The notes below the pieces were generated by a model, which had not been told where the DNA came from, searched no databases, and was given only the letters and a program-made list of their open reading frames with translations. The position numbers were made by a program, and so were the translations under genes. Below, one piece after another: positions 1 to 64,000 of a stretch of 64,000 bases of DNA. The stretch is from Promethearchaeota archaeon (lineage in GTDB: Archaea > Asgardarchaeota > Lokiarchaeia > Sigyniarchaeales > SOKP01), in contig JAEOTA010000084.1 of assembly GCA_016840085.1 (NCBI GenBank), forward strand, positions 1 through 64,000, written 5' to 3'. Position 1 is the first letter of the stretch. The number at the start of each line of letters is the position of its first letter.

Positions 1-860
<860 letters not shown>

Positions 861-1862
861 ATGAACCTCAATGAAAAAATAGGAATCCACTTAGACCAAA
901 TAAAGCAGATAAAAGGTGTAGAAAATGCTGTATTAACACAAAGAGACGGGAATCCAATTCAATCAACGGGAGTATGGTTTTCGAAAGATGAAATTTTTAA
1001 TGTAAGTTCTGCTACCAGTGCAATTTTTAATGTTGGTATTCATTTGCATCCTAAGGATCTAAAATATATCTTGATTGAAGGGAAAAAAGCAAAAATCTTA
1101 ATTGCCCCCTTAAACAGTCCTGTCCATAATTCATTAAGTAAGATTTTAGAAATACAAAATATTTTGGATGGGAATCATGAATTCTTCATGGCAATTACAG
1201 CACAGCCCAATATCAATTTAGGGGGAATATTTTTACAAACTAATGAATGTTTAAGGAAGATTAAGACTAGTCTAATAACATCTGGAGAGTCTTTTAAACC
1301 CCCCTTAATACAATTTAATAGTCAGAAAATTCAAAACATCATCGAAGGATTTAATGTTAAAGAAAATGAAGAATTCAATCTAAAGATATCTCCCTTTTCA
1401 TTAAGCTTCTCAAAAACAATATCATTAGAATTAAAAAAAGTTTTGAATAATATCTCTTTAACGATTCCCGATTTAAAATATGCTTTTATAACTATCGAAG
1501 GGGGATTTATCGCTTCAAAATTATTAAAAAAAGTTGAAATGAGTTCAGAGAAATTAGACAAGATATCAGCAATGAGTTATTCACTTTTTCAAACAGCTAA
1601 TAGATGTGCGTGGATGTTGAAAAAAATGCATGCCGAAAGAATACTATTAGATTGTGATAATACCTTTCAATTTATCGATGGGTTAGGAAAAGCAGTATTT
1701 AGTACTATAATTGGAAAAATGAGACAAAAATTAGGCTTAATAAGACTAATTCTCCCCCAATTTACTAAAAAAGTTAGTACACTTATCAAAGAAGCTTCTG
1801 ATTTTCAAGAACATAGGACATTTGATATTAAAAGGATGTTAGGAGAATTAATAATTAAATAG
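861..1862 (+). CDS. Tandem Roadblock/LC7-domain protein
   Basis: The N-terminal ~110 residues have the Roadblock/LC7 pattern: an amphipathic helix, then a strand typical of the family (VENAVLTQRDGNPI), a central helix and further strands. The C-terminal ~130 residues look like a second copy or a longin-like fold (LKYAFITIEGGFIASKLL, then HAERILLDCDN). Roadblock proteins bind small GTPases; MglB, their bacterial relative, is the GAP for MglA. The gene is followed 13 bases later by an unknown gene and then an MglA-like GTPase, so a GAP or scaffold role for that GTPase is inferred. An upstream in-frame ATG at 825 would add 12 residues, but the start at 861 fits the domain edge and the promoter position better. 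Confidence 0.75.
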   Translation: MNLNEKIGIHLDQIKQIKGVENAVLTQRDGNPIQSTGVWFSKDEIFNVSSATSAIFNVGIHLHPKDLKYILIEGKKAKILIAPLNSPVHNSLSKILEIQNILDGNHEFFMAITAQPNINLGGIFLQTNECLRKIKTSLITSGESFKPPLIQFNSQKIQNIIEGFNVKENEEFNLKISPFSLSFSKTISLELKKVLNNISLTIPDLKYAFITIEGGFIASKLLKKVEMSSEKLDKISAMSYSLFQTANRCAWMLKKMHAERILLDCDNTFQFIDGLGKAVFSTIIGKMRQKLGLIRLILPQFTKKVSTLIKEASDFQEHRTFDIKRMLGELIIK

Positions 1863-1875
1863 CACTGGTGAAAAT

Positions 1876-2772
1876 ATGAATTTCTTCGAAATTTTAGACA
1901 AATTTAAAAGAAATTATTCTTCCTTAATTCTTTATTGCCTTTTAGATAGAATTCCAATTTTCGTTTATGGTGATGATTCAGATAAAATTGATAACTTTTT
2001 AATTGATTTATCTGAACTTATACATTTTAGAAAGGAATATGTCTATTATACTGATTTTATATCTAATAGTGAATATGAAAGTTTAATTTTTAATGAAAAT
2101 ATTGACTATAACTCTCAGAGAGCACACATTCGATGTCCTTGCAATGTTGCATTAAAAGCATTAAGTCAATTTAATAAGCTTGAGTCTTGGCTAATCGGAA
2201 TCGTTATTCCTACTAATAAAGAAGATTTTTATTCAATAAGAAATCAGGTACGAGAAAAAGTTAAAGAAGCATTATATATAACTCTTTCTTCTAATAAGTT
2301 ATCAGTAAATTTTGAAAGAATTAATCCGAAAACAGTAGATTTACCATTAGAACAAAATATATTTAAAAAGATTTCTCAAGACACAGAAAAATCTATAATA
2401 AAAATGAAAAGAGTTTTAAATGATAAGACAAAACTGAATAACCTTGATAAAGATTTAATTAAAACATTAGTAGATTTTGAAGTAGAAAAAACTGAGTTAA
2501 AGAAAAATATTTTTAAAAGAGAAATTCAAAATTTCTATTCCGGTTCAAAACGTGCTTTTTTTATCTTAACAAGATTGAATTTATTATATAATATCAAAAT
2601 TCATGCTAAAATAGGAAGTAAAACTCTTTTAGAAACTATCGATTACGAGGATGCACCTTTAGAACGAATACTTTCATTTATATTTAAAGAATGGGGCGAA
2701 AATTTTTCTGATTTAATTGAAGATGGTAAAAAGACTTTTATTGGTGATAAAATAGTTTCATTATGGGGTTAG
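1876..2772 (+). CDS. Hypothetical protein in Roadblock-GTPase operon
   Basis: A 298-residue protein that I do not recognise. It starts at an ATG preceded by a good Shine-Dalgarno sequence, GGTGA (1867-1871). No signal peptide or membrane segment is visible. The N-terminal third is alpha/beta-like (RIPIFVYGDDSDKIDNFLID, FNKLESWLIGIVIP) and the middle is charged and helical (residues ~165-225). It lies between a Roadblock protein and an MglA-like GTPase and overlaps the latter by 10 bases, so co-translation and a role with the GTPase are likely. A degenerate P-loop-like fold is possible but no Walker motif is seen. Confidence 0.7.
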   Translation: MNFFEILDKFKRNYSSLILYCLLDRIPIFVYGDDSDKIDNFLIDLSELIHFRKEYVYYTDFISNSEYESLIFNENIDYNSQRAHIRCPCNVALKALSQFNKLESWLIGIVIPTNKEDFYSIRNQVREKVKEALYITLSSNKLSVNFERINPKTVDLPLEQNIFKKISQDTEKSIIKMKRVLNDKTKLNNLDKDLIKTLVDFEVEKTELKKNIFKREIQNFYSGSKRAFFILTRLNLLYNIKIHAKIGSKTLLETIDYEDAPLERILSFIFKEWGENFSDLIEDGKKTFIGDKIVSLWG

Positions 2773-3374
2773 AATTAACCATGATATTTGATTTTGAGAA
2801 TAAAACATTACAGGTAAAAATTGTATATTACGGTCCTGCAATGTCAGGAAAAACAACTTCTGTAAAATATCTTTTTTCTTTTTTTAAAAAAGAAAATTCT
2901 TTAAAATCCATAGATAGCACTGTTGGACGAACGTTGTTTTTTGATTTTGGAGTTTTACAGTTTAGTGGGACTAAATGGGATTTAAAATTTTTGGTATATT
3001 CTGCCACAGGTCAAGATTTTTATGCAAGCACTCGCCCAGCTACCCTAAACGGAGTAGATGGGATAATATTCGTTGTTGATTCTCAAAGTGAATTTTTGGA
3101 ACATAATTTAAGATCGTGGAACGAATTGAAAACGTTATTTGGAATGGAGATTTATAATATTCCCATCGTAATATCATTAAATAAGTATGATCTACAGGAT
3201 ATAAAAAAATTAAATGAATCAGAATTTTTGTCCCTAATTGATTATTGCAAATTTAAAAATCTTACATTAAAAAAAACAGTAGCTATAAATGGAAAAGGAA
3301 TATTGGATTCATTTAGTCAGCTAATCAATTTTATATTTCCGCAGCTAGTTATTAATTTAAGTTTAAATAATTAA
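2763..3374 (+). CDS. MglA/Arf-like small GTPase
   Basis: GTP-binding motifs are intact: G1 GPAMSGKTT near residue 23, G3 ATGQ near 79 and G4 NKYDL near 139. The KIVYYGP lead-in before the P-loop is typical of MglA-type GTPases. Such proteins are molecular switches, and Roadblock/MglB proteins stimulate their hydrolysis; here a Roadblock protein is two genes upstream in the same operon. The reading frame overlaps the previous gene by 10 bases if the first ATG is used. An in-frame ATG at 2781 would give the usual family N-terminus, about 12 residues before KIVYYGP, and may be the true start. No lipidation cysteine is seen at either end. Confidence 0.88.
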   Translation: MGLELTMIFDFENKTLQVKIVYYGPAMSGKTTSVKYLFSFFKKENSLKSIDSTVGRTLFFDFGVLQFSGTKWDLKFLVYSATGQDFYASTRPATLNGVDGIIFVVDSQSEFLEHNLRSWNELKTLFGMEIYNIPIVISLNKYDLQDIKKLNESEFLSLIDYCKFKNLTLKKTVAINGKGILDSFSQLINFIFPQLVINLSLNN

Positions 3375-3577
3375 TCTTTATTTTCAATTTCAACTTTTTT
3401 ATATATATTTTTCGATATTCTCTTTATATAGCCATGTAAATAAAATTGTTTTAATAAATTTCTAACTTTTCTCACTTCTAATGCTTCAATTCCTAGAATA
3501 CTCATAAACTGAAAAATAGAAAATTGTTTCGGTAAATTATCCTTTATATTGTTATATAAACCCGTCTTAAGCCACAT
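3371..3577 (-). CDS. Small winged-helix-like protein
   Basis: A 68-residue basic protein. After an N-terminal helix it reads IEALEVRKVRNLLKQFYLHG then YIKRISKNIYKK, which resembles recognition helix plus wing of a winged-helix domain. It converges on the GTPase gene with a 4-base overlap of stop codons. An in-frame stop lies just upstream of its ATG, so the start is fixed. A DNA-binding role is inference; it could also be a protein-interaction winged helix. It sits between two MglA-like GTPase genes. Confidence 0.5.
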   Translation of the reverse strand: MWLKTGLYNNIKDNLPKQFSIFQFMSILGIEALEVRKVRNLLKQFYLHGYIKRISKNIYKKVEIENKD

Positions 3578-3845
3578 CTGTTCTTTTAGAAGTTATTCAT
3601 AAAAATGCAGACAAACTTTTATATTTTATTTATATTTAGAAAAATTTATTCAAAGGAGCTAAGGTTTTTATAATCCTCAAAGTAACTATAAATTATCATT
3701 CCTACTTTTAGTAGATCATCCTTGTCTAGTCGTTTTCATCGAATCTTTACAACCTTTACTGACTCCTTTTTATCGTATTCATATAAGATATTTATAAATG
3801 AAATCAAATTCGCTCTAACTGTGAAGTAACAGGATTTTTTATTAT

Positions 3846-4526
3846 TTAAAAATCACGGAACTCTTTAAATTCTTCTGGAGCTTCTCCATCACCGTATATT
3901 TGATATAATCCTGTTCTCCTTGCACATTCAGAAAAGCTGCGATATACATCTTTTCTTTTTTCATACAAAGCACAGGTTTTGTAAATTATGGGATTCCAAA
4001 AATATAATTTATCATCTGGTTCATACCAAAGTTTTTCATCTTTTAAAACTTGCTTAAAATCTTCTTCGCCTATAACCTCCGTAAGATCTTGCTTATTGAG
4101 CATTATAATAAGGGGGATTTCTTTAATTAATTTACCTCTTGTAATATTTTTCAATTCTTTTAAAGATTCTATATTGTCTTCAAAAAAATGAGTTTGTGAA
4201 TCAACAGCGAAAATAACTCCATCTGTTCCCTTAAAAATCTTCTTCCTTAACGGAGAAAATCTCCTTTGACCTGCAACAGTATATACATGATAAAAAACTT
4301 TTCCTCTACTTTGTTGTTTTGTGGATCGAAAGATGCCCCTATCAAAATATAAAGTTGATCCACTCGCCATTGAAATTTTAGTTAGATTCCCAGTAGGGGC
4401 TATGTCTTTGTCATTCTCTTTTGTGAATCTATAAAGTGTATCTACAATTGTTGTTTTTCCTGATCCTGCCATCCCCCAATAAAGAATCTTAATATAAACT
4501 TTATGATCTGCTGTGAATCGAACCAT
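3846..4526 (-). CDS. MglA/Arf-like small GTPase
   Basis: G1 GMAGSGKTT is near residue 18, G3 TVAGQ near 83 and G4 NKQDL near 145. The YIKILYWGMAGSGKTT lead-in and the long switch region match the MglA/Arf-like archaeal class rather than Ras/Rab. At 226 residues it is slightly longer than MglA, with the extra length in the C-terminal tail (YGDGEAPEEFKEF), which has no lipidation motif. It is transcribed alone, away from the first GTPase. The partner GAP cannot be deduced from context; any of the Roadblock proteins in this window is a candidate. Confidence 0.88.
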   Translation of the reverse strand: MVRFTADHKVYIKILYWGMAGSGKTTIVDTLYRFTKENDKDIAPTGNLTKISMASGSTLYFDRGIFRSTKQQSRGKVFYHVYTVAGQRRFSPLRKKIFKGTDGVIFAVDSQTHFFEDNIESLKELKNITRGKLIKEIPLIIMLNKQDLTEVIGEEDFKQVLKDEKLWYEPDDKLYFWNPIIYKTCALYEKRKDVYRSFSECARRTGLYQIYGDGEAPEEFKEFRDF

Positions 4527-4739
4527 AGAGAAATCTACCTTCTATATTAAATTTGGTAGTAAATAAATCGTTCCTTTTAATGTTTTTAATTAAGAATATG
4601 TAATTAATGAAATATTCTTCTAATTTTATTAAATTATATTAATAAGTATTATTATAATTAAGTATTTATAAGTCCTTTTTGATATTTTTACTTTTTTACA
4701 AATCAAATACCTAAATAAAAAGTTTGAATTCAATAATCA

Positions 4740-4979
4740 TTATTGTATATTAACAAAAAATTCTCCTAATCTAATTTTATAATTACACCATAAAAGTATT
4801 TGATTATATTCTTCTCCCGAATTTCCTTCTCTAGAAATTAAATTAATAATGTCTGAATACATAATTTCTCTTTTTCCGGAAAATATTTTGTTTAACTTAT
4901 TGATTATTTCTTTCAACAATTTTAAATTATTATATGGTACATTTTTAATTTTTTCAATATTTTTGGGAGTCTGATTCAT
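4740..4979 (-). CDS. Small hypothetical protein
   Basis: A 79-residue lysine/asparagine-rich, mostly helical product without recognisable motif (for example NLLKLLKEI-like helical heptads near residues 17-35). It has an ATG and stands alone between the GTPase and the divergent TFB gene. No clear Shine-Dalgarno sequence is seen. It could be a real small gene or a chance open frame in AT-rich DNA. Confidence 0.35.
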   Translation of the reverse strand: MNQTPKNIEKIKNVPYNNLKLLKEIINKLNKIFSGKREIMYSDIINLISREGNSGEEYNQILLWCNYKIRLGEFFVNIQ

Positions 4980-5174
4980 TTTATTTCATGAATTTTTAAT
5001 ATTGTTTGTAATATTTCTTTCAAATCATTATACCTCTAAATTGAATGTTTTAAATTCAACAGTTTTTATTTTTTATCATCTCCCTCTCCTTCTCTATAGT
5101 AGATTATTCCATTTTGTAGTAATACAATTTCTTTTTAGCCTATTATTATTCCACGAAGTTAAATTAAAATTAGG

Positions 5175-6245
5175 GTGAATTTATTTATCTTAAATTCCCA
5201 GAATTTAGTGATATCTATTAGTCAAAAAGAAGAAAATACTAAAACTTTTGAAATATGTCCTGAATGTGGTGGAGATATAATAATTAATAGCTTTGAAAGA
5301 ATTTGCAATAAATGTGGGTTAGTAATTAATGAGTTTTTTAAAGAATCTTCTTTTATTTTTAATGAAAATGATAAAAAAAGTAATTTAAGTAAACAATATG
5401 TGTCCTTGGGAGCAAGAACAGATTTTATAGGTGGATTAGGTTCATTTATTGATTATGAAAATTCTAAATTTTTAAAAGATAAAACAGGAAGGCTGTTACC
5501 TCCAAATGAACAAAAATTATTTAGAAGACTAAAAAAAAATTACGATCAATTTTTAAGGATTAAAAATCATGAAACTGAGTATAGAATCTTCAATATTTTA
5601 AATAAAATCTCATTGTACCTAAATCTAAACAAAAATATTAGAAATAACGCAGCATATTATTATAAAAAAATAATCAAAAGTGAAGCTAAAGTAATTAATA
5701 ACATTTCATTAATAGCTTTCTGTATTTTTTATGCTGTAAGAAAAGAATATCATAATGCACCAATTACTATCAATGAAATTTCTAAAGCTTTTCAAAACTA
5801 CGGTCATCGCGTTAATTCTAGATTAATCTTAAGAGATGGAATAGAATATAAACATCATTTAAAAATTGACTCTACTCCTCATAAAAGTGAAGATTATCTC
5901 ATAAGATTAATCAATCAAGTTATAAATCATAAAGATTTGGTAGAAAGGCTAAAAAAAAAAGGAGTCTTTTGGTCAAAAAGAGAACTTCAAAATAAATTAA
6001 TAATAGAATGTCGCGAAATACTAAAAATATTACCCGTTAGGCTACGTGGAGGTAGAAATCCATTTATTCTAACAGGTGCAATTATATATTTAGCAGATAA
6101 GTTATTAGCTAAAAAATATTGTCAAAAAGCTATTTTAACTCAAAAAATTATCTCTGAAGTTACTAATATTGCAGAATATTCAATTCGTGATCATTATGTG
6201 AATCTCCTTAAGCCCCTTTTTTTAAACACCTTAAATTCTAGATAA
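5175..6245 (+). CDS. tfb: Divergent TFIIB-like transcription factor (TFB)
   Basis: The N-terminus has a zinc ribbon, CPECGG...CNKCG (residues ~28-50). It is followed by a region aligned with the B-finger (GARTDFIGGLGSFIDYEN, ending RLLPPNE), and two cyclin-like repeats of about 90 residues each (NILNKISLYLNLNKN onward; VERLKKKGVF... onward). TFB recruits RNA polymerase to TBP-bound promoters. The second cyclin repeat is shortened and diverged, and the linker has an unusual YKHHLKIDSTPHK insertion, so this is probably a specialised TFB; the canonical copy is at 28967-29854. Start is a GTG with GGG just upstream. Alternative function: a Brf-like factor. Confidence 0.85.
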   Translation: MNLFILNSQNLVISISQKEENTKTFEICPECGGDIIINSFERICNKCGLVINEFFKESSFIFNENDKKSNLSKQYVSLGARTDFIGGLGSFIDYENSKFLKDKTGRLLPPNEQKLFRRLKKNYDQFLRIKNHETEYRIFNILNKISLYLNLNKNIRNNAAYYYKKIIKSEAKVINNISLIAFCIFYAVRKEYHNAPITINEISKAFQNYGHRVNSRLILRDGIEYKHHLKIDSTPHKSEDYLIRLINQVINHKDLVERLKKKGVFWSKRELQNKLIIECREILKILPVRLRGGRNPFILTGAIIYLADKLLAKKYCQKAILTQKIISEVTNIAEYSIRDHYVNLLKPLFLNTLNSR

Positions 6246-6389
6246 ACTCTATTGTAATTAATGTATTTTATGTAAAAAATTCTTCTTATTTTTGAATTTT
6301 TAAGCTTAAAAATAGTTAAATGTTATTAACTTTTTTAATTAAGTTAAATTTATAAAATTTAGAGCGTTCGAGATTTTAATTAATAAAAT

Positions 6390-6501
6390 GCTTCTGTAGT
6401 GTAGTGTGGTCAATTTATTCTTGAAATTAATAATCTCGGATTAAGACTGAGCATACGAGGCTCTCACCCTCGGGACCCGGGTTCAAATCCCGGCAGAAGC
6501 A
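6390..6501 (+). tRNA. tRNA-Glu (CTC) with non-canonical D-arm intron
   Basis: Acceptor strands GCTTCTG (6390-6396) and CAGAAGC (6494-6500) pair, with discriminator A. The anticodon arm is CGAGG-CTCTCAC-CCTCG, giving anticodon CTC. The T-arm is CCGGG-TTCAAAT-CCCGG. The total of 112 bases exceeds a normal 75 by about 37; the excess lies between GGTC of the D-loop (about 6412) and GCAT of the D-stem (about 6451). The canonical 37/38 position is uninterrupted. Exact splice sites need a bulge-helix-bulge fold. Confidence 0.9.
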
Positions 6502-6588
6502 CTTAAGTTATTTAAATATATTCAACTTATAATAAAATATGTTTGAATTCAGAATATCTTTTATTATAAAATAGTACTTTTAGTAACT

Positions 6589-6975
6589 CTATTTTTCACT
6601 ATTATCTACAGATAATAATTCTTCTAGTAATTTATAGAGATTTAACAAAATTTTTATATAGTTTTCGATTATTTCAAATTGAGTCTCATTTTTTAGTCTT
6701 TCTGATATCCATTTTATTTTATCGAAAATTACTTCTTTTACAGAATTATGGATATTATTATAATCTAGCAATTTTTTCGTTTGATTAAATGAATCTGGAA
6801 ACTTGATATTTTCAGATCTCTCATTAACTTTACTAGATTCATTTTCTACAATTAATACTTTTCTATTACAAATTGGGCAAAAGGTCTCTCTATTTCGATT
6901 TCGAAAAATTGGATTTTTACAAATTGGACATGCAATATTCAACATAGTATAACCAGATCTAAGGAGATCTGCCAT
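6589..6975 (-). CDS. UPF0148 / autoantigen p27-type zinc-ribbon protein
   Basis: The N-terminus MADLLRSGYTMLNIACPIC and the zinc ribbon CPIC...CPICNRKV (residues ~16-40) match the archaeal UPF0148 family, related to human Sjogren/scleroderma autoantigen 1. After a low-complexity linker, residues ~75-125 form a helical region. Family function is unknown; in archaea these genes often lie near information-processing genes, and here the next gene on the same strand upstream is ribosomal protein eS17. Zinc binding by the four cysteines is inferred from spacing. Confidence 0.82.
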   Translation of the reverse strand: MADLLRSGYTMLNIACPICKNPIFRNRNRETFCPICNRKVLIVENESSKVNERSENIKFPDSFNQTKKLLDYNNIHNSVKEVIFDKIKWISERLKNETQFEIIENYIKILLNLYKLLEELLSVDNSEK

Positions 6976-7052
6976 TTTTTTTGAATCTTCGTTAATATTA
7001 ATCCCTTAAATTCTTAGTAAATGTTAAACAATTACAAATGAAGCCAGAGTTA

Positions 7053-7247
7053 TTATTCTTTGCTTTTAATTTTTAATAAATTTACAATATATCCTGAAAT
7101 TCTATTTCTTAAATGTTTTGAATCTATTTCTAAATATTTATCTAATAGTTTTTTATTTTTCTCAAAATCAGTAGTAAATACACTAGGATATTTATTTATT
7201 AATTCTTTTGAAACATTTTTAATTAAAACTGTTCTAACCTTTCCCAT
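7053..7247 (-). CDS. rps17e: 30S ribosomal protein eS17
   Basis: The 64-residue sequence begins MGKVRT, then DFEKNKKLLDKYLEI and SKHLRNRISGYIVNLLK, the conserved core of archaeal/eukaryotic S17e. Length is as expected for archaeal copies. It is a small-subunit protein absent from bacteria. It is encoded upstream of, and on the same strand as, the UPF0148 gene with a 77-base gap. Confidence 0.93.
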   Translation of the reverse strand: MGKVRTVLIKNVSKELINKYPSVFTTDFEKNKKLLDKYLEIDSKHLRNRISGYIVNLLKIKSKE

Positions 7248-7341
7248 TTCTATTACTAAACCTTATTTCTTCTTATCAGATTAAAATATTTGGCAAAATA
7301 AATTATTTTGGTTTTTATACTTTTAAACAAAGAATTATAAT

Positions 7342-8562
7342 GTGAAAAAGAAATTTCTTCTTATATTTCCATTCTTTATTTTGATAATATTTTCTAATTT
7401 TATTAATTTTGGCCATTGTTTTTTCTGTAATTTATATTATTTTAATTCTAACAAACAAGGATATTATATTAATGAAAATATTCAAATCAATGCATCTTGG
7501 GAATTAGATTATAATCAATATAATGAAATTGCTTATATTCAAATACAAATTTTTGATTGTTTTAATAATATTGTTTGGAATTCATCTGAATATGATGAAA
7601 TAGGCTTTTCTGAAAAAAGTTGGAATATAAATATTATTAATTTAAATGTTTCTTTTACAAATGGCTCCAATACTCTTTTTATCAAATTCTTTAGTTATTA
7701 CTATCAAATTAGTACAATGGATATGGTAATAACTTATCTAGAAACAATAGAAGTTGAAATAATGAAGCGAACACTCTTGTGTGAATTAATTAGATTTAAG
7801 AACCAAATAAATATTGGTGAGAATTTAAGTATTACAGCAAGATTTTATGATAAACTTTTAGAAGATAACTCCTTTTTGATAAATCAATCAATCTTGTTTA
7901 ACATATTTTCAAATGAATCATTAATATATCAGTTAAACTATATTATAAATGAATCTGGAATAATTAAATTCGATCTTTTTCCACATGAGCATTTAGAATT
8001 AGGGAAAAACATTTTGGTATTTATAGTTAAAAATAATAGTTTTTATTATGACTCAATGTTTTTTTATGAGATTTTCCTTGAGAAAAATCCCGTTTATGTT
8101 GATATTATTGGGTTCAAAGAGGATTTGGGTAAGAAAGAAGATTTAAAGATCAAATTACGCTTTTACTATTTTCAAAACAATTCCTTAAATACACTTAATA
8201 ATCATTGTATTAGAGTGATGATATTTAATAATAAATCCTTAACATATGTAAAGAACTATTTTACTGATCAATTTGGATTTTTGAATTTATCTCTTTCTCA
8301 AGAAATTTTTGTTTTCAATGAGGATTGCGAATTAGTAGTTATTGAGTTCTTCTTTAATGGAACTCTTTTATTAGAAAATAAAACTCTAACCTTAACAACA
8401 AGATTGAGTTTGTCAACTAAACAAAATTCACCCTTTCAATATAATTATTTGTTATTTGTTATTTTCATATCTATTATATTAGCGGTGCTTTCTGTGGCTG
8501 TATTTAATTATATTAAAAAAAGAAAAGAGAAACTATTGGCAGATATTACAATTAAATACTAA
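7342..8562 (+). CDS. Membrane-anchored secreted protein with Ig-like repeats
   Basis: A lysine-led hydrophobic signal segment (residues ~2-25, MKKKFLLIFPFFILIIF) is followed by a beta-rich extracellular region. The region has recurring units of the type 'NENIQINASWELDY', 'IGENLSITARFYDK' and 'KKEDLKIKLRFYYF', each ~100 residues, resembling Ig/macroglobulin-type domains. A C-terminal transmembrane helix (YLLFVIFISIILAVLSVAVF, ~375-395) ends in a basic tail (KKRKEK). Topology is therefore type I surface protein. Start is GTG. Function unknown; an adhesin or S-layer-associated role is inference. Confidence 0.75.
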   Translation: MKKKFLLIFPFFILIIFSNFINFGHCFFCNLYYFNSNKQGYYINENIQINASWELDYNQYNEIAYIQIQIFDCFNNIVWNSSEYDEIGFSEKSWNINIINLNVSFTNGSNTLFIKFFSYYYQISTMDMVITYLETIEVEIMKRTLLCELIRFKNQINIGENLSITARFYDKLLEDNSFLINQSILFNIFSNESLIYQLNYIINESGIIKFDLFPHEHLELGKNILVFIVKNNSFYYDSMFFYEIFLEKNPVYVDIIGFKEDLGKKEDLKIKLRFYYFQNNSLNTLNNHCIRVMIFNNKSLTYVKNYFTDQFGFLNLSLSQEIFVFNEDCELVVIEFFFNGTLLLENKTLTLTTRLSLSTKQNSPFQYNYLLFVIFISIILAVLSVAVFNYIKKRKEKLLADITIKY

Positions 8563-8814
8563 AAATAAATAAGTAAATTTTGAAAATAATAATAATATAA
8601 TCTTCTCTCAATGATCTTTAAATGAAATCTAATTAAAATCTTAAATTTGATAAATTATACTTTAATGAAGTTCTTAATTTCTTAAAAAGAGTTTGAATAC
8701 ACTTTTATCTAACAAATTAAATCTTTTATAATAAAAAATTAATAGTCTGTATTTTATTATAAACAATCCCCTCTTTAATTCATAATAAATTTCTAAGATC
8801 TAATTTTCTTAAAT

Positions 8815-10014
8815 ATGGAATATTTTGAAGAATTATTAAAAAAGCCGTCATTATTTCAAGATGAGAGTAAACTTGATATAAATTATGTTCCTAATAAACT
8901 ACTCCACCGAGATAAAGAATTATCATTATTATCACAGCTTTTTTTAACTATAATCACAAATCCAAATTCAATCTCAAGAAAGATTCTAATAACAGGTAAA
9001 ATTGGAATAGGAAAAACCGTGACCGTCAAATATTTCGGAGATTTGCTTAAAAAAGCATCAAAAAAAAGAAATATAGCTATTAAATATGTTCATATTAATT
9101 GTAGAAAAGAAAGAACAAGCTATAAAGTATTAATCAAAATAATTAGAATAATTAATAAAAATTTTCCTAAAAGAGGATATTCTCCTCAAGACTTATTAGA
9201 AATATTATTAGATCTACTAAATATCCAGAATTTACATTTATTAATTGTATTAGATGAATTGAATTATCTTATTGATAAAAGTGAAGATTTGATTTACTTG
9301 TTAACCCGAATTAATGATGATTCCATCAGTTCTCAGCAAAGAATTTCTATAATTGGAATTGTAAGAGATATTACGTGTTTAAATAATATAGATAATAGTA
9401 CAATGAGTACACTACAAAGAAATATTATAAAATTTAATAATTATTCAAAACCACAAATATTCGATATTTTGAAATATAGAGCAGATATATGTTTAAAAAA
9501 AAATATTATATCTAATGAATTAATTGAAATGATTTCTGAATCAACATATAATAATGGCGATGTAAGATATGGATTGAATATTTTATGGAAAGCTACTAAA
9601 ATAGCAGAAAATAAAAATTTAAAATGCATAACAGCTGAATGTGTTCGACTTGGAAGTCAAGAATTAGTACCATTCTCAACATTAGATGTTTTGAAATATA
9701 TTTCATCGCAAAAATTAGTGTTTTTATATGCAGTAGTTAAGGCATTAAAAATTAGTGATCTGACTGAAATCTCTTTTCTTAAAATTTTGAAAAGATATCA
9801 TGTAATATGTGAAAATTTAGGATTAGATCCTAAATCTTATTCTCAATTGTGGAACTATCTCCAGGAATTTAAAAGAGAAAGCATTTTGCATACAAAAATT
9901 TTAAGTGAGAAAATTAAAGGAAGAAAAGCTTTAATTCAAGTACCTGAAATTAACTTGACAAATTTAGAAAAAATCATCACAGAGATATTAAATTCTAAAG
10001 GTTTGAAAATTTGA
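8815..10014 (+). CDS. cdc6: Orc1/Cdc6 replication initiator
   Basis: AAA+ ATPase with Walker A GKIGIGKT (residues ~61-68), Walker B LLIVLDE (~142-148) and a C-terminal winged-helix region (~290-390). Archaeal Orc1/Cdc6 binds origin recognition boxes and loads MCM. It overlaps the next wHTH gene by 4 bases. The intergenic region upstream (8563-8814) is the usual place to look for an origin, but I see no origin-recognition-box (ORB) motif there. Sensor and arginine-finger residues cannot be fully assigned by eye. It is as long as typical family members. Confidence 0.93.
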   Translation: MEYFEELLKKPSLFQDESKLDINYVPNKLLHRDKELSLLSQLFLTIITNPNSISRKILITGKIGIGKTVTVKYFGDLLKKASKKRNIAIKYVHINCRKERTSYKVLIKIIRIINKNFPKRGYSPQDLLEILLDLLNIQNLHLLIVLDELNYLIDKSEDLIYLLTRINDDSISSQQRISIIGIVRDITCLNNIDNSTMSTLQRNIIKFNNYSKPQIFDILKYRADICLKKNIISNELIEMISESTYNNGDVRYGLNILWKATKIAENKNLKCITAECVRLGSQELVPFSTLDVLKYISSQKLVFLYAVVKALKISDLTEISFLKILKRYHVICENLGLDPKSYSQLWNYLQEFKRESILHTKILSEKIKGRKALIQVPEINLTNLEKIITEILNSKGLKI

Positions 10015-10307
10015 TTATAGATGTATCAAAAAATGAAGATTTAATCGAAAATGTATTGGGGTCAAAAGCGAGAGTTAAGATCTTAAAAACCTTAGCTAGA
10101 AATAAGGAATTAACTCTTTCATTAATTATTAATAACACAAGATTAAATTACACTAATGTTATTAAACATTTAAATTATCTAAAAAAAATTAATGTAATCC
10201 AGGAAAAAAGATTTGGGCGTATTAAAATATTTAGATATAAGATAGAAAATATAAAAGCACGGAGCTTTAAAAATTTCTTAGATATTTGGGAGGGAGATTA
10301 CTATTAA
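10011..10307 (+). CDS. Winged-helix (ArsR-like) DNA-binding protein
   Basis: A 98-residue protein with ArsR/MarR-like layout: GSKARVKILKTLARNKELTL (helix 1-2), NNTRLNYTNVIKHLNYLKKI (recognition helix) and VIQEKRFGRIKIFRY (wing). The start is TTG, overlapping the cdc6 stop in the tetranucleotide TTGA, so it is translationally coupled to cdc6. Archaeal cdc6 genes are often followed by such a regulator, which may control replication-initiator expression; that role is inference. Confidence 0.82.
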   Translation: MIIDVSKNEDLIENVLGSKARVKILKTLARNKELTLSLIINNTRLNYTNVIKHLNYLKKINVIQEKRFGRIKIFRYKIENIKARSFKNFLDIWEGDYY

Positions 10308-10308
10308 T

Positions 10309-10976
10309 TTGAATTTAATATATTTTTTAATTAACCAAAGCTTCATATACATAATATTTTTTATTTTTCTTTATTTAGATGTAAAATTAAGAAGAATCTC
10401 TATGAAGTCTTTTAAAAGTACATATATTATCGGGCTAATTTTTAATTTAATTGAATATTTATTGTTTTTTAACAATATATTTCTATTTTTATATATAAGA
10501 TTTTTTTTTTTTTATGTATTCTAATCATATCTTTTTTATTGTTTAATTTAAAAATAATTGGAGGAAGCGATGGAAAACTATTTATATTAATTTTTTTAAT
10601 ACAACCTATTCAAAATTTAAATATAAATTGTGTTTTCTTATTCTTCTTATCATTCTCGATTTTATTTATTATCATTTTTTTATTAAACCTATTGATTAAT
10701 AGTATTTTTATAAATTGCAATGCATTCATTATTTTATTTAGTTCAAATTTAAAAATATCAATTTTACAGAAATTTTTTTTAAAATCTTTCTTTAAGTTTT
10801 TTAACTTTTCAGATTTAAATAAAAATATGAGTATGAAGAATCCTGTAAGATCATTAATTTTGATTTATAATAACGAAAAGCAAAAATTCCAAATATTATG
10901 TCAATATCGACCTCCACTGATTATAATCATAATTCTATCTTATACCATACTATTATATTTAACAATTTGTTATTAA
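10309..10976 (+). pseudogene. A24-type prepilin peptidase (PibD/FlaK-like), frame broken at a 13-T run
   Basis: Two adjacent frames together make one protein. The first (TTG start at 10309, stop at 10524) contains the first catalytic Asp in FLYLDVKLRRISM. The second, open from within the T-run to 10976, contains GGSDGK, the second aspartate motif of preflagellin/prepilin peptidases. The frames switch at a run of 13 T (10501-10513): one extra T restores a single frame of about 220 residues with several transmembrane helices. The break could be a sequencing or assembly error, a real mutation, or transcriptional slippage. Substrates would include the Flp-type pilin at 26552-26758 and the pilin-like protein at 13991-14413. 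Confidence 0.72.
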
Positions 10977-11024
10977 TTATTTTACTTCGAATTAATTTTA
11001 AATTTAATAATTTTTATTAATTTA

Positions 11025-11453
11025 ATGAATTTTAATGATTTGTATTGTGAAAAGCAAAAGATGGAGATTGAAAAAACAAGAGAAACTTCATGGAAAATTC
11101 AATTAAAGAACAATAAAGAAAATATTGAAATAACTTCTGTGGAAATTAGTGGAGAAGTCAGGATTATAAAATTAGCATTATTTGATAATGAAAACTCTTT
11201 AAAAGTCGAGATGAGTAAAGAAGAATTTTTCAACTTTCTTTCTTTAATTTCAGCATTTAAAGATGTTGTAATAGGAGAAGAGTCCGTTTTTTTGGATGAA
11301 GATTCGGATTTAATTGAAAATGAACATTTAGGGATTCAAGAAGTTTTAGACTCAAATGATTTTTTATCTAAGATTAATGATGAATCCGCAGAAAAAGACA
11401 TAGATGATAATACTGGAGAAGAATTAAACCCTGAAGAATGGGATCCTTGGTAA
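11025..11453 (+). CDS. Hypothetical acidic protein
   Basis: 142 residues; no family recognised. Residues ~25-90 are beta-rich (IEITSVEISGEVRIIKLALF, EMSKEEFFNFLSLISAFK) and the C-terminal ~50 residues are strongly acidic, ending in LNPEEWDPW. No membrane segment. The compact N-terminal part followed by an acidic flexible tail suggests a protein- or nucleoprotein-binding adaptor. It converges with the V4R gene with 6 bases between the stops. Confidence 0.6.
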   Translation: MNFNDLYCEKQKMEIEKTRETSWKIQLKNNKENIEITSVEISGEVRIIKLALFDNENSLKVEMSKEEFFNFLSLISAFKDVVIGEESVFLDEDSDLIENEHLGIQEVLDSNDFLSKINDESAEKDIDDNTGEELNPEEWDPW

Positions 11454-11459
11454 TATATT

Positions 11460-11951
11460 TCACATTTTTTTCATTTCAATTTTATATTCACAAAATTCTA
11501 AATTGGTATCTTCAATACAACACTGATTTTCAATAACATTTACTTTATATAAAGCAAATTCTCCAAAACCAGTTAATAATCCCGTTATGAAATAACAGAA
11601 ATATTTTGATTTATTTTCTAATTCTGAGGAAATATTATGAAAGAGATTAATGATAATCAAATCATCACTTATTTTTTTAGGAACAAATCGGCCCCACCCG
11701 TGATTAGTTATTATATTACAGAATTGATTTACTAAATCATCTAAAGATTTTGATTTTAAATTTTCATCCCAATTCTGAATTAATGTCCAACCTGCTTTTT
11801 TACCAAGCCAAACCAATAAAGATTTCACACCTTCACCGTAAATAGATGATAATATATCAATTACTTGTGGTGGAAAAAATACAAAGCGGTCATTAAACAA
11901 CTCGTATTTGCCTTTATTGTATTTTAAACCTTTGATTTTTAAAGTTTTCAT
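11460..11951 (-). CDS. V4R (4-vinyl reductase) domain protein
   Basis: The C-terminal two thirds carry the V4R pattern: a helical stretch, then YFITGLLTGFGEFALYKV followed by VIENQCCIEDTNLEFCEYKI, with the conserved Cys cluster near the end. V4R domains bind small ligands or metal and are found in BchJ-like proteins and archaeal regulators. This copy is a stand-alone domain of 163 residues without a DNA-binding part. Its ligand is unknown. It is transcribed alone from an AT-rich upstream region. Confidence 0.75.
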   Translation of the reverse strand: MKTLKIKGLKYNKGKYELFNDRFVFFPPQVIDILSSIYGEGVKSLLVWLGKKAGWTLIQNWDENLKSKSLDDLVNQFCNIITNHGWGRFVPKKISDDLIIINLFHNISSELENKSKYFCYFITGLLTGFGEFALYKVNVIENQCCIEDTNLEFCEYKIEMKKM

Positions 11952-12129
11952 AATTATTATCAGCTTTTTTTATTATATAATATTTTCTAACGCTATCTAC
12001 CTTTCTAAAAAAATATATCTTTAAAACATAAAAAAATGAAATAAACTAAAAATTCTGAGAAAAATCTAGATTTTTAATTTTATCTTAAGTTGAGACCTTT
12101 AAATAATTCAATAATAATCTAATTATTGA

Positions 12130-12429
12130 ATGATAGAATTAGATATATTAATTTTAGAGATTTATGTAATTTTAGCTATATTTATACTTATTTTTATATA
12201 TTCGGTAATTGCAACCGATACTGTGATAACTTTATTAGCATTTATAATGTTCTTAATTTTCTTAATTCCTTTCAATTTGCTATTAGAAAAATTAGAACTT
12301 CTAATATTTGTTAACAATTTTGAAAATTATAGTTTTTTCAGACTAGTTTTTTTTTATTCAATTCTTATAACTTTTTTCATAGGGATATTCTTATTTATTG
12401 AATTAATATATCTTACATTTTTATGCTAA
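12130..12429 (+). CDS. Small three-helix membrane protein
   Basis: A 99-residue protein with three hydrophobic segments (residues ~8-25, ~30-50 and ~72-98). A TATA-like CTTTAAATAA lies at 12097-12106, about 25-30 bases before the ATG, so a nearly leaderless transcript is plausible, which supports the gene being real. No family recognised. It converges on the pilus platform gene. Confidence 0.5.
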   Translation: MIELDILILEIYVILAIFILIFIYSVIATDTVITLLAFIMFLIFLIPFNLLLEKLELLIFVNNFENYSFFRLVFFYSILITFFIGIFLFIELIYLTFLC

Positions 12430-12456
12430 TTAAATAATTACTTGATTATGTGTAAT

Positions 12457-13977
12457 TTAAATAAAGCTAAGAATACTTGTAAACGAGATTAAAAAGCTTA
12501 AAGTAAAAACTATATTTGTTGTCAATATTAAAATAAGTCTTTTATTATAATTAATGATCTTTAAGAAATAGTTAGTAGTAATTGAGACACTTGATAACAA
12601 AACTATTAAAATTCCTGCCATATTGAAAAGATTTACAGGAGTATTAAGGACACTCAAAAAATAATTATTATTTAAGCTAATATTTTTCATTATTCCTGTT
12701 AAAATAGGGAAAAATCCTGAGATTCCACCAATTATTATAGGTAAAAGGAAGATAAAGAAAAAAATCTTAAATTTTTCTCCTTTAATTATTATTTCCAATT
12801 TTCTTTCAAGTTTTTGATGTTTATTTATTAATTTTAAGATTTCAAAAATTTTATCAGCGGAAAAGTAAGAATCTCTTTTAATAAATTTTTCAATCACCTC
12901 TAATAACATACTATAACGTATCGTTTGTAATTCTAACTTTAAATTCTCAATAATTTCATCAAAAGAGTTAGAGAAATTTAAAAGCCAAGCTATTTGATTT
13001 TGTAAGGGTTTTTTTAATAGTATTATGAATTTTTTAGTTTGAGAATAAGATTTAAAGAAAGCTTGTTCAGGTGATGCATTATTTTTTAGATTAAAAGCAA
13101 AACTTTTTAGAAAAACTAAAAATTCATCAAATTTTTTTCTTTCAAAATTTGAATATTCATTTAAAAGTCCAATCATATAAGAATTTTTTCTCATAAATTT
13201 TCGAAATAATAAATTTAGAGAGAATAAAAAGAATGGAATGAAAAAGATTAAAAATAAAAAATTAACTATTTGGAATAAAATTAAAAAACATAAACCAATT
13301 GGAGAAAATAACCCTATAAAAAATATTATGCTAATTTTTGACTGTAGTTCCCTTAAATAGATTTTAAATCGCTTTTCTAAAGGATAACTATTATAGTCAT
13401 TTGAATTATTAAAAAAATTATTTAGCACAAGATTTTTTAGATAGTTGTTAAATTCATTTGAAGGTGTTATTATTCTAGTTAATTCTTTTTCTGGTAATCT
13501 ACCTTCATGAATTCTATTGAAAATATTTTTAAAATATGAAGAAAGAGGACTTCTAGAATTTTTAATTATTTTTATGAAATGAAGACAGTAATCAGAAGTT
13601 TTCTTTAAAGTCATTTCAATTAAAGAAAATTCAATTCTAATCAAATGAAGCATAGCATTAATCGATGATTCATTTCTATTAATCTCCTGATAAAGAATCA
13701 AATTAAATTTGTAAGAAACTATTATTGAAATCATAATTGAAAATAGAAATAAGATTAAAACATTTATAGACGTTAAAAGTATTGATAATATTAGAAAGGT
13801 AATTAATGAAGTTAAAAAGATTATAAAACTAGCTTTATTTATATCATCTGCTTCAATGTTATAAAGTTTTTTATAGATTTTATAGTACCTTTCATCTAAT
13901 TCTTTGAATCTTAATTTTGGTAATTTATATTTATTAAATTTCCTACATAAGTCAATATAATTTTCAAGGTTTATCAT
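12457..13977 (-). CDS. Type IV pilus/archaellum-type inner-membrane platform (TadC/FlaJ-like)
   Basis: A 506-residue protein with a cytoplasmic N-terminal helix region, paired transmembrane segments near residues 50-90, 215-255 and 400-500, and cytoplasmic helical bundles between them (ERKKFDEFLVFLKSFAFNLK, NNASPEQAF), the layout of GspF/TadC/FlaJ platforms. It is the third gene of an operon after the secretion ATPase and a pilin-like protein; the two are separated by 13 bases. It would anchor pilus assembly driven by the ATPase. The low sequence conservation means the exact subfamily is uncertain. Confidence 0.75.
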   Translation of the reverse strand: MINLENYIDLCRKFNKYKLPKLRFKELDERYYKIYKKLYNIEADDINKASFIIFLTSLITFLILSILLTSINVLILFLFSIMISIIVSYKFNLILYQEINRNESSINAMLHLIRIEFSLIEMTLKKTSDYCLHFIKIIKNSRSPLSSYFKNIFNRIHEGRLPEKELTRIITPSNEFNNYLKNLVLNNFFNNSNDYNSYPLEKRFKIYLRELQSKISIIFFIGLFSPIGLCFLILFQIVNFLFLIFFIPFFLFSLNLLFRKFMRKNSYMIGLLNEYSNFERKKFDEFLVFLKSFAFNLKNNASPEQAFFKSYSQTKKFIILLKKPLQNQIAWLLNFSNSFDEIIENLKLELQTIRYSMLLEVIEKFIKRDSYFSADKIFEILKLINKHQKLERKLEIIIKGEKFKIFFFIFLLPIIIGGISGFFPILTGIMKNISLNNNYFLSVLNTPVNLFNMAGILIVLLSSVSITTNYFLKIINYNKRLILILTTNIVFTLSFLISFTSILSFI

Positions 13978-13990
13978 AAAATTGAAAGGT

Positions 13991-14413
13991 TTAATATAAA
14001 TTAATAAAATTTACAATAATATATGATGATGAGTAAGATACGTTAAGATGGTATAACTTTGATGGAATATTAAAAAAGGATTTTTTATAAAAACTAGTAT
14101 TATAAACTAAAATTTTGTTATAAATCTCGTTATTGATTATAAATGTGCAAATAATATAGTACTCATTAAAAGTAATGTTAAATTTACAGGGATAATTAAT
14201 TTCCCTAAGATAATCCTCTTCAGGATTTTGTATGACAAATTGAACAGCTTGATCAATTTCACTAATAAAAATCATATATGACTCTAAATCTGTGGTCTTA
14301 GTTTTATTAAATTCTGAAACTTGATCTAAAAAAGGAATTACTATAGAAATAAAAATCGTCAATGTAAAAATTCCAAAGCCTAATAACAATGACTTCTCTA
14401 ATAAATTTGTCAT
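13991..14413 (-). CDS. Pilin-like / archaellin-like single-span protein
   Basis: A 140-residue protein with a short polar start, one long hydrophobic helix (LLLGFGIFTLTIFISIVIPF, residues ~8-28) and a beta-rich outer domain. This is the layout of type IV pilins and FlaF/FlaG-like stator proteins. No clear class III cleavage site with Glu at +5 is visible, so a minor pilin or FlaG/FlaF-like stator is as likely. It lies between the ATPase and platform genes with short gaps, consistent with one machine. Confidence 0.6.
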   Translation of the reverse strand: MTNLLEKSLLLGFGIFTLTIFISIVIPFLDQVSEFNKTKTTDLESYMIFISEIDQAVQFVIQNPEEDYLREINYPCKFNITFNEYYIICTFIINNEIYNKILVYNTSFYKKSFFNIPSKLYHLNVSYSSSYIIVNFINLY

Positions 14414-14434
14414 ATAAAGTAAAGTTAAAATTTA

Positions 14435-16612
14435 TTAATTTAAACTTCGAGTCTTTTTCCAATTGTCCCAAAAATCTTTTAATGATCCTATTGAGTTAAA
14501 TGAGTAATAAGAAATCCTATGAAATAGTTCAATTAATTCATTAATTTCAATTTTTTTGAGTTTTGATATAAATTCAAAAATATCATGATATAAGTTAATA
14601 AATATGTTGAATTTATTTAAAGACAAATCTTCATATTTTCTTAATTCAGAAATCACACCAGTGTTAAAAAGATTTTTTAATAATTTCCATTTCTTAAATT
14701 TTGGACTATATTGAAAAATTGGACTATCAAATTTACCATTTTCGCTATTACTTTTATCAATTTCGACCAATGATACAATTCTTCTTTTATTAAATTCTTT
14801 TTTCATTAAAATTATCAGATCCAAATCAAATAAACATGATTTATTAATTTTGAAATGGTAAAGAAAACGATGAATTAAAGATTCTATGTCATTTGCATGA
14901 ATAGTTTGAAAACCTTTTAATCCTGCCGCTAAACAGTGAAATAAGGCTTCTGTTTCTTCTTTAGTCAAAATTTCACCTAGATAGATTATATCAGGAGTTC
15001 TATGTAAAAGTGTCTTAATTAGGTTACTTTTTGAATAATTTTGTCTAATAAGGTCCTCTAAAGAATCAGCTTTATATTTTAACTGATGTTTACCAAATTC
15101 ATTTTGGTTTAAAGACTCAGTAATATTTTCAACATAAATCTTTCTAAATTCCTTTGGAACTAATAAATCCAATGCATTAATTAATGTTGTTTTTCCTGTA
15201 TCTGTTTCACCCGTAACTGTTATATTAATTCTTCGCAATAGATTAAAATATAAAAATGCCGCCATCAACGGGTCTAAAGTATCACATTTTAATAAATCCT
15301 GCAATGTAAGAACATTTTTATTCAATTTGCGTATATCTAAAGCAAATCCATTTATTTGGATTGGGTCAATATCAATAGCAAATCTACAATTAAAAAATTT
15401 GTTTTTTATGACGAATTTTATCTGTGGATTCATAAAATCCAATCTTTTACCACTATATAATCTTATTAATGTTTTAAGACGTTCTATATCTTTCAAATTA
15501 AATCTAATCGAAGTTCTACATCTGCCAAATTTTTGATGATTTATGTATATTTCATCATTTGGAGAATCTAAGAATATTTCTTCAATTGAATTGTCAATTA
15601 ATAATGGGAATAACTTATCTAGATTTAATTTTTTTAGCGTAGCTAAGTAAGTAATCCTTCTTTTAACAATCTTAGAGAATTTATATTTTAAATTTAAATT
15701 TTTTAATATTTCATCTTTATAAATTTCAATTAAGGTTTCAAGAGGAATAATCTGATTGAATTCTTTAACTTCAATATTTTGAATTAAATCATTGATTATT
15801 TTTTCAGAGTAATCAGTATTTTCATTTTCTTTTGAATAAAATTTAACAAAATATCTTTTTTCGTATTCAAATGGAGTTCTATATATTTGTATTTGAAAGA
15901 CATCATCTTCTCCAATTCTATACTCTGATAATAAACTAAGATTTTCGTTTAAGCAAAAATTTCCGTATGTATGGGTCTTTTCTTTTAAATAAGCAAATTT
16001 AGAGAAGATATACTCGTAAAAATTAGTAAATTTATGAGCAAAAGTCTTATTATTTTGAAATGCCTTAAAATCTTTAATAACATTTAGATTTTCAAAAAGT
16101 TTTAGAACATATTTCTCAGAATTCTTAATATACTTATAACATTTCTGACATATAGGATCAAATATAATATTGTTTTCAGATCTAATATCTCTTTTAATGA
16201 GTAAACGATATACTAAAATTGGATCGTAATACTCAAAATCTTGGATTTTATATGTTGAAGAAAAACTTGGAAAGAATTTACATTTAAATTCTCCATAATT
16301 ACATTTTTTATTCTTAATTTCTTCTATTTTTTTATTTATTTTTTTGACTTTCTTTAACTTTTTAAAATATTCTAAAAATAATTTAACATTATGATACTCA
16401 ATCGTAATATCTTTTCCTAATAAAGAAATTTCATTGATCTTTTTATTTTTATTTTTAAATAAAATAGATAGTAAACAGTAGCGACAATCTTCATTTTTAA
16501 AAAAGTTTTTATCTTTTTTAAGACATTTATTACAATCAATAAATAAAATAGCTTCTTTTATACCATCTAAATTTTCTCTTTCTTGAAAATAACTTAAATT
16601 TTTTAAGATCAT
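14435..16612 (-). CDS. Type II/IV secretion ATPase (TadA/FlaI/GspE-like) with N-terminal Cys-rich extension
   Basis: The C-terminal ATPase domain has Walker A GETDTGKTT (residues ~475-483), an Asp box-like stretch, a Walker B region (PDIIYLGEIL, ~548-557) and a His box (GFQTIHAND, ~575-583). The N-terminal ~300 residues are unusual: a cysteine pair cluster (CNKCLKKDK, CRYC, residues ~27-46) and further cysteines at ~110 and ~155 (CQKC) suggest metal binding. At 725 residues it is longer than archaellum FlaI, resembling Asgard/euryarchaeal FlaI-like proteins with N-terminal extensions. It powers pilus assembly with the two downstream genes. Confidence 0.88.
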   Translation of the reverse strand: MILKNLSYFQERENLDGIKEAILFIDCNKCLKKDKNFFKNEDCRYCLLSILFKNKNKKINEISLLGKDITIEYHNVKLFLEYFKKLKKVKKINKKIEEIKNKKCNYGEFKCKFFPSFSSTYKIQDFEYYDPILVYRLLIKRDIRSENNIIFDPICQKCYKYIKNSEKYVLKLFENLNVIKDFKAFQNNKTFAHKFTNFYEYIFSKFAYLKEKTHTYGNFCLNENLSLLSEYRIGEDDVFQIQIYRTPFEYEKRYFVKFYSKENENTDYSEKIINDLIQNIEVKEFNQIIPLETLIEIYKDEILKNLNLKYKFSKIVKRRITYLATLKKLNLDKLFPLLIDNSIEEIFLDSPNDEIYINHQKFGRCRTSIRFNLKDIERLKTLIRLYSGKRLDFMNPQIKFVIKNKFFNCRFAIDIDPIQINGFALDIRKLNKNVLTLQDLLKCDTLDPLMAAFLYFNLLRRINITVTGETDTGKTTLINALDLLVPKEFRKIYVENITESLNQNEFGKHQLKYKADSLEDLIRQNYSKSNLIKTLLHRTPDIIYLGEILTKEETEALFHCLAAGLKGFQTIHANDIESLIHRFLYHFKINKSCLFDLDLIILMKKEFNKRRIVSLVEIDKSNSENGKFDSPIFQYSPKFKKWKLLKNLFNTGVISELRKYEDLSLNKFNIFINLYHDIFEFISKLKKIEINELIELFHRISYYSFNSIGSLKDFWDNWKKTRSLN

Positions 16613-16743
16613 TTAAACTTTTTTTTGTAAAGAAAAATTTAAATAACCCTCTTTTATTCATTAATGAAAATCAGTAGAATTACATTTCAATAAAAAAATT
16701 TATTTATTTTGAAAGATTCCTAAACAAAAGTTCGTGATAAAAT

Positions 16744-17763
16744 ATGGGTCATCGAAAAAAACATGCACCAAGACATGGATCGTTAGCATTTCTGCCGAGA
16801 AAAAGAGCAGCAACAATAAAATCCCGAATAAGAAATTGGATAGATTATGGAGATGATATAAATCTTCTTGGATTTGCAGGTTTTAAGGTTGGTATGACTC
16901 ATATTATATATATTGAGGATCAACCAAACAGTCCCTACTATGGAAAAGAATTATTGAAGCCTGTGACTATTATTGAAATTCCTCCATTAGTACTCATAGG
17001 ACTTAGAGTATATAATGAAGATGAGTATGGAAAATTTATTGTTGGAGAAATTTTCATTAATGATTTTAATAAATTCCTGGCTCGAAAAATAAATCTCCCT
17101 AATAGAGAAAATTATAACAAAACAGAACTAAAAAATAAAATTTTGGAGAATTTAAATTATACCAGTGATATTAGAGGGATTTTTCAAACTCAGCCCTATA
17201 GAACCTCACTACCAAGAAAAAAACCAGATATAATAGAAATTAAGATAAATTCAATAAATCAATTTGAAGAAGAATTCAATTATTTATTTGATAAGTTAGG
17301 AAAAGAAATTAGAGCTCGAGAAGTATTAAAAGAAGGAGAGTTGGTAGATGTTATTGCTGTCACTAAAGGAAAAGGATTTCAAGGACCTGTTAAACGATTT
17401 GGTATTAAGATTTTAACCAGAAAAAATAGCAAAATCAGAAGAGCTGTAGCATGTATTGGACCTTGGCATCCTGCGAGGGTTTTATACACCGTACCTCGTG
17501 CGGGACAGCTAGGTTTTCATCAAAGAACTGAATATCATAAAAGAATTATGGTAATCGGTGAAAACGAAGAAGAAATTAATCCAAAGGGCGGGTTTATTCG
17601 TTATGGTAAAGTTCGAGGAGATTACCTATTATTATTAGGCTCTATTCCAGGATCTAAGAAAAGATTAGTAAGATTAAGGAAAACTATTCGACCTTTAGGA
17701 TCTTTTATTATTAAATCACCAGAAATTACATTTATAAGCAGAGAAAGTCAACAGAGAAAATGA
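16744..17763 (+). CDS. rpl3: 50S ribosomal protein uL3
   Basis: The N-terminus MGHRKKHAPRHGSLAFLPRK and the motif KGKGFQGPVKRFGIK (about residues 210-225) are diagnostic of archaeal/eukaryotic L3. Length of 339 is normal. A Shine-Dalgarno-like GTGAT (16733-16737) lies 5-7 bases ahead of the ATG. It starts the uL3-uL4-uL23 operon and folds near the 23S 3' end and peptidyl transferase centre. Confidence 0.97.
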   Translation: MGHRKKHAPRHGSLAFLPRKRAATIKSRIRNWIDYGDDINLLGFAGFKVGMTHIIYIEDQPNSPYYGKELLKPVTIIEIPPLVLIGLRVYNEDEYGKFIVGEIFINDFNKFLARKINLPNRENYNKTELKNKILENLNYTSDIRGIFQTQPYRTSLPRKKPDIIEIKINSINQFEEEFNYLFDKLGKEIRAREVLKEGELVDVIAVTKGKGFQGPVKRFGIKILTRKNSKIRRAVACIGPWHPARVLYTVPRAGQLGFHQRTEYHKRIMVIGENEEEINPKGGFIRYGKVRGDYLLLLGSIPGSKKRLVRLRKTIRPLGSFIIKSPEITFISRESQQRK

Positions 17764-17785
17764 AATAAATTATAAGAGGGATTAT

Positions 17786-18574
17786 ATGGATAAAGTTAAT
17801 GTTTATAGTTTAGAGGGAGAAAAAAAGGATCTAGTCAATAAACCACCAATTTTTTATATTAAGCCAAGAAAAGATGTCATCCAAATGGCAAGTTCCGGCT
17901 CACAAAGTAGAGGAAAACAAATTCAGGGAAGAGATAAAGGTGCTGGTCTAAAAAATATCTCAAAAGGTTGGGGAACAGGATATGGTATGTCAAGAGCACC
18001 AAGAATAAAAGGGTCTGGTTTTCCTACAGCTCGGCATGTAGGCAGAGTTCCTTTTGCTAAAGGTGGGAGACGTACACATCCTATTAAAACCGAGAAAAAA
18101 ATCAAGAAAAAAGTTAATAAAAAAATTAACAAATTATCCATTATTTCTGCGATCTCTGCTTCTGGAGATGAAAACTGGGTGAGTTCAAGAGGTTATAAAA
18201 CTGACGATATACCTGAAATTCCTTTAGTTATTGATGATAAAATACAAACTATTAAAAAAACTAATAGAATCTATTCAATTTTATGTAATTTAGGATTAAA
18301 AAACGAGTTATTAAAAATAAAGAATGGGAAAAAAGTTAGAGCTGGAAAAGGTAAACTAAGAGGACGTAAATATAAAAACAAAAAAGGAATATTAATTATA
18401 ATAAAGGATGATTTTGGGATTATAAAAGCATCTAGAAATATTCCTGGTACAGATGTAATAACAATTGAGACCTTATCGATTAATAATTTGGCACCTGGAG
18501 GCGCCCCAGGCAGATTAATATTATGGACGCAATCAGCTTTCAATGAGTTAAATAATTTTGAGGTGCATTTTTGA
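17786..18574 (+). CDS. rpl4: 50S ribosomal protein uL4
   Basis: 262 residues, with the conserved [12 protein letters not shown] and [17 protein letters not shown] region (residues ~40-95) that lines the exit tunnel, followed by [18 protein letters not shown] and a C-terminal [20 protein letters not shown] stretch. Its start lies 22 bases after uL3. Reading frames on the opposite strand within it are shadows of its codon composition. Together with uL3 and uL23 it makes the usual archaeal S10-type gene order. Confidence 0.96.
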
Positions 18575-18575
18575 A

Positions 18576-18839
18576 GTGGAGAAATTTTATACTATTATAA
18601 AGAGACCTTCGATTACTGAAAAAACTTTTGATTTAATTGAAAGAGAAAATAAATTAGTATTTATTGTTAATAGAACTGCGAACAAAAACCAAATTAGAAA
18701 AGCGGTAGAAAAGATACATAATGTAAAGGTAATAAAGGTTAATACTTTGATTTCTTCAAAGGGAGAGAAAAAAGCGTTTGTTAAGCTTCATCCAGATTAT
18801 TCAGCGCAAGATATTGCAATTGATTTAGGGATATTTTAA
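18576..18839 (+). CDS. rpl23: 50S ribosomal protein uL23
   Basis: Residues [20 protein letters not shown] and [20 protein letters not shown] are the conserved L23 core. A GTG at 18576, preceded 10 bases upstream by GAGGTG (18560-18565) inside the end of uL4, gives the normal archaeal N-terminus; a TTG at 18558 would add six residues unlike the family. The protein sits at the tunnel exit and docks SRP. Unusually, uL2 does not follow: the next gene is unrelated and on the opposite strand. Confidence 0.95.
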
Positions 18840-19961
18840 TTATGTCTTATTTTTAAAAATTTTGAGATCAAAATTTGAAATATTATCGAGGAGGATAACT
18901 TTGATATTTTTTAATTTGTTAATCTCTTTTATTTGAGATAATTTTTCGTAATCTAATTTATTCAATAGAAAAAAATAGATAAGATATTTTAAGTAATATT
19001 TTTTGATAATACGTTGAATATAATTCGATTCTAATATTGGTAAAATTACAATTAAAAAAGCTTGTTCAACAAGTAATAATTTATTGCTTAGCCTAGTAAA
19101 TTTGATTTTATTATTTATTAGATTTTGCTCAAATTTTGAATTGAATTTCAACAATAAAGGTAAAAAATAGTGTTCTTTAGTTATAAATAAATTGTAAAAA
19201 AACCTTAAAAGATAAGCATCATCAGAAATTCTTAATCTCCATAAGTAATTAAGTAATTTTTTAATTTTTACATTCTGTTTTTTTAGTATATTATTATCAA
19301 AGAAATTATTTACCTTTTCGGCAATATCCGAAGTATAATTAAGTTTATTACTTACTTCAACAAAATATGAGCAAATTTGTATTTCATCTATGAAATTGAT
19401 TTGAAAATTGAAGAATAAGTACCCAACTCGATTATAATTTTGAATTAGACTTGCAAATGAGTCAATAAAAGAATTTTTCTTTTCTAAATATTCTAGACTA
19501 ATTTTATAAAAATCTAATAATCTCAATCTTTTTTCATTTCTGATTAAGAGTGCCCCTGAGTTCTCTGTAATAGTTATATTAGAATTTATTTTTTCAAAAA
19601 TAACCTGTAAAAAAAGTTTTTCTAACGTACTATTTTCTAAAAATTTAATCGAAATTTCGCATTCACATAACTTTTGATAAATTATATTAAAAATTTTAGT
19701 AATTCCCTCTTTTTCTGTATCTTCAAAATTTAATAGAATTGTGTGTTTTTCTTTGGTAGCGGTATATATTTGAACAGAATAATAATGAATAAACCTTTGT
19801 CTTAAGAAATCATTCATTAATAAGATTATTGGATTAAATGTATTTGATTCAATTGCAGCAAATGCTATAAATTTGTTATTGTTGTTAAAACTTTTATAAT
19901 AAATTAAAAATCTATCAATTATATATGAAAATAATTTATATTTACCCTTTTTGACCATCAA
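18840..19961 (-). CDS. Hypothetical helical protein
   Basis: 373 residues rich in Lys, Asn, Phe and Ile, with no membrane helix of convincing length and no recognised motif. The first ~100 residues alternate strands and helices (KFIAFAAIESNTFNPIILLM), then a long helical region. It abuts the uL23 stop on the opposite strand. The first residues MMVKK allow a second start one codon later. Function unknown. Confidence 0.6.
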   Translation of the reverse strand: MMVKKGKYKLFSYIIDRFLIYYKSFNNNNKFIAFAAIESNTFNPIILLMNDFLRQRFIHYYSVQIYTATKEKHTILLNFEDTEKEGITKIFNIIYQKLCECEISIKFLENSTLEKLFLQVIFEKINSNITITENSGALLIRNEKRLRLLDFYKISLEYLEKKNSFIDSFASLIQNYNRVGYLFFNFQINFIDEIQICSYFVEVSNKLNYTSDIAEKVNNFFDNNILKKQNVKIKKLLNYLWRLRISDDAYLLRFFYNLFITKEHYFLPLLLKFNSKFEQNLINNKIKFTRLSNKLLLVEQAFLIVILPILESNYIQRIIKKYYLKYLIYFFLLNKLDYEKLSQIKEINKLKNIKVILLDNISNFDLKIFKNKT

Positions 19962-20237
19962 TAATTATTTTCTGTTAAAAATATAAAAACGTATGAATTT
20001 TTTTAGTTTATTTTTTGGAATTATTTAATTAATTGTAATAAAAAAATTGGGTGAAAGTTTAGTTGATAAAATTTATTTTAGAGATCTAATTGAATGCAAT
20101 AACTAGGTCTGAGATTTGACATATCTTCTGATTTAGGTAGAGCTATTAGCTAGTTCAAATAAGAAATAATCTAATATCCAAAATTTTAAAGTATCATCGA
20201 TTTTATATTAAATTAAAATCTATCTTAGGTTTTATAT

Positions 20238-21500
20238 TTGTTAAATTCTATTAAAAAATTTTTGTATAGTTTAAATCCTGATATTATAGTTCAAGCTCCA
20301 TCAAGAATAAATCTAATAAATCCATTAGATGCTGTCGAAGGAGATTTTTGGATGCCATCTTTAGCGATAACAGGCATTAATAATCCGCTTTCTGTTTTTT
20401 TATACATAAAAAGAATTGAAAAAGAAAGTAAATTAAAAATTTATCAAGTTAAATATGTTGATAAATCACATACTATTAGGTTACTTAGTGAGGAAACATT
20501 ATTAAAAAATATAGAATTAATTAGAAAAAGATTTGCAAATAAAAATGGGTTAGTATATGCCAGTATATATAGATTCTGTAGAATTAATTCATGTTTTGAA
20601 AAGAATTATTTGAAAACTAATATTGAAATTGGCTTACTTTCAACAATTCCGCAACAAAGTGGTTTGGGGGGAAGTGCAGCAATAATTATTGCCACTCTAT
20701 ACGGATTTGCCAAATTTTTCAATTTATATAACAATTTCAATTTATTAAAATCAAATGAATTTCCAATAAATAAAGATATAATTGCTGAAATGGCAACTAA
20801 AATAGAAGATGAGGATTTAAAAATTACAGCAGGTTATGGAGATCGCTATGTAATAAGTAGAGGTGGATTATGTTTTTGTTCTTATTATGGTAAACTATAT
20901 CATAGGGAGATATCGTTAGAGCCCCTAGCTATTTATGATAGAATTGATCAAACATATGATATAAATGATATTCCTATTATTATCTGCTTTTCTGGTGTAT
21001 TCCATCAAAGCGGAAACGTTCATGGAAGATTAAGGAGGCTTTACTTAAAAAAAGATCAAAAAATATTGTATAATTATAATAAATTAGCAGAAATAGCATG
21101 GAAATCTAGATTTGCCATAATGAAACATGATTGGGTGTTATTAGGAAAATATTTTAAGGAAAATACTAAAATTATGAATTCGGTAATGCGAGATGCTGGT
21201 TTTAAATATGGGATAGGTCTAGCAAATAATATTTTAATAGAGATTGTAGAAGAGCATCCTGACGTTTATGCAGCTAAGTTAACGGGAGCTGGTGGGGGTG
21301 GTTCAGTTTTTGCATTGGTTGATCCAGAAAAAATTAATGGAGTTTTTTCATTTTGGAAAGAAAAATTAGATGATTTAATTCAAAACCAAGTGAAGTTTAC
21401 TTCAAAGTTTCCATCATATCCTATTGAAATAACGGACCAACTTAAAAATGCTCAATTCTATCAAATTAAAATTGATATTAATGGTGTGAAAAAGTTATAA
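20238..21500 (+). CDS. GHMP-family sugar kinase (glucuronokinase/heptose-kinase-like)
   Basis: GHMP motif 1 is near the N-terminus (IIVQAPSRINLINPLDAVEG, residues ~15-34), motif 2 is IPQQSGLGGSAAI (phosphate-binding loop, ~138-150) and motif 3 is KLTGAGGGGSVFALV (~351-365). The QSGLGGS form of motif 2 is seen in glucuronokinases and HddA-type heptose 7-phosphate kinases rather than in mevalonate or homoserine kinases, so a sugar 1-kinase is likely; the substrate is not deducible. Start is TTG. It is followed 43 bases later by a zinc-ribbon gene on the same strand. Confidence 0.85.
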   Translation: MLNSIKKFLYSLNPDIIVQAPSRINLINPLDAVEGDFWMPSLAITGINNPLSVFLYIKRIEKESKLKIYQVKYVDKSHTIRLLSEETLLKNIELIRKRFANKNGLVYASIYRFCRINSCFEKNYLKTNIEIGLLSTIPQQSGLGGSAAIIIATLYGFAKFFNLYNNFNLLKSNEFPINKDIIAEMATKIEDEDLKITAGYGDRYVISRGGLCFCSYYGKLYHREISLEPLAIYDRIDQTYDINDIPIIICFSGVFHQSGNVHGRLRRLYLKKDQKILYNYNKLAEIAWKSRFAIMKHDWVLLGKYFKENTKIMNSVMRDAGFKYGIGLANNILIEIVEEHPDVYAAKLTGAGGGGSVFALVDPEKINGVFSFWKEKLDDLIQNQVKFTSKFPSYPIEITDQLKNAQFYQIKIDINGVKKL

Positions 21501-21543
21501 TCTATTATGTATTTTATAAATAAAAGTAATTAGGAGATTTAAA

Positions 21544-21726
21544 TTGAGTAAATTCGAACGTTATAAAAATGAAACTGGAACTTACATTTATCCTCATAAA
21601 CACTGCAAGAACTGTGGTGAAATGATATCTGAAGCATTTACATACTGTTCAGAATGTTATACCAAGCTAAAAGAAAAGAAAAAGCGAAAATTATTTAGTA
21701 GAAAAACAAAACATCATAATTTTTAG
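21544..21726 (+). CDS. DUF2116-type small zinc-ribbon protein
   Basis: A 60-residue protein with HKHCKNCGEMI and TYCSECYTKLKEKKKRK, the Cys-x2-Cys pairs and basic tail of archaeal DUF2116. Start is TTG with GGAG-like AGGAG just upstream (21533-21537). Function of the family is unknown; a nucleic-acid-binding role is inferred from the basic tail. Confidence 0.78.
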   Translation: MSKFERYKNETGTYIYPHKHCKNCGEMISEAFTYCSECYTKLKEKKKRKLFSRKTKHHNF

Positions 21727-21752
21727 TAGTTATTTTAAGAAAAGTAAAAATT

Positions 21753-23456
21753 TTAAATATTAAATCTATTTATTAACCAACTCTTATCTAATAAAGTTAA
21801 AAAAGAACCCAATCTTGGACCATAATTCTTCCCTAGAATTACTTGATATATTGCTCCAAATAACTTTCTTGGTGGGATTTTTAATTTTTCCTTTGCAATA
21901 GTAAATATCTTATTTTGCAAAGACTCTGGATCTATTAGCTCATTTTCATTTAAATATTCTCTTAAAAGAAAAATACCTTTTTTTTGAGTATTATTTAAAT
22001 CATTTAATATTTTACCATCAACTTTCTCAGGAATAGTAAATATATTAACCTTTCTTAAGATTTCTTTTTTTATTTTTTCATTTTTCTCACTCTCAATAAT
22101 ATCTTTTACTTCATTGATCCATTTGCTAGTTTGATTGATTAATTCTTCAAATTGTTCAATAGTGATAAAATTCTCAAAATCCTCATATTGAGTTGCATTT
22201 TTTGCTTTCTGATATAATTTTTCTATACTTAAAATATTCTGAATTTGAGTTAAAAATGTTAATGATTTAAAAGAAATTTGTACAGTTTTTTTTCTTGGAA
22301 TTTCATCAATTTGAGTTAATGGATAAATATATTTTAGATTTTCAGGATAATCACCACTTTCTTTAGTTTGTGAGAAGTATGTATCTTCCATCTTTTCATA
22401 GTAATCATAATATTGTGGAAGTTCTTCAATTCTAAATGCAATGTGTTTTATTGGGTTGGTCCTTAGTATTAAGGTCCTAAATACTTCAGGTTTGGCAATT
22501 TCAAGATATTTTTTTGGTGTAAAAACAATACCTTTTGATGTTTTCATGTCACGATCTCCTAATCTCAACCATTCATAAGGAACTTTTACAGGTCCTATAT
22601 ACTCGTATACTTCCTTACATAATTCTAATCCTGTGTCATAAGCTCCACCTTTTACACTATGATCTTTACCTGCAGGTTCACACGTAGTGTTATACAAAGA
22701 CCATTTAGCAGGCCAATCTACTCGCCAATTCAATTTTAACCTCCCACTATAAATTGATATTTTTCCTGTAGTCCCACAAGCATTACATTTATAGCTGACT
22801 TGTTGCTCATCTTTGATGTATTCAGTTACTCTATTGGGTATAATTGTACCATCTTTGGTCCGATGTTGAATTTTATCGCAATTTTCGCAAATTACCATTA
22901 CTGGCATCCAGGTTTTTTGCATTTCTGTAAAATATTGTTTCTTTACATCATCTAATGTAGGTAAAATATATTTTCCAATTATTTTTTTAATTTTAGCTGT
23001 ATTCTCAAGAGCCATTTTTATTTTTTCTTGCATTTCTTTAGTATTATATAACTCATGTGTCCATATTATTTGCGTTTTTATCCCAAAATTTCTGAATGAA
23101 GATGTTAAATCATTACCAAAATGATATGCCCAACTTTTACAATTGCAATCTTTAAAAGGGCAAGGAATAAAAGAAAAAGGTTTCCCCAAATGTTTTTCTT
23201 GGAAGCTTTTATCGATATATGGAGGAAATCTCTTAGCAGCATCAAAACTATCTAAAAATAAAAAAAACCTTACTTTATAGCCTTTACTTTTAAAGATTCT
23301 TCTTAAAGAGTCACAAATTATTATTTCTCTTAATATTCCTAGATGTATATACCCAGAAGGTGTTTTTCCTGTTGCTAAAGTAATCGGTGTTTCATTTCTC
23401 TCTAAAATTTTTTCAACTATTTCCTCTAACCAGTGAACTGGATATTCTTCAGTCAA
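21753..23456 (-). CDS. lysS: Lysyl-tRNA synthetase, class I
   Basis: The HIGH-like signature is SGYIHLGILRE (residues ~29-39) and the KMSKS-like signature is MKTSKG (~304-309), as in archaeal class I LysRS rather than the class II enzyme. A zinc-binding insertion (CENCDKIQHR..., CNACG, ~190-230) is present. The C-terminal ~200 residues form the helical anticodon-binding region. It charges tRNA-Lys in the cytoplasm. Length 567 is slightly above the usual ~525. It diverges from the ABCE1 gene, with 88 bases between their starts. Confidence 0.95.
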   Translation of the reverse strand: MTEEYPVHWLEEIVEKILERNETPITLATGKTPSGYIHLGILREIIICDSLRRIFKSKGYKVRFFLFLDSFDAAKRFPPYIDKSFQEKHLGKPFSFIPCPFKDCNCKSWAYHFGNDLTSSFRNFGIKTQIIWTHELYNTKEMQEKIKMALENTAKIKKIIGKYILPTLDDVKKQYFTEMQKTWMPVMVICENCDKIQHRTKDGTIIPNRVTEYIKDEQQVSYKCNACGTTGKISIYSGRLKLNWRVDWPAKWSLYNTTCEPAGKDHSVKGGAYDTGLELCKEVYEYIGPVKVPYEWLRLGDRDMKTSKGIVFTPKKYLEIAKPEVFRTLILRTNPIKHIAFRIEELPQYYDYYEKMEDTYFSQTKESGDYPENLKYIYPLTQIDEIPRKKTVQISFKSLTFLTQIQNILSIEKLYQKAKNATQYEDFENFITIEQFEELINQTSKWINEVKDIIESEKNEKIKKEILRKVNIFTIPEKVDGKILNDLNNTQKKGIFLLREYLNENELIDPESLQNKIFTIAKEKLKIPPRKLFGAIYQVILGKNYGPRLGSFLTLLDKSWLINRFNI

Positions 23457-23544
23457 AATATCTTCACTATTTAGCTAATTCTTTATAGATTTAATGAATA
23501 TATTTATTTATCATTTTTGATTTTAAATAATAGTGAAGTAACTA

Positions 23545-25368
23545 ATGAGGATCGCAGTTCTCAATAGGGATTTTTGTAAACCTGATAAATGTAGTCCTTT
23601 TGGAGAAAAGCCCTGCATAAAATATTGTCCTAGAGTGAGAACTGGCGATAAAACTATAGTTTTAAGTCCAGATGAAAAATATGTAATAATTACTGAATCT
23701 CTCTGTTCCGGAGAGGGTATATGTATTAAAAAGTGTCCTTTTAACGCGATAAATATTGTTAATTTACCAGATCCATTAGAAAATCAAATTTCATATCGAT
23801 ATGGAGTAGATCAGTTTTCTTTATTTCGAATGGCAATCCCTAAAAGAGGAAAAGTTCTTGGTTTAATTGGACAAAATGGAATTGGAAAGAGTACTTTACT
23901 AAAAATCTTATCTAATGAAATAAAAATAAATCTCGGTAGATTTGGTGATGAAGCGCCTAATTGGAAGGAAATAATTGATCATTATAAAGGATCAGAACTA
24001 CACCAATACTTTATTGATCTTAAAGAAAATAAGATAAAAATTGTTCATAAACCTCAAAATATAACTATAATTCCAAAATTTGTCTCTGGAAAAGTATTTG
24101 ATCTTCTAAGTAAGAATAATGCTGAGAAAAGATTAGAACATATAATAGAAAAATTAAATCTTAAAGAGATATTAGAGAGAGAAATATCAGTATTATCAGG
24201 CGGTGAACTCCAGAGAGTAGCCATTGCTGCTGCATATCTTAAGGACGGAGATGTATACCTATTTGATGAGCCGAGTTCTTATTTAGATGTGAGTGAAAGA
24301 ATTAATATAGCAAAATTAATCAGGAGTTTATCAGAAGAGGATAAAACAATAATAGTTGTTGAACATGATTTAGCCATATTGGATTACTTAAGTGATTATG
24401 TATCTCTTCTCTATGGTGGGCCTGGAGTATACGGAATTGTTTCTCATCCTCAGGGTGTCAGAGTTGGAATTAATATTTATTTAAATGGATATATTAAAGA
24501 TGAAAATGTAAGATTTAGAGAAATTCCTATTGTATTCCATGAACGTCCACCTCAAGAATCCTTATATGATTCTGGAGATGTTATTTTCTCTTATGATGAT
24601 ATTGAAACTTCTTTAGGAAATTTTCATTTAACTATAGCAGGGAGTGAAATCCATGCTGGTGAAATCATTGGAATATTGGGTCCAAATGGAATTGGAAAAA
24701 CTACATTTGTAAATTCTATTGCTAAAATCGTTGAAACTGATGACAAAAAAATAAAAAGTAATAAGCTAGCAGATGATAATTATAAATTAAAAGTTTCTAT
24801 AAAACCACAATATATTAAAATAGAAGAAATAGGATTAGTTTCTGATATTATAAATAAAATTAAGTTAGCACCTCATCTTAGTCAATCATCTAAAAAGCGA
24901 TTAATTAATATTTTAAATTTAGAAAATATTAGAGAAAGAAAAATCCCAGAATTAAGTGGAGGAGAACTACAAAGAGTTGCTATAGCAAAATGTTTATTAA
25001 GTGAAGCTGATATTTATTTGTTTGATGAGCCATCTGCATTCTTGGATATTGAAATGCGATTACAAGTTGCTCAACTATTAAGGAAATCTATAGAAGAATT
25101 AAAAAAAGCTAGTTTTGTTGTTGAACATGATATAATAACACAAGATTTTATCGCAGATTCGATTTTAGTATTTGAAGGAACTCCTGGATTGAGGGGAAAA
25201 GCTTTAGCGCCTCAAAACTTAAGAGATGGATTTAATAAATTTTTAAAAATAATGGAAATTACATTCAGGAGAGATTCTATAACAAAAAGACCCCGAGTAA
25301 ATAAATTAGGAAGTAATAAAGACATTTATCAAAAAAAGATTAATGAATATTATTATATTCCAAAATAG
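23545..25368 (+). CDS. abce1: ABCE1/Rli1 ribosome-recycling ATPase
   Basis: An N-terminal Fe-S domain with eight cysteines in two clusters (CKPDKCSPFGEKPC, then CSGEGICIKKCP) precedes two ABC domains. Walker A is GQNGIGKST (~112) and GPNGIGKTT (~383); both signatures read LSGGELQRVAIA. The hinge region between the domains and the HDLAILD-type H-loops are present. The protein splits post-termination ribosomes into subunits. Length 607 matches the family. Expression is from the shared divergent region with lysS. Confidence 0.97.
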   Translation: MRIAVLNRDFCKPDKCSPFGEKPCIKYCPRVRTGDKTIVLSPDEKYVIITESLCSGEGICIKKCPFNAINIVNLPDPLENQISYRYGVDQFSLFRMAIPKRGKVLGLIGQNGIGKSTLLKILSNEIKINLGRFGDEAPNWKEIIDHYKGSELHQYFIDLKENKIKIVHKPQNITIIPKFVSGKVFDLLSKNNAEKRLEHIIEKLNLKEILEREISVLSGGELQRVAIAAAYLKDGDVYLFDEPSSYLDVSERINIAKLIRSLSEEDKTIIVVEHDLAILDYLSDYVSLLYGGPGVYGIVSHPQGVRVGINIYLNGYIKDENVRFREIPIVFHERPPQESLYDSGDVIFSYDDIETSLGNFHLTIAGSEIHAGEIIGILGPNGIGKTTFVNSIAKIVETDDKKIKSNKLADDNYKLKVSIKPQYIKIEEIGLVSDIINKIKLAPHLSQSSKKRLINILNLENIRERKIPELSGGELQRVAIAKCLLSEADIYLFDEPSAFLDIEMRLQVAQLLRKSIEELKKASFVVEHDIITQDFIADSILVFEGTPGLRGKALAPQNLRDGFNKFLKIMEITFRRDSITKRPRVNKLGSNKDIYQKKINEYYYIPK

Positions 25369-25681
25369 ACTAATTATTTAGGCCTCTTGAAATTGTTTTC
25401 TGATTAATATATTTTTATACACCTTGATTTCAAGTGGACTTTCTTATTAAGTAAAATTTAGAAATAATTTTTTAAATAGATAATATTAAAATTTTAATAA
25501 TATAATTTAAATACTATTATAATAGATCTTACTGGGCCCTATTCTAAAATAAATAGATATCAATTATTTATTACTATTCTAAAACTAATTTTCCAGTCGA
25601 AGTTTAAGAGTCTTTAATGATAATGTTAATTTAGAAATAAAATATACAAAAAAATAATATTAAAAAAATATTTGTTAATAT
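25369..25681. other. Intergenic region without a visible gene
   Basis: No convincing coding frame or RNA gene. It contains an 8-base inverted repeat, CTTGAAAT (25386-25393) and ATTTCAAG (25427-25434), just after the ABCE1 stop; the loop is 33 bases and no T-run follows, so a terminator is doubtful. The rest is featureless AT-rich DNA. Confidence 0.5.
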
Positions 25682-25936
25682 TTATGTTTTTAATTTCCAA
25701 AAAACAAGAGGTCTTCCCCTTTTACCATTATTACGGGTAAATTTTTCAATTATTTTTCTTTTTTGGAGTTTAACTAAATTATCATAAATAGTAGTTCTAG
25801 GCGTATTTAGTTGCCTTACTAATTCTCGCCGAGTAACTGATCCTGTATTTTCTAAAGTCTTGATTAGATTATGTTGAATTGGAGATAAGTAGTCTTTTGA
25901 ATCAACGAATTTTCCAATCAAAATTTTATTTGACAT
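25682..25936 (-). CDS. Winged-helix transcriptional regulator
   Basis: An 84-residue protein with HNLIKTLENTGSVTRRELVR, PRTTIYDNLVKLQKRKIIEK (recognition helix) and a basic wing (RNNGKRGRPLVFWKL). It resembles TrmB/MarR-like one-domain regulators of archaea. Its own promoter region runs to the left end of the RHH gene at 26153, which is divergent. Target unknown. Confidence 0.82.
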   Translation of the reverse strand: MSNKILIGKFVDSKDYLSPIQHNLIKTLENTGSVTRRELVRQLNTPRTTIYDNLVKLQKRKIIEKFTRNNGKRGRPLVFWKLKT

Positions 25937-26152
25937 ATTCTATTCCTCCACATTTTAAAAAATTTTTAAAAACGACAATTTTTCGACTTTTTTATTTTTT
26001 AGATTAAAAATCTATTCCTATGATTTAATAGATTCAAATTATATTTAAATGATGCTTATTTATGTATTATTATCATCAATAAGCACAAAAATTTAAAAAT
26101 AATAATTATTAATTAAAGGTTGTATAATAATTAAATTTTAGAATCATAAGAA

Positions 26153-26527
26153 ATGACAGAAACAACAAGAACGACTGTTACTCTGAATAAAAGTTATATG
26201 AAATTAGTAAAGGATTTAGTCGATGTTTTTGGTGCAACAAGGGCTCAAGTAATAACCAACATTGTAGAATATTTTTTTAATGATAGTAAAAATGACCCCT
26301 TGTTAGAAAAACTAAGAGCTAGAAAAAGAAAAGAAAAACTTCCTGAAGAATTTGAACTTGATAAGAAAATTAAAATTTACTTAAAAAGAACAGACAATAT
26401 ACCTTTTAATATTTTTTTAGATCACCTAAAATTGGATGCAGACTTTGTTATTGACCATCTGGATGAGTGGGGAGAAAAATATAACTTCAAATTAATTAAT
26501 AACAATATTATCAAAGATAAAAAATAG
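26153..26527 (+). CDS. Ribbon-helix-helix (CopG/MetJ-type) DNA-binding protein
   Basis: The N-terminal ~48 residues (RTTVTLNKSYMKLVKDLVDV, GATRAQVITNIVEYF) form a strand and two helices typical of RHH repressors. The C-terminal ~70 residues (DKKIKIYLKRTDNIPFNIFL) are an extra domain of unknown function. It diverges from the winged-helix gene at 25682-25936 and converges on the Flp-type pilin gene. RHH proteins bind as dimers to palindromic operators. The C-terminal domain may sense a ligand. Confidence 0.75.
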   Translation: MTETTRTTVTLNKSYMKLVKDLVDVFGATRAQVITNIVEYFFNDSKNDPLLEKLRARKRKEKLPEEFELDKKIKIYLKRTDNIPFNIFLDHLKLDADFVIDHLDEWGEKYNFKLINNNIIKDKK

Positions 26528-26551
26528 TTATTTTCTATTTTATATAATAAT

Positions 26552-26758
26552 CTAATTACCTCCAAATAACTGTAGGAAGTCATTAGAAAGTCCAGTTGTC
26601 CAATCTAACATGGATGAAATAACTCCAACAATAATAAAGAAGATAAATAAAGCAAATCCGATTAATAATGCATACTCTACCAAATTTCCTCCATATTCAT
26701 CAGAAAAGAAATCTAAAATTTTATTTTTAAACTTTTTAATAGTTTTTTTTATATTCAT
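26552..26758 (-). CDS. Flp/Tad-type pilin
   Basis: A 68-residue protein: a basic leader (residues 1-22), then a class III prepilin site YG-GNLVEYALLIG, with Glu at +5 and Tyr at +6, followed by a single hydrophobic helix (residues ~28-48) and a short tail. The 'EY' at +5/+6 is the hallmark of Flp pilins of bacterial Tad systems. The ATPase/platform operon (12457-16612) and broken prepilin peptidase (10309-10976) are candidates for the rest of the machine. No pilus gene is adjacent. Processing is inferred. Confidence 0.78.
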   Translation of the reverse strand: MNIKKTIKKFKNKILDFFSDEYGGNLVEYALLIGFALFIFFIIVGVISSMLDWTTGLSNDFLQLFGGN

Positions 26759-26829
26759 TACTATTTTTAATTTTATACTAACTTTTTAAACTAAACTGAT
26801 TTAAAAAAAAGCATTGGTAAAATATAAAT

Positions 26830-27261
26830 TCAAGATTTCAAAGAATTTAAGATTTTATTTAGCTCATCTTCAGTCGCTTGATTTCTTGGTATTTTCATTT
26901 TAAATTTATCATCATTTATACTTCTTGGAATTATATGGACATGAAAGTGCCTTATTACCTGTCCAGCAGCAGGAAAATTATTTTGTAGAATATTATATCC
27001 ATCAATTTTTAATTTTTCATGAATCAATATTGAAATTTTTCTTACTATCTTAAAAACTTCAGTCAATTCATTTTCATTAATGTCTTCTATATTAGAATAA
27101 TGATTCTTTGTAATAATAATTGTGTGCCCCTTAGAAATTGGAAAAATATCTAAAAATGCTAGATATGAATCGTCTTCGAATATAATTTTCGATGGAATTT
27201 CTTTATTCTTAATTTTACAGAAAATACATTCTTCTTCTCTCATTTCTTTAAGAAACCTCAA
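26830..27261 (-). CDS. HIT-family nucleotide hydrolase
   Basis: The N-terminal CIFCKI (residues ~13-18) is typical of HIT proteins with a Cys pair, and the catalytic motif HFHVHIIPR (~105-113) contains the histidine triad. HIT enzymes hydrolyse dinucleoside polyphosphates or AMP-linked substrates. Length 143 is normal. An internal ATG at residue 7 (MREEECIFC) may be the true start. It is transcribed alone from the region shared with the NIF3-like gene. Confidence 0.9.
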   Translation of the reverse strand: MRFLKEMREEECIFCKIKNKEIPSKIIFEDDSYLAFLDIFPISKGHTIIITKNHYSNIEDINENELTEVFKIVRKISILIHEKLKIDGYNILQNNFPAAGQVIRHFHVHIIPRSINDDKFKMKIPRNQATEDELNKILNSLKS

Positions 27262-27384
27262 AAATATTTTATCTATTTAAAAATAAATTTGTTTCATTAA
27301 TTAAAATTTAAAAAATCTTTACTGAGTTTTATCATAATAAATTATAAAAACTTTTCCTGTTACTACGTAGATAAACTGATTAAT

Positions 27385-28200
27385 ATGCTACTTCAAGAAA
27401 TACAATCAATTTTAAAAAATAAATTATCTCCTAAAATATTTAGATTAGATTCTGAAATCTATGGATTACAGTATAACTCTAAAAAAAACAATAGAATAAT
27501 AAAAAAAGTGATGCTTACTGTAGATTTAAGTAAAGAAGCAATATTTTTTGCCCTAAAAAACAAAATAAATTTAATAATATCTCACCATGGTTTAATAAAT
27601 AAGCCAACTAATACTTTTGATCAAGTCTTAATAAATAAATTGACCTTTTTGACTAAATACCCTATTTCAATATTCATATTAAATTCCTCATTTATAGCAG
27701 CAGAGGGGGGTGTTTCTGAAACGATTGCACAAGCTCTCTACTTAAATATAGAAGAAATGTTTGAAATCAGAAACTTTAAAGGAAATAAAGTTCCAATTGG
27801 AAGAATTTGTACTCCAAAAAATTATGTGAATGAAAACCAAATATTAAGCCTGGAGGATTTGATAAAACGAATTAAAGTAAATTTAAGTACATCATATGTT
27901 ATATATGTTGGAGATCTTAATAAATCAATAAGAAAAATTTGTATCGTGGGGGGTAATACTCCAAGTGTTTCTTATATAAAAAAAGCTTTAAGAAAAGATT
28001 GTGATTGTTATATCTCGGGAAATATTAATTATATAGATGCAGTTTTTAGTAGAGATATAGGATTATCTATAATAGAGATATCACATTATAAAAATGAGAT
28101 AATTGCAATAAAAAAATTATGTAATATACTAAGTTTGGAGTTTCCTTATGTTGAATTCATATTATTTGAATCGAATGATCCTTTCAAATTCTACCATTAA
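27385..28200 (+). CDS. NIF3/GTP cyclohydrolase 1 type 2-like protein
   Basis: The NIF3 pattern is visible: KKVMLTVDLSKEAIFFAL, then the metal-binding ISHHG (residues ~68-72), a middle NSSFIAAEGGVSETIAQAL segment, and a C-terminal GNINYIDAVFSRDIGLSIIE (~212-231). The family binds two metals. Its biological role is unsettled; a link to GTP cyclohydrolase is annotation only. The usual GGD motif in the second half is replaced by GGN. Length 271 is normal. Confidence 0.82.
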   Translation: MLLQEIQSILKNKLSPKIFRLDSEIYGLQYNSKKNNRIIKKVMLTVDLSKEAIFFALKNKINLIISHHGLINKPTNTFDQVLINKLTFLTKYPISIFILNSSFIAAEGGVSETIAQALYLNIEEMFEIRNFKGNKVPIGRICTPKNYVNENQILSLEDLIKRIKVNLSTSYVIYVGDLNKSIRKICIVGGNTPSVSYIKKALRKDCDCYISGNINYIDAVFSRDIGLSIIEISHYKNEIIAIKKLCNILSLEFPYVEFILFESNDPFKFYH

Positions 28201-28362
28201 AAATGATATAAAGAAGTAATAAGTAATAAAGTCATTTATACCTTTTAGGATCTTGAAGTAGCAAAAACAACCTTAAATAATACTTTAAATTATTTAATTT
28301 ATAGTTTGAAATTAGCAAAGTATTAAATAAATATTTAGTAGAATTTTTTAAGTGAAATTAAT

Positions 28363-28944
28363 ATGCCCATAATAGAATATAACGGGAAAAAACCTGATAT
28401 AAGTCCAAATGCTTACGTTAGTCCCCAAAGTACACTAATTGGTGATGTTAAAGTCAATAATAATGTAGTAATATGGCCAGGATCAATCATCCGTGCTGAA
28501 AATTCTTCAATTAATATAGGTGAATATACTACAATCTTTGATGGGGTAATGATGTTCACACGATCTCAAAGAAGTTCTATTAATATTGGTAGATATTGTA
28601 TAATTGAAACGGGAGTTACCCTTCTAGGATGCTTTATGGAAGATTATGTTCAAATAAAAGAGGGAACATTAATTTTTGAAGAAACTTCTATAGGTGAAGG
28701 GGTAATCATTATGAATCAGAGCCAGGTCCCACCAGGGTTAACTATTCCTGCTCGAACTGTAATGCGAGGGATTCCTGTTGATTCGATTAGAGAACAGACG
28801 CGGAACGATGTTTTAAAACAGAAAGAAAAAGCAGAAAATTATTCGCAACTTTTTATTAAAATTAAGGAACAGCTCCCAAATGCTCAGAGTTACTTATTAA
28901 CTTTACCAGATTTCATAAAATTAATGTTAATAAAAGAAGAATAA
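28363..28944 (+). CDS. Left-handed beta-helix protein resembling gamma-carbonic anhydrase, without histidines
   Basis: Hexapeptide repeats run from about residue 12 to 135 (VSPQSTLIGDVKVNNNVVIW and similar), and the family's C-terminal helix (~145-190) is present. Gamma-class carbonic anhydrases bind zinc through three histidines, but this 193-residue sequence contains no histidine at all, and the positions read instead as FDGVMMFT and TLLGC. It is therefore probably not a carbonic anhydrase; a structural or acyltransferase-like role is open. It stands alone between the NIF3-like gene and the convergent TFB gene. Confidence 0.78.
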   Translation: MPIIEYNGKKPDISPNAYVSPQSTLIGDVKVNNNVVIWPGSIIRAENSSINIGEYTTIFDGVMMFTRSQRSSINIGRYCIIETGVTLLGCFMEDYVQIKEGTLIFEETSIGEGVIIMNQSQVPPGLTIPARTVMRGIPVDSIREQTRNDVLKQKEKAENYSQLFIKIKEQLPNAQSYLLTLPDFIKLMLIKEE

Positions 28945-28966
28945 AAAAACTTTTTTAAAATGTGAA

Positions 28967-29854
28967 TTATACCATAATATTTAATATTTTTACAAGTTCT
29001 TTATATCTAGAACGAAGAGTAACTTCAGTTACTCCTACTAAATTAGCTATCTCTTTTTGCGATATTCTTTTATCTTTCATTTTACAGATTAAATAAAGAG
29101 CACCGGCACATAAACCTTTTGGATCTTTTCCCGATGTAGAAAATTTAGAAATAAAGGTTTGTAAGATTTTAATAGTCGCATTTTCCGCATCTGCATCTAA
29201 TTCTAATTCAGCTATAAAACGTGGAATAAGAGAAATAGGATCTGTAGATGGTACTTTTAAATTTAATTCTCTAATTAATGTTCTATAACATCTCCTCACA
29301 TTCTTAGCACTAATAGATGTTTGTTCCAATATTTCTTGCAGTGTTCTAGGTATTTTTCTTTCTCTACAAGCAAAATATAAGCAAGCTGCAACCATTCCAT
29401 TAATTGATCTTCCTCTTAATAATTTCTTTTTAAAAGCTTCTATATAAAGTCGTATAGCTGCCTTTTTCACATGATTGGGTAAATTTAAATTGCTCCCAAT
29501 TCGCTTTAATTCAGTTGTAGCAATTAACATATTTCTTTTATCCCAAGTCATACGAGAATTCCATTTTGCCGCTCTTTTTAAATCTGGGCTTTTGATATTT
29601 GTCTTATCAATAATCGTGCTTAAACCCATATCAGGGAGTAGAATTGAAATAGGAGAACCCGTTCTTTCTCTACTCTCTTTTTCTTGTTTAGTAAAAGCTC
29701 TTTTGCCACTATGAGAAATATCTACAATTCTTTCACTAATGACTAAGCCACATTGACTACACACGATTTCACCCTTTTCATGAAGTGAAATGGCTTTTCC
29801 CCCACACTCGGGGCATAAATTTGATAAATTACTTAAATCTGATTCTACTTCCAT
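28967..29854 (-). CDS. tfb: Transcription initiation factor TFB (canonical)
   Basis: The zinc ribbon CPECGGKAIS...CSQCG (residues ~14-37) is followed by a B-finger/linker (SGKRAFTKQEKESRERTGSP) and two full cyclin repeats, the second ending with SQKEIANLVGVTEVTLRSRY (recognition helix for the BRE). The length of 295 is canonical for archaeal TFB. It works with TBP to set transcription start. The other TFB in this window (5175-6245) is diverged. The gene runs against the hexapeptide protein with 22 bases between stops. Confidence 0.96.
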   Translation of the reverse strand: MEVESDLSNLSNLCPECGGKAISLHEKGEIVCSQCGLVISERIVDISHSGKRAFTKQEKESRERTGSPISILLPDMGLSTIIDKTNIKSPDLKRAAKWNSRMTWDKRNMLIATTELKRIGSNLNLPNHVKKAAIRLYIEAFKKKLLRGRSINGMVAACLYFACRERKIPRTLQEILEQTSISAKNVRRCYRTLIRELNLKVPSTDPISLIPRFIAELELDADAENATIKILQTFISKFSTSGKDPKGLCAGALYLICKMKDKRISQKEIANLVGVTEVTLRSRYKELVKILNIMV

Positions 29855-30136
29855 AATAATTACCCATTTTTGTATTACAAACTAAATTTATTCCTTATAC
29901 CTTATAATTTAATTTTCTTAGGCAAATATTAACCCGTACAGCAAATAGAAAATTACTACTGTTGGTGATTCAATTTCCGTGACTGAAGTAATAATATATT
30001 CTCTGAATGCAAATAATATATGTCTAAATAAACTATATAAATGTTTCGCTCTAGCTAATAAAATTTGTTTAAATTAAGTGAAAATAATATTTAAATAATT
30101 TTTTAGAATCTAATTCTCTCATAGTTTTCTTTAATA

Positions 30137-30769
30137 CTATAACAAGAATGGAAGACATGTTGTAAAACCAAATAAAATACCACCCATAATACCTGAAATT
30201 AAAATACCTAATGCTTTACTTGGGTTATTTATCAAACGATTATTATTAATCAGATACCATAGACTCAACAGAATATCTAATACTGAAATCAAAGATCCTA
30301 TAGCAAAACAGTAATAAATTGTTTTTTCGTGAGGGAATTGAGATGCACTGATATCTTGTATTCTATTCATATAAAATGGATCAATCCCACTAAAGTCTAT
30401 AAAATTATATATTAATTTGTCCGGTAATGGGTCTAAAATCCAAATTAAAAAATATGTAATATAATTAAACAAAATCCCAAAAGCTAAAAAGATATATAGA
30501 ATACCTAATATTAATCTAGGCATTCTAAAAGAATCTTCTTCCTTTTTTACACCCATTAGCTTAGATTGGCGATAAACTCCTCTTAATCGTAATAAGGTGA
30601 GAATACCGATGAATAACATAATAAACACTATAAAAAATTTCAGATATTTACATAAAATTATAAAAAAATTATTAAATGCAATACACCAATTTTCTAATCC
30701 CTTTATTGCGTCTTTAAATACATCTTCTGCAGTTTTGGTATTTCCAGTACTTAGCAGAGAAAAAAACAT
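30137..30769 (-). CDS. Hypothetical four-helix membrane protein
   Basis: 210 residues with hydrophobic segments at about 34-62, 88-113, 146-169 and 185-210. A soluble, acidic N-terminal region lies before the first helix. No known family motif. It is followed on the right by another minus-strand gene of unknown function with an 88-base gap. It could be a small transporter or signalling membrane protein; nothing in the sequence decides. Confidence 0.6.
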   Translation of the reverse strand: MFFSLLSTGNTKTAEDVFKDAIKGLENWCIAFNNFFIILCKYLKFFIVFIMLFIGILTLLRLRGVYRQSKLMGVKKEEDSFRMPRLILGILYIFLAFGILFNYITYFLIWILDPLPDKLIYNFIDFSGIDPFYMNRIQDISASQFPHEKTIYYCFAIGSLISVLDILLSLWYLINNNRLINNPSKALGILISGIMGGILFGFTTCLPFLL

Positions 30770-30857
30770 TACATAATATTGTGAAAAAAAGAATATTTAA
30801 ACTTACAAATAATTTGGATCTATTATAGATTAGATTATAAAAATATTTTTTTTACAA

Positions 30858-31298
30858 TTACAAGATTTTTTCACATTCAGTATTTATTACTTTCATAGTA
30901 GTATTGAAATCTTGCCACCAATCCTGACCTTGTTGAGTTACTAACATTGAATCTCGTTTCCGAGAATCAAGACATCTAATTTCTTCTTTATGAGCTTTAA
31001 TTTTTGCTTTCCAAATTTCAGAAAATATGTTTTGTAAATTAATTTTTACTTTTTTAATTAGTTCCTCATAGGAAACAGATACATCTTCTGTTTTTTGTAA
31101 TCTTTGCAGTTGTTCAAATTTCACTTTCTCTTTTGCACGATTTAAATCACTACAGCTTATTTTTATAGAAAAAGGATCATCTTTTCCCCATTTACAAAAT
31201 TTCTGAATTTCACATATTGAACAATAATTTTCAAAACTGATTGTATAGTCCTCAAGACCTACTATTGAAAAGTTTAAAATTTTGGGCATAGAATTCAC
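30858..31298 (-). CDS. Hypothetical protein with N-terminal cysteine cluster
   Basis: 146 residues; the N-terminal part has Cys-x2-Cys-x5-Cys (YCSICEIQKFC, residues ~25-35) and another Cys at ~49, suggesting a metal site. The remainder is helical and charged, with a Trp pair (QDWWQDF) near residue 126. No family recognised. The second methionine (residue 4) may be the start. Confidence 0.55.
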   Translation of the reverse strand: MNSMPKILNFSIVGLEDYTISFENYCSICEIQKFCKWGKDDPFSIKISCSDLNRAKEKVKFEQLQRLQKTEDVSVSYEELIKKVKINLQNIFSEIWKAKIKAHKEEIRCLDSRKRDSMLVTQQGQDWWQDFNTTMKVINTECEKIL

Positions 31299-31461
31299 TT
31301 TATTTATATAATTAAAAATTTAACCTTTTTCCTATTTATTTTAGGTCAAAAAATTTTTTAGTAATTTATTATTTAAATTATTCGATCAATTCTTAATTTA
31401 ATAATTACTATATTAATTTTTAAACAAAAAGTACTTTAAGAACTATAACTAATCTCTAATT

Positions 31462-31578
31462 GGGAAAGTAGCTTGGGAGAGTGGACGCTTATGATCGAAG
31501 TATCTCTTCAGTGGCTTAGCCTGGTATAGCGCACGGCTGATAACCGTGAGGCCGGGGGTTCGAAGCCCCCCTTTCCCA
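31462..31578 (+). tRNA. tRNA-Ile (GAT) with intron at the 5' side of the D-arm
   Basis: Acceptor GGGAAAG (31462-31468) pairs with CTTTCCC (31571-31577). The anticodon arm is CACGG-CTGATAA-CCGTG, giving GAT. The first GCTT (31471-31474) recurs at 31514-31517, so the 43-base insertion lies between these copies, near mature positions 9-13; the mature length is then 74. The anticodon loop is uninterrupted. Confidence 0.9.
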
Positions 31579-31653
31579 CTATTTTTAACATGAATTAATT
31601 TCAATAATGTTCATTCACTTTTTTAATTATCATTCTCTATTATAAATTTAGAA

Positions 31654-32247
31654 ATGAAAAATATAATAATCTCCGGAACACCTGGTTGTGGAAAAACATC
31701 AGTTACCAGAGAAATTTCAAATTTAGTGGAAGCTAAAATAATTTCTCTAAATGAATTAGCAATTTCAGAAAAATTTTCATTTGAATATGATGAAGAAAGA
31801 AAAACTTACATTGTGAATTTTAAAGTATTTCTGCCTTGTGTATTAAAAAAGATTAGGGCGATTGAGCAAAATAATCCACCATTTCTGATAATAGAAAGTC
31901 ATTTTTCTGATATCATTCCAGAAAATTTTATTGATTTTGCTTTTATTTTAAGATGTGATCCGGATGAATTATTTAAAAGATTAGAAAAAAAAAATTATAA
32001 TTCAAAAAAAATTCTTGAAAATATTCAAGCAGAAATTTTGGGTAATTGTATAAATTATTTTATTCAAAAACAAACAAAAATCCCTCTTTATGAAATTGAT
32101 ACTACAAATCTTAGTATTAAATCAGTAGCAAAAATTATTATAGATATTGCAGTTGAAAATCAAGAGGGAAACAATTATTATATAGGTAAAATCGATTGGC
32201 TAGAAAAATTATTTCAAGAAAACCGTTTAGAAGAGTTTTTTGATTGA
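31654..32247 (+). CDS. Adenylate kinase isoenzyme 6-like (Fap7/AK6)
   Basis: P-loop GTPGCGKT (residues ~8-15) follows an N-terminal strand IIISGTPG; the NMP-binding region IESHFSDIIPENFIDFAFIL (~85-105) with the HFSD motif is typical of AK6/Fap7 (hCINAP). In eukaryotes and archaea the protein assists late small-subunit maturation with uS11. The C-terminal ~25 residues are a helical extension (IGKIDWLEKLFQEN). It opens an operon with tgtA, DUF371 and trm5. Confidence 0.85.
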   Translation: MKNIIISGTPGCGKTSVTREISNLVEAKIISLNELAISEKFSFEYDEERKTYIVNFKVFLPCVLKKIRAIEQNNPPFLIIESHFSDIIPENFIDFAFILRCDPDELFKRLEKKNYNSKKILENIQAEILGNCINYFIQKQTKIPLYEIDTTNLSIKSVAKIIIDIAVENQEGNNYYIGKIDWLEKLFQENRLEEFFD

Positions 32248-32265
32248 GAATCAAAATTAAACAAC

Positions 32266-33927
32266 GTGGAATATATGGAATGGGAGATATCTGATTTTGA
32301 CGCACTAGGAAGAATTGGAAAATTAACTATAAATAAAAAACAAATGAGTACTCCTAATTTATTTCCTGTAGTCCACCCTTATAAAAGTTTTATTTCCACT
32401 TCAGATTTAAAGAAGATAGGTGCTCAATGTGTTTTTACGAATGCTTATATTATCTATCAGAATGCTCAAATACGAGATGATATCTTGAGAAAAGGAATAC
32501 ATTCACATTTAAAATTTGGCGGAATAATCGCAACAGACAGCGGAGCTTTCCAAAAATATATGTACAATAAGAGAAATTTAGAAATTCAACCAAATGATAT
32601 AGAAAAGTTCCAAGAAGATATTGGTACTGATTTTGCCGTAATCTTAGATGAACCTGTGCAACCAGATGATGATTATGAAACAGCCAAGAAGAGAGTTGAT
32701 ATAACCATTGAAAGAGCTAAAGATAATATTAATCGAAGAATAAAAAATGATTGCTACTGGTTTGGACCTATTCATGGGGCTAGGTATGACGATCTACTAA
32801 GAACGAGTACACTTGAAATGAGTAAATTAAATTTTAGTGTTTATGCAATAGGAGGTTTAGTTAAATCTCTTTTAAATTATAGATTTGATTTGGTAATTAA
32901 AATTCTTCTGAATGTAAAAAAGGATATTGTACGCAATAAACCCATTCATATGTTTGGATTAGGATTACCACAATTCTTTTCATTAGCTATAGCATGTGGA
33001 TGCGATCTAATGGACTCAGCAGCATATATTCTATTTGCAAGGGAAAACAGGTATTTCACATTATCTACAGGAACAAGAAAATTAGAAGAATTAGAAGAAT
33101 TTCCATGTCACTGTCCTATATGCTGTGAATATAATCCTAAAGAAGTTTTAAATTTCGACGAAAAATTACGAACTGAATTAATAGCTAAACATAATTTATA
33201 TATTTCTTTTTCTGAATTAAGAACAATACGTCAAGCTATTAAAGAAGGTAATCTATGGGAACTTGTTGAACAACGGATTCGAAATCATCCTACTTTGGTT
33301 AAAGCTTCAAAGTTGATTAAATCATATTTACCTTTATTTGAAAGCCATGAGAAATTGTATAAAACGCATGGTAGGCTATATTCTTCCCCAGAAAGCATCG
33401 GAAGACCTCTGATTTATCGTTATGAATCAAAACTAAAGAATAATTATAGAGTTCCACAAGATGCAAAATATTTAATTATTTTACCTGAATTGGATGTAAA
33501 GGGGGATCAATCACCAAGTATTAAGAAATGGCTAGAGGAATTAGATACTAATTCAATAATTCCTAGAAAATTTCTTCATGTCGCATTTCTCTCTGATTTT
33601 TATGGAATTTTACCCTTAGAACTAAGTTCCTCTTTTCCTATGGGGCAATATGAATCAATAGATCTATTGACCAAAAATGATTTAATTTATCGGGATTTTA
33701 TACAAAAAACAGAATTTTTCTTTAATCTTTATGCACCTCATTATTCGAAAAGTGGAATATTAATACCTGATAAATTTATTAATCAATTTAATGAAATTAC
33801 AGAATTTAAAAAAAAAAATATTATAAATAACTTAACCAAAATGTTGAATTCTAAATTTAAATTAAACGTTGCTTCTTTCCCTAAAATAACACATCTTATA
33901 CAATACTTTAAGAGTGATGAAAAATAA
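32266..33927 (+). CDS. tgtA: Archaeosine tRNA-guanine transglycosylase
   Basis: The TIM-barrel catalytic part has TDSGAFQ (residues ~90-96, with the catalytic Asp), VILDEPVQPDD, and the zinc site CHCPICCEYN...H (~282-311). TgtA inserts preQ0 at G15 of archaeal tRNA D-loops, en route to archaeosine. At 553 residues it ends before where a C-terminal PUA domain would be expected. The first GTG at 32266 and an ATG at 32275 are both possible. It lies 18 bases after the AK6 gene and its stop overlaps the next frame, which reads DUF371. Confidence 0.93.
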   Translation: MEYMEWEISDFDALGRIGKLTINKKQMSTPNLFPVVHPYKSFISTSDLKKIGAQCVFTNAYIIYQNAQIRDDILRKGIHSHLKFGGIIATDSGAFQKYMYNKRNLEIQPNDIEKFQEDIGTDFAVILDEPVQPDDDYETAKKRVDITIERAKDNINRRIKNDCYWFGPIHGARYDDLLRTSTLEMSKLNFSVYAIGGLVKSLLNYRFDLVIKILLNVKKDIVRNKPIHMFGLGLPQFFSLAIACGCDLMDSAAYILFARENRYFTLSTGTRKLEELEEFPCHCPICCEYNPKEVLNFDEKLRTELIAKHNLYISFSELRTIRQAIKEGNLWELVEQRIRNHPTLVKASKLIKSYLPLFESHEKLYKTHGRLYSSPESIGRPLIYRYESKLKNNYRVPQDAKYLIILPELDVKGDQSPSIKKWLEELDTNSIIPRKFLHVAFLSDFYGILPLELSSSFPMGQYESIDLLTKNDLIYRDFIQKTEFFFNLYAPHYSKSGILIPDKFINQFNEITEFKKKNIINNLTKMLNSKFKLNVASFPKITHLIQYFKSDEK

Positions 33928-34361
33928 TTTTTCTAGATAAAATATACGCTTATGGCCATGAAAATATTAAAGGTACTCATAAAACAACGATAGAACTTAC
34001 AAAAGTTAAAAATTTAACAAAGAAAGGAAATTGCATTATAGGGATTAATTCTACAAAAGCTTGTTTTGATTTAAATTCCACTTTAAAAGAAAAAATAAAT
34101 AATGGAAAAAAAATTGAAATAACATTAAAAGTAGAAAATCTCCAAGATTCTTTCTATGGTTTTGGAAATAAAGAGTTAAGATTATTAGATAAAGAGGATG
34201 TGGTATTTCGTACAAGTAATTATATTTGTAACAGAACTGTGTTGGTTAATTGTACTAAATCATCAAATGAGATAAATCGTGAATTAATTGATAAATTAAA
34301 AATTCCAGGAAAAAGATTATCAATAATATTTGAAATAAATGAGTTAAATGGGAAATATTAA
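33924..34361 (+). CDS. DUF371 protein with apparent ATA start
   Basis: A 145-codon frame with the DUF371 core: YGHENIKGTHKTTIELTK (residues ~10-27), then GNCIIGINSTKACFDLN, then RTSNYICNRTVLVNCTK. No ATG, GTG or TTG occurs upstream of these motifs after the in-frame stop at 33918-33920. The first possible codon is ATA (33924), 5 bases after the Shine-Dalgarno-like GTGAT (33914-33918); ATT at 33927 is an alternative. It overlaps the tgtA stop by 4 bases and the trm5 start by 14. One extra A in the A5 run at 33920-33924 would instead fuse it to tgtA. Confidence 0.85.
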   Translation: MIFLDKIYAYGHENIKGTHKTTIELTKVKNLTKKGNCIIGINSTKACFDLNSTLKEKINNGKKIEITLKVENLQDSFYGFGNKELRLLDKEDVVFRTSNYICNRTVLVNCTKSSNEINRELIDKLKIPGKRLSIIFEINELNGKY

Positions 34362-35499
34362 CAAGGTAAAAATCACCTATCTGAAATTAAAAAAGAAAGA
34401 TGGACAAGATTTTATCAAATTTATAAAAAATAATCTCAATAGTAAACAAATAATTAACCAAAAATTCAAAATTTTACATGAAAAAGATTACATTTTATTT
34501 CCAATATTTGAAAATCAAGTTCTACTTGATAAAATAACTAAAATATTACGTAATCAAAACGATTTTGAAATTATTTCTAAAGAAGGAATAACCAATGTAA
34601 AGTATAAATATAAATCACTTGAGGAAGCATTAGAAGGTATAATTCCACATAAATATTCAGAATTAATTCCAAAATCATATGATATTATTGGAAATATCGC
34701 TGTAATTGAGTTTGATAAGTATAATCATATAAATGATAAAGAATTCAATGAATACAAGAAAAAGATTGCTAAAGCGATAATAGAAGTAAACAACAATATT
34801 AAAACTGTTTATGAAAAAAAAAGTCAAATTAAGGGAGAGTATCGCTTAAGAGCATTAGCTTTTTTATGTGGTGAAGATAAATCCGAAACAATATATAAGG
34901 AAAATGGTTGTGTTTTTAAGCTTGATATTAAAAAAACATACTTCTCTCCAAGATTAGTTTTCGAACGGCGAAGAATTACCTTAAGTAATATAGAAGAAAA
35001 CGAGGTAATAATTGATATGTTTGCGGGAGTTGGAACTTTTTCAATTCAAATTGCTAAAAATTATAATGTAAAAATTCATGCTTTTGATTTAAATCCTAAT
35101 GCTATTAAATTTCTTAAAAAAAACATTAAGATAAATAAATTAAAAGGAAGTATAACCCCTTATCAGATGGATATAAAACATGTTCTCAACCCATTGAACA
35201 AAGTAGGTACCTCGTTAAATCACAGGGCAGATAGAATAATTATGAATTTACCAGAGAAATCAATCGATTTCATTGATATTAGCTGCTATTTAATGAAAAA
35301 ATCAGGAGGTGTTTTACATTTCTATCAAATTTCTGACAAACCGAATCCGCTTGAAAATACAATTAAACATTTAGAGACTCATTTATCTAAATTCAATTGG
35401 ATTATTGATAAAATACTCAATTCTAAAATTGTTAAATCATATTCACCAACATCAGAATTAGTTGTTGTTGATTTGAAAATAAAAACTTTAGATTACTAA
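34348..35499 (+). CDS. trm5: tRNA (guanine-37-N1)-methyltransferase Trm5
   Basis: SAM-binding motif DMFAGVGTFSIQIAK (residues ~226-240), then FDLNPNAIKFLKKNI, and the NLPEKSIDF signature (~300-308; NPP-like in other MTases) match archaeal Trm5. The middle region FSPRLVFERRRI is the conserved approach to the catalytic domain; residues ~1-80 form the D1 domain. The enzyme methylates G37 next to the anticodon, preventing frameshifts. It overlaps the DUF371 gene by 14 bases and ends the AK6-tgtA-DUF371-trm5 operon. Confidence 0.93.
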   Translation: MGNINKVKITYLKLKKKDGQDFIKFIKNNLNSKQIINQKFKILHEKDYILFPIFENQVLLDKITKILRNQNDFEIISKEGITNVKYKYKSLEEALEGIIPHKYSELIPKSYDIIGNIAVIEFDKYNHINDKEFNEYKKKIAKAIIEVNNNIKTVYEKKSQIKGEYRLRALAFLCGEDKSETIYKENGCVFKLDIKKTYFSPRLVFERRRITLSNIEENEVIIDMFAGVGTFSIQIAKNYNVKIHAFDLNPNAIKFLKKNIKINKLKGSITPYQMDIKHVLNPLNKVGTSLNHRADRIIMNLPEKSIDFIDISCYLMKKSGGVLHFYQISDKPNPLENTIKHLETHLSKFNWIIDKILNSKIVKSYSPTSELVVVDLKIKTLDY

Positions 35500-35711
35500 A
35501 TTGAAGTTATGAAAAATTATTAGAAAATAATAAGGTAAAGTCATTTTTACCTTTGATAATTTTAAAATCCAAAATGTTAGAAAACGATTAATTATATCTT
35601 AATAATAGTTTTTAACATTCGAAATCATTATACTAATAAGAGAAAAATTTTAATTATTTGAGTCTTAATACAAATTAAGTTATTTATATTTTAAACTCAA
35701 TAAGCCAAATT

Positions 35712-35818
35712 GCGGACTCGTAGCCTAGCCTGGTGGTTTTTATAGTTATAAAGCTAGGTAAATAGGGCGTTGGACTTCTAATCCAAAAGTCGCAGGTTCG
35801 AATCCTGCCGGGTCCGCT
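35712..35818 (+). tRNA. tRNA-Arg (TCT) with D-loop intron
   Basis: Acceptor GCGGACT (35712-35718) pairs with GGTCCGC (35811-35817), with one G-T pair. Anticodon arm TTGGA-CTTCTAA-TCCAA gives TCT. The T-arm is GCAGG-TTCGAAT-CCTGC. The total of 107 exceeds mature length by about 32; the surplus is in the D-loop after AGCCTGGT (35726-35733) and before AGGGC. The 37/38 position is uninterrupted. Discriminator reads T, which is unusual for tRNA-Arg. Confidence 0.9.
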
Positions 35819-35970
35819 TATTTTTAGTTTAAGTAGTAAAAATTACGGGTGAATTTATCCAGAAATTCTGAATTAATTAATAAATCGTTAATATAATTAA
35901 TTTATTAAATCAGATCTCTTAGTTATATTTATTCTATTATCCTAAATATAAACATGAGTGTCTAAGATTA

Positions 35971-36717
35971 ATGTTAAATAAAGAAGACTTTTATCATCAA
36001 AATTTTTATCATCAACACATTCGATATTCTTTTAGTTGGAATTATAAACACCATATGAATAAAATCTCTATTCTTAATCCCCGTTTGTTCGAATTTATAA
36101 AACTTGAAACATATTTTGAAAGAATTTTAAGTGAAAAGCATGCTAAACGTATGAATAGTATATTCAATTCAAAAATTTTCCCTAGAGTTTCACGTTTTAA
36201 AATTTCTGGACTCAAAAGTGCTTTTATCAAAAGTTTCAGCAAAAAACTTGTTCAAACTTCAAAAGTTAAAAAACTTGACTCAAATTCAAAACTTCCCAAA
36301 TATGCCCAAACCGTTTATAATAATTTTTTTAAAGAAAATATTAATAAAATCCCAAGACACGATCCTATTTTAAAATATATTTTAATTAATGATAAAGATT
36401 CAATTGCGAAAGAAGTGCCAATTTGGAAAAAAATGAATGATATATATCTTACAGGACATATTGATTTGATCCAAATTGAAAATAATGTGGTTAAAGTTAT
36501 TGATTATAAACCAGAAGGTAATTTTTTACTTTCCTTACCTCAAGTTGCTATGTACGGACTTCTGATTAAATCTAATTTAAAAATTAAAAATCTTAGATGC
36601 ATATCATTTAATAAAAATGAAGCGTGGGAGTATGATCCGAATATTTTAAAGTTAGACATTAGAGAATATTTAATTTCTCACGGTATTCATGAAAGACCAT
36701 GGGAAGTTTTTTTCTAA
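35971..36717 (+). CDS. PD-(D/E)XK nuclease-like (RecB/Cas4-type) protein
   Basis: Residues ~153-200 read GHIDLIQIENNVVKVIDYKP then LSLPQVAMYGLLI, matching the RecB-family core: D of motif I (GHID), D-x-K of motif II (DYKP) and the Q-x3-Y of motif III. The N-terminal ~100 residues are basic and may bind DNA. No helicase domain and no cas genes are nearby. Its substrate is unknown; a DNA-repair role is inference. Confidence 0.78.
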   Translation: MLNKEDFYHQNFYHQHIRYSFSWNYKHHMNKISILNPRLFEFIKLETYFERILSEKHAKRMNSIFNSKIFPRVSRFKISGLKSAFIKSFSKKLVQTSKVKKLDSNSKLPKYAQTVYNNFFKENINKIPRHDPILKYILINDKDSIAKEVPIWKKMNDIYLTGHIDLIQIENNVVKVIDYKPEGNFLLSLPQVAMYGLLIKSNLKIKNLRCISFNKNEAWEYDPNILKLDIREYLISHGIHERPWEVFF

Positions 36718-36729
36718 GAGCACTCGATT

Positions 36730-37005
36730 TTAGCTCTTATTAATTATTTGTTTAGATGATTCTTTTTCTTCTGGTTGTTTTAGATATCCTTTAAATAGAA
36801 AATAACATACTAATAAAGAAACAACCTCAATTATAATACTAGCAAAAATTATAACCGTCCCATTATACCCTAAATACCTTAAAGATAAAGCAGATCCTAA
36901 CCCAGAAGATGCTAAAATGAAAATAAAAAACCCTTTTACAATTTCCATGAAAGACTCTTTTAAGTACCCGAGTTCTTTTTTAATCCATGATATTAATGAA
37001 GTCAT
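36730..37005 (-). CDS. Small two-helix membrane protein
   Basis: 91 residues with hydrophobic helices at about 24-45 and 50-72, a basic/charged start (ISWIKKELGYLKESF) and a charged tail. Convergent with the nuclease gene and close to the start of the large unknown operon. The second helix pair is rich in small residues (SGLGSALSLRYLGYNG). Function unknown. Confidence 0.55.
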   Translation of the reverse strand: MTSLISWIKKELGYLKESFMEIVKGFFIFILASSGLGSALSLRYLGYNGTVIIFASIIIEVVSLLVCYFLFKGYLKQPEEKESSKQIINKS

Positions 37006-37113
37006 AAAGGGTTTTTCCTGCTATCTAATTAATTTTTAATTAAATTAAATAATAACTCCTTTAATATCTTTCTTATTTAATAATAAATTATAATAAAAAA
37101 AATAACTCTACTT

Positions 37114-39303
37114 TTACCTATTTTTGAACTTAGAATATAACGCTTTATCTAATAACCGACCAATCATTTGGGCAATTTGACTTGCAATCTCATATCTTTC
37201 ACCATCTAAGAGCGTTCCTTTTTCTTCTAAGTTTTTAATTCTTTTAGCTAAAATTTTTTCACTAATTTCATCTATTATATTTTTAATTTTTACAAAATCA
37301 GGTAAATTGATATCTGGATTAAAAGTTTTGATCTTTTCAACCGCAAAATTAAAATATTGAGAAATCAAATCAAAAGGATCTCCCTTTAATTCACTATGGA
37401 GTTTAATATTTTCAGTAGCTGCTTTTGTATCTTTCTCTTGCCAGTATAATTGATTGGGATTGATACCTGGACTGTTAATCCTCATAAGTGAACTTGTAAT
37501 TCTACGTTCAATCCAATTTAAGGTGCTTAGTTGTTGTTCTTCACGAAACTTTTTGGCTTTCTTTTCTTTTTCTTTTTCCTTAGCTTCAATTATTTTTTCT
37601 ACTTCAATTTTACGTGATTCCTCAAAATTCTCAAGTCTCTGAATTATATCATATCCAATACAATAAGAAATAGGAGAGATCAAATCTGATTTAAGTTTCA
37701 AAGGTGCAATATCCTTATAAATAAGACTATTTTTATCTTTTAATTCTTGAATTCCATCTTTTAAAGAAATGTTCATTAAACGCCCTAAAATAAATCCATT
37801 AACTAGAAAGGGTTGATTACTTGCATTAAATATAATTATTAATTCTTCTTGTCTATTTAATATACGCTCAATTATTAATTCTTCTAATTTAATTTTCACC
37901 CATTCTTCTGAATCAGTCGTCTCAAATATTTTTTTCAATGCTAATAGAAATAATGATTTATCATTAGAAACTTTAAAATATGATTCAATTATTCTACTCA
38001 ATTGTCGTAATATCTTTGACATTATATAAAAAAAGATATCCTTAGTAATCTCGTTGATAATATCATCAAATTCTAGAAGAAATAAAATATGTGAATAATT
38101 CTTCAATTTTAATTCATATATAAAAACTCTATCAATAACAGACTTTTTTCTAACATCATTTAGAGATACAATGTCCCGTTTTTTTATGTTATATCTAATC
38201 ATATTTCGCTTTACTTGCTCCGTCAAATCTTCATCAATATTAAGCAAGTATAAAATATTATAAACACCATATTTATTTAACATATAAATAATATCATCAA
38301 AATTACTTTCATTTAAACATTCCAAAAAATAAATAAAATCATTTGGATGTTCTTTTAGTTTTTTAATTAATTCTATTTTTAAAAAATCAAGAATTTTCTT
38401 TTCAAATTCTTCATAATTAATTTTTTCTTTCAGGGCATCTTCTATCCTTTTAAATAATTTTTTTTTCAAATGATTCGCGACTATAAAGGCATTCAGCCCT
38501 GGAATAGAAATCGGAAATCGATTCAAATTAAAATCTAGAACCTTCTTTTTAATCATTCTTACAGGCATTGCCTCGACTTGTAACTCCTTATAAGATTTAA
38601 ATTCGAAATCTACGCGAATTTTCTTAATCAATTTGGCTAATGTAGCTAATTCTATAAATTTATCTTCTTTTTCTTCGAATTCTAATTTTTTTTCTAACTC
38701 TATCGAAACATCTTTAAGCGCTGAACTTTCTTCTAAAATTTCTTTTTTAATTTCATTTGTAAATCCAATTAAATCGCCTATTAAATCGTAGAAAAAAAAT
38801 GGAGGATAATTTAATATGATTTCCTGCAATTCTTGTTCAATTTGTACTTCTATGTCTTTAAGAAGTTGCTCTTTATGAGAGTTTTGACCCTCTCTCCGTC
38901 TTACTTCAATTAAAAAAGAAAGAAAATTAATTTCTAAGTCAATTATCTTATTAAGAAGGTTTATTTCTAAGGAGAATGAGTTTTTTAATAAATTGTTTAC
39001 TTCTTCCATGATTATATCCTTTTCTGTTAATTCCAATTTTTTTGTAAATTCAAAAGTAAATTTATCTCCTTCTATGATATCTTGAACTCTAATCCCTAAA
39101 CTATGATATATATGAATTGTTGCTGTTGCTATTAACAAATCCTTAAATGTCGTATCATGACGAATTAATTCAAAAATTTTTGTTTTGTCAGCGTCTCTTT
39201 TGAAATGAGATATTATTAAATCAACTGTTTGAAAAAATCTATAAGTACTTTCTACTGCTGTTGTCTTTCTTTTTATGCCACTTATCATAATTATTTCATC
39301 CAT
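37114..39303 (-). CDS. Large alpha-helical protein, unknown family
   Basis: 729 residues without membrane segments. Charged heptad-like stretches suggest coiled coils, notably residues ~565-600 (EEKEKKAKKFREEQQLST near there) and ~205-240. No enzymatic motif is visible. It overlaps the stop of the next large gene (39291-41588) by 13 bases on the same strand, indicating one operon and probably one complex. Neither protein is recognised; a cytoskeletal, membrane-remodelling or docking role would be guesswork. Confidence 0.7.
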   Translation of the reverse strand: MDEIIMISGIKRKTTAVESTYRFFQTVDLIISHFKRDADKTKIFELIRHDTTFKDLLIATATIHIYHSLGIRVQDIIEGDKFTFEFTKKLELTEKDIIMEEVNNLLKNSFSLEINLLNKIIDLEINFLSFLIEVRRREGQNSHKEQLLKDIEVQIEQELQEIILNYPPFFFYDLIGDLIGFTNEIKKEILEESSALKDVSIELEKKLEFEEKEDKFIELATLAKLIKKIRVDFEFKSYKELQVEAMPVRMIKKKVLDFNLNRFPISIPGLNAFIVANHLKKKLFKRIEDALKEKINYEEFEKKILDFLKIELIKKLKEHPNDFIYFLECLNESNFDDIIYMLNKYGVYNILYLLNIDEDLTEQVKRNMIRYNIKKRDIVSLNDVRKKSVIDRVFIYELKLKNYSHILFLLEFDDIINEITKDIFFYIMSKILRQLSRIIESYFKVSNDKSLFLLALKKIFETTDSEEWVKIKLEELIIERILNRQEELIIIFNASNQPFLVNGFILGRLMNISLKDGIQELKDKNSLIYKDIAPLKLKSDLISPISYCIGYDIIQRLENFEESRKIEVEKIIEAKEKEKEKKAKKFREEQQLSTLNWIERRITSSLMRINSPGINPNQLYWQEKDTKAATENIKLHSELKGDPFDLISQYFNFAVEKIKTFNPDINLPDFVKIKNIIDEISEKILAKRIKNLEEKGTLLDGERYEIASQIAQMIGRLLDKALYSKFKNR

Positions 39304-41588
39304 TCTCTATATACTTCTTTAAAATTATCAGATAATTCAAATTGCACATTATTATGCCAAAATTTGAAATTTACTACATGAAAAAGCTCTCCTTTAAATT
39401 GTTCCTTTTCTTCATTTGTTAAAATATGTTTTAAAATCAGAGTTAAAGGTCTTGGTACTAGTTTTGAAAAATATTTGAGATCCCTATTTTTAATATAATT
39501 ATAAAATGATTCCGTTTCGTTTAAGCCAAAATATTTTATAGGAATTAATTCCTCTTTTTGATCATTTATTAAACTTAATTCAAGTTTAATCTTGTTTTTC
39601 ACATATTTAGGAAATTCCAAATTAATATTAATACTGTATTCATAATGCTTATACAATTCAATTAATTCTCGTTTTTCTTCAGCATTTGGGATTTTTGCAA
39701 TATATCTGTCTAAAAAATCAAGAAAATTTTCAAGTTTTTGTTCTTTTAATTCTCGTTCTTCTAAATAGTTAATAAAATCATTATGTATCTCAACTAAAGA
39801 CCAATCTTTATTGTTCTCTAATTTGAAAAATTTTTTTGCATAGTCATTTATCCACTCTAGTACATAAGATTTCCATTCTAGATTAATACCTCCTATACGC
39901 TTTTCTAGAAAACGATGAAATTTATTCGCAAAACTAACTGGATCAGTTAATTCTTTTTCGGGTTCTTCTTTTATATATCGATTAATCGTAGAATGCCTTA
40001 GTATATAACTTAATAAGTAATTTAATTCACTTGAAAGTTTTTTAAACTTCTCTGTATGCATTTTTATTGAATTTGCATTTTTTTCCATTTGAATTTCAGC
40101 AAAAGATATTAAATCCTCTATTTTTAATCCAATTTGGTCAAAAAACGAATCAATATTATTATCAACTAATTTTTTAAACTTTTCTTTAAGTTGATCTTCA
40201 TTAAATTCAAGATCATTCAACAATATTGAATTAAATTCAATTTTATTAAGAATATATTCTTTAAATTTCTCTATAAATCTCAACCCTAGAATTTTTGCTG
40301 GTTTTTGCTCATTATTGAATTTATTATTAAGGTTTTCTATTAATCGAAAAGTTAAATATTTTAATCGACGCGTTGATAGATATCTAGGGAGTGATTTGCG
40401 TATTAAACCAAGACTATTTTTAATAATTTCTGAAAAATAATTAAAAACAGAACTTAATTCCATAACTCTCAAATTCTCTTTCTTTATTACTGACTCACTG
40501 ATGAAATTGTAAGCTATTTGACAAATGTTATTAAAATCCTCATTCTCTAGCTTTCCCTTATTGCTAATAAATTGAATATATTTTTCTAATATTTCAGAAA
40601 GATCACCAATCTCACCAGAAGCTAGAAAATTCCTAGAATATTCTAAAAATTTATTCAAAAAACGCTCTAATTTTAGCAATATCTTATATGTATTTTGAAT
40701 TAACCATTGCGATGTTTCGGGTTCTAAGACATCTTTAGTCTCATCCTTAATATGATTGATTAGAAAAAGTATAATTTTATCCTGAGATTCATCTAAAGTT
40801 CCAATATTTGCTAAATTAATAAGATTTGTTCCAAGATTTAATGTTTTATCAACGATAAAATTAGCACTTGGCTCGGATATTATATATTTAAGGTGCTGTA
40901 CTGCTTGCTTTCCTTCAAATAGAGTCTTCAATTTTTCAAATTTATGATTCGATAAATTAATCTCAATCGGCTGTTTATGCCATAGAATCTCTATATTGGA
41001 TTTAATTTTTCCATAGATAGTTAACATTTTCTCTTCCGTTGGGAGGGATTTGCTTATCCCAATTAATTTTTTATTCCATTTATCTTCAATTAAATCTCCA
41101 TAGAGTTTTTTACTAAACCGAGTGGCGAATTTATCATATAATTTTTGCTTCTCTTCAACCTTAAGTTCTGGTCGGTTGGTAAACTCCTCAACCTCATAAA
41201 AAAGTTTGCTTATATTATCAATAGATGTTCTGGATTTATGTATATCCAAATATCCTGTTTCTGGTTTTAAAGCAAGCAATAAACTTTCACAATCTTTAAA
41301 TATACCCGGAATCAAAATCATTGATTTTGGAAATATGTTAGTTCGAGCACTTTTCTCATCAATATTAAATAAATCAAATTCAATACTAAATACTTCTGAC
41401 CCCGTATAATCTCTTAAAACTGCGTTGTACATCATTAAAAATTTTATAACTTCCTGGGAGAGTTCATTAACTTTTTGCTTTGTTAATCTTCCAGCACCGA
41501 TTACATCTCCAGTAATGAAATTATTTGGGGATGAATATCCGAATATTATAGAAAATTGATAATTTATAGATTCTCGTGTGGTTATCAT
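39291..41588 (-). CDS. Large helical protein, first gene of a two-gene unknown operon
   Basis: 765 residues. The N-terminal ~130 residues look like a folded alpha/beta domain (NYQFSIIFGYSSPNNFITGD, then FSIEFDLFNI, then SMILIPGIFKDC), which could be longin- or Roadblock-like. The rest is a long helical array with short charged segments. No transmembrane helix. Its stop overlaps the start of the 729-residue gene. On the left border it diverges from a Roadblock gene (41886-42290), so a link to small-GTPase signalling is a hypothesis. Confidence 0.7.
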   Translation of the reverse strand: MITTRESINYQFSIIFGYSSPNNFITGDVIGAGRLTKQKVNELSQEVIKFLMMYNAVLRDYTGSEVFSIEFDLFNIDEKSARTNIFPKSMILIPGIFKDCESLLLALKPETGYLDIHKSRTSIDNISKLFYEVEEFTNRPELKVEEKQKLYDKFATRFSKKLYGDLIEDKWNKKLIGISKSLPTEEKMLTIYGKIKSNIEILWHKQPIEINLSNHKFEKLKTLFEGKQAVQHLKYIISEPSANFIVDKTLNLGTNLINLANIGTLDESQDKIILFLINHIKDETKDVLEPETSQWLIQNTYKILLKLERFLNKFLEYSRNFLASGEIGDLSEILEKYIQFISNKGKLENEDFNNICQIAYNFISESVIKKENLRVMELSSVFNYFSEIIKNSLGLIRKSLPRYLSTRRLKYLTFRLIENLNNKFNNEQKPAKILGLRFIEKFKEYILNKIEFNSILLNDLEFNEDQLKEKFKKLVDNNIDSFFDQIGLKIEDLISFAEIQMEKNANSIKMHTEKFKKLSSELNYLLSYILRHSTINRYIKEEPEKELTDPVSFANKFHRFLEKRIGGINLEWKSYVLEWINDYAKKFFKLENNKDWSLVEIHNDFINYLEERELKEQKLENFLDFLDRYIAKIPNAEEKRELIELYKHYEYSININLEFPKYVKNKIKLELSLINDQKEELIPIKYFGLNETESFYNYIKNRDLKYFSKLVPRPLTLILKHILTNEEKEQFKGELFHVVNFKFWHNNVQFELSDNFKEVYREWMK

Positions 41589-41885
41589 AATCTAATTCTA
41601 ATAATAAATCTTAGATATTTAAATAATATATATTACGTATTAATCTTACTTACGCAACCCTTAAATAAATTTAAGTAGTTGTTTAATTATTTTTAAGTTG
41701 ATATAATATTAAAATTTACTTTTAATCTGCTTGGATATATAATAAATAGATAATGTGATAGATAAAAAATCTGAAATTTTTCTTATTAAAAATAGAGTAT
41801 ATTAATAAAAATATAATAAGAAAAATAATTATTATAAATAATATAATATAAGTTTAAAATTTTAAAGCAGTATTGGTGTAGGCTT

Positions 41886-42290
41886 ATACAATTCGGGTCG
41901 GATTTAGGAATTAACCAAGAAGATATCGAAAAGATTAGCCCTCAAATCACATTTATAACATCAAATGCGGATATAGAGGCGATAGCTCTAGTTAGTTCCG
42001 AAGGTTATCAAATAGCATTCTCTGCATTACCCCAATATCATGTTGATGGTGATCAATTTTGCGGACTTGCTAGTGCTTTATTGATGACAGGAAGATCAAC
42101 TATTCAAACTCTATTCCAAGAAGATTTAAGTGAAGTGATTGTTCGAGCCGAAAATGGTTATATTGTCATTACAAATGCTGGTAGATTAGTTATTGTTTGT
42201 GCGGGGACAATTATTGATACATTAATGAAGACAGTAAAGGTAATGAGGATCGCCGCCAAGAACCTATACAAAATTTTTGAAGAACACTAA
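41886..42290 (+). CDS. Roadblock/LC7 protein with apparent ATA start
   Basis: The 134-codon frame encodes a Roadblock-type domain: NADIEAIALVSSEGYQIAFS, GLASALLMTGRSTIQTLFQE, VIVRAENGYIVITNAG and LVIVCAGTIIDTLMKTVKV. No ATG, GTG or TTG precedes this core in frame; the first in-frame ATG (42081) would lose almost half the domain. An ATA at 41886 follows GTGTA (41876-41880) with 5 bases between. An alternative would be a leaderless or otherwise unusual start. It diverges from the large unknown operon and lies 5' of the Trp leader region. Confidence 0.78.
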   Translation: MQFGSDLGINQEDIEKISPQITFITSNADIEAIALVSSEGYQIAFSALPQYHVDGDQFCGLASALLMTGRSTIQTLFQEDLSEVIVRAENGYIVITNAGRLVIVCAGTIIDTLMKTVKVMRIAAKNLYKIFEEH

Positions 42291-42407
42291 TTAATGTTAT
42301 TCTTTCACTATTTTTTAATAATCTCTAATTAATCTTTCGAGTTTAGATTTTTAGTACACTTTTGATCGAACTGGTTTTTCAGAAAATATTTCAAGACATT
42401 CAACAAG

Positions 42408-42415
42408 TTTTTAAA
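42408..42415 (+). promoter_or_regulatory. TATA-like element of the trp leader
   Basis: TTTTTAAA at 42408-42415 matches an archaeal TATA box. A start about 25 bases downstream (around 42440) would give a short 5' UTR of ~20 bases before the leader ORF. Assignment is from consensus only. Confidence 0.4.
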
Positions 42416-42454
42416 GGTTGATATATTGTAAAGTTTCATAATAATAAGTAAGAC

Positions 42455-42572
42455 TTTGGTTTATGATTATGGCAACTGTAATATATTTTACTTGGCAGTG
42501 GCCTTGGTGGCGGCAATAGCGCCATATGCATAGGATTAAACCAAACTAATATTCTCATTTTAATATTAAAAT
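42455..42572 (+). promoter_or_regulatory. Structured leader RNA with mutually exclusive helices (candidate attenuator)
   Basis: Visible complementarity: TTTGGTTTA (42455-42463) pairs perfectly with TAAACCAAA (42537-42545), 9 bp, sequestering the leader AUG; nested inside, TATGGC (42468-42473) pairs with GCCATA (42521-42526), 6 bp. Competing with the latter is a local hairpin TGGCG (42508-42512)/CGCCA (42520-42524) with the leader stop codon in its loop. Downstream lies a perfect 16-base palindrome, ATTTTAATATTAAAAT (42557-42572). No T-run follows the hairpins directly, so translation-level or antitermination control is as likely as intrinsic termination. Confidence 0.6.
42463..42519 (+). CDS. 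Trp-rich leader peptide upstream of trpB2
   Basis: An 18-codon ORF (MIMATVIYFTWQWPWWRQ, stop TAG 42517-42519), or 16 codons from the second ATG at 42469. Four of the six codons 42493-42510 are TGG (Trp), the rarest amino acid. The next gene, 128 bases downstream, is tryptophan synthase beta. This is the arrangement of bacterial trp leader peptides, where ribosome stalling at Trp codons controls downstream expression. No strong Shine-Dalgarno sequence is seen, only GGTTT just ahead. Function is inference; the reading frame and its codon content are seen. Confidence 0.72.
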   Translation: MIMATVIYFTWQWPWWRQ

Positions 42573-42647
42573 CTCCCTTAAATGCGCATTAATTTTATTG
42601 ATTTCCAATATTTTAATGAAACACTTTAAAAAAAATATGAACAGATT

Positions 42648-44063
42648 ATGGGAAATAAAATGGTAGATTATTTTAATGGAAGAGTTTTATTACAACCGAA
42701 TGAAATACCGAAAGAGTGGGTAAATATTTTACCAGATTTACCCTCTCCTATGACGCCCTTAATAAATCCAATGGATGGAAAACCAGCACCCCCAGAAATG
42801 GCGCTGGCAATATTTCCAAAAGAATGTGTAATGCAAGAAATATCTCAAGAACCAACAATTCCAATTCCAAAGGATTTGAGGGAAATTTTTGCTAGATCTT
42901 ATAGACCAAGTCCTCTTCATCGTGCTTTAGGATTAGAAAAATCGTTAGGAATAGAAGGTGATGATATAAAAATTTTTTATAAGAATGAATCATATTCCCC
43001 TACAGGTTCTCACAAACCAAACACAGCAATAACACAAGCATATTATGCGAAAAAAGAAGGGCTTGAAGAACTAGTAACAGAAACAGGAGCCGGACAATGG
43101 GGTTCTGGTTTATCTTATGGATGTAATTTATTTGGATTGAAATGTACTGTCTATATGGTAAGAATCAGTTTTATTCAAAAACCAGGTAGAAAGATTTTGA
43201 TGGAAGCTTACAATGCTAAAGTGCACGCAAGCCCTTCGAAGTTTACCGAATCAGGAAAAAAATTTCTTGAAAAAGATCCAGAGCATCCGGGTAGTTTAGG
43301 AATCGCTATATCTGAAGCATTAGAACATAGTCTAAAAAGTGAAAAAATAAAATATTCTCTTGGAAGTGTTGTAAACTTTGTACTCTTGCATCAGACTATT
43401 GTAGGTCAAGAAGCAAAATTACAATTAGCAAAAGTCGGTATAACTAAACCTGATATAATAATTGGATGTATGGGAGGTGGATCTAATTTTTCGGGGTTAA
43501 TGATCCCTTTTGTTAAAGACAAATTACATGGTAAACTTCCAGATCTTGAAATAATTGGTGTAGAACCACGAGCTTGTCCTAGCGTTTGTAAAGGACAATA
43601 TCGATGGGATTTTGGAGATACTTCTATGAAAGGTCCAATTGTAAAAATGTATACTTTAGGACACTCATTTATTCCGAGTCCAATTCATGCTGGAGGTTTG
43701 AGGTATCATGGAATGGCTCCAATAATTTCAATTCTTAATAATAACAATGTTATCTCTGCAACTATGCATCATCAAACAGAAGTTATAAAGTCAGGGCTTC
43801 TCTTTACTAAAGCTGAAGGAATCCTTCCTGCTCCTGAAACGGCTCATGCAATAAAAGAAACAGTTGATCAAGCATTAAAAGCTAAAGAAAACAATGAAAA
43901 GAAGGTCATCCTTTTTAATTTCAGCGGTCATGGATTTTTTGATTTACTAGCTTATAAACAATACATGTCTGGAGAATTGGAGGATTATGAATTATCTTCA
44001 GAAGAAATTCAAAAAGCTTTATCATCACGAGAAATGCCTAATATTGATGAATCTCAATTTTAA
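42648..44063 (+). CDS. trpB: Tryptophan synthase beta chain, TrpB2 type
   Basis: The PLP lysine lies in GSHKPNTA (residues ~121-128), preceded by FYKNESYSPTG; ETGAGQWGSGLSYG (~145-158) and the glycine-rich GCMGGGSNF phosphate loop (~275-283) are present. The 471-residue length and N-terminal extension are those of the TrpB2 subgroup, which can act without a classical TrpA partner. It makes Trp from indole (or O-phosphoserine in some members) and serine. No other trp genes are near, but a Trp-rich leader ORF lies upstream. A poly-T stretch (44070-44078) follows the stop. Confidence 0.95.
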   Translation: MGNKMVDYFNGRVLLQPNEIPKEWVNILPDLPSPMTPLINPMDGKPAPPEMALAIFPKECVMQEISQEPTIPIPKDLREIFARSYRPSPLHRALGLEKSLGIEGDDIKIFYKNESYSPTGSHKPNTAITQAYYAKKEGLEELVTETGAGQWGSGLSYGCNLFGLKCTVYMVRISFIQKPGRKILMEAYNAKVHASPSKFTESGKKFLEKDPEHPGSLGIAISEALEHSLKSEKIKYSLGSVVNFVLLHQTIVGQEAKLQLAKVGITKPDIIIGCMGGGSNFSGLMIPFVKDKLHGKLPDLEIIGVEPRACPSVCKGQYRWDFGDTSMKGPIVKMYTLGHSFIPSPIHAGGLRYHGMAPIISILNNNNVISATMHHQTEVIKSGLLFTKAEGILPAPETAHAIKETVDQALKAKENNEKKVILFNFSGHGFFDLLAYKQYMSGELEDYELSSEEIQKALSSREMPNIDESQF

Positions 44064-44069
44064 TCAATA

Positions 44070-44078
44070 TTTTTTTTT
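44070..44078 (+). terminator. Poly-T terminator after trpB2
   Basis: Nine consecutive T on the + strand, 7 bases after the trpB2 stop, match the U-rich terminators used by archaeal RNA polymerase. No hairpin is needed. Confidence 0.5.
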
Positions 44079-44145
44079 ATAGTTAAATAAAATCTTAAAA
44101 TAAAGGATTATTTTAAATATTAAAGCTTTGTGAGAATGGTAATAT

Positions 44146-45213
44146 TTGAACATAGTTTCACTCCTAATTTTTTGCATTATGTATTTTTATGGGATATTGC
44201 TCTTTTATATCACTTATTTAGCAAAAAAAAAAGGGGAAAAAGGAGCCTATATTAATAACTTATTTGTCACACTTGTATTTCTTATAGCACTTACGTTTTA
44301 TTTGTTTATTATTTACAATATTAATCCTTTGGGTCATGAGTTTGTAGCTTTTCCTTTTGATATTTTAATAATTTTTTTCATTTTTATATTCATTCCATTG
44401 TTTTTTCTATTGGTTTTTCGCGAAAAAATGAGAATTAAAGGAAGAAATTTAATAAACGGAAAAATAAAACTATATAAATCTGAATTACCACTAAAGTATG
44501 AAATTTATAGGAAACTAACACATTTAGTTGTTTTAAGTATAATTTTATTTTATTTCACCCTTGGGTTTTTAATTCAAGATTTTTTCGTCTATTTTTTGGA
44601 ACTTTTTCCACAATTTCAAACAAAAATGTTATATATTGGGGGAGATACTATGGTCTTTACTCAACATTTAGTTATTTTTTTAGTAGGAATCTCATTGATA
44701 GGGTTACTAACTGCAGATTTTATAAGAATTTTGATGCCTAAATATTATCCATTGAAGCCTATTAATCAATTATTACGTGAAAAAGAACTATATATGAGGT
44801 TAGGTCCTCAAATCTCTATGAGTATTAGCTGTTTTTCGACAATTATTCTTTTTGGTTATATCCAACCACTTGGACCCTTAATAATTTGTACATCAATGAC
44901 AATGGCAATTTTCGGAGATATAGCGTCCAATTTAATTGGAAAATATATTGGAAAAAAAAAAATTCGAAGTACAAATAAAACTTATGAAGGTTTATATGCG
45001 GGGATTATTACTGCTTTTATCTCTGGAATTATTATATTATTGCTGTTGAGGAATTTTTATGATAAAAATATCTTTTTTTTATTTCTGATTCCTACTATTG
45101 GTACTCTTATTATTGGTTTAATAGATTATTTGGATTTAGAAATTGATGATAATTTATCGTATAATTTCACTTTATCAACAATTTTTTTTTTCATTTCAAT
45201 TTTTCTGGTATAA
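44146..45213 (+). CDS. Polyprenol/dolichol kinase-like integral membrane protein
   Basis: 355 residues with about nine transmembrane helices. The RKLTHLVV motif (~124-131), FGDIASNLIGKYIGKKKI (~259-277) and KTYEGLYAG (~281-289) are the signatures of the dolichol kinase/phytol kinase/CTP-dependent SEC59-DGK1 family. The family phosphorylates membrane alcohols using CTP. Substrate is not deducible: dolichol, geranylgeraniol or another isoprenoid. Start is TTG. The PyrI gene follows 58 bases downstream on the same strand. Confidence 0.78.
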   Translation: MNIVSLLIFCIMYFYGILLFYITYLAKKKGEKGAYINNLFVTLVFLIALTFYLFIIYNINPLGHEFVAFPFDILIIFFIFIFIPLFFLLVFREKMRIKGRNLINGKIKLYKSELPLKYEIYRKLTHLVVLSIILFYFTLGFLIQDFFVYFLELFPQFQTKMLYIGGDTMVFTQHLVIFLVGISLIGLLTADFIRILMPKYYPLKPINQLLREKELYMRLGPQISMSISCFSTIILFGYIQPLGPLIICTSMTMAIFGDIASNLIGKYIGKKKIRSTNKTYEGLYAGIITAFISGIIILLLLRNFYDKNIFFLFLIPTIGTLIIGLIDYLDLEIDDNLSYNFTLSTIFFFISIFLV

Positions 45214-45271
45214 ATGAAATTGTGTTATTACAAACATTTCAAAAATTTTATCAATTAAGAGAATTTTATTT

Positions 45272-45784
45272 ATGAAAATGTTAGAAGAAAAATTAAAAAT
45301 AGACAAAATTTCGAAAGGGACCGTTATTGATCATATTGATGCCGGATATGCTTTAACGATCCTTAATCTTACAGGTCTCGATGAATCTAAGAACTTAATA
45401 ACTATAGGTGTTAATGTTTCCTCAAAAAAATTTCAAACTAAAGATATTATTAAAATTGAAAATGTTTTTCTAAACAAAACACAGATGCAACAAATTTCTA
45501 TATTATCACCTAATGCAACTATCTCATTAATTGAGAATTATAAAGTAATTGAAAAGAAAAAAGTGAAACTCCCTAAGATAATAAAAAAATTAATTCTATG
45601 TGTTAATCAAACTTGTATTTCAAATTCAGAAAAAGAACCAATATCAACTGAGTTCATGGTTCTTGAAGAAAAGCCGTTAAAGATTCAATGTATCTATTGT
45701 GAAAGAATCTATAAGTTAGAAGAAATTGTATTTACTTCTAAAGAAAAAAAAGAGAAAAAAGTAAAACAGACATTACACTTATAA
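45272..45784 (+). CDS. pyrI: Aspartate carbamoyltransferase regulatory chain
   Basis: The allosteric domain begins ISKGTVIDHIDAGYALTILN (about residues 11-31), and the zinc domain has LCVNQTCISNSE and IQCIYCERIYKLEE, giving the Cys-x4-Cys and Cys-x2-Cys ligands. PyrI binds CTP/ATP and adjusts PyrB activity. A pyrB gene is usually adjacent in archaea but is absent here, so the catalytic subunit must be elsewhere. The length of 170 is slightly longer because of a basic C-terminal tail. Confidence 0.92.
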   Translation: MKMLEEKLKIDKISKGTVIDHIDAGYALTILNLTGLDESKNLITIGVNVSSKKFQTKDIIKIENVFLNKTQMQQISILSPNATISLIENYKVIEKKKVKLPKIIKKLILCVNQTCISNSEKEPISTEFMVLEEKPLKIQCIYCERIYKLEEIVFTSKEKKEKKVKQTLHL

Positions 45785-45801
45785 TTTATAATTGAACAGT
45801 C

Positions 45802-46242
45802 CTAAATAAAGAGTTCAAGTATAGAAGAGAAACTAGGTAGAAATTTCAGCAGTGTATGAATAAAAACGCTTACTATCATAAATAAAAAGAAAAAAATACC
45901 AATTCCGGGTAAAAAAATATTTTTCCAGGCCCAATCTTCCTTATTATATTCAAATTTTAATATTAAGAAACTTACAATAAAGGGAAATAAAAACCACCAT
46001 ACTAGCATCCATGTAAATAAGAGCCACCCTATAAATCCGAATATAAATCTCCCTATAAAAGCACTTAACGCTCCAGTTATAGCACGTATCCAATATAATT
46101 TTGTTTCTTTCTCTAATCGAACATCTAATTCATTTGTAGTCTTTTTCTCTATTTTGATATCTTTTTTTTGAAATTCTTTCCTTCTCTCCTTTAATAACTT
46201 TTTTCTCCTTTTTTTAATATCTACCTTCTTATGCTTTCCCAT
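45802..46242 (-). CDS. Hypothetical membrane protein with basic N-terminus
   Basis: 146 residues: a strongly basic N-terminal segment (residues 1-40, mainly Lys/Arg/Glu), then hydrophobic helices at ~52-100 and ~113-140 (FIGRFIFGFIGWLLFTW in the middle). The charged start may bind RNA or membrane lipids. No family recognised. It runs convergent with pyrI and divergent from rqcH. Confidence 0.55.
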   Translation of the reverse strand: MGKHKKVDIKKRRKKLLKERRKEFQKKDIKIEKKTTNELDVRLEKETKLYWIRAITGALSAFIGRFIFGFIGWLLFTWMLVWWFLFPFIVSFLILKFEYNKEDWAWKNIFLPGIGIFFFLFMIVSVFIHTLLKFLPSFSSILELFI

Positions 46243-46313
46243 AATTATTAATATAAATATTATTTACTATAAAAATAATTATACATGTTAATATACTAAA
46301 AAATAGCTGAAGT

Positions 46314-48368
46314 ATGATTATACCAACTAAAGAATTTTCCAATTTTGATGTTTTCGCTATTGTTAAAGAATTGGATGCTATCTTGGTAAATAGCATAATC
46401 TCTAATATTTATGAAATTGAAGATTTATTAATATTAAAATTAAAAACTGATTTCGGAAAAAAAAATCTAATTATAAAAAAAGATGCTCGTATCAACTTAA
46501 CTGAATATGATTACCCAATACCTGATTTTCCTAGTCAGTACATTAGATCTTTTAGAAAATTACTGAAAAATAGGAAAATTTTAAGGATCTCTCAATATAA
46601 ATTTGATAGAATTATCATAATAGAGTTGAGTAATCTTGAGACTGGTCCTTGGAAATTTATTATTGAATTATTCAATAAAGGAAATTTCTTGTTATTAGAT
46701 GAAAATAACCTAATAATAATTGCAAAAAAATATAAAAAGTTCAAGGATAGAAATATACTTGCTAAAAGAGAATATATCTATCCTAAATCTTATGGAAGAG
46801 ATTTCTTAACTATAAAAAAGGAAGAATTTATAGAATTATTTAAAAACTCCAATAATGAAATCGTTAGAGACATATCAAGAAAAATACACCTTTCAGGATT
46901 ATATAGTGAAGAAATATGTTTCCAAAGTAATATAAATAAGAAGACTCCTAGTAGCGAAATTAAAAATGATGAATATGATAAACTATTTGAAGCTTTTAGA
47001 AAATTAAGAAATCAATTATTATTCGATCAGATAAATGCTCATATTATAATTGACAAACACGGACAAGAAATTTCTGTATTGCCTTTCGAAATCAAAATTT
47101 TAAAAGATCATGAAAAAAAGCATTTTAATTCATTTAATGAAGCAGTTGATGATTTTTTTTCAAAAATAGATATTAAAGATATAAAAACTCCAAAAGATAA
47201 AAAAATTGATGGGTTAATCAAAAGTCAAGAAAAAATCTTAAAAAATCAAACTAATTATCTTAAAGAGCTTAAAGAGAAAAAAAAAATCTATTATGAAATA
47301 GGAGATTTCATATATGCTAATTTCAATAAGTTTGAAAAAATAATTTCAGTAATAAATAATGCAAAAAAGAAGGGATTTTCTTGGGAAGAGATTAATAACA
47401 AATTTCGAAACGCTAAGGAGGAAAATTTAGAAGGAACCGAATATTTTGAAAAAATCATTCTTTCTACTAATCACGTCTTACTTAACGTTAATGGTAATGA
47501 AGTATATTTTGATTTAAAAGAAACTATTGGAGAAAATGCTAATCTTATCTATTCTAAAGGAAAAAAAGCCGAAAAAAAAATAACTGGAACAATATTAGCT
47601 ATTGAAAAGACCAAAAAAAATATCGAAAAATTCAAGCTTGAGAAAGAATCATTAGAAACAGAAATTAATTTCCTAATCAAGAAACCTAAGAAAAAATGGT
47701 ACGAAAAATTTAGATGGTTTATCTCTTCTGATGGATATTTAATTATTGGAGGAAAAGATGCAATATCTAATGAAATATTATTCAAAAAGTATATAGATAG
47801 ATCCGATCTGGTATTTCACACGAATTTCCCAGGTTCTCCATTAACTATTATTAAAAATCAAGAAAATAAAAAAATTCCTCAAACAACCATAAAAGAAACT
47901 GCAGATTTTGTTGCTAGTTATTCACGAGCTTGGAAAGAAAATTGGGGTATAGTTGATGTTTTCAATGTTAAATCAAACCAAATTTCAAAAAATCCCCCCT
48001 CAGGTGAATATTTACAAAAAGGCTCTTTTATAATTTCGGGTAAAAAAAATATTATCAAAAATGGAAAAACAGAACTCGCTATTGGATTAAAATTTAATGA
48101 AATAGAATCTAGTTCAAATACAGAGGATAAAATTTTCTATCCTAAAATTGTCTGTGGGCCTGTACAGGCAATAAAGAAGCAAACAAACACATTTATTACC
48201 TTAATACCCTCAAAATCGAGTGGCTTAACGAAAGGTAAACTCGCGAAAAAAATAAAGTCACATTATCTTAAAAATGTAAATGAAGATCTAAAAAAGTGGG
48301 TCAATTTATTATCCATTGATGAGATTATTTTATATCTTCCTTCTGGATCTTCAAAATTTAAAGATTAA
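46314..48368 (+). CDS. rqcH: RqcH/NEMF-type ribosome quality-control protein
   Basis: The N-terminal NFACT-N domain begins FDVFAIVKELDAILVNSIIS, two coiled-coil helices occupy residues ~300-450, and the NFACT-R domain reads WFISSDGYLIIGGKDAISNE (~466-485) followed by YIDRSDLVFHTNFPGSP (~490-507). These are the parts of Rqc2/NEMF/RqcH, which binds split large subunits with peptidyl-tRNA and adds C-terminal tails. The length of 684 is typical of archaeal members. It overlaps the next gene (opposite strand) by 4 bases at the stop. Confidence 0.92.
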   Translation: MIIPTKEFSNFDVFAIVKELDAILVNSIISNIYEIEDLLILKLKTDFGKKNLIIKKDARINLTEYDYPIPDFPSQYIRSFRKLLKNRKILRISQYKFDRIIIIELSNLETGPWKFIIELFNKGNFLLLDENNLIIIAKKYKKFKDRNILAKREYIYPKSYGRDFLTIKKEEFIELFKNSNNEIVRDISRKIHLSGLYSEEICFQSNINKKTPSSEIKNDEYDKLFEAFRKLRNQLLFDQINAHIIIDKHGQEISVLPFEIKILKDHEKKHFNSFNEAVDDFFSKIDIKDIKTPKDKKIDGLIKSQEKILKNQTNYLKELKEKKKIYYEIGDFIYANFNKFEKIISVINNAKKKGFSWEEINNKFRNAKEENLEGTEYFEKIILSTNHVLLNVNGNEVYFDLKETIGENANLIYSKGKKAEKKITGTILAIEKTKKNIEKFKLEKESLETEINFLIKKPKKKWYEKFRWFISSDGYLIIGGKDAISNEILFKKYIDRSDLVFHTNFPGSPLTIIKNQENKKIPQTTIKETADFVASYSRAWKENWGIVDVFNVKSNQISKNPPSGEYLQKGSFIISGKKNIIKNGKTELAIGLKFNEIESSSNTEDKIFYPKIVCGPVQAIKKQTNTFITLIPSKSSGLTKGKLAKKIKSHYLKNVNEDLKKWVNLLSIDEIILYLPSGSSKFKD

Positions 48369-49108
48369 AAGGAATTAATCCAATTTTTTATATTTAAGAT
48401 ATTCTCATAATTATCGAATAAAATTCCATCTATTCCTAATTTTATTAATATTTCAATTTTACTCAAGGGATCCTCAAATTTAAGAAAATCCCATCCTAAT
48501 GCTAAAATCCCGTTCTTATGACTAATATTAATGAATTCCTTAGATATCAAATCAGATCTTAAACTAATCAAATCAGGTTTGAAGTATAGTACCTTTTTCT
48601 TACCTAATTTTAAAAATTCTGAAATTTTCAATCCAACACCTTTAGTTATATTATAACACACCTTACTTTGAAAATAATTATTTTTTATAAATTCTAAATC
48701 ACTTAAACACCTCCCACTAAAAATTACATCATCAAATAACCTAATTTTTTCTATTAGTTTCGGGATGCCTTCTTTTAAACCTTCTTCCTTTAATTCAATC
48801 ATAAATTTTGTTTTTCCTTTTAACTTATTCAAAATTTCAAATAGAGATGGGATGTGAGAATGATTGAAATTTGTTTTTAACCTTCTAATTTCATTGAAAG
48901 TGAAATTTTTTAATAAGCCTAAGCCATTTGTGGTTCTTTCTAAAGATAAATCATGCATTATAACAAATTTCTCATCTTTAGTCTTCCTAACATCAAATTC
49001 AATATAGTCTGCTCCATATTCAATTGCCTTATCAAAAGCAACTAATGTATTCTCGTCAAATTTAGTTCTAGTCCCTCTATGCCCTATAAATATAAATTCT
49101 TTTACCAT
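48365..49108 (-). CDS. Glycerophosphodiester phosphodiesterase
   Basis: The catalytic start FIGHRGTRTKFDENTLVAF (residues ~7-25) includes HRG and ENT, and the second motif EFDVRKTKDEKFVIMHD (~37-53) carries the metal-binding Glu/Asp and the catalytic His. GDPDs cleave glycerophosphodiesters to glycerol-3-phosphate and an alcohol. No signal peptide is seen. It is in a run of minus-strand genes with two membrane proteins upstream; lipid turnover is the natural inference. Confidence 0.93.
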   Translation of the reverse strand: MVKEFIFIGHRGTRTKFDENTLVAFDKAIEYGADYIEFDVRKTKDEKFVIMHDLSLERTTNGLGLLKNFTFNEIRRLKTNFNHSHIPSLFEILNKLKGKTKFMIELKEEGLKEGIPKLIEKIRLFDDVIFSGRCLSDLEFIKNNYFQSKVCYNITKGVGLKISEFLKLGKKKVLYFKPDLISLRSDLISKEFINISHKNGILALGWDFLKFEDPLSKIEILIKLGIDGILFDNYENILNIKNWINSF

Positions 49109-49115
49109 TTTATTC

Positions 49116-49532
49116 TTAATTTTCTTGGACTAAATACAAATAAATGAGAATTAAAATAAGTCCCAATATTGTAAAAAAGAAGGTCCATAGATTTAGAAGA
49201 GTTTGTCCAATAGAAAATCCAAAGAGCAATAATAATTCTTTCCAATCTAATGGTTTACCTGTTAATTCTTTATAATTCCCCATACTAGTTAACATAAACA
49301 AAAAAAATAGAAGAACCACCAATACTTGAATTAATATTTCAATAATATTAATAATGGGATTTTTATCAATAAACATTGATAAGATTCCCATATTAACAAA
49401 GAGAGATATAATGTAAAAGATACCCCCCAAAATTGCCGAATTTATAACAGTTCTATATGCAAGTTGCTCATCAGTTTTGTATTTTTCTTCTATCTGATTT
49501 TTTTTATTTGGATGTTTTGCAATTTTTGACAT
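49116..49532 (-). CDS. Hypothetical membrane protein
   Basis: 138 residues with four hydrophobic segments (about 30-50, 58-83, 95-112 and 115-135) after a charged N-terminus. It follows the CBM9-like surface protein by one base on the same strand and is separated from the GDPD gene by 7 bases, so the three are probably co-transcribed. Function unknown. Confidence 0.6.
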   Translation of the reverse strand: MSKIAKHPNKKNQIEEKYKTDEQLAYRTVINSAILGGIFYIISLFVNMGILSMFIDKNPIINIIEILIQVLVVLLFFLFMLTSMGNYKELTGKPLDWKELLLLFGFSIGQTLLNLWTFFFTILGLILILIYLYLVQEN

Positions 49533-49533
49533 A

Positions 49534-50328
49534 TTATCGTCTTATTCTTTCTATTTTTTTCTTTAATTTAAAGATTCTATAAATATAAAACCCATATAAA
49601 AACCCAAGAATACAAAAAATAATAATGGATAAGATAAAAAGCGTTAAATTTATGAATGGCTCTTTCTTGAGAGGAGGTGAATTGATGGTTATTAGAACGA
49701 TTTCACTTTTTTTAATCCCATTGGGATATGAAGCAATATCTCCATAAGTTATGTTGAATGCATATGTTGTTCCATAATTCAACATTATATCTTCTTTATC
49801 TTCATCTGAACTATCAATTGGAATCGAGAATTCATAAGTTGATGTAACGCCTTCAAGTTTAGCGGATCCCTCACCATGATAAATTGTATCATTAATAAAA
49901 ACGCTTTTATTAATATTATAATCAAGGTAATCAAACGAAGCATTAAAAATATCAGTAAATTGAATGATTTTGGCATCAATAAAATCTTCTAGATCTTTAG
50001 AGGAACTATTTGATATCAAAATTCCTATAAATTCATTAACGCTATGATCATTGATTTCTATATTAAATTGTACAGAAAGAAAAAGATAATCATCATTTTG
50101 CATAACCCAGAATTTTATCGGTAATCCTGTTAAATTAATTTGAACTTTTGTAGCTTTATTCCATTCCTTAATTGAATCGTCAATATACCCATCTATAACA
50201 GGAGGCTCTCCAAATTCGGGAGTAATTTCTTCCGTTAATCCATAACCCTCTATAATAAATAGAAATGAAATTAAGGAAGTATTTGCTAATAGGATATAAA
50301 TAAGAAAATTAATAGTTAACTTCTTCAA
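49534..50328 (-). CDS. Membrane-anchored surface protein with CBM9/DOMON-like domain
   Basis: A signal segment (residues ~1-22) is followed by PPVIDGYIDDSIKEWNKATK, the typical entry of family 9 carbohydrate-binding/DOMON-like domains, and a beta-sandwich-rich body (~35-215) containing VMQNDDYLFLSVQF and STYEFSIPIDSSDE. The C-terminus has a transmembrane helix (FINLTLFILSIIIFCILGFL) and a basic tail. The domain probably binds a sugar or other ligand outside the cell. The downstream genes are a membrane protein and GDPD. Confidence 0.78.
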   Translation of the reverse strand: MKKLTINFLIYILLANTSLISFLFIIEGYGLTEEITPEFGEPPVIDGYIDDSIKEWNKATKVQINLTGLPIKFWVMQNDDYLFLSVQFNIEINDHSVNEFIGILISNSSSKDLEDFIDAKIIQFTDIFNASFDYLDYNINKSVFINDTIYHGEGSAKLEGVTSTYEFSIPIDSSDEDKEDIMLNYGTTYAFNITYGDIASYPNGIKKSEIVLITINSPPLKKEPFINLTLFILSIIIFCILGFLYGFYIYRIFKLKKKIERIRR

Positions 50329-50541
50329 GATTTTAAAGTTGTTTATTATATAGTTTTTCTATTTTTAGTTTTATCTAATTTTAAAATTGATAATTAAAAG
50401 TTGTTTTTTAAATTTCGCATGTAATTATAATAAAACAATGAATATGATAATTTTCCTTGCTTTCCTCAAAAAAAAATAAATTTGTAAATTAATAAAACTA
50501 ATTAAATAAAGATAAAATTTTTAATTATACTTTTTCTCAAT

Positions 50542-51006
50542 TCAAGGTAAGAAATTTGGAAGGAATATTGCACAGTTGAATTTATTCATATAAGCAATGA
50601 TATAATTAATTAAGCGCATAATTTCTCTTTTCGCTTCTTGCATATTTTTATTGTTATATTCTGCAAATGGTTTAGGGCCTATCGCTACAAGAATTCCCGA
50701 TAAGTCTTTTTCTCTTTTAATAAAAAACCAAAAGGGTTTTTTCTTCTCATTATCTTTAACCATCAAAAGCATCCAAGGATTTAATGTCCAATCATCTTGA
50801 TCAGGTCCTACAACTTTTTCAATTGCCTTCTTAGTGAAATATTTTTTAGTTATTTTAATAGTTTTTGTAAGAGCATTAAAATAACTTCTTTTTATTTTTA
50901 AATACCCACCAAAATAGGATTTAGCATCAAATAATTCAAGTACTTTATCAGTTTCATCAGAAAATTTTAAAAATACTTTCCAAAGATTCATACTCAATTG
51001 TCTCAA
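50542..51006 (-). CDS. Hypothetical protein in the RNase P operon
   Basis: 154 residues; alpha/beta, with KPFWFFIKREKDLSGILVAI (~91-110) and a C-terminal helix NMQEAKREIMRLINYIIAYM. It overlaps the preceding gene by 4 bases (ATGA type) and so belongs to the Rpp30-Pop5 operon. No family recognised. A role in RNA processing is inferred only from the context. Confidence 0.65.
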   Translation of the reverse strand: MRQLSMNLWKVFLKFSDETDKVLELFDAKSYFGGYLKIKRSYFNALTKTIKITKKYFTKKAIEKVVGPDQDDWTLNPWMLLMVKDNEKKKPFWFFIKREKDLSGILVAIGPKPFAEYNNKNMQEAKREIMRLINYIIAYMNKFNCAIFLPNFLP

Positions 51007-51431
51007 ATATTTTTTAATCCAATTTCCTCTATTTTTATTTCTTTGAATATATTTTTAATGTTGTCTAAAGATGCTTTTAAATCCTTGCTTTTTTCCTCAG
51101 ATAAACTTAAATTTAAATAACATTCAAAGAATAAGTGTTTTTTTATTTTTAAAAACCCTGATGTATGGATAACTTGAAATTTTTGAAGAATTTTTGTAAC
51201 TTTTTTAAAAATTTTATTTGATAAATTCCCTCCAAATAAAGTTATTTTTATAATATTTTGTCTATTTATGGGATATATAGTTAATCTTAAAGATTCTTCA
51301 GTAATTGAATGAATTACTAATAGATATTTACAATTCTCTAAAATCTTTAATTCATTTAGAGAAATATTTAAAACTGTTTTAGGAAATTCACTAATATGTT
51401 GAATATAGGCATTTGTTATTCGTGATATCAT
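51003..51431 (-). CDS. Hypothetical protein in the RNase P operon
   Basis: 142 residues with two alternating beta/alpha halves (ESLRLTIYPINRQNIIKITL, then TKILQKFQVIHTSGFLKIKK) that resemble an ACT-like ligand-binding fold. It follows Pop5 on the same strand after about 50 bases and overlaps the next gene by 4 bases. No catalytic motif. Function unknown. Confidence 0.62.
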   Translation of the reverse strand: MISRITNAYIQHISEFPKTVLNISLNELKILENCKYLLVIHSITEESLRLTIYPINRQNIIKITLFGGNLSNKIFKKVTKILQKFQVIHTSGFLKIKKHLFFECYLNLSLSEEKSKDLKASLDNIKNIFKEIKIEEIGLKNI

Positions 51432-51482
51432 ATTTCATATTAATCTTTTTATTTTAATTTAAATAATCTTATTTTTCTTCTT

Positions 51483-51809
51483 TTATATTTCTAAGTGCTT
51501 CTTTATTGATTTTATAGTACCAGATGTTCTTAAAGGAGAGAAAATTACTCTTTTCCCATTTATATCCCTTATAAGTGTTACTGCTGTTATTATAATCTCT
51601 TTAGTTTCATGAGAGCATCTTATAATCCCTTGATTTTTTTCTAAATCAAGATCTACCAACCATAATCCAATTTTATTGGCTCCTTTCATACCAAAGTATC
51701 GCCATATTGATTGCCAAATAGCTTTTAAAATGTTATTTTGCTCTAATATTAAGTTATCCTCTTTAATTATATTAAAAAGGATATATCTTTGCCTTTCTTT
51801 TTTAACTAT
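51483..51809 (-). CDS. rnp2: RNase P protein component 2 (Pop5), with apparent ATA/ATC start
   Basis: Typical Pop5 pieces: KIGLWLVDLDLEKNQGIIRC (residues ~45-64) and INGKRVIFSPLRTSGTIKSI (~81-100). An ATG inside (51689) would lose the N-terminal third, which is clearly coding: KERQRYILFNIIKEDN precedes it in frame. The frame is open back to a TGA at 51815-51813, so the only codons available for starting are ATC (51812) and ATA (51809), directly after GGAGGGGTGA (51822-51813), a near-ideal Shine-Dalgarno sequence. It overlaps the end of Rpp30 by 8 bases. Confidence 0.85.
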   Translation of the reverse strand: MVKKERQRYILFNIIKEDNLILEQNNILKAIWQSIWRYFGMKGANKIGLWLVDLDLEKNQGIIRCSHETKEIIITAVTLIRDINGKRVIFSPLRTSGTIKSIKKHLEI

Positions 51810-52530
51810 GATTCACCCCTCCTGAAATTATACTTACATCTGAATCAATTATATCTTCTTTATCTTTATGAATTTCTTCTAACAATAATCTTGGATTTAG
51901 ACCGAAAGCTTTTTTTGCTATTTCTATTGGAATTTCTAAAAGTGAATTGCAGATGCTTATTAAAGCTCTAGGATGGCGATAATCAAACACATTATAAAAA
52001 TTTCCGCTTATAATAAAATTCGCCTTTAATTTAATAGCTAATTGAGTATATCTATATAAATTTCTAAAATTTTTAGATTGGATTTTCTTATCGCTCACCA
52101 TAATTGGAGCTAAAGAGAATTCTATAAATGATTTATTTTGTTTAGATAAGGAAATAATCCCAGCAGAAAGTTTTTTTATTATTTCTGTGTCAGAAAAAGA
52201 GACAATTCCTACTCTTGAATCTTTAGCAGCATGTAATAGTACCTCTCTATTTAAGGATTCAACCGATATAACATCAGAAAAATTATTATAATTCTTTATT
52301 TCTTTTTTAAAATTTCCAATATTAGTTGTTTTCAAATTAATTCGATAAAAAATATTTATATTTGTCTGCTTTTCTATTTCTTTCTTAATCTCTAAAGGAA
52401 TTTTTTTTACATGATTTATAGGCTCTATTATTACATTCTTTATACCTAATTTCTCACAAAAATTTAAACAGCTTTTAATTTTTTTAAAATCTTCAATCTT
52501 TATAGGTAGTCTTGATTCAAAATATGACAA
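51802..52530 (-). CDS. rnp3: RNase P protein component 3 (Rpp30)
   Basis: Recognisable by its family segments DVISVESLNREVLLHAAKDS (residues ~89-108), ARDSRV-like KDSRVGIVSFSD, FIEFSLAPIM and FRNLYRYTQLAIKLKANFII, and RHPRALISICNSLLEIPIE. Rpp30 is a TIM-barrel RNase P subunit that pairs with Pop5, which is encoded directly downstream. The length of 242 is normal. Start is TTG. The operon continues with two hypothetical genes. Confidence 0.9.
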   Translation of the reverse strand: MSYFESRLPIKIEDFKKIKSCLNFCEKLGIKNVIIEPINHVKKIPLEIKKEIEKQTNINIFYRINLKTTNIGNFKKEIKNYNNFSDVISVESLNREVLLHAAKDSRVGIVSFSDTEIIKKLSAGIISLSKQNKSFIEFSLAPIMVSDKKIQSKNFRNLYRYTQLAIKLKANFIISGNFYNVFDYRHPRALISICNSLLEIPIEIAKKAFGLNPRLLLEEIHKDKEDIIDSDVSIISGGVNHS

Positions 52531-52655
52531 AGGGACAATTACCTCTTAATTTTAGCTTAATATTATATAATTATCTTAGGATATCAAAAAATAAAAAAAT
52601 TTTATTATAAATAAATATTAAAAAGGTTAGTCTTTTAAAAAAATGAGGTTTTCTC

Positions 52656-53942
52656 GTGAATAAAAAAAGAAAACTCTCCGAAATAAGAAAAAAAATAGAA
52701 AAAGGTACCGCTGTTGTATTAACTGTCCAAGAACTAATAGATCGTATTAGTGAAGGTGAAAAAGTTCAATTTGAAGATATTGATATAGTCACAACCGCTA
52801 CTAAAGCACTTATGAGTGGAATAATGGGGATATTTTCTTTCCGACTTTCACCTCCAAAAACTTTGAGAAAATTTACAGAAGTTGATATAAATGGGATACC
52901 TACTTTCCCTGGACCATGCCCAAATGAATATTTAGGCATAGTTGATTTAATTATATATGGAACAGCTCAAAGTAAAACTATAGAAAATTATTGCGGGGGT
53001 TCTCTTTTTAGAGAAATAGTTGAGGGAAAATCTTTAGAAATTATTGCAAAAAGTTCTGAGGGCGAAAATATTGAAAAGGAAATGACAATAGAAGATATGC
53101 AATTCGCTAAATTAATGGGCACAAGGCAAGCTATTAAAAACTATTATGCAATGATTAATTGTGAATCATATGCAGTAGATACAATATTCTCATGTCTCCC
53201 TTTTGAACCTAAAACAGAGATCACATTTTCAGGTTGTGGTGCATTAAATCCTTTTCAAAACGATCCCAAATTTGAAACTTTTGGTGTTGGATCCCCTATA
53301 CTTGTTAATGGTAATATTGGATATCTCATAGGGCCAGGTACTAGGAATTACATAGCAAAACCAAACATGATGGCTATAGCCCCAATGTTGGGCATGAAAC
53401 CAGAATATATGGGTGCTTTTAAAACTTCATATGGATTAGAACCAATTTGTAGTATTGCAGTTCCTATTCCAATTCTTAATGAGAGAATCTTTAATAACAT
53501 AGTAAAATTTGATAAAGAAGTTCCTTTAACAATATTAAGTCTTGTAGGAAGAGAAAAAGTTGGTGAAATTGCTTACGGTGATGTATGGGATAATAATTTT
53601 CTTATTAAATTTGTTCCAAATGCATGTAATAACTGTAAAATTTGTAATGTCATAGATAATTGTCCTACAAATGCGTTTATCATTATAGATGGCAAAATCA
53701 CAGCAATAAATCGTTCCCGTTGCTTTAATTGTGGAAATTGCGCAAGATTATGCCCCGAAGCATTTAAGTTGGACCTAAAAACTATTAAATTTGAAAATCA
53801 TGAGATCCCAGTTGTTTTAAGACAATCAGATAGATATGGGGCTATAAAATTAGCAGAACAATTAAAATCTATGATTCTAAAAGGAAAGTTTCCTTTAAAA
53901 AAGCCAACAGGCGAATTAGATTTTGCTGAACAAGTAAAATAA
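52656..53942 (+). CDS. COG1900/DUF39 homocysteine-biosynthesis-like protein fused to a ferredoxin domain
   Basis: The first ~300 residues match DUF39: ISEGEKVQFEDIDIVTTATK (~29-48) and SFRLSPPKTLRKFTEVDING; a conserved Cys (CGGSLFREI) at ~109 is present. The C-terminal ~100 residues hold two [4Fe-4S] motifs, CNNCKICNVIDNCP and CFNCGNCARLCP. In archaea DUF39 proteins help make homocysteine by sulfur transfer to aspartate semialdehyde with an electron partner; here both parts are one protein, as in methanogenesis marker 16. Start is GTG with GAGGT upstream. It heads a four-gene cluster. Confidence 0.82.
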   Translation: MNKKRKLSEIRKKIEKGTAVVLTVQELIDRISEGEKVQFEDIDIVTTATKALMSGIMGIFSFRLSPPKTLRKFTEVDINGIPTFPGPCPNEYLGIVDLIIYGTAQSKTIENYCGGSLFREIVEGKSLEIIAKSSEGENIEKEMTIEDMQFAKLMGTRQAIKNYYAMINCESYAVDTIFSCLPFEPKTEITFSGCGALNPFQNDPKFETFGVGSPILVNGNIGYLIGPGTRNYIAKPNMMAIAPMLGMKPEYMGAFKTSYGLEPICSIAVPIPILNERIFNNIVKFDKEVPLTILSLVGREKVGEIAYGDVWDNNFLIKFVPNACNNCKICNVIDNCPTNAFIIIDGKITAINRSRCFNCGNCARLCPEAFKLDLKTIKFENHEIPVVLRQSDRYGAIKLAEQLKSMILKGKFPLKKPTGELDFAEQVK

Positions 53943-53969
53943 TAAATTACAGAAACTGATAAATTTTAT

Positions 53970-54413
53970 ATGAAAAATCTAAAATTAGACAAATTTGATC
54001 AAATTGGTATAATAGTGAAAGATATCGAACGATCCTCTCAATATTTTGGTAATTTATTCGATTTTAAAGATAAATTAAAATTAGTGGGACAAACTAATAC
54101 TGTTTTGTATAAAGGAAAAGAAGCTACATTCAAAATGAAAAAAATCATGCAGAATTTTGGAGGAAAGCAATTTGAAGTCATTGAATTAATTGAATCAAAT
54201 GGAGATCACTTGTATTCAGAATTTCTTAAAGAAGGAAAAGAAGGAATCCATCACTTAGGAATATATACTAAAAATGCAGATGCATTTATCGAATATTTTA
54301 AAAGTGAATATGATATTGATGTTATTCAAACCGGAAAATATGGTAAAGTAAAATTTGATTATTTAGATACTAAAGAAACTCTCGGCTTTTATTTAGAATT
54401 AATTTCTTTTTAA
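53970..54413 (+). CDS. VOC-family (glyoxalase/epimerase-like) protein
   Basis: 147 residues: FDQIGIIVKDIERSSQYFGN (residues ~8-27) and GIHHLGIYTKNADAFIEYFK (~91-110) are the two strand-helix units of a vicinal-oxygen-chelate fold, with HH near 93 and a Glu near 143 (FYLELISF) for metal binding. The pattern resembles methylmalonyl-CoA epimerase-type members. It lies between the DUF39 and ThDP-enzyme genes on one strand. Confidence 0.82.
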   Translation: MKNLKLDKFDQIGIIVKDIERSSQYFGNLFDFKDKLKLVGQTNTVLYKGKEATFKMKKIMQNFGGKQFEVIELIESNGDHLYSEFLKEGKEGIHHLGIYTKNADAFIEYFKSEYDIDVIQTGKYGKVKFDYLDTKETLGFYLELISF

Positions 54414-54485
54414 TGATGTTCTTTTTTTTTTAATAATTTTAGTGTTTTACCAAAATTTATTTTTCATTTTTAATAACTTTTTAAT

Positions 54486-56222
54486 ATGTCTAAACAAACA
54501 TTAGATGGCGGGGATTTAGTTGTTAAATGCCTATTAAAGGAAGGTGTTTCTAAAATCTTTGGTATAGTTGGTGGAGAATTATTAACCATCTATGATGCTA
54601 TTGAACGATGGGGAAGGGAAGAAGGTATTGACACTGTAATGGTGAGACATGAGCAAGCCGCGGGTCACATGGCTGATGCTTGGGCACGTGCAACAGGAGA
54701 AATTGGAGTATGTATGGGTACAGCTGGACCAGGTGTAACTCATTTAGTACCCGCAGTTGCAGCTGCAAATGCTGATTCAATACCCGTGTTAATTATTGGT
54801 GCTCAAATTGCAAGAATGTTTGACGATACAGGTATTTTACAAGGAGGACTCGATCAAATAGCTTTAATGAAACCAATAACAAAATTACAAATTTCTGTAG
54901 AACATCCATATGAGATACCACATGCAATACAAAGATGCATTAAAACAGCCATGTCTGGGAGAAAGGGTCCAGTCTTTCTTGAATTAAGAGAAACGGCGTT
55001 AGTAAGAAACGCAAGTGAAGAAGATATGAGGAAAATTATAGATCCAAATCAATATCGAGCCATTCTTCGACCTGCTGGTAATCCAGAGGAAATAAAAAGA
55101 GCTATTAATGTTTTAAAGACAGCAAAAAAGCCAATAATTATAGCTGGAGGCGGTGTTAATGCTTCTGAAGGCCATAATGATTTAATAAAATTATCTGAGA
55201 CCTATGTAATACCCACAGCAACATCCTTTAATGGTGTTGGTACTATTGGAAAAGATAAAAAAACCTTTATAGGTTCTAAATTGACCGCTAGTGCATATAG
55301 AAATGCTGCCTCTGAAGCAGATGTAATTCTATCTCTTGGTTGTAGCTGGAATTACACATTATTTTATGGTGCTCCACCGATTTGGGACCAAACTCAAAAA
55401 ATTATTCAAGTTGATATCGATCCCAATGAAATAGGTAAAAATAGACCCGTTAACGTAAGTATTATTGGAGATGCTAAAGTTGTTATCCAACAACTATTGA
55501 AAGAGATGGAAGAAAGTCTTCCTAAAGAAAAAATTTCGGAATGGTCTGAATGGAACGATTATTTACAAGAGATTAGAAAACAAGATGATTTAGAAATCCA
55601 AAAAATACTAAAATCCAAAAAATTACCTATGAAACCTCATAGACTAGTATTTGAAGTTTTAGATTTTTTCCCTCCTGATATTCAGCTAGTAATTGATGGT
55701 GGTGATATATTTGTTTTTACAATGGATTTAATTAATATTAAAAATCGTCCCCCAAGAAGTTTCTTCCGTTCTGTGTCAATGGGTCATTTAGGAACAGGAA
55801 TCCCTTATGCGATTGGTGTTAAAATAGCTAAACCGGATAAAATTGTAGTATGTATAACAGGAGATGGTAGCTTTATGTTTACTGTACAAGAATTAGAAAC
55901 TGCTGTAAGATTAAATCTTCCTATAATAGTAATTATTGGAAATAATTGCGCGTGGGGTATGATAAAGTCAAATCAAAAACTTAACTTGGGGAAAAGATAC
56001 TGTGATGTAGATTTTCCACCAATAAATTATGCAGAAATCGCTCGAGGTTTTGGATGTTATGTAGAGAAGATAAGTAAACCTGAAGATATAAAACCAGCAT
56101 TACAACATGCCATTGATTCAAAAAAACCAGCAGTGATTGATGTAGATATAAGCTTTGAAACACCAACTGCTATGAAATTACTTGGTCTTTATAAAAAGAA
56201 TAAAGGTCTTCTTGAAAGATAA
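54486..56222 (+). CDS. ThDP-dependent enzyme (acetolactate synthase-like large subunit)
   Basis: The N-terminal pyrimidine-binding part has MVRHEQAAGHMADAWARATG (residues ~52-71) with the catalytic Glu in HEQ; the C-terminal PP-binding motif is GDGSFMFTVQELE...NN (~459-485). The central domain looks FAD/nucleotide-like. The 578-residue length matches acetolactate synthase, but no small regulatory subunit is near, so an alpha-keto acid decarboxylase, oxalyl-CoA decarboxylase or sulfoacetaldehyde-type enzyme is possible. It sits upstream of an SDR, suggesting a two-step oxidation or reduction route. Confidence 0.88.
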   Translation: MSKQTLDGGDLVVKCLLKEGVSKIFGIVGGELLTIYDAIERWGREEGIDTVMVRHEQAAGHMADAWARATGEIGVCMGTAGPGVTHLVPAVAAANADSIPVLIIGAQIARMFDDTGILQGGLDQIALMKPITKLQISVEHPYEIPHAIQRCIKTAMSGRKGPVFLELRETALVRNASEEDMRKIIDPNQYRAILRPAGNPEEIKRAINVLKTAKKPIIIAGGGVNASEGHNDLIKLSETYVIPTATSFNGVGTIGKDKKTFIGSKLTASAYRNAASEADVILSLGCSWNYTLFYGAPPIWDQTQKIIQVDIDPNEIGKNRPVNVSIIGDAKVVIQQLLKEMEESLPKEKISEWSEWNDYLQEIRKQDDLEIQKILKSKKLPMKPHRLVFEVLDFFPPDIQLVIDGGDIFVFTMDLINIKNRPPRSFFRSVSMGHLGTGIPYAIGVKIAKPDKIVVCITGDGSFMFTVQELETAVRLNLPIIVIIGNNCAWGMIKSNQKLNLGKRYCDVDFPPINYAEIARGFGCYVEKISKPEDIKPALQHAIDSKKPAVIDVDISFETPTAMKLLGLYKKNKGLLER

Positions 56223-56257
56223 TAATTAAAAAAAAAAATTTTTAAAGTGACACAAAA

Positions 56258-57055
56258 ATGAAAAATTTTGGATTATTAAAAGAAAAAGTAACCTTAGTTA
56301 CAGGGGCAGGGAGTGGTTTTGGGCGTGAAATGGCAATCGCATTTGCAAGTTATGGTTCCAATTTAGTTTTAAATGATATAAACCTTGAAAGTATTGAAAA
56401 AACTAGAGATTTGATCTTAAAATCTTATGAGGTTGATGTTCTAACCGTAAATGCAGATATTACTGATGAAAAACAAGTTTTTGAAATGAATAAAAAAGTT
56501 TTTAACAAATTTGATAATGTATTTGTATTAGTGAACAATGCAGGCGTAAGAGGAGGCACTTCTTCTTTGAAAACTAAAACTAAAGATTACGACAGAGTTA
56601 TGGAAGTAAATGTGAAAGGAGCATGGAATGTAACAAGAAATTTTTTTAAGAAGATGAAAAAACAGAAATTTACTCCAGTTGCTGGAAAAATAATTAATAT
56701 AACCTCTTGTGCTGGTACAGAATGTGGACTAAATCCTTTTATAGGTATTTATAGCGTCAGTAAAGCAGCTCTTATTGCTTTTACTAAACTATGGGCACTT
56801 GAATTAGGTCCAAGTAATATAACTGTTAATGCAATATGTCCCGGGATTTTTCTAACACCAATGTATAATAATGATGAAAATTTTATTAGGGAATGGATTA
56901 AATTAAGAAATATCAAACTTCCGCTTGACAAAATTGGAGAAAGTAAACAAGTTGCTGATGTAGCTTTATTTTTAGCCTCACCAGCAGCAGATTATATAAC
57001 AGGGCAGAACATCATCCTTGATGGCGGTATGACAATTAGTATTAATAAGCTATAA
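56258..57055 (+). CDS. Short-chain dehydrogenase/reductase
   Basis: NAD(P)-binding TGAGSGFGREMA (residues ~16-27), NNAGVRGG (~93-100), an Asn/Ser region SCAGTEC (~150), and the catalytic YSVSK (~168-172) are present, with LDGGMTI near the end. D at the end of strand 2 (LNDINLE) suggests NAD rather than NADP. Length 265 is normal. Cofactor preference and substrate are inference. It ends the cluster that starts at 52656. Confidence 0.93.
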   Translation: MKNFGLLKEKVTLVTGAGSGFGREMAIAFASYGSNLVLNDINLESIEKTRDLILKSYEVDVLTVNADITDEKQVFEMNKKVFNKFDNVFVLVNNAGVRGGTSSLKTKTKDYDRVMEVNVKGAWNVTRNFFKKMKKQKFTPVAGKIINITSCAGTECGLNPFIGIYSVSKAALIAFTKLWALELGPSNITVNAICPGIFLTPMYNNDENFIREWIKLRNIKLPLDKIGESKQVADVALFLASPAADYITGQNIILDGGMTISINKL

Positions 57056-57245
57056 TATAATATTATATAATCCTACATTTTTAATTACATTTTGCTAAAT
57101 TTTTCTTTCTATATTGTTATTATTGTTCTAAAATTTAATTGAAAATTCAAGTCTTAATATTCATTTCTTTTCTAAGAAAAAATACTCTGGGCTTTAAATT
57201 TATTATTTTCAAATTAATTTCAAATAAAATTTACTTAATATTCCC

Positions 57246-58517
57246 ATGAGTCTAAGTAAAAATAGAATTTATTTTGGGTTTTTTATGATTTATTATACAA
57301 TTAGCATTTTTGATGCCCTATTCATCATTTATATTCCTTTATATTACTTAAACATATTAAATGTTAATCGTGTTAAATTGTCTTTTATACAAAGTTTAAC
57401 ATATTTAACTCTATTTGTAACTCCACTTTTAGGTTTTCTCTATGATAAGTATATAAAAAAAGAAATCCAAAGCAAAATGATTCTTTATCTTTCTTGTATT
57501 ACATTATGTAGTAGCTTTCTAATTTTCATTTTTTTTAAAGAAATACTACTGCTATATGGAATTTTTGTGTTTATTTACTTTTTCTCTAAATCATTAATAA
57601 GAACAGGAATGAGTAGTTTATTTTTAAGTATGGTTAAAGAATCGAAGGATATTAAATTAACTCTCATTTTACTAGTTAATACAGCTACTATAGTTGGATA
57701 TTTAGGAGTCTCTCTAATTTTTAATTTTAATGTATTAAATATTAACTCATTAAATTTTTGGAATATATTTTTTCTCATAGGATGGGTTTTTTCCCTTCCA
57801 ATTATTATTGTAATCGGTTTTTTTATTAAGAAAGTTCAATTTTTTAATGAAAACATAAATATCGAAAATGAATCAATTAATAATATTGAATTCAACCTTA
57901 GTAAATATGAAATTATTTTAATGGGTGTTATATACTTCTCATGCATATTAGCGACATCAGACTTATTAATTTCATATCCTTTAAGTTCCTGGATTTTTAA
58001 CAAATTCAATGAAACTGGATTCAGAATATATAGTTCTCTTTATTTTGTGTTTATTATATGTTCAATTTTTGGACTTTATATAGCAAATCTTCTATGTAAC
58101 AAATATAATGAAAAAAAAGTAATGGTTATTTTTCTCTATTTATATGCGGCTTTGTTATTCCCAATAACAATTTCTAATTTTCCAATGTTTATGATTTTAA
58201 ACTCTTTTCTTTCTATTATAGCATATATCATTACTGTAGCTTATACATCTTTAATAACAGATTTTTCTAATAAAGGCAAATATAAAACATTTAAATATCA
58301 ATTTCTTCAGAGTTCTTCCTCATTAGCTAGTACTCTTTATATTCCTTTAGGAACTTTATATTTCGGTATAATAACTGTTGAAACACTTATAATTATTTCT
58401 AGTATATTGATTGGAATTTCAGGAATATTTATTTTATCAACATTTCCTATTGATAAAATAATTGATCAAAGGAAAAAAGAGATTAAAATAGAAGAAACTA
58501 TAGATGTAATATCTTAG
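57246..58517 (+). CDS. MFS-like 12-helix transporter
   Basis: 423 residues with about 12 hydrophobic helices, symmetric halves and a cytoplasmic loop at ~205-220. A family motif A-like GFLYDKYIKKE follows helix 2 (~61-71), and NLLCNKYNEKK lies in the second half, as in major facilitator proteins. Substrate not deducible. It is a single gene flanked by long noncoding regions. Confidence 0.75.
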   Translation: MSLSKNRIYFGFFMIYYTISIFDALFIIYIPLYYLNILNVNRVKLSFIQSLTYLTLFVTPLLGFLYDKYIKKEIQSKMILYLSCITLCSSFLIFIFFKEILLLYGIFVFIYFFSKSLIRTGMSSLFLSMVKESKDIKLTLILLVNTATIVGYLGVSLIFNFNVLNINSLNFWNIFFLIGWVFSLPIIIVIGFFIKKVQFFNENINIENESINNIEFNLSKYEIILMGVIYFSCILATSDLLISYPLSSWIFNKFNETGFRIYSSLYFVFIICSIFGLYIANLLCNKYNEKKVMVIFLYLYAALLFPITISNFPMFMILNSFLSIIAYIITVAYTSLITDFSNKGKYKTFKYQFLQSSSSLASTLYIPLGTLYFGIITVETLIIISSILIGISGIFILSTFPIDKIIDQRKKEIKIEETIDVIS

Positions 58518-59010
58518 TAAAAAAAAACTTGTTAAAAAAATATCTCAATAAACGCAGTAAAAATATAAGGAATTTCACTCAATTAAATATCTACCATTTC
58601 ATATTGAAAAATTGTTTTTTATCATCGAATAACGATCAATAAATTTTCGATAGTCATTTGGAAATCTTAATATGATTACAGTAATTATGAAATCTCCATA
58701 GATCTTTTTGATCTCATTTTCATTATATTTAAGTATTCGATTTCTATTAATAAATATTTTAATGCAAGTTCCTTTTTTATAACTTTAAACTCTTTTATAA
58801 TATCCTAGTGATTTTATATGATTTCTGTTTTAAAATTATTGATTTATTTATTATAACGAAAAATAATTGGAATTATAATTTTACTAATTTTAGCTTTCAT
58901 TATCATACTCACTGAAATTTTAATTAATTTTCGTAAACTTTTTTAATTTTATGACTTAGAGATCTATATAAATCAAAACAAAAATATAACAATTGAAAAG
59001 TGAATAATAA
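58518..59010 (+). other. Long intergenic region containing the thermosome promoter
   Basis: No convincing gene. At 58965-58973 TATATAAAT is a good TATA box about 38 bases before the thermosome ATG; the sequence just upstream (GAGATC) may serve as BRE. The remaining 430 bases are AT-rich with short inverted stretches such as TTATCATCGAATAACGATCA near 58618-58638, not clearly functional. Confidence 0.5.
58965..58973 (+). promoter_or_regulatory. TATA box of the thermosome gene
   Basis: TATATAAAT fits the archaeal TATA consensus and lies at a suitable distance (start expected ~58995) before the thermosome start codon. Heat regulation cannot be read from this. Confidence 0.55.
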
Positions 59011-60615
59011 ATGGCGCAATTATCTGGTGTCCCAATCCTTATATTGAAAGAAGGGACTGAACGAAAAACAGGAAAAGATGCTCAAAAAAATAATATAGCA
59101 GCAGCAAAAGCAGTAGCTGAAGCTGTAAGAACTACCCTTGGCCCAAAAGGAATGGATAAAATGCTTGTTGACTCTTTAGGAGATGTTACAATAACAAATG
59201 ATGGTGCAACAATTTTAGATACAATAGATGTTGAACATCCCGCTGCTAAAATGATCGTTGAGGTTGCTAAAACTCAAGATGAAAAAGTTGGAGATGGAAC
59301 AACTACTAGCGTTATTATATCTGGAGAATTATTAAATCTTGCTGTAGAGTTAATGGAACAATCAGTTCATCCTACAATAATATTTAGGGGATATAGAAAA
59401 GCTTTATTAAAGAGTAAAGAAATTTTAAAAGATTTAGCAAAGAAAATCGATATTAATGACAATGACATCCTATTAAAAGTTGCTGAAACTTCTATGAATA
59501 GCAAACTAATTGCAGGTGTAAAAAGTCATTTTGCTGATATCGCTGTTAGAGCTGTGAGTCAAATCAAAGAAGCACGTGGTGAAAATATAGTAATTGATTT
59601 AGATCAAATTCAAATCATTAAAAAGGAAGGAAAAAGTCTTTTAGACACAACCATGATTGATGGAATTATTGTCGATAAAGAAGTAGTTCATCCCATGATG
59701 CCAAAGTCAATAAAAAACGCAACTATTGCCTTAATAAGCTCATCATTAGAAGTCGAAAAAACTGAATTTGACGCTGAAATAAGAGTACAAACACCTGATC
59801 AAATTAATAAATTTCTTGAAGAAGAAGCGAATATGCTAAAAAAAAGGGCGATAAAATTAAAAGAAATCGGAGCTAACGTTGTTTTTTGTCAAAAGGGTGT
59901 TGATGATAAAGCACAAAATTTTTTAGCAAAAGAAGATATATTATGTGTTCGAAGAGTAAAAAGATCTGATATGGAAAAACTTGCGAGAGCCACTAATGCA
60001 AAAATAATAAATAATATTTTTGAAATTTCTCCAGATGATTTAGGAAAAGCAGGAAAAGTTGAAGAAAAGAAGATAGGAGATGATAATATGATTTTTATTT
60101 CAGAATGTGCGGATCCTAAGGCAGTAAGTATTTTAATAAGGGCAGGCATCGAACATGTTGTTGATGAAGCAGAGAGGATGTTAAATGATGCGTTATCTGT
60201 AGTAAAAGCAGCAATAGAATTACCCTACATCTTACCTGGGGGCGGAGCTTCTGAAATTGAATTAGCAAAAAGATTGAGAACATATGCGAGAACAATTGGT
60301 GGTAGAGAACAACTAGCTATTGAAATATATGCTAATGCTTTAGAGATAATACCTAAAACATTAGTTGAGAATGCGGGATATAATCCTGTAGATTTAATCG
60401 TTGAGCTGAGATCGAAGCATGAATCGGAAGAAGGAAATTCGAATGGTATAAACATTGATACCGGTAAACCAGACGATATGATAAAATTAGGGGTGTTAGA
60501 ACCTTTATCTGTTTTAACTCAAGCAATTCAATCTGCAACTGAAGTATCATCAATGATTTTAAAAATTGATGATGTTATTGCAGCCTCTACATTATCTAAA
60601 GCTGGTGAAGAATAA
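59011..60615 (+). CDS. thsA: Thermosome (group II chaperonin) subunit
   Basis: Hallmarks: [14 protein letters not shown] (residues ~42-55), [10 protein letters not shown] (~95-104), the conserved Asp in [19 protein letters not shown] (~62-81), and the C-terminal [13 protein letters not shown] (~410-422). Group II chaperonins form hetero-octameric rings with built-in lids that fold proteins with ATP. The 534-residue length is normal; the tail lacks a GGM repeat. It has its own promoter upstream. Confidence 0.97.
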
Positions 60616-60646
60616 AGTCTTATAGATTTTTTTATTTTCTATTTTT
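60616..60646 (+). terminator. T-rich terminator between thermosome and Tsr3 genes
   Basis: Three T-rich tracts (TTTTTTT near 60627-60633, then TTTT and TTTTTTT near 60642-60648) follow the thermosome stop on the + strand. They match archaeal termination signals and lie in the 31-base gap between convergent genes. Confidence 0.5.
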
Positions 60647-61108
60647 TTAAAAATTGTTTAAATTTTTAAATTGAATTCCCCAAGAAAATTTAGAGAGAAT
60701 TAAATCCGCATAAGTTTTAAACTTTGTTATGAATAACGCTGCCGCCAATGCTTCAGCTGAACTTAATTTTTCCCATACTCCATAATTTGTTGGATTTGCT
60801 GCGATTAAGGGAGGTAATTTACGATCATGGAGAAAGTTAGAATTCCATAAATTAGGAAGTTTATTCCAAGAACAATCTATTACGATTAAACCATATTTTA
60901 ATATTAATTTTCTATCATTAATTGAAATTTCTTTACTAGCAGAAGGATTTAATATAACAGAATTTCTTAAATTACCTTTAATCTTATTTATAATCTTTAA
61001 AAGATTAAATCTTTTTAATTTAATTGCTGTGCATTTTTTAGGATCACATTCTTTATAATGAAGGCAAAATACATTAGGTTTATTTTCTCTTATAATATCA
61101 GTTGGCAT
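60647..61108 (-). CDS. tsr3: rRNA aminocarboxypropyltransferase Tsr3
   Basis: Conserved Tsr3 elements: CDPKKCTAIKL (residues ~21-31), LIVIDCSWN (~74-82), RKLPPLIAANPTNYG (~96-110), LSSAEALAAALFITKFK (~116-132) and KFSWGIQFKNLN near the end. The enzyme adds the aminocarboxypropyl group to a hypermodified base of small-subunit rRNA; helix 31 is the target in eukaryotes. Length is 153, near the archaeal size. Confidence 0.93.
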   Translation of the reverse strand: MPTDIIRENKPNVFCLHYKECDPKKCTAIKLKRFNLLKIINKIKGNLRNSVILNPSASKEISINDRKLILKYGLIVIDCSWNKLPNLWNSNFLHDRKLPPLIAANPTNYGVWEKLSSAEALAAALFITKFKTYADLILSKFSWGIQFKNLNNF

Positions 61109-61169
61109 TATTTAATTTGAAATGAAAATCTAATAAGAATTCTTTTTTTTAATAAAAATTATCCACTTA

Positions 61170-62180
61170 TTACTCATATTTAGAACTGGTGAGCACATTA
61201 ATAGATTTTATAGAACTTTCTGTCGTCTTTTCTTCGCCTACTATTTGCATTATTGAATAAATAATATTTCTGGATTCACAAATAATAGGTATCCCGCCAT
61301 ATGATAAAGTAAATAGCCCAATAAAAGAAATCTCTTCAGTATTTGATGTATCTTCAACTTTTGAGAATTTAATCTTACCTGAAGGACAAGCAATAATACC
61401 ATAAAAATTTTCACTATCTTGACCTGAAATTGCAACATAACATAAAAGATCTCCGATTGAACTCCCTTCTGATTCTTCTTTCATTTTCTGGAATGCAACA
61501 TTAGCACTTGCAGAGAACGCCTCTATAGAAATTGGTAAATTTTGTCCGCTAACTTCCCTAGCATCAAGAGTTAACCCAGAAGGGTTAACTAAGCTATATC
61601 TTATAAATATTGGATTCTGAAGAGAGTCTAAAATAGTACTTATTGTGGGTAGTAAATCTGAAGGCCCAGTAGATTCAGGTGTGTATGATACAAAAGGTAT
61701 TTCTGATCCCATTCCAAAAAGATAAATTGCACTTCGCACTTTATCACAAAATTCTTCAATCTCTTTTTCAGATTCATTGCCACTTCCGAAAAATTCTCCT
61801 AATTTTTGTTTTAAATAATACATCGATGTAGCTAGATTGTCTGCATCTAATGGCCATTCTTTATGATAATTATGTACTATTGTTAAAAGAGTTTCATTAA
61901 TTCTGATTGTTATTAGACATACTTTATCAAAATATGAAAATGAAATAACTTGATGTTTAATATTTAAATCTTCCCAATTTTCTTCACTAGCTGAAAAAGC
62001 TGCTGACGCTAAACTAGTGATTTGATTTGGATTTAACTCAATATCACTTTTTCTACCGATTTTTGCTATAGATAGCCCATTTTGATCACACAAAACTATT
62101 AACACAGTACCTTCAGATGCTCGTAAAATGGAGGTTAAATGTTTTATTAGGGATTCTCTTACACTCATTAAAAAAACCAA
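61170..62180 (-). CDS. Tandem Roadblock/LC7-domain protein
   Basis: The N-terminal ~125 residues read SEGTVLIVLCDQNGLSIAKI, then SLASAAFSASEENW, and ISFSYFDKVCLITIRINETL, a Roadblock core. The C-terminal half repeats the pattern (IFIRYSLVNPSGLTLDARE, then EAFSASANVAFQKMKEES). A start at the ATG 62168 (MSVRESL) fits better than the first ATG at 62180. Candidate partners are the Ras/Rab-like GTPase at 63391-63924 and the MglA-like ones. The tail is rich in Thr/Ser. No membrane helix. Confidence 0.8.
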   Translation of the reverse strand: MVFLMSVRESLIKHLTSILRASEGTVLIVLCDQNGLSIAKIGRKSDIELNPNQITSLASAAFSASEENWEDLNIKHQVISFSYFDKVCLITIRINETLLTIVHNYHKEWPLDADNLATSMYYLKQKLGEFFGSGNESEKEIEEFCDKVRSAIYLFGMGSEIPFVSYTPESTGPSDLLPTISTILDSLQNPIFIRYSLVNPSGLTLDAREVSGQNLPISIEAFSASANVAFQKMKEESEGSSIGDLLCYVAISGQDSENFYGIIACPSGKIKFSKVEDTSNTEEISFIGLFTLSYGGIPIICESRNIIYSIMQIVGEEKTTESSIKSINVLTSSKYE

Positions 62181-62340
62181 AATTACTTTTTCCTAGCTAA
62201 ATAAAATATTTTTGTGTTATATATTTTAATAAATTTTTATCATTTATTTTAATCGCATTAAAAATTGAATCCTTTAATAAAAAATTTTTTTATTCTTATA
62301 ATCTATTATTACATACTAAATTTAAACTTGATATCAAGAA

Positions 62341-62458
62341 GCGGGAATTGCCAAGTCTGGTCAAAGGTTATTGCGAGCTGATTCGAAAGCTGACTATAGG
62401 CGGTGGACTTAGAATCCATTCTCGTAGGAGTTCGGGAGTTCAAATCTCCCTTCCCGCA
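62341..62458 (+). tRNA. tRNA-Leu (TAG) with intron in the D-arm
   Basis: Acceptor GCGGGAA (62341-62347) pairs with TTCCCGC (62451-62457), discriminator A. The anticodon stem-loop is TGGA-CTTAGAA-TCCA, anticodon TAG, and the long variable arm expected for Leu is present. AGG at 62365-62367 recurs at 62398-62400, marking a 33-base insertion at the 3' side of the D-loop; mature length is 85. The 37/38 site has no intron. Confidence 0.9.
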
Positions 62459-62609
62459 TTCTTTTGAAATTTTTCTTTTCTTATGTAAAGAAGAAGAATT
62501 AAAAAAAGAAAAATTTTAATGGATTCATACTCTATCTTTAATACTAGTTATAGATTTCTATACACATTTATGAAAAAAACTCGTTAAAACAAACTTTCTT
62601 AATTATCTT

Positions 62610-62712
62610 GCTCCTATAGTGTAGTCAGGCCAAGCAATGTTTATTATTTAAATACATACTTGAATGCTAGGCTTTCACCCTGGTGACCCGGGTTCGAATC
62701 CCGGTAGGAGCA
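62610..62712 (+). tRNA. tRNA-Glu (TTC) with intron in the D-arm
   Basis: Acceptor GCTCCTA (62610-62616) pairs with TAGGAGC (62705-62711), discriminator A. The anticodon arm CTAGG-CTTTCAC-CCTGG gives TTC. The mature length would be 75, so a 28-base insertion is present near the D-stem 3' strand (about 62636-62664). The other tRNA-Glu (6390-6501) carries an insertion at nearly the same place. Confidence 0.92.
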
Positions 62713-62791
62713 CCAATTTATCAACACTAACGAGGTTCTAATTTTCTTCCTTTTAAACTTAAATTTACTCTACAGTTCAATTGAAGGTTGA

Positions 62792-63147
62792 GATAAAACT
62801 GAAAAAATTGAGATTGGATGGAAACCTAAATCCTATAAACTTAAACCTGACGAAGAACGGATTAAAGAAGAAGTGAAATCCATTAATTAGAAAGTAGTTT
62901 CTCTAAATTGGAAGTTACCAAAAGGTGAACTCCTAGATCCTACGAAGGAATCCTCCTATACCAATCCCCTCTACAAGCAAAAAAATTGGCTTGAAGACAT
63001 CTATAACAATAAGGAATGGGGATTAACTGACCGAAAAATAGCACGAATAACAAACACTTCTCAAACTACAATAAACTTGAGATTCTAACAAAAGAAAGGT
63101 AAATTCAACAGAAAATCTATAATCATAGAAAAATATCAGAGAATTTG
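62792..63147 (+). pseudogene. Decayed ORF with HTH-like segment between tRNA genes
   Basis: One reading frame shows protein-like sequence interrupted by TAG and TAA: IGWKPKSYKLKPDEERIKEE, then after a stop LNWKLPKGELLDPTKESSY, YKQKNWLEDIYNNKEWGLTD and RKIARITNTSQTTINLRF, a helix-turn-helix-like pattern resembling those in phage repressor or mobile-element proteins. The frame then runs into the tRNA-Asn. No usable start is visible. Its position between two tRNA genes suggests a remnant of an integrated element; the family is not identified. Confidence 0.5.
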
Positions 63148-63284
63148 CGCCCCGGGCATGGCTTCCGTAACACCTATAATTTAGGTGGAAAATCGAACAT
63201 GCGACCGCCCAGTTAACAGCCGGGTGCTCTACTTTGCCTAGCACACCAAAAAGCGGAAGTTGCTTCTAGCTGAGCTACCGAGGC
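63148..63284 (-). tRNA. tRNA-Asn (GTT) with two introns, in D-loop and T-loop
   Basis: Minus strand. Acceptor GCCTCGG (63284-63278) pairs with CCGGGGC (63155-63149), discriminator G. Anticodon loop CTGTTAA gives GTT. The total is 137 versus ~75 mature. A ~32-base insertion lies in the D-loop, flanked by AGCTAG (5') and GTAGAGC (3'). A second, of 30 bases, is inside the T-loop between TTCGA and GC, carrying a hairpin ACCT...AGGT, so that removal restores TTCGAGC between GCATG and CATGC stems. The anticodon loop is uninterrupted. Confidence 0.88.
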
Positions 63285-63390
63285 ACAATTATGACATTTT
63301 CTTTTTTGATATATTATTTTATTAAATATAATATTTAGCTTTTTTCTAATAAGGATGATAAAGCTTAGGAATATAGACAATTATATAATT

Positions 63391-63924
63391 TCATTTGTTT
63401 TCAGCTTGAGTTGCGTAATAGATTAACCATTTTGCCATTGCATGAAATGATTCATTAATATTTATATCATCTTTTGAAGAACAAAACACACATTGATTAC
63501 ATTTTGCGTTTATAGCATAATCATTAGCAATTTGAAAATCTACCTCATGATCTGGTAGATCCCATTTCATACCCATAAGTATGATAGGGATAAATCCAGC
63601 TTTTTGCCGAATTATTTTTAGCCATTCTGGTATTTCTCTAAAAGTATCATAATCACTTATATCAAAACAGATAAAAGCTCCACTAGCACCTTTACAATAA
63701 TCCGGTAATAATTCACGAAATCTTTTTTCTCCGGCAAAATCCCATAGTTGCATTTTAACAGCAGCTCCAGTATCAAGAGTTTCAGATTTAGTATGAAATC
63801 CTGCTCCTATCGTCATTTTGTAACCCTCTTCAAACTTTCCAGTGCAGTAGCGTGTTATCATTGCTGTTTTTCCTACACCGCCAGCACCAGCTACAATTAC
63901 TTTAAATATCCATGAGCTATCCAT
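63391..63924 (-). CDS. Ras/Rab-like small GTPase
   Basis: G1 GAGGVGKT (residues ~13-20), switch I TIGAGFHTK with the conserved Thr, G3 WDFAGE (~62-67) and G5-like CSSKD (~147-151) are present. The G4 is GMKWDL in place of NKxDL, so the key Asn is replaced by Met, which may lower guanine specificity. The TIGAGFHTK effector stretch and the DFAGE motif place it with Ras/Rab/Arf-like Asgard GTPases rather than with MglA types. No lipidation Cys at the end. Confidence 0.9.
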   Translation of the reverse strand: MDSSWIFKVIVAGAGGVGKTAMITRYCTGKFEEGYKMTIGAGFHTKSETLDTGAAVKMQLWDFAGEKRFRELLPDYCKGASGAFICFDISDYDTFREIPEWLKIIRQKAGFIPIILMGMKWDLPDHEVDFQIANDYAINAKCNQCVFCSSKDDININESFHAMAKWLIYYATQAENK

Positions 63925-64000
63925 TTTAATTAATCACATTAAAAATTCAAAATAAAGAACTAGTATATTGTTAAATAATAAAAATATATGTTTAAAAATT

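Follow-up and report, generated by a model that had tools for sequence, protein, structure and literature searches.

A conserved tryptophan-codon leader upstream of trpB2 in Lokiarchaeia and its probable role in ribosome-mediated attenuation

Attenuators of the E. coli trpL type have three parts: a short ORF, in the leader transcript of the trp genes, in which UGG codons cluster; a hairpin that overlaps the Trp codons and the stop codon; and a U-rich tract that precedes the structural gene. In the bacterial tryptophanase operon, the Trp-related leader peptide TnaC is the basis of a different arrangement, in which the position of the ribosome controls factor-dependent termination downstream; tnaC responds to free Trp, depends on one critical Trp codon and induces catabolic genes. 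In archaea, trp genes are known to respond to Trp through TrpY of the Methanothermobacter type, a DNA-binding repressor that acts on initiation and whose operator we take to be the TGTACA box. No attenuation was known in archaea as of 2021 (PMC8448881), and our search of the literature, including that from 2022 onward (subscription journals and preprints not covered), found no archaeal leader-peptide attenuator. The suggestion of an earlier note on this DNA, that a leader of this kind might be new for archaea, is in keeping with that record.

Here, we describe a short Trp-rich ORF upstream of trpB2 in a window (the whole stretch of DNA that was analysed, 64 kb) from a Lokiarchaeal genome. All three of the trpL features listed above have counterparts at this locus, where the leader transcript is a predicted one. 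The element differs from trpL in its archaeal host, in the absence of an Rfam match, in its WQWPW peptide core, in occurring at several distinct trp loci, stand-alone trpB2 among them, and in the addition of a long-range helix, P1, and a distal hairpin, C. Furthermore, the Lokiarchaeal family has no GC-rich hairpin directly before the U-run, and it is archaeal RNA polymerase and aCPSF1/FttA that would carry out termination. Because the Rfam matches fail and an antiterminator is unproven, we do not file the leader in the trpL attenuator family. It resembles tnaC in having a Trp-related leader peptide on which ribosome position may control factor-dependent termination downstream, but its run of Trp codons precedes biosynthetic genes, whereas tnaC induces catabolic ones. 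TrpY provides Trp-responsive control in archaea, as is proposed for the leader, but does so as a repressor; the leader is almost never found together with TGTACA.

The leader ORF and its conservation before trpB2

The forward-strand ORF at 42463-42519 encodes the 18-codon peptide MIMATVIYFTWQWPWWRQ, with TGG codons at 42493, 42499, 42505 and 42508. Both the ORF and the placement of TGG at four of six consecutive positions had been claimed in the earlier note, and translation of the window confirms them, with the conserved start shifted to the second in-frame ATG, at 42469, which is the one that aligns in relatives and yields the 16-residue peptide MATVIYFTWQWPWWRQ. The same note held that such a Trp cluster was improbable by chance; this is the only cluster of four Trp in six codons on either strand of the window, and none was present in ten dinucleotide-shuffled windows. 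The gene 3' of the leader, named there as TrpB2, is indeed a TrpB2-type synthase, matching NCBIfam PRK12391 and TIGR01415 (trpB_rel) above cut-off. Conservation of trpB2 and an SD-like GGG favour ATG 42660 as its start over 42648. No trpB2 relatives were found on viral contigs. Between the divergent gene and the leader lies a Roadblock/LC7-like ORF (41880-42290, forward strand; identified by eye, without an NCBIfam match), which has no in-frame ATG, GTG or TTG upstream of 42081, yet seems to be coding from about 41885.

The check proposed in the earlier note was an alignment of trpB2 upstream regions from relatives, and loss of the ORF or of its Trp codons in close relatives was to refute the proposal. 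The close relatives named here are 'Candidatus Lokiarchaeota' and 'Lokiarchaeia' MAGs. A homologous Trp-rich ORF precedes trpB2 in most Lokiarchaeal relatives, with the consensus M-A-T…W-Q-W-P-W-R-W-Q-stop; leader peptides from the same genus or family include MATVKNITWQWPWRWQ, MATLQTFGWQWPWCWQ, MTLAKNLAWRWQWPWRWR, MATEKNTFWRWQWPWRF and MVTENNCFCWQWPWRS, each ending at a stop codon. At least three Trp within eight codons of a startable ORF were found in 34 of 49 trpB2 upstream regions, compared with an average of 0.03 in shuffles, and WxW adjoining a stop occurred in 37 of the 49 on the coding strand and in none on the reverse strand. Outside the leader's own family, among 18 trpB2 upstream regions drawn from elsewhere in the order, class and phylum, WxW adjoins a stop in 13 (0.07 when shuffled), for example as LTWPWH, TFPWAWRP, FSWSWRE and FWAWRWLTWP, again each before a stop. 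The refuting outcome thus did not occur, either within the family or beyond it. Some relatives lack the leader, and its distribution outside the class is patchy (6/53 in a wider sample of the phylum). In one genus (g7; L026, L027, L138 and L139) the Trp run WRWQWAWRWCR has no in-frame ATG; a TTG lies 25 codons before the stop, and the start codon is unclear.

Within the leader alignment the stop codon keeps one position and changes in identity (TAA in 19 sequences, TAG in 8 and TGA in 5), synonymous codons vary for Pro, Arg, Gln, Ala and Thr, and gaps come in multiples of three, apart from a gap of one base that follows the Trp run. The leaders of other families have Trp codons near the stop in common, and nucleotide similarity is absent. 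A fixed frame and stop position, combined with changing stop and synonymous codons, indicate a translated ORF and not paired TGG bases alone. Comparison of sequences, on which this inference rests, therefore supports the view that the leader is translated and that selection acts on both its Trp codons and its hairpin before trp genes.

Trp leaders at other loci and the TrpY system

When a covariance model of the leader element was run on the genomes of 147 relatives, all strong matches (E below 1e-5) preceded trpB2 or trpD. The genome under study carries a second copy (C46:18042-18147; MATEKIILFRWQWLWRA) at the head of an operon comprising trpD, trpC, trpF, trpB1, trpA, trpE and trpG, in which the stop hairpin is GCGCG..CGCGC, the usual form being GGCGTT..AACGCC. 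Different Trp-rich leaders, with the ending W-F-W-x-W-(R/H)-W-H-(A/V), stand directly before trpE in several genomes (TWFWAWRWHV, TWFWVWRWHA and TWFWDWRWHA, each followed by a stop), and in one genome a leader of this trpE type precedes trpA (gene read by eye). The recurrence of the Trp run before trpB2, the trpD operon, trpE and trpA lends support to the translation-coupled Trp sensor that the earlier note had inferred. No similar leader was found in this genome before either of the PF00579 synthetases (trpS-type), the two hisG genes or pheA. At one further locus (L144, G034:C12:154341) trpE has decayed, yet the Trp-rich leader ahead of it, MTYFFNETWFWAWRWHE, has outlived the gene.

TGTACA boxes are present in only 1 of 60 leader-bearing upstream regions, compared with 23 of 60 leaderless ones (Fisher p = 2.6e-7, not corrected for phylogeny). 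In leaderless Asgard relatives these boxes are often located at trpB2, and in several leaderless families the divergent gene beside trpB2 encodes a TrpY-family regulator (NF053754). At L168, L170 and L171 the TrpY-family regulator is divergent from trpB2 and the TGTACA boxes are often in tandem, 10 nt apart. TrpY itself has no match in the genome under study, with no member of the family among the matches listed, and TGTACA is absent from the upstream region of its trpB2. The earlier note's reference to TrpY as an archaeal trp regulator thus applies beside trpB2 in leaderless Asgard relatives but not to this genome. One genome of another family (G051, family f5) is an exception and carries both the leader and the TrpY/TGTACA system. 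As far as genome comparison can tell, the pattern is what the swapping of one Trp sensor for another would leave.

Promoter and RNA structure around the leader

Relatives share a TATA-like box (Table 1) at constant spacing, some 50-60 nt before the leader start codon, and from it we predict a transcription start near 42437-42443, about 25-30 nt before the leader. Since the box is conserved at this distance, the leader should be transcribed together with trpB2. A transcription start downstream of 42520, which would also have refuted the original proposal, is contradicted by the box, in the absence of transcript data.

RNAalifold predicted almost nothing on the alignments, since the TGG repeats allow the hairpins to shift register; pairing was therefore assessed by species-swap and shuffle tests. 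Support for structure resides in the set of sequences: the single window sequence folds unremarkably (z -1.1), and hairpin A is not significant in it alone. As a set, hairpin A scores z -6.1 against shuffled post-stop DNA and pairs better within than between species (species-swap z -4.3); its overlap with the Trp codons and the stop satisfies the 1:2 pairing criterion of the trpL type. Helix P1, which links the 5' UTR to the DNA past the conserved box, has a species-swap z of -4.7 and two-sided changes in all 7 pairs. Support for P2, in which the start region pairs with the Trp run, is weak and limited to one-sided changes. Hairpin C has a species-swap z of -7.2 and a fold z of -10.8, with two-sided changes in 7 pairs, covariation of 0.217 compared with 0.114 when shuffled, and 25 two-sided cells compared with 11 in shuffles. 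Two trpB2 upstream regions (L006 and L088) have lost the leader and kept part of hairpin C together with GACACA, suggesting that hairpin C may act without the leader. A possible hairpin D lies just before trpB2 in many relatives (for example CACATCTTCAGATGTG in L017 and CATCTATAAAATAGATG in L024), its pairing apparently kept despite sequence change; this was judged by eye only.

The U-rich segment beyond P1 is 50% T, 29% A and 6% G, and a U4 tract is present in 31 of 32 sequences. In the leader's own family no GC-rich hairpin immediately precedes this tract; in relatives of family f2 a hairpin plus U5 was seen by eye. In Lokiarchaeota, aCPSF1 terminates transcription at U-tracts (PMC8716108). 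The pairings CAGTG:CATTG and CATTGGA:TCCAAT were attractive, but neither is accompanied by covariation; complementarity of the conserved box to TCCAAT is present without it, and a mutually exclusive antiterminator helix could not be shown. In silico folding with a ribosome footprint left the distal folds unchanged and revealed no switch. A tRNA or known RNA at the site was rejected, as ARAGORN and Rfam found nothing there; at the gathering score Rfam, whose families include trp leader, T-box and riboswitches, matched nothing in the window other than rRNA and tRNA, with no relevant local match. Whether the P1 internal loop might be SECIS-like, H/ACA or a kink-turn was considered by eye, and these ideas were dropped; the reading frame and the Trp codons account for the conservation.

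Table 1. Features of the leader region and trpB2 (positions in the window)
Feature	Position	Strand	Basis or remark
TATA-like box TTTTTAAA, predicted promoter	42408..42415	+	column block TTTTTAAA/TTTATAAG conserved upstream of leader in relatives
P1 5' arm TTGGTTT, long-range helix	42456..42462	+	pairs with 42538-42544
Trp leader peptide MATVIYFTWQWPWWRQ, then stop	42469..42519	+	translation and alignment with relatives; 42463 is an in-frame ATG further upstream
P2 5' arm GGCAACTG, overlaps end of start codon	42471..42478	+	pairs with 42496-42503 in untranslated RNA
Trp codon run TGG CAG TGG CCT TGG TGG, presumed stall site	42493..42510	+	conserved in relatives
Hairpin A, over last codons and stop	42508..42524	+	42508-42512 with 42520-42524
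Conserved box CATAGG, after hairpin A	42529..42534	+	CATTGG or CAATGG in relatives; alignments A1/A3; partner unresolved
P1 3' arm AAACCAA	42538..42544	+	species-swap test and changes on both sides
U-rich, G-poor segment, presumed termination zone	42546..42575	+	holds AT-rich hairpin B
Hairpin B, AT-rich	42547-42553 with 42562-42568	+	z -5.9 as a set
Hairpin C, distal (GCATTA..ATTG-loop-CAAT..TAATG)	42587..42618	+	covariation in relatives
trpB2, TrpB-like PLP enzyme	42660..44063	+	NCBIfam; start by alignment with relatives; ATG 42648 also possible

Attenuation and alternative readings

We consider it likely, with good confidence, that the Trp-codon leader peptide controls the trp genes by ribosome-mediated attenuation, although there are no transcript, ribosome-profiling or reporter data. 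That the leader senses Trp is well supported; the stall, the direction in which it acts and an output by termination are inferences. When Trp-tRNA is plentiful, the ribosome would pass the UGG run, reach the stop codon and leave, upon which hairpin A and P1 would form in the RNA near the stop and the polymerase would halt in the U-rich tract, where aCPSF1/FttA would act. When Trp-tRNA is scarce, the ribosome would stall on the UGG run and its footprint would occlude hairpin A on the 5' strand; with the terminating fold thus blocked, the polymerase would continue into trpB2. The same device may serve the trpDCFBAEG operon of this genome.

The main rival to this proposal retains a Trp-sensing leader and assigns it an output other than termination, the stalled ribosome altering trpB2 translation or shielding the mRNA from cleavage by way of the distal hairpins. 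It draws on hairpin C, which is near trpB2, is the best-supported helix and partly persists in the leaderless L006 and L088, and on the distance of the U-rich tract from hairpin A. The start of trpB2 is nevertheless about 40 nt past hairpin C, no distal helix changed with ribosome position in silico, and the remote L173-L175, judged by eye, seem to lack anything beyond a leader, a hairpin, a U-tract and the gene; we regard this output as unlikely without dismissing it. Far less credible is a structured RNA, either a Trp riboswitch or a protein-binding RNA, in which the TGG triplets would be paired bases and not codons. P1, P2 and hairpin A do meet in a three-way junction when the RNA is not being translated, and CAGTGG is almost invariant as nucleotides in the leader alignment, but reading frame, start and stop stay in place even though the type of stop codon and the choice among synonymous codons differ, the trpE leaders and those of other families have Trp codons by the stop and not the nucleotide sequence, and no Rfam family matches.

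The possibility that the Trp-rich peptide is itself a small protein working in trans has a bacterial precedent in peTrpL, which is reported to do so (PMC7298713), and the WQWPW core is conserved beyond the needs of Trp sensing. Its N-terminal residues vary freely, however, the trpE and other-family leaders have only Trp in common, and the adjoining genes are always trp, and we give this reading very little weight. A chance ORF without function, which the shortness of the reading frame and the lack of a significant fold in the window sequence alone might have suggested, is already refuted by conservation, and both the shuffle controls and the recurrence before other trp operons count against it.

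Attenuation through the leader peptide remains the reading that we prefer, and it is probable that this is the first archaeal ribosome-mediated attenuator, in which an Asgard amino-acid regulon is sensed by leader translation and executed by aCPSF1/FttA or U-tract termination, in lineages without TrpY. Steric competition between the ribosome and FttA has been proposed and is an open hypothesis (PMC11616081); the leader would provide a short, transplantable element with which such competition at the polymerase can be tested. If the readout needs linked transcription and translation, functional coupling would be shown in the archaea closest to eukaryotes.
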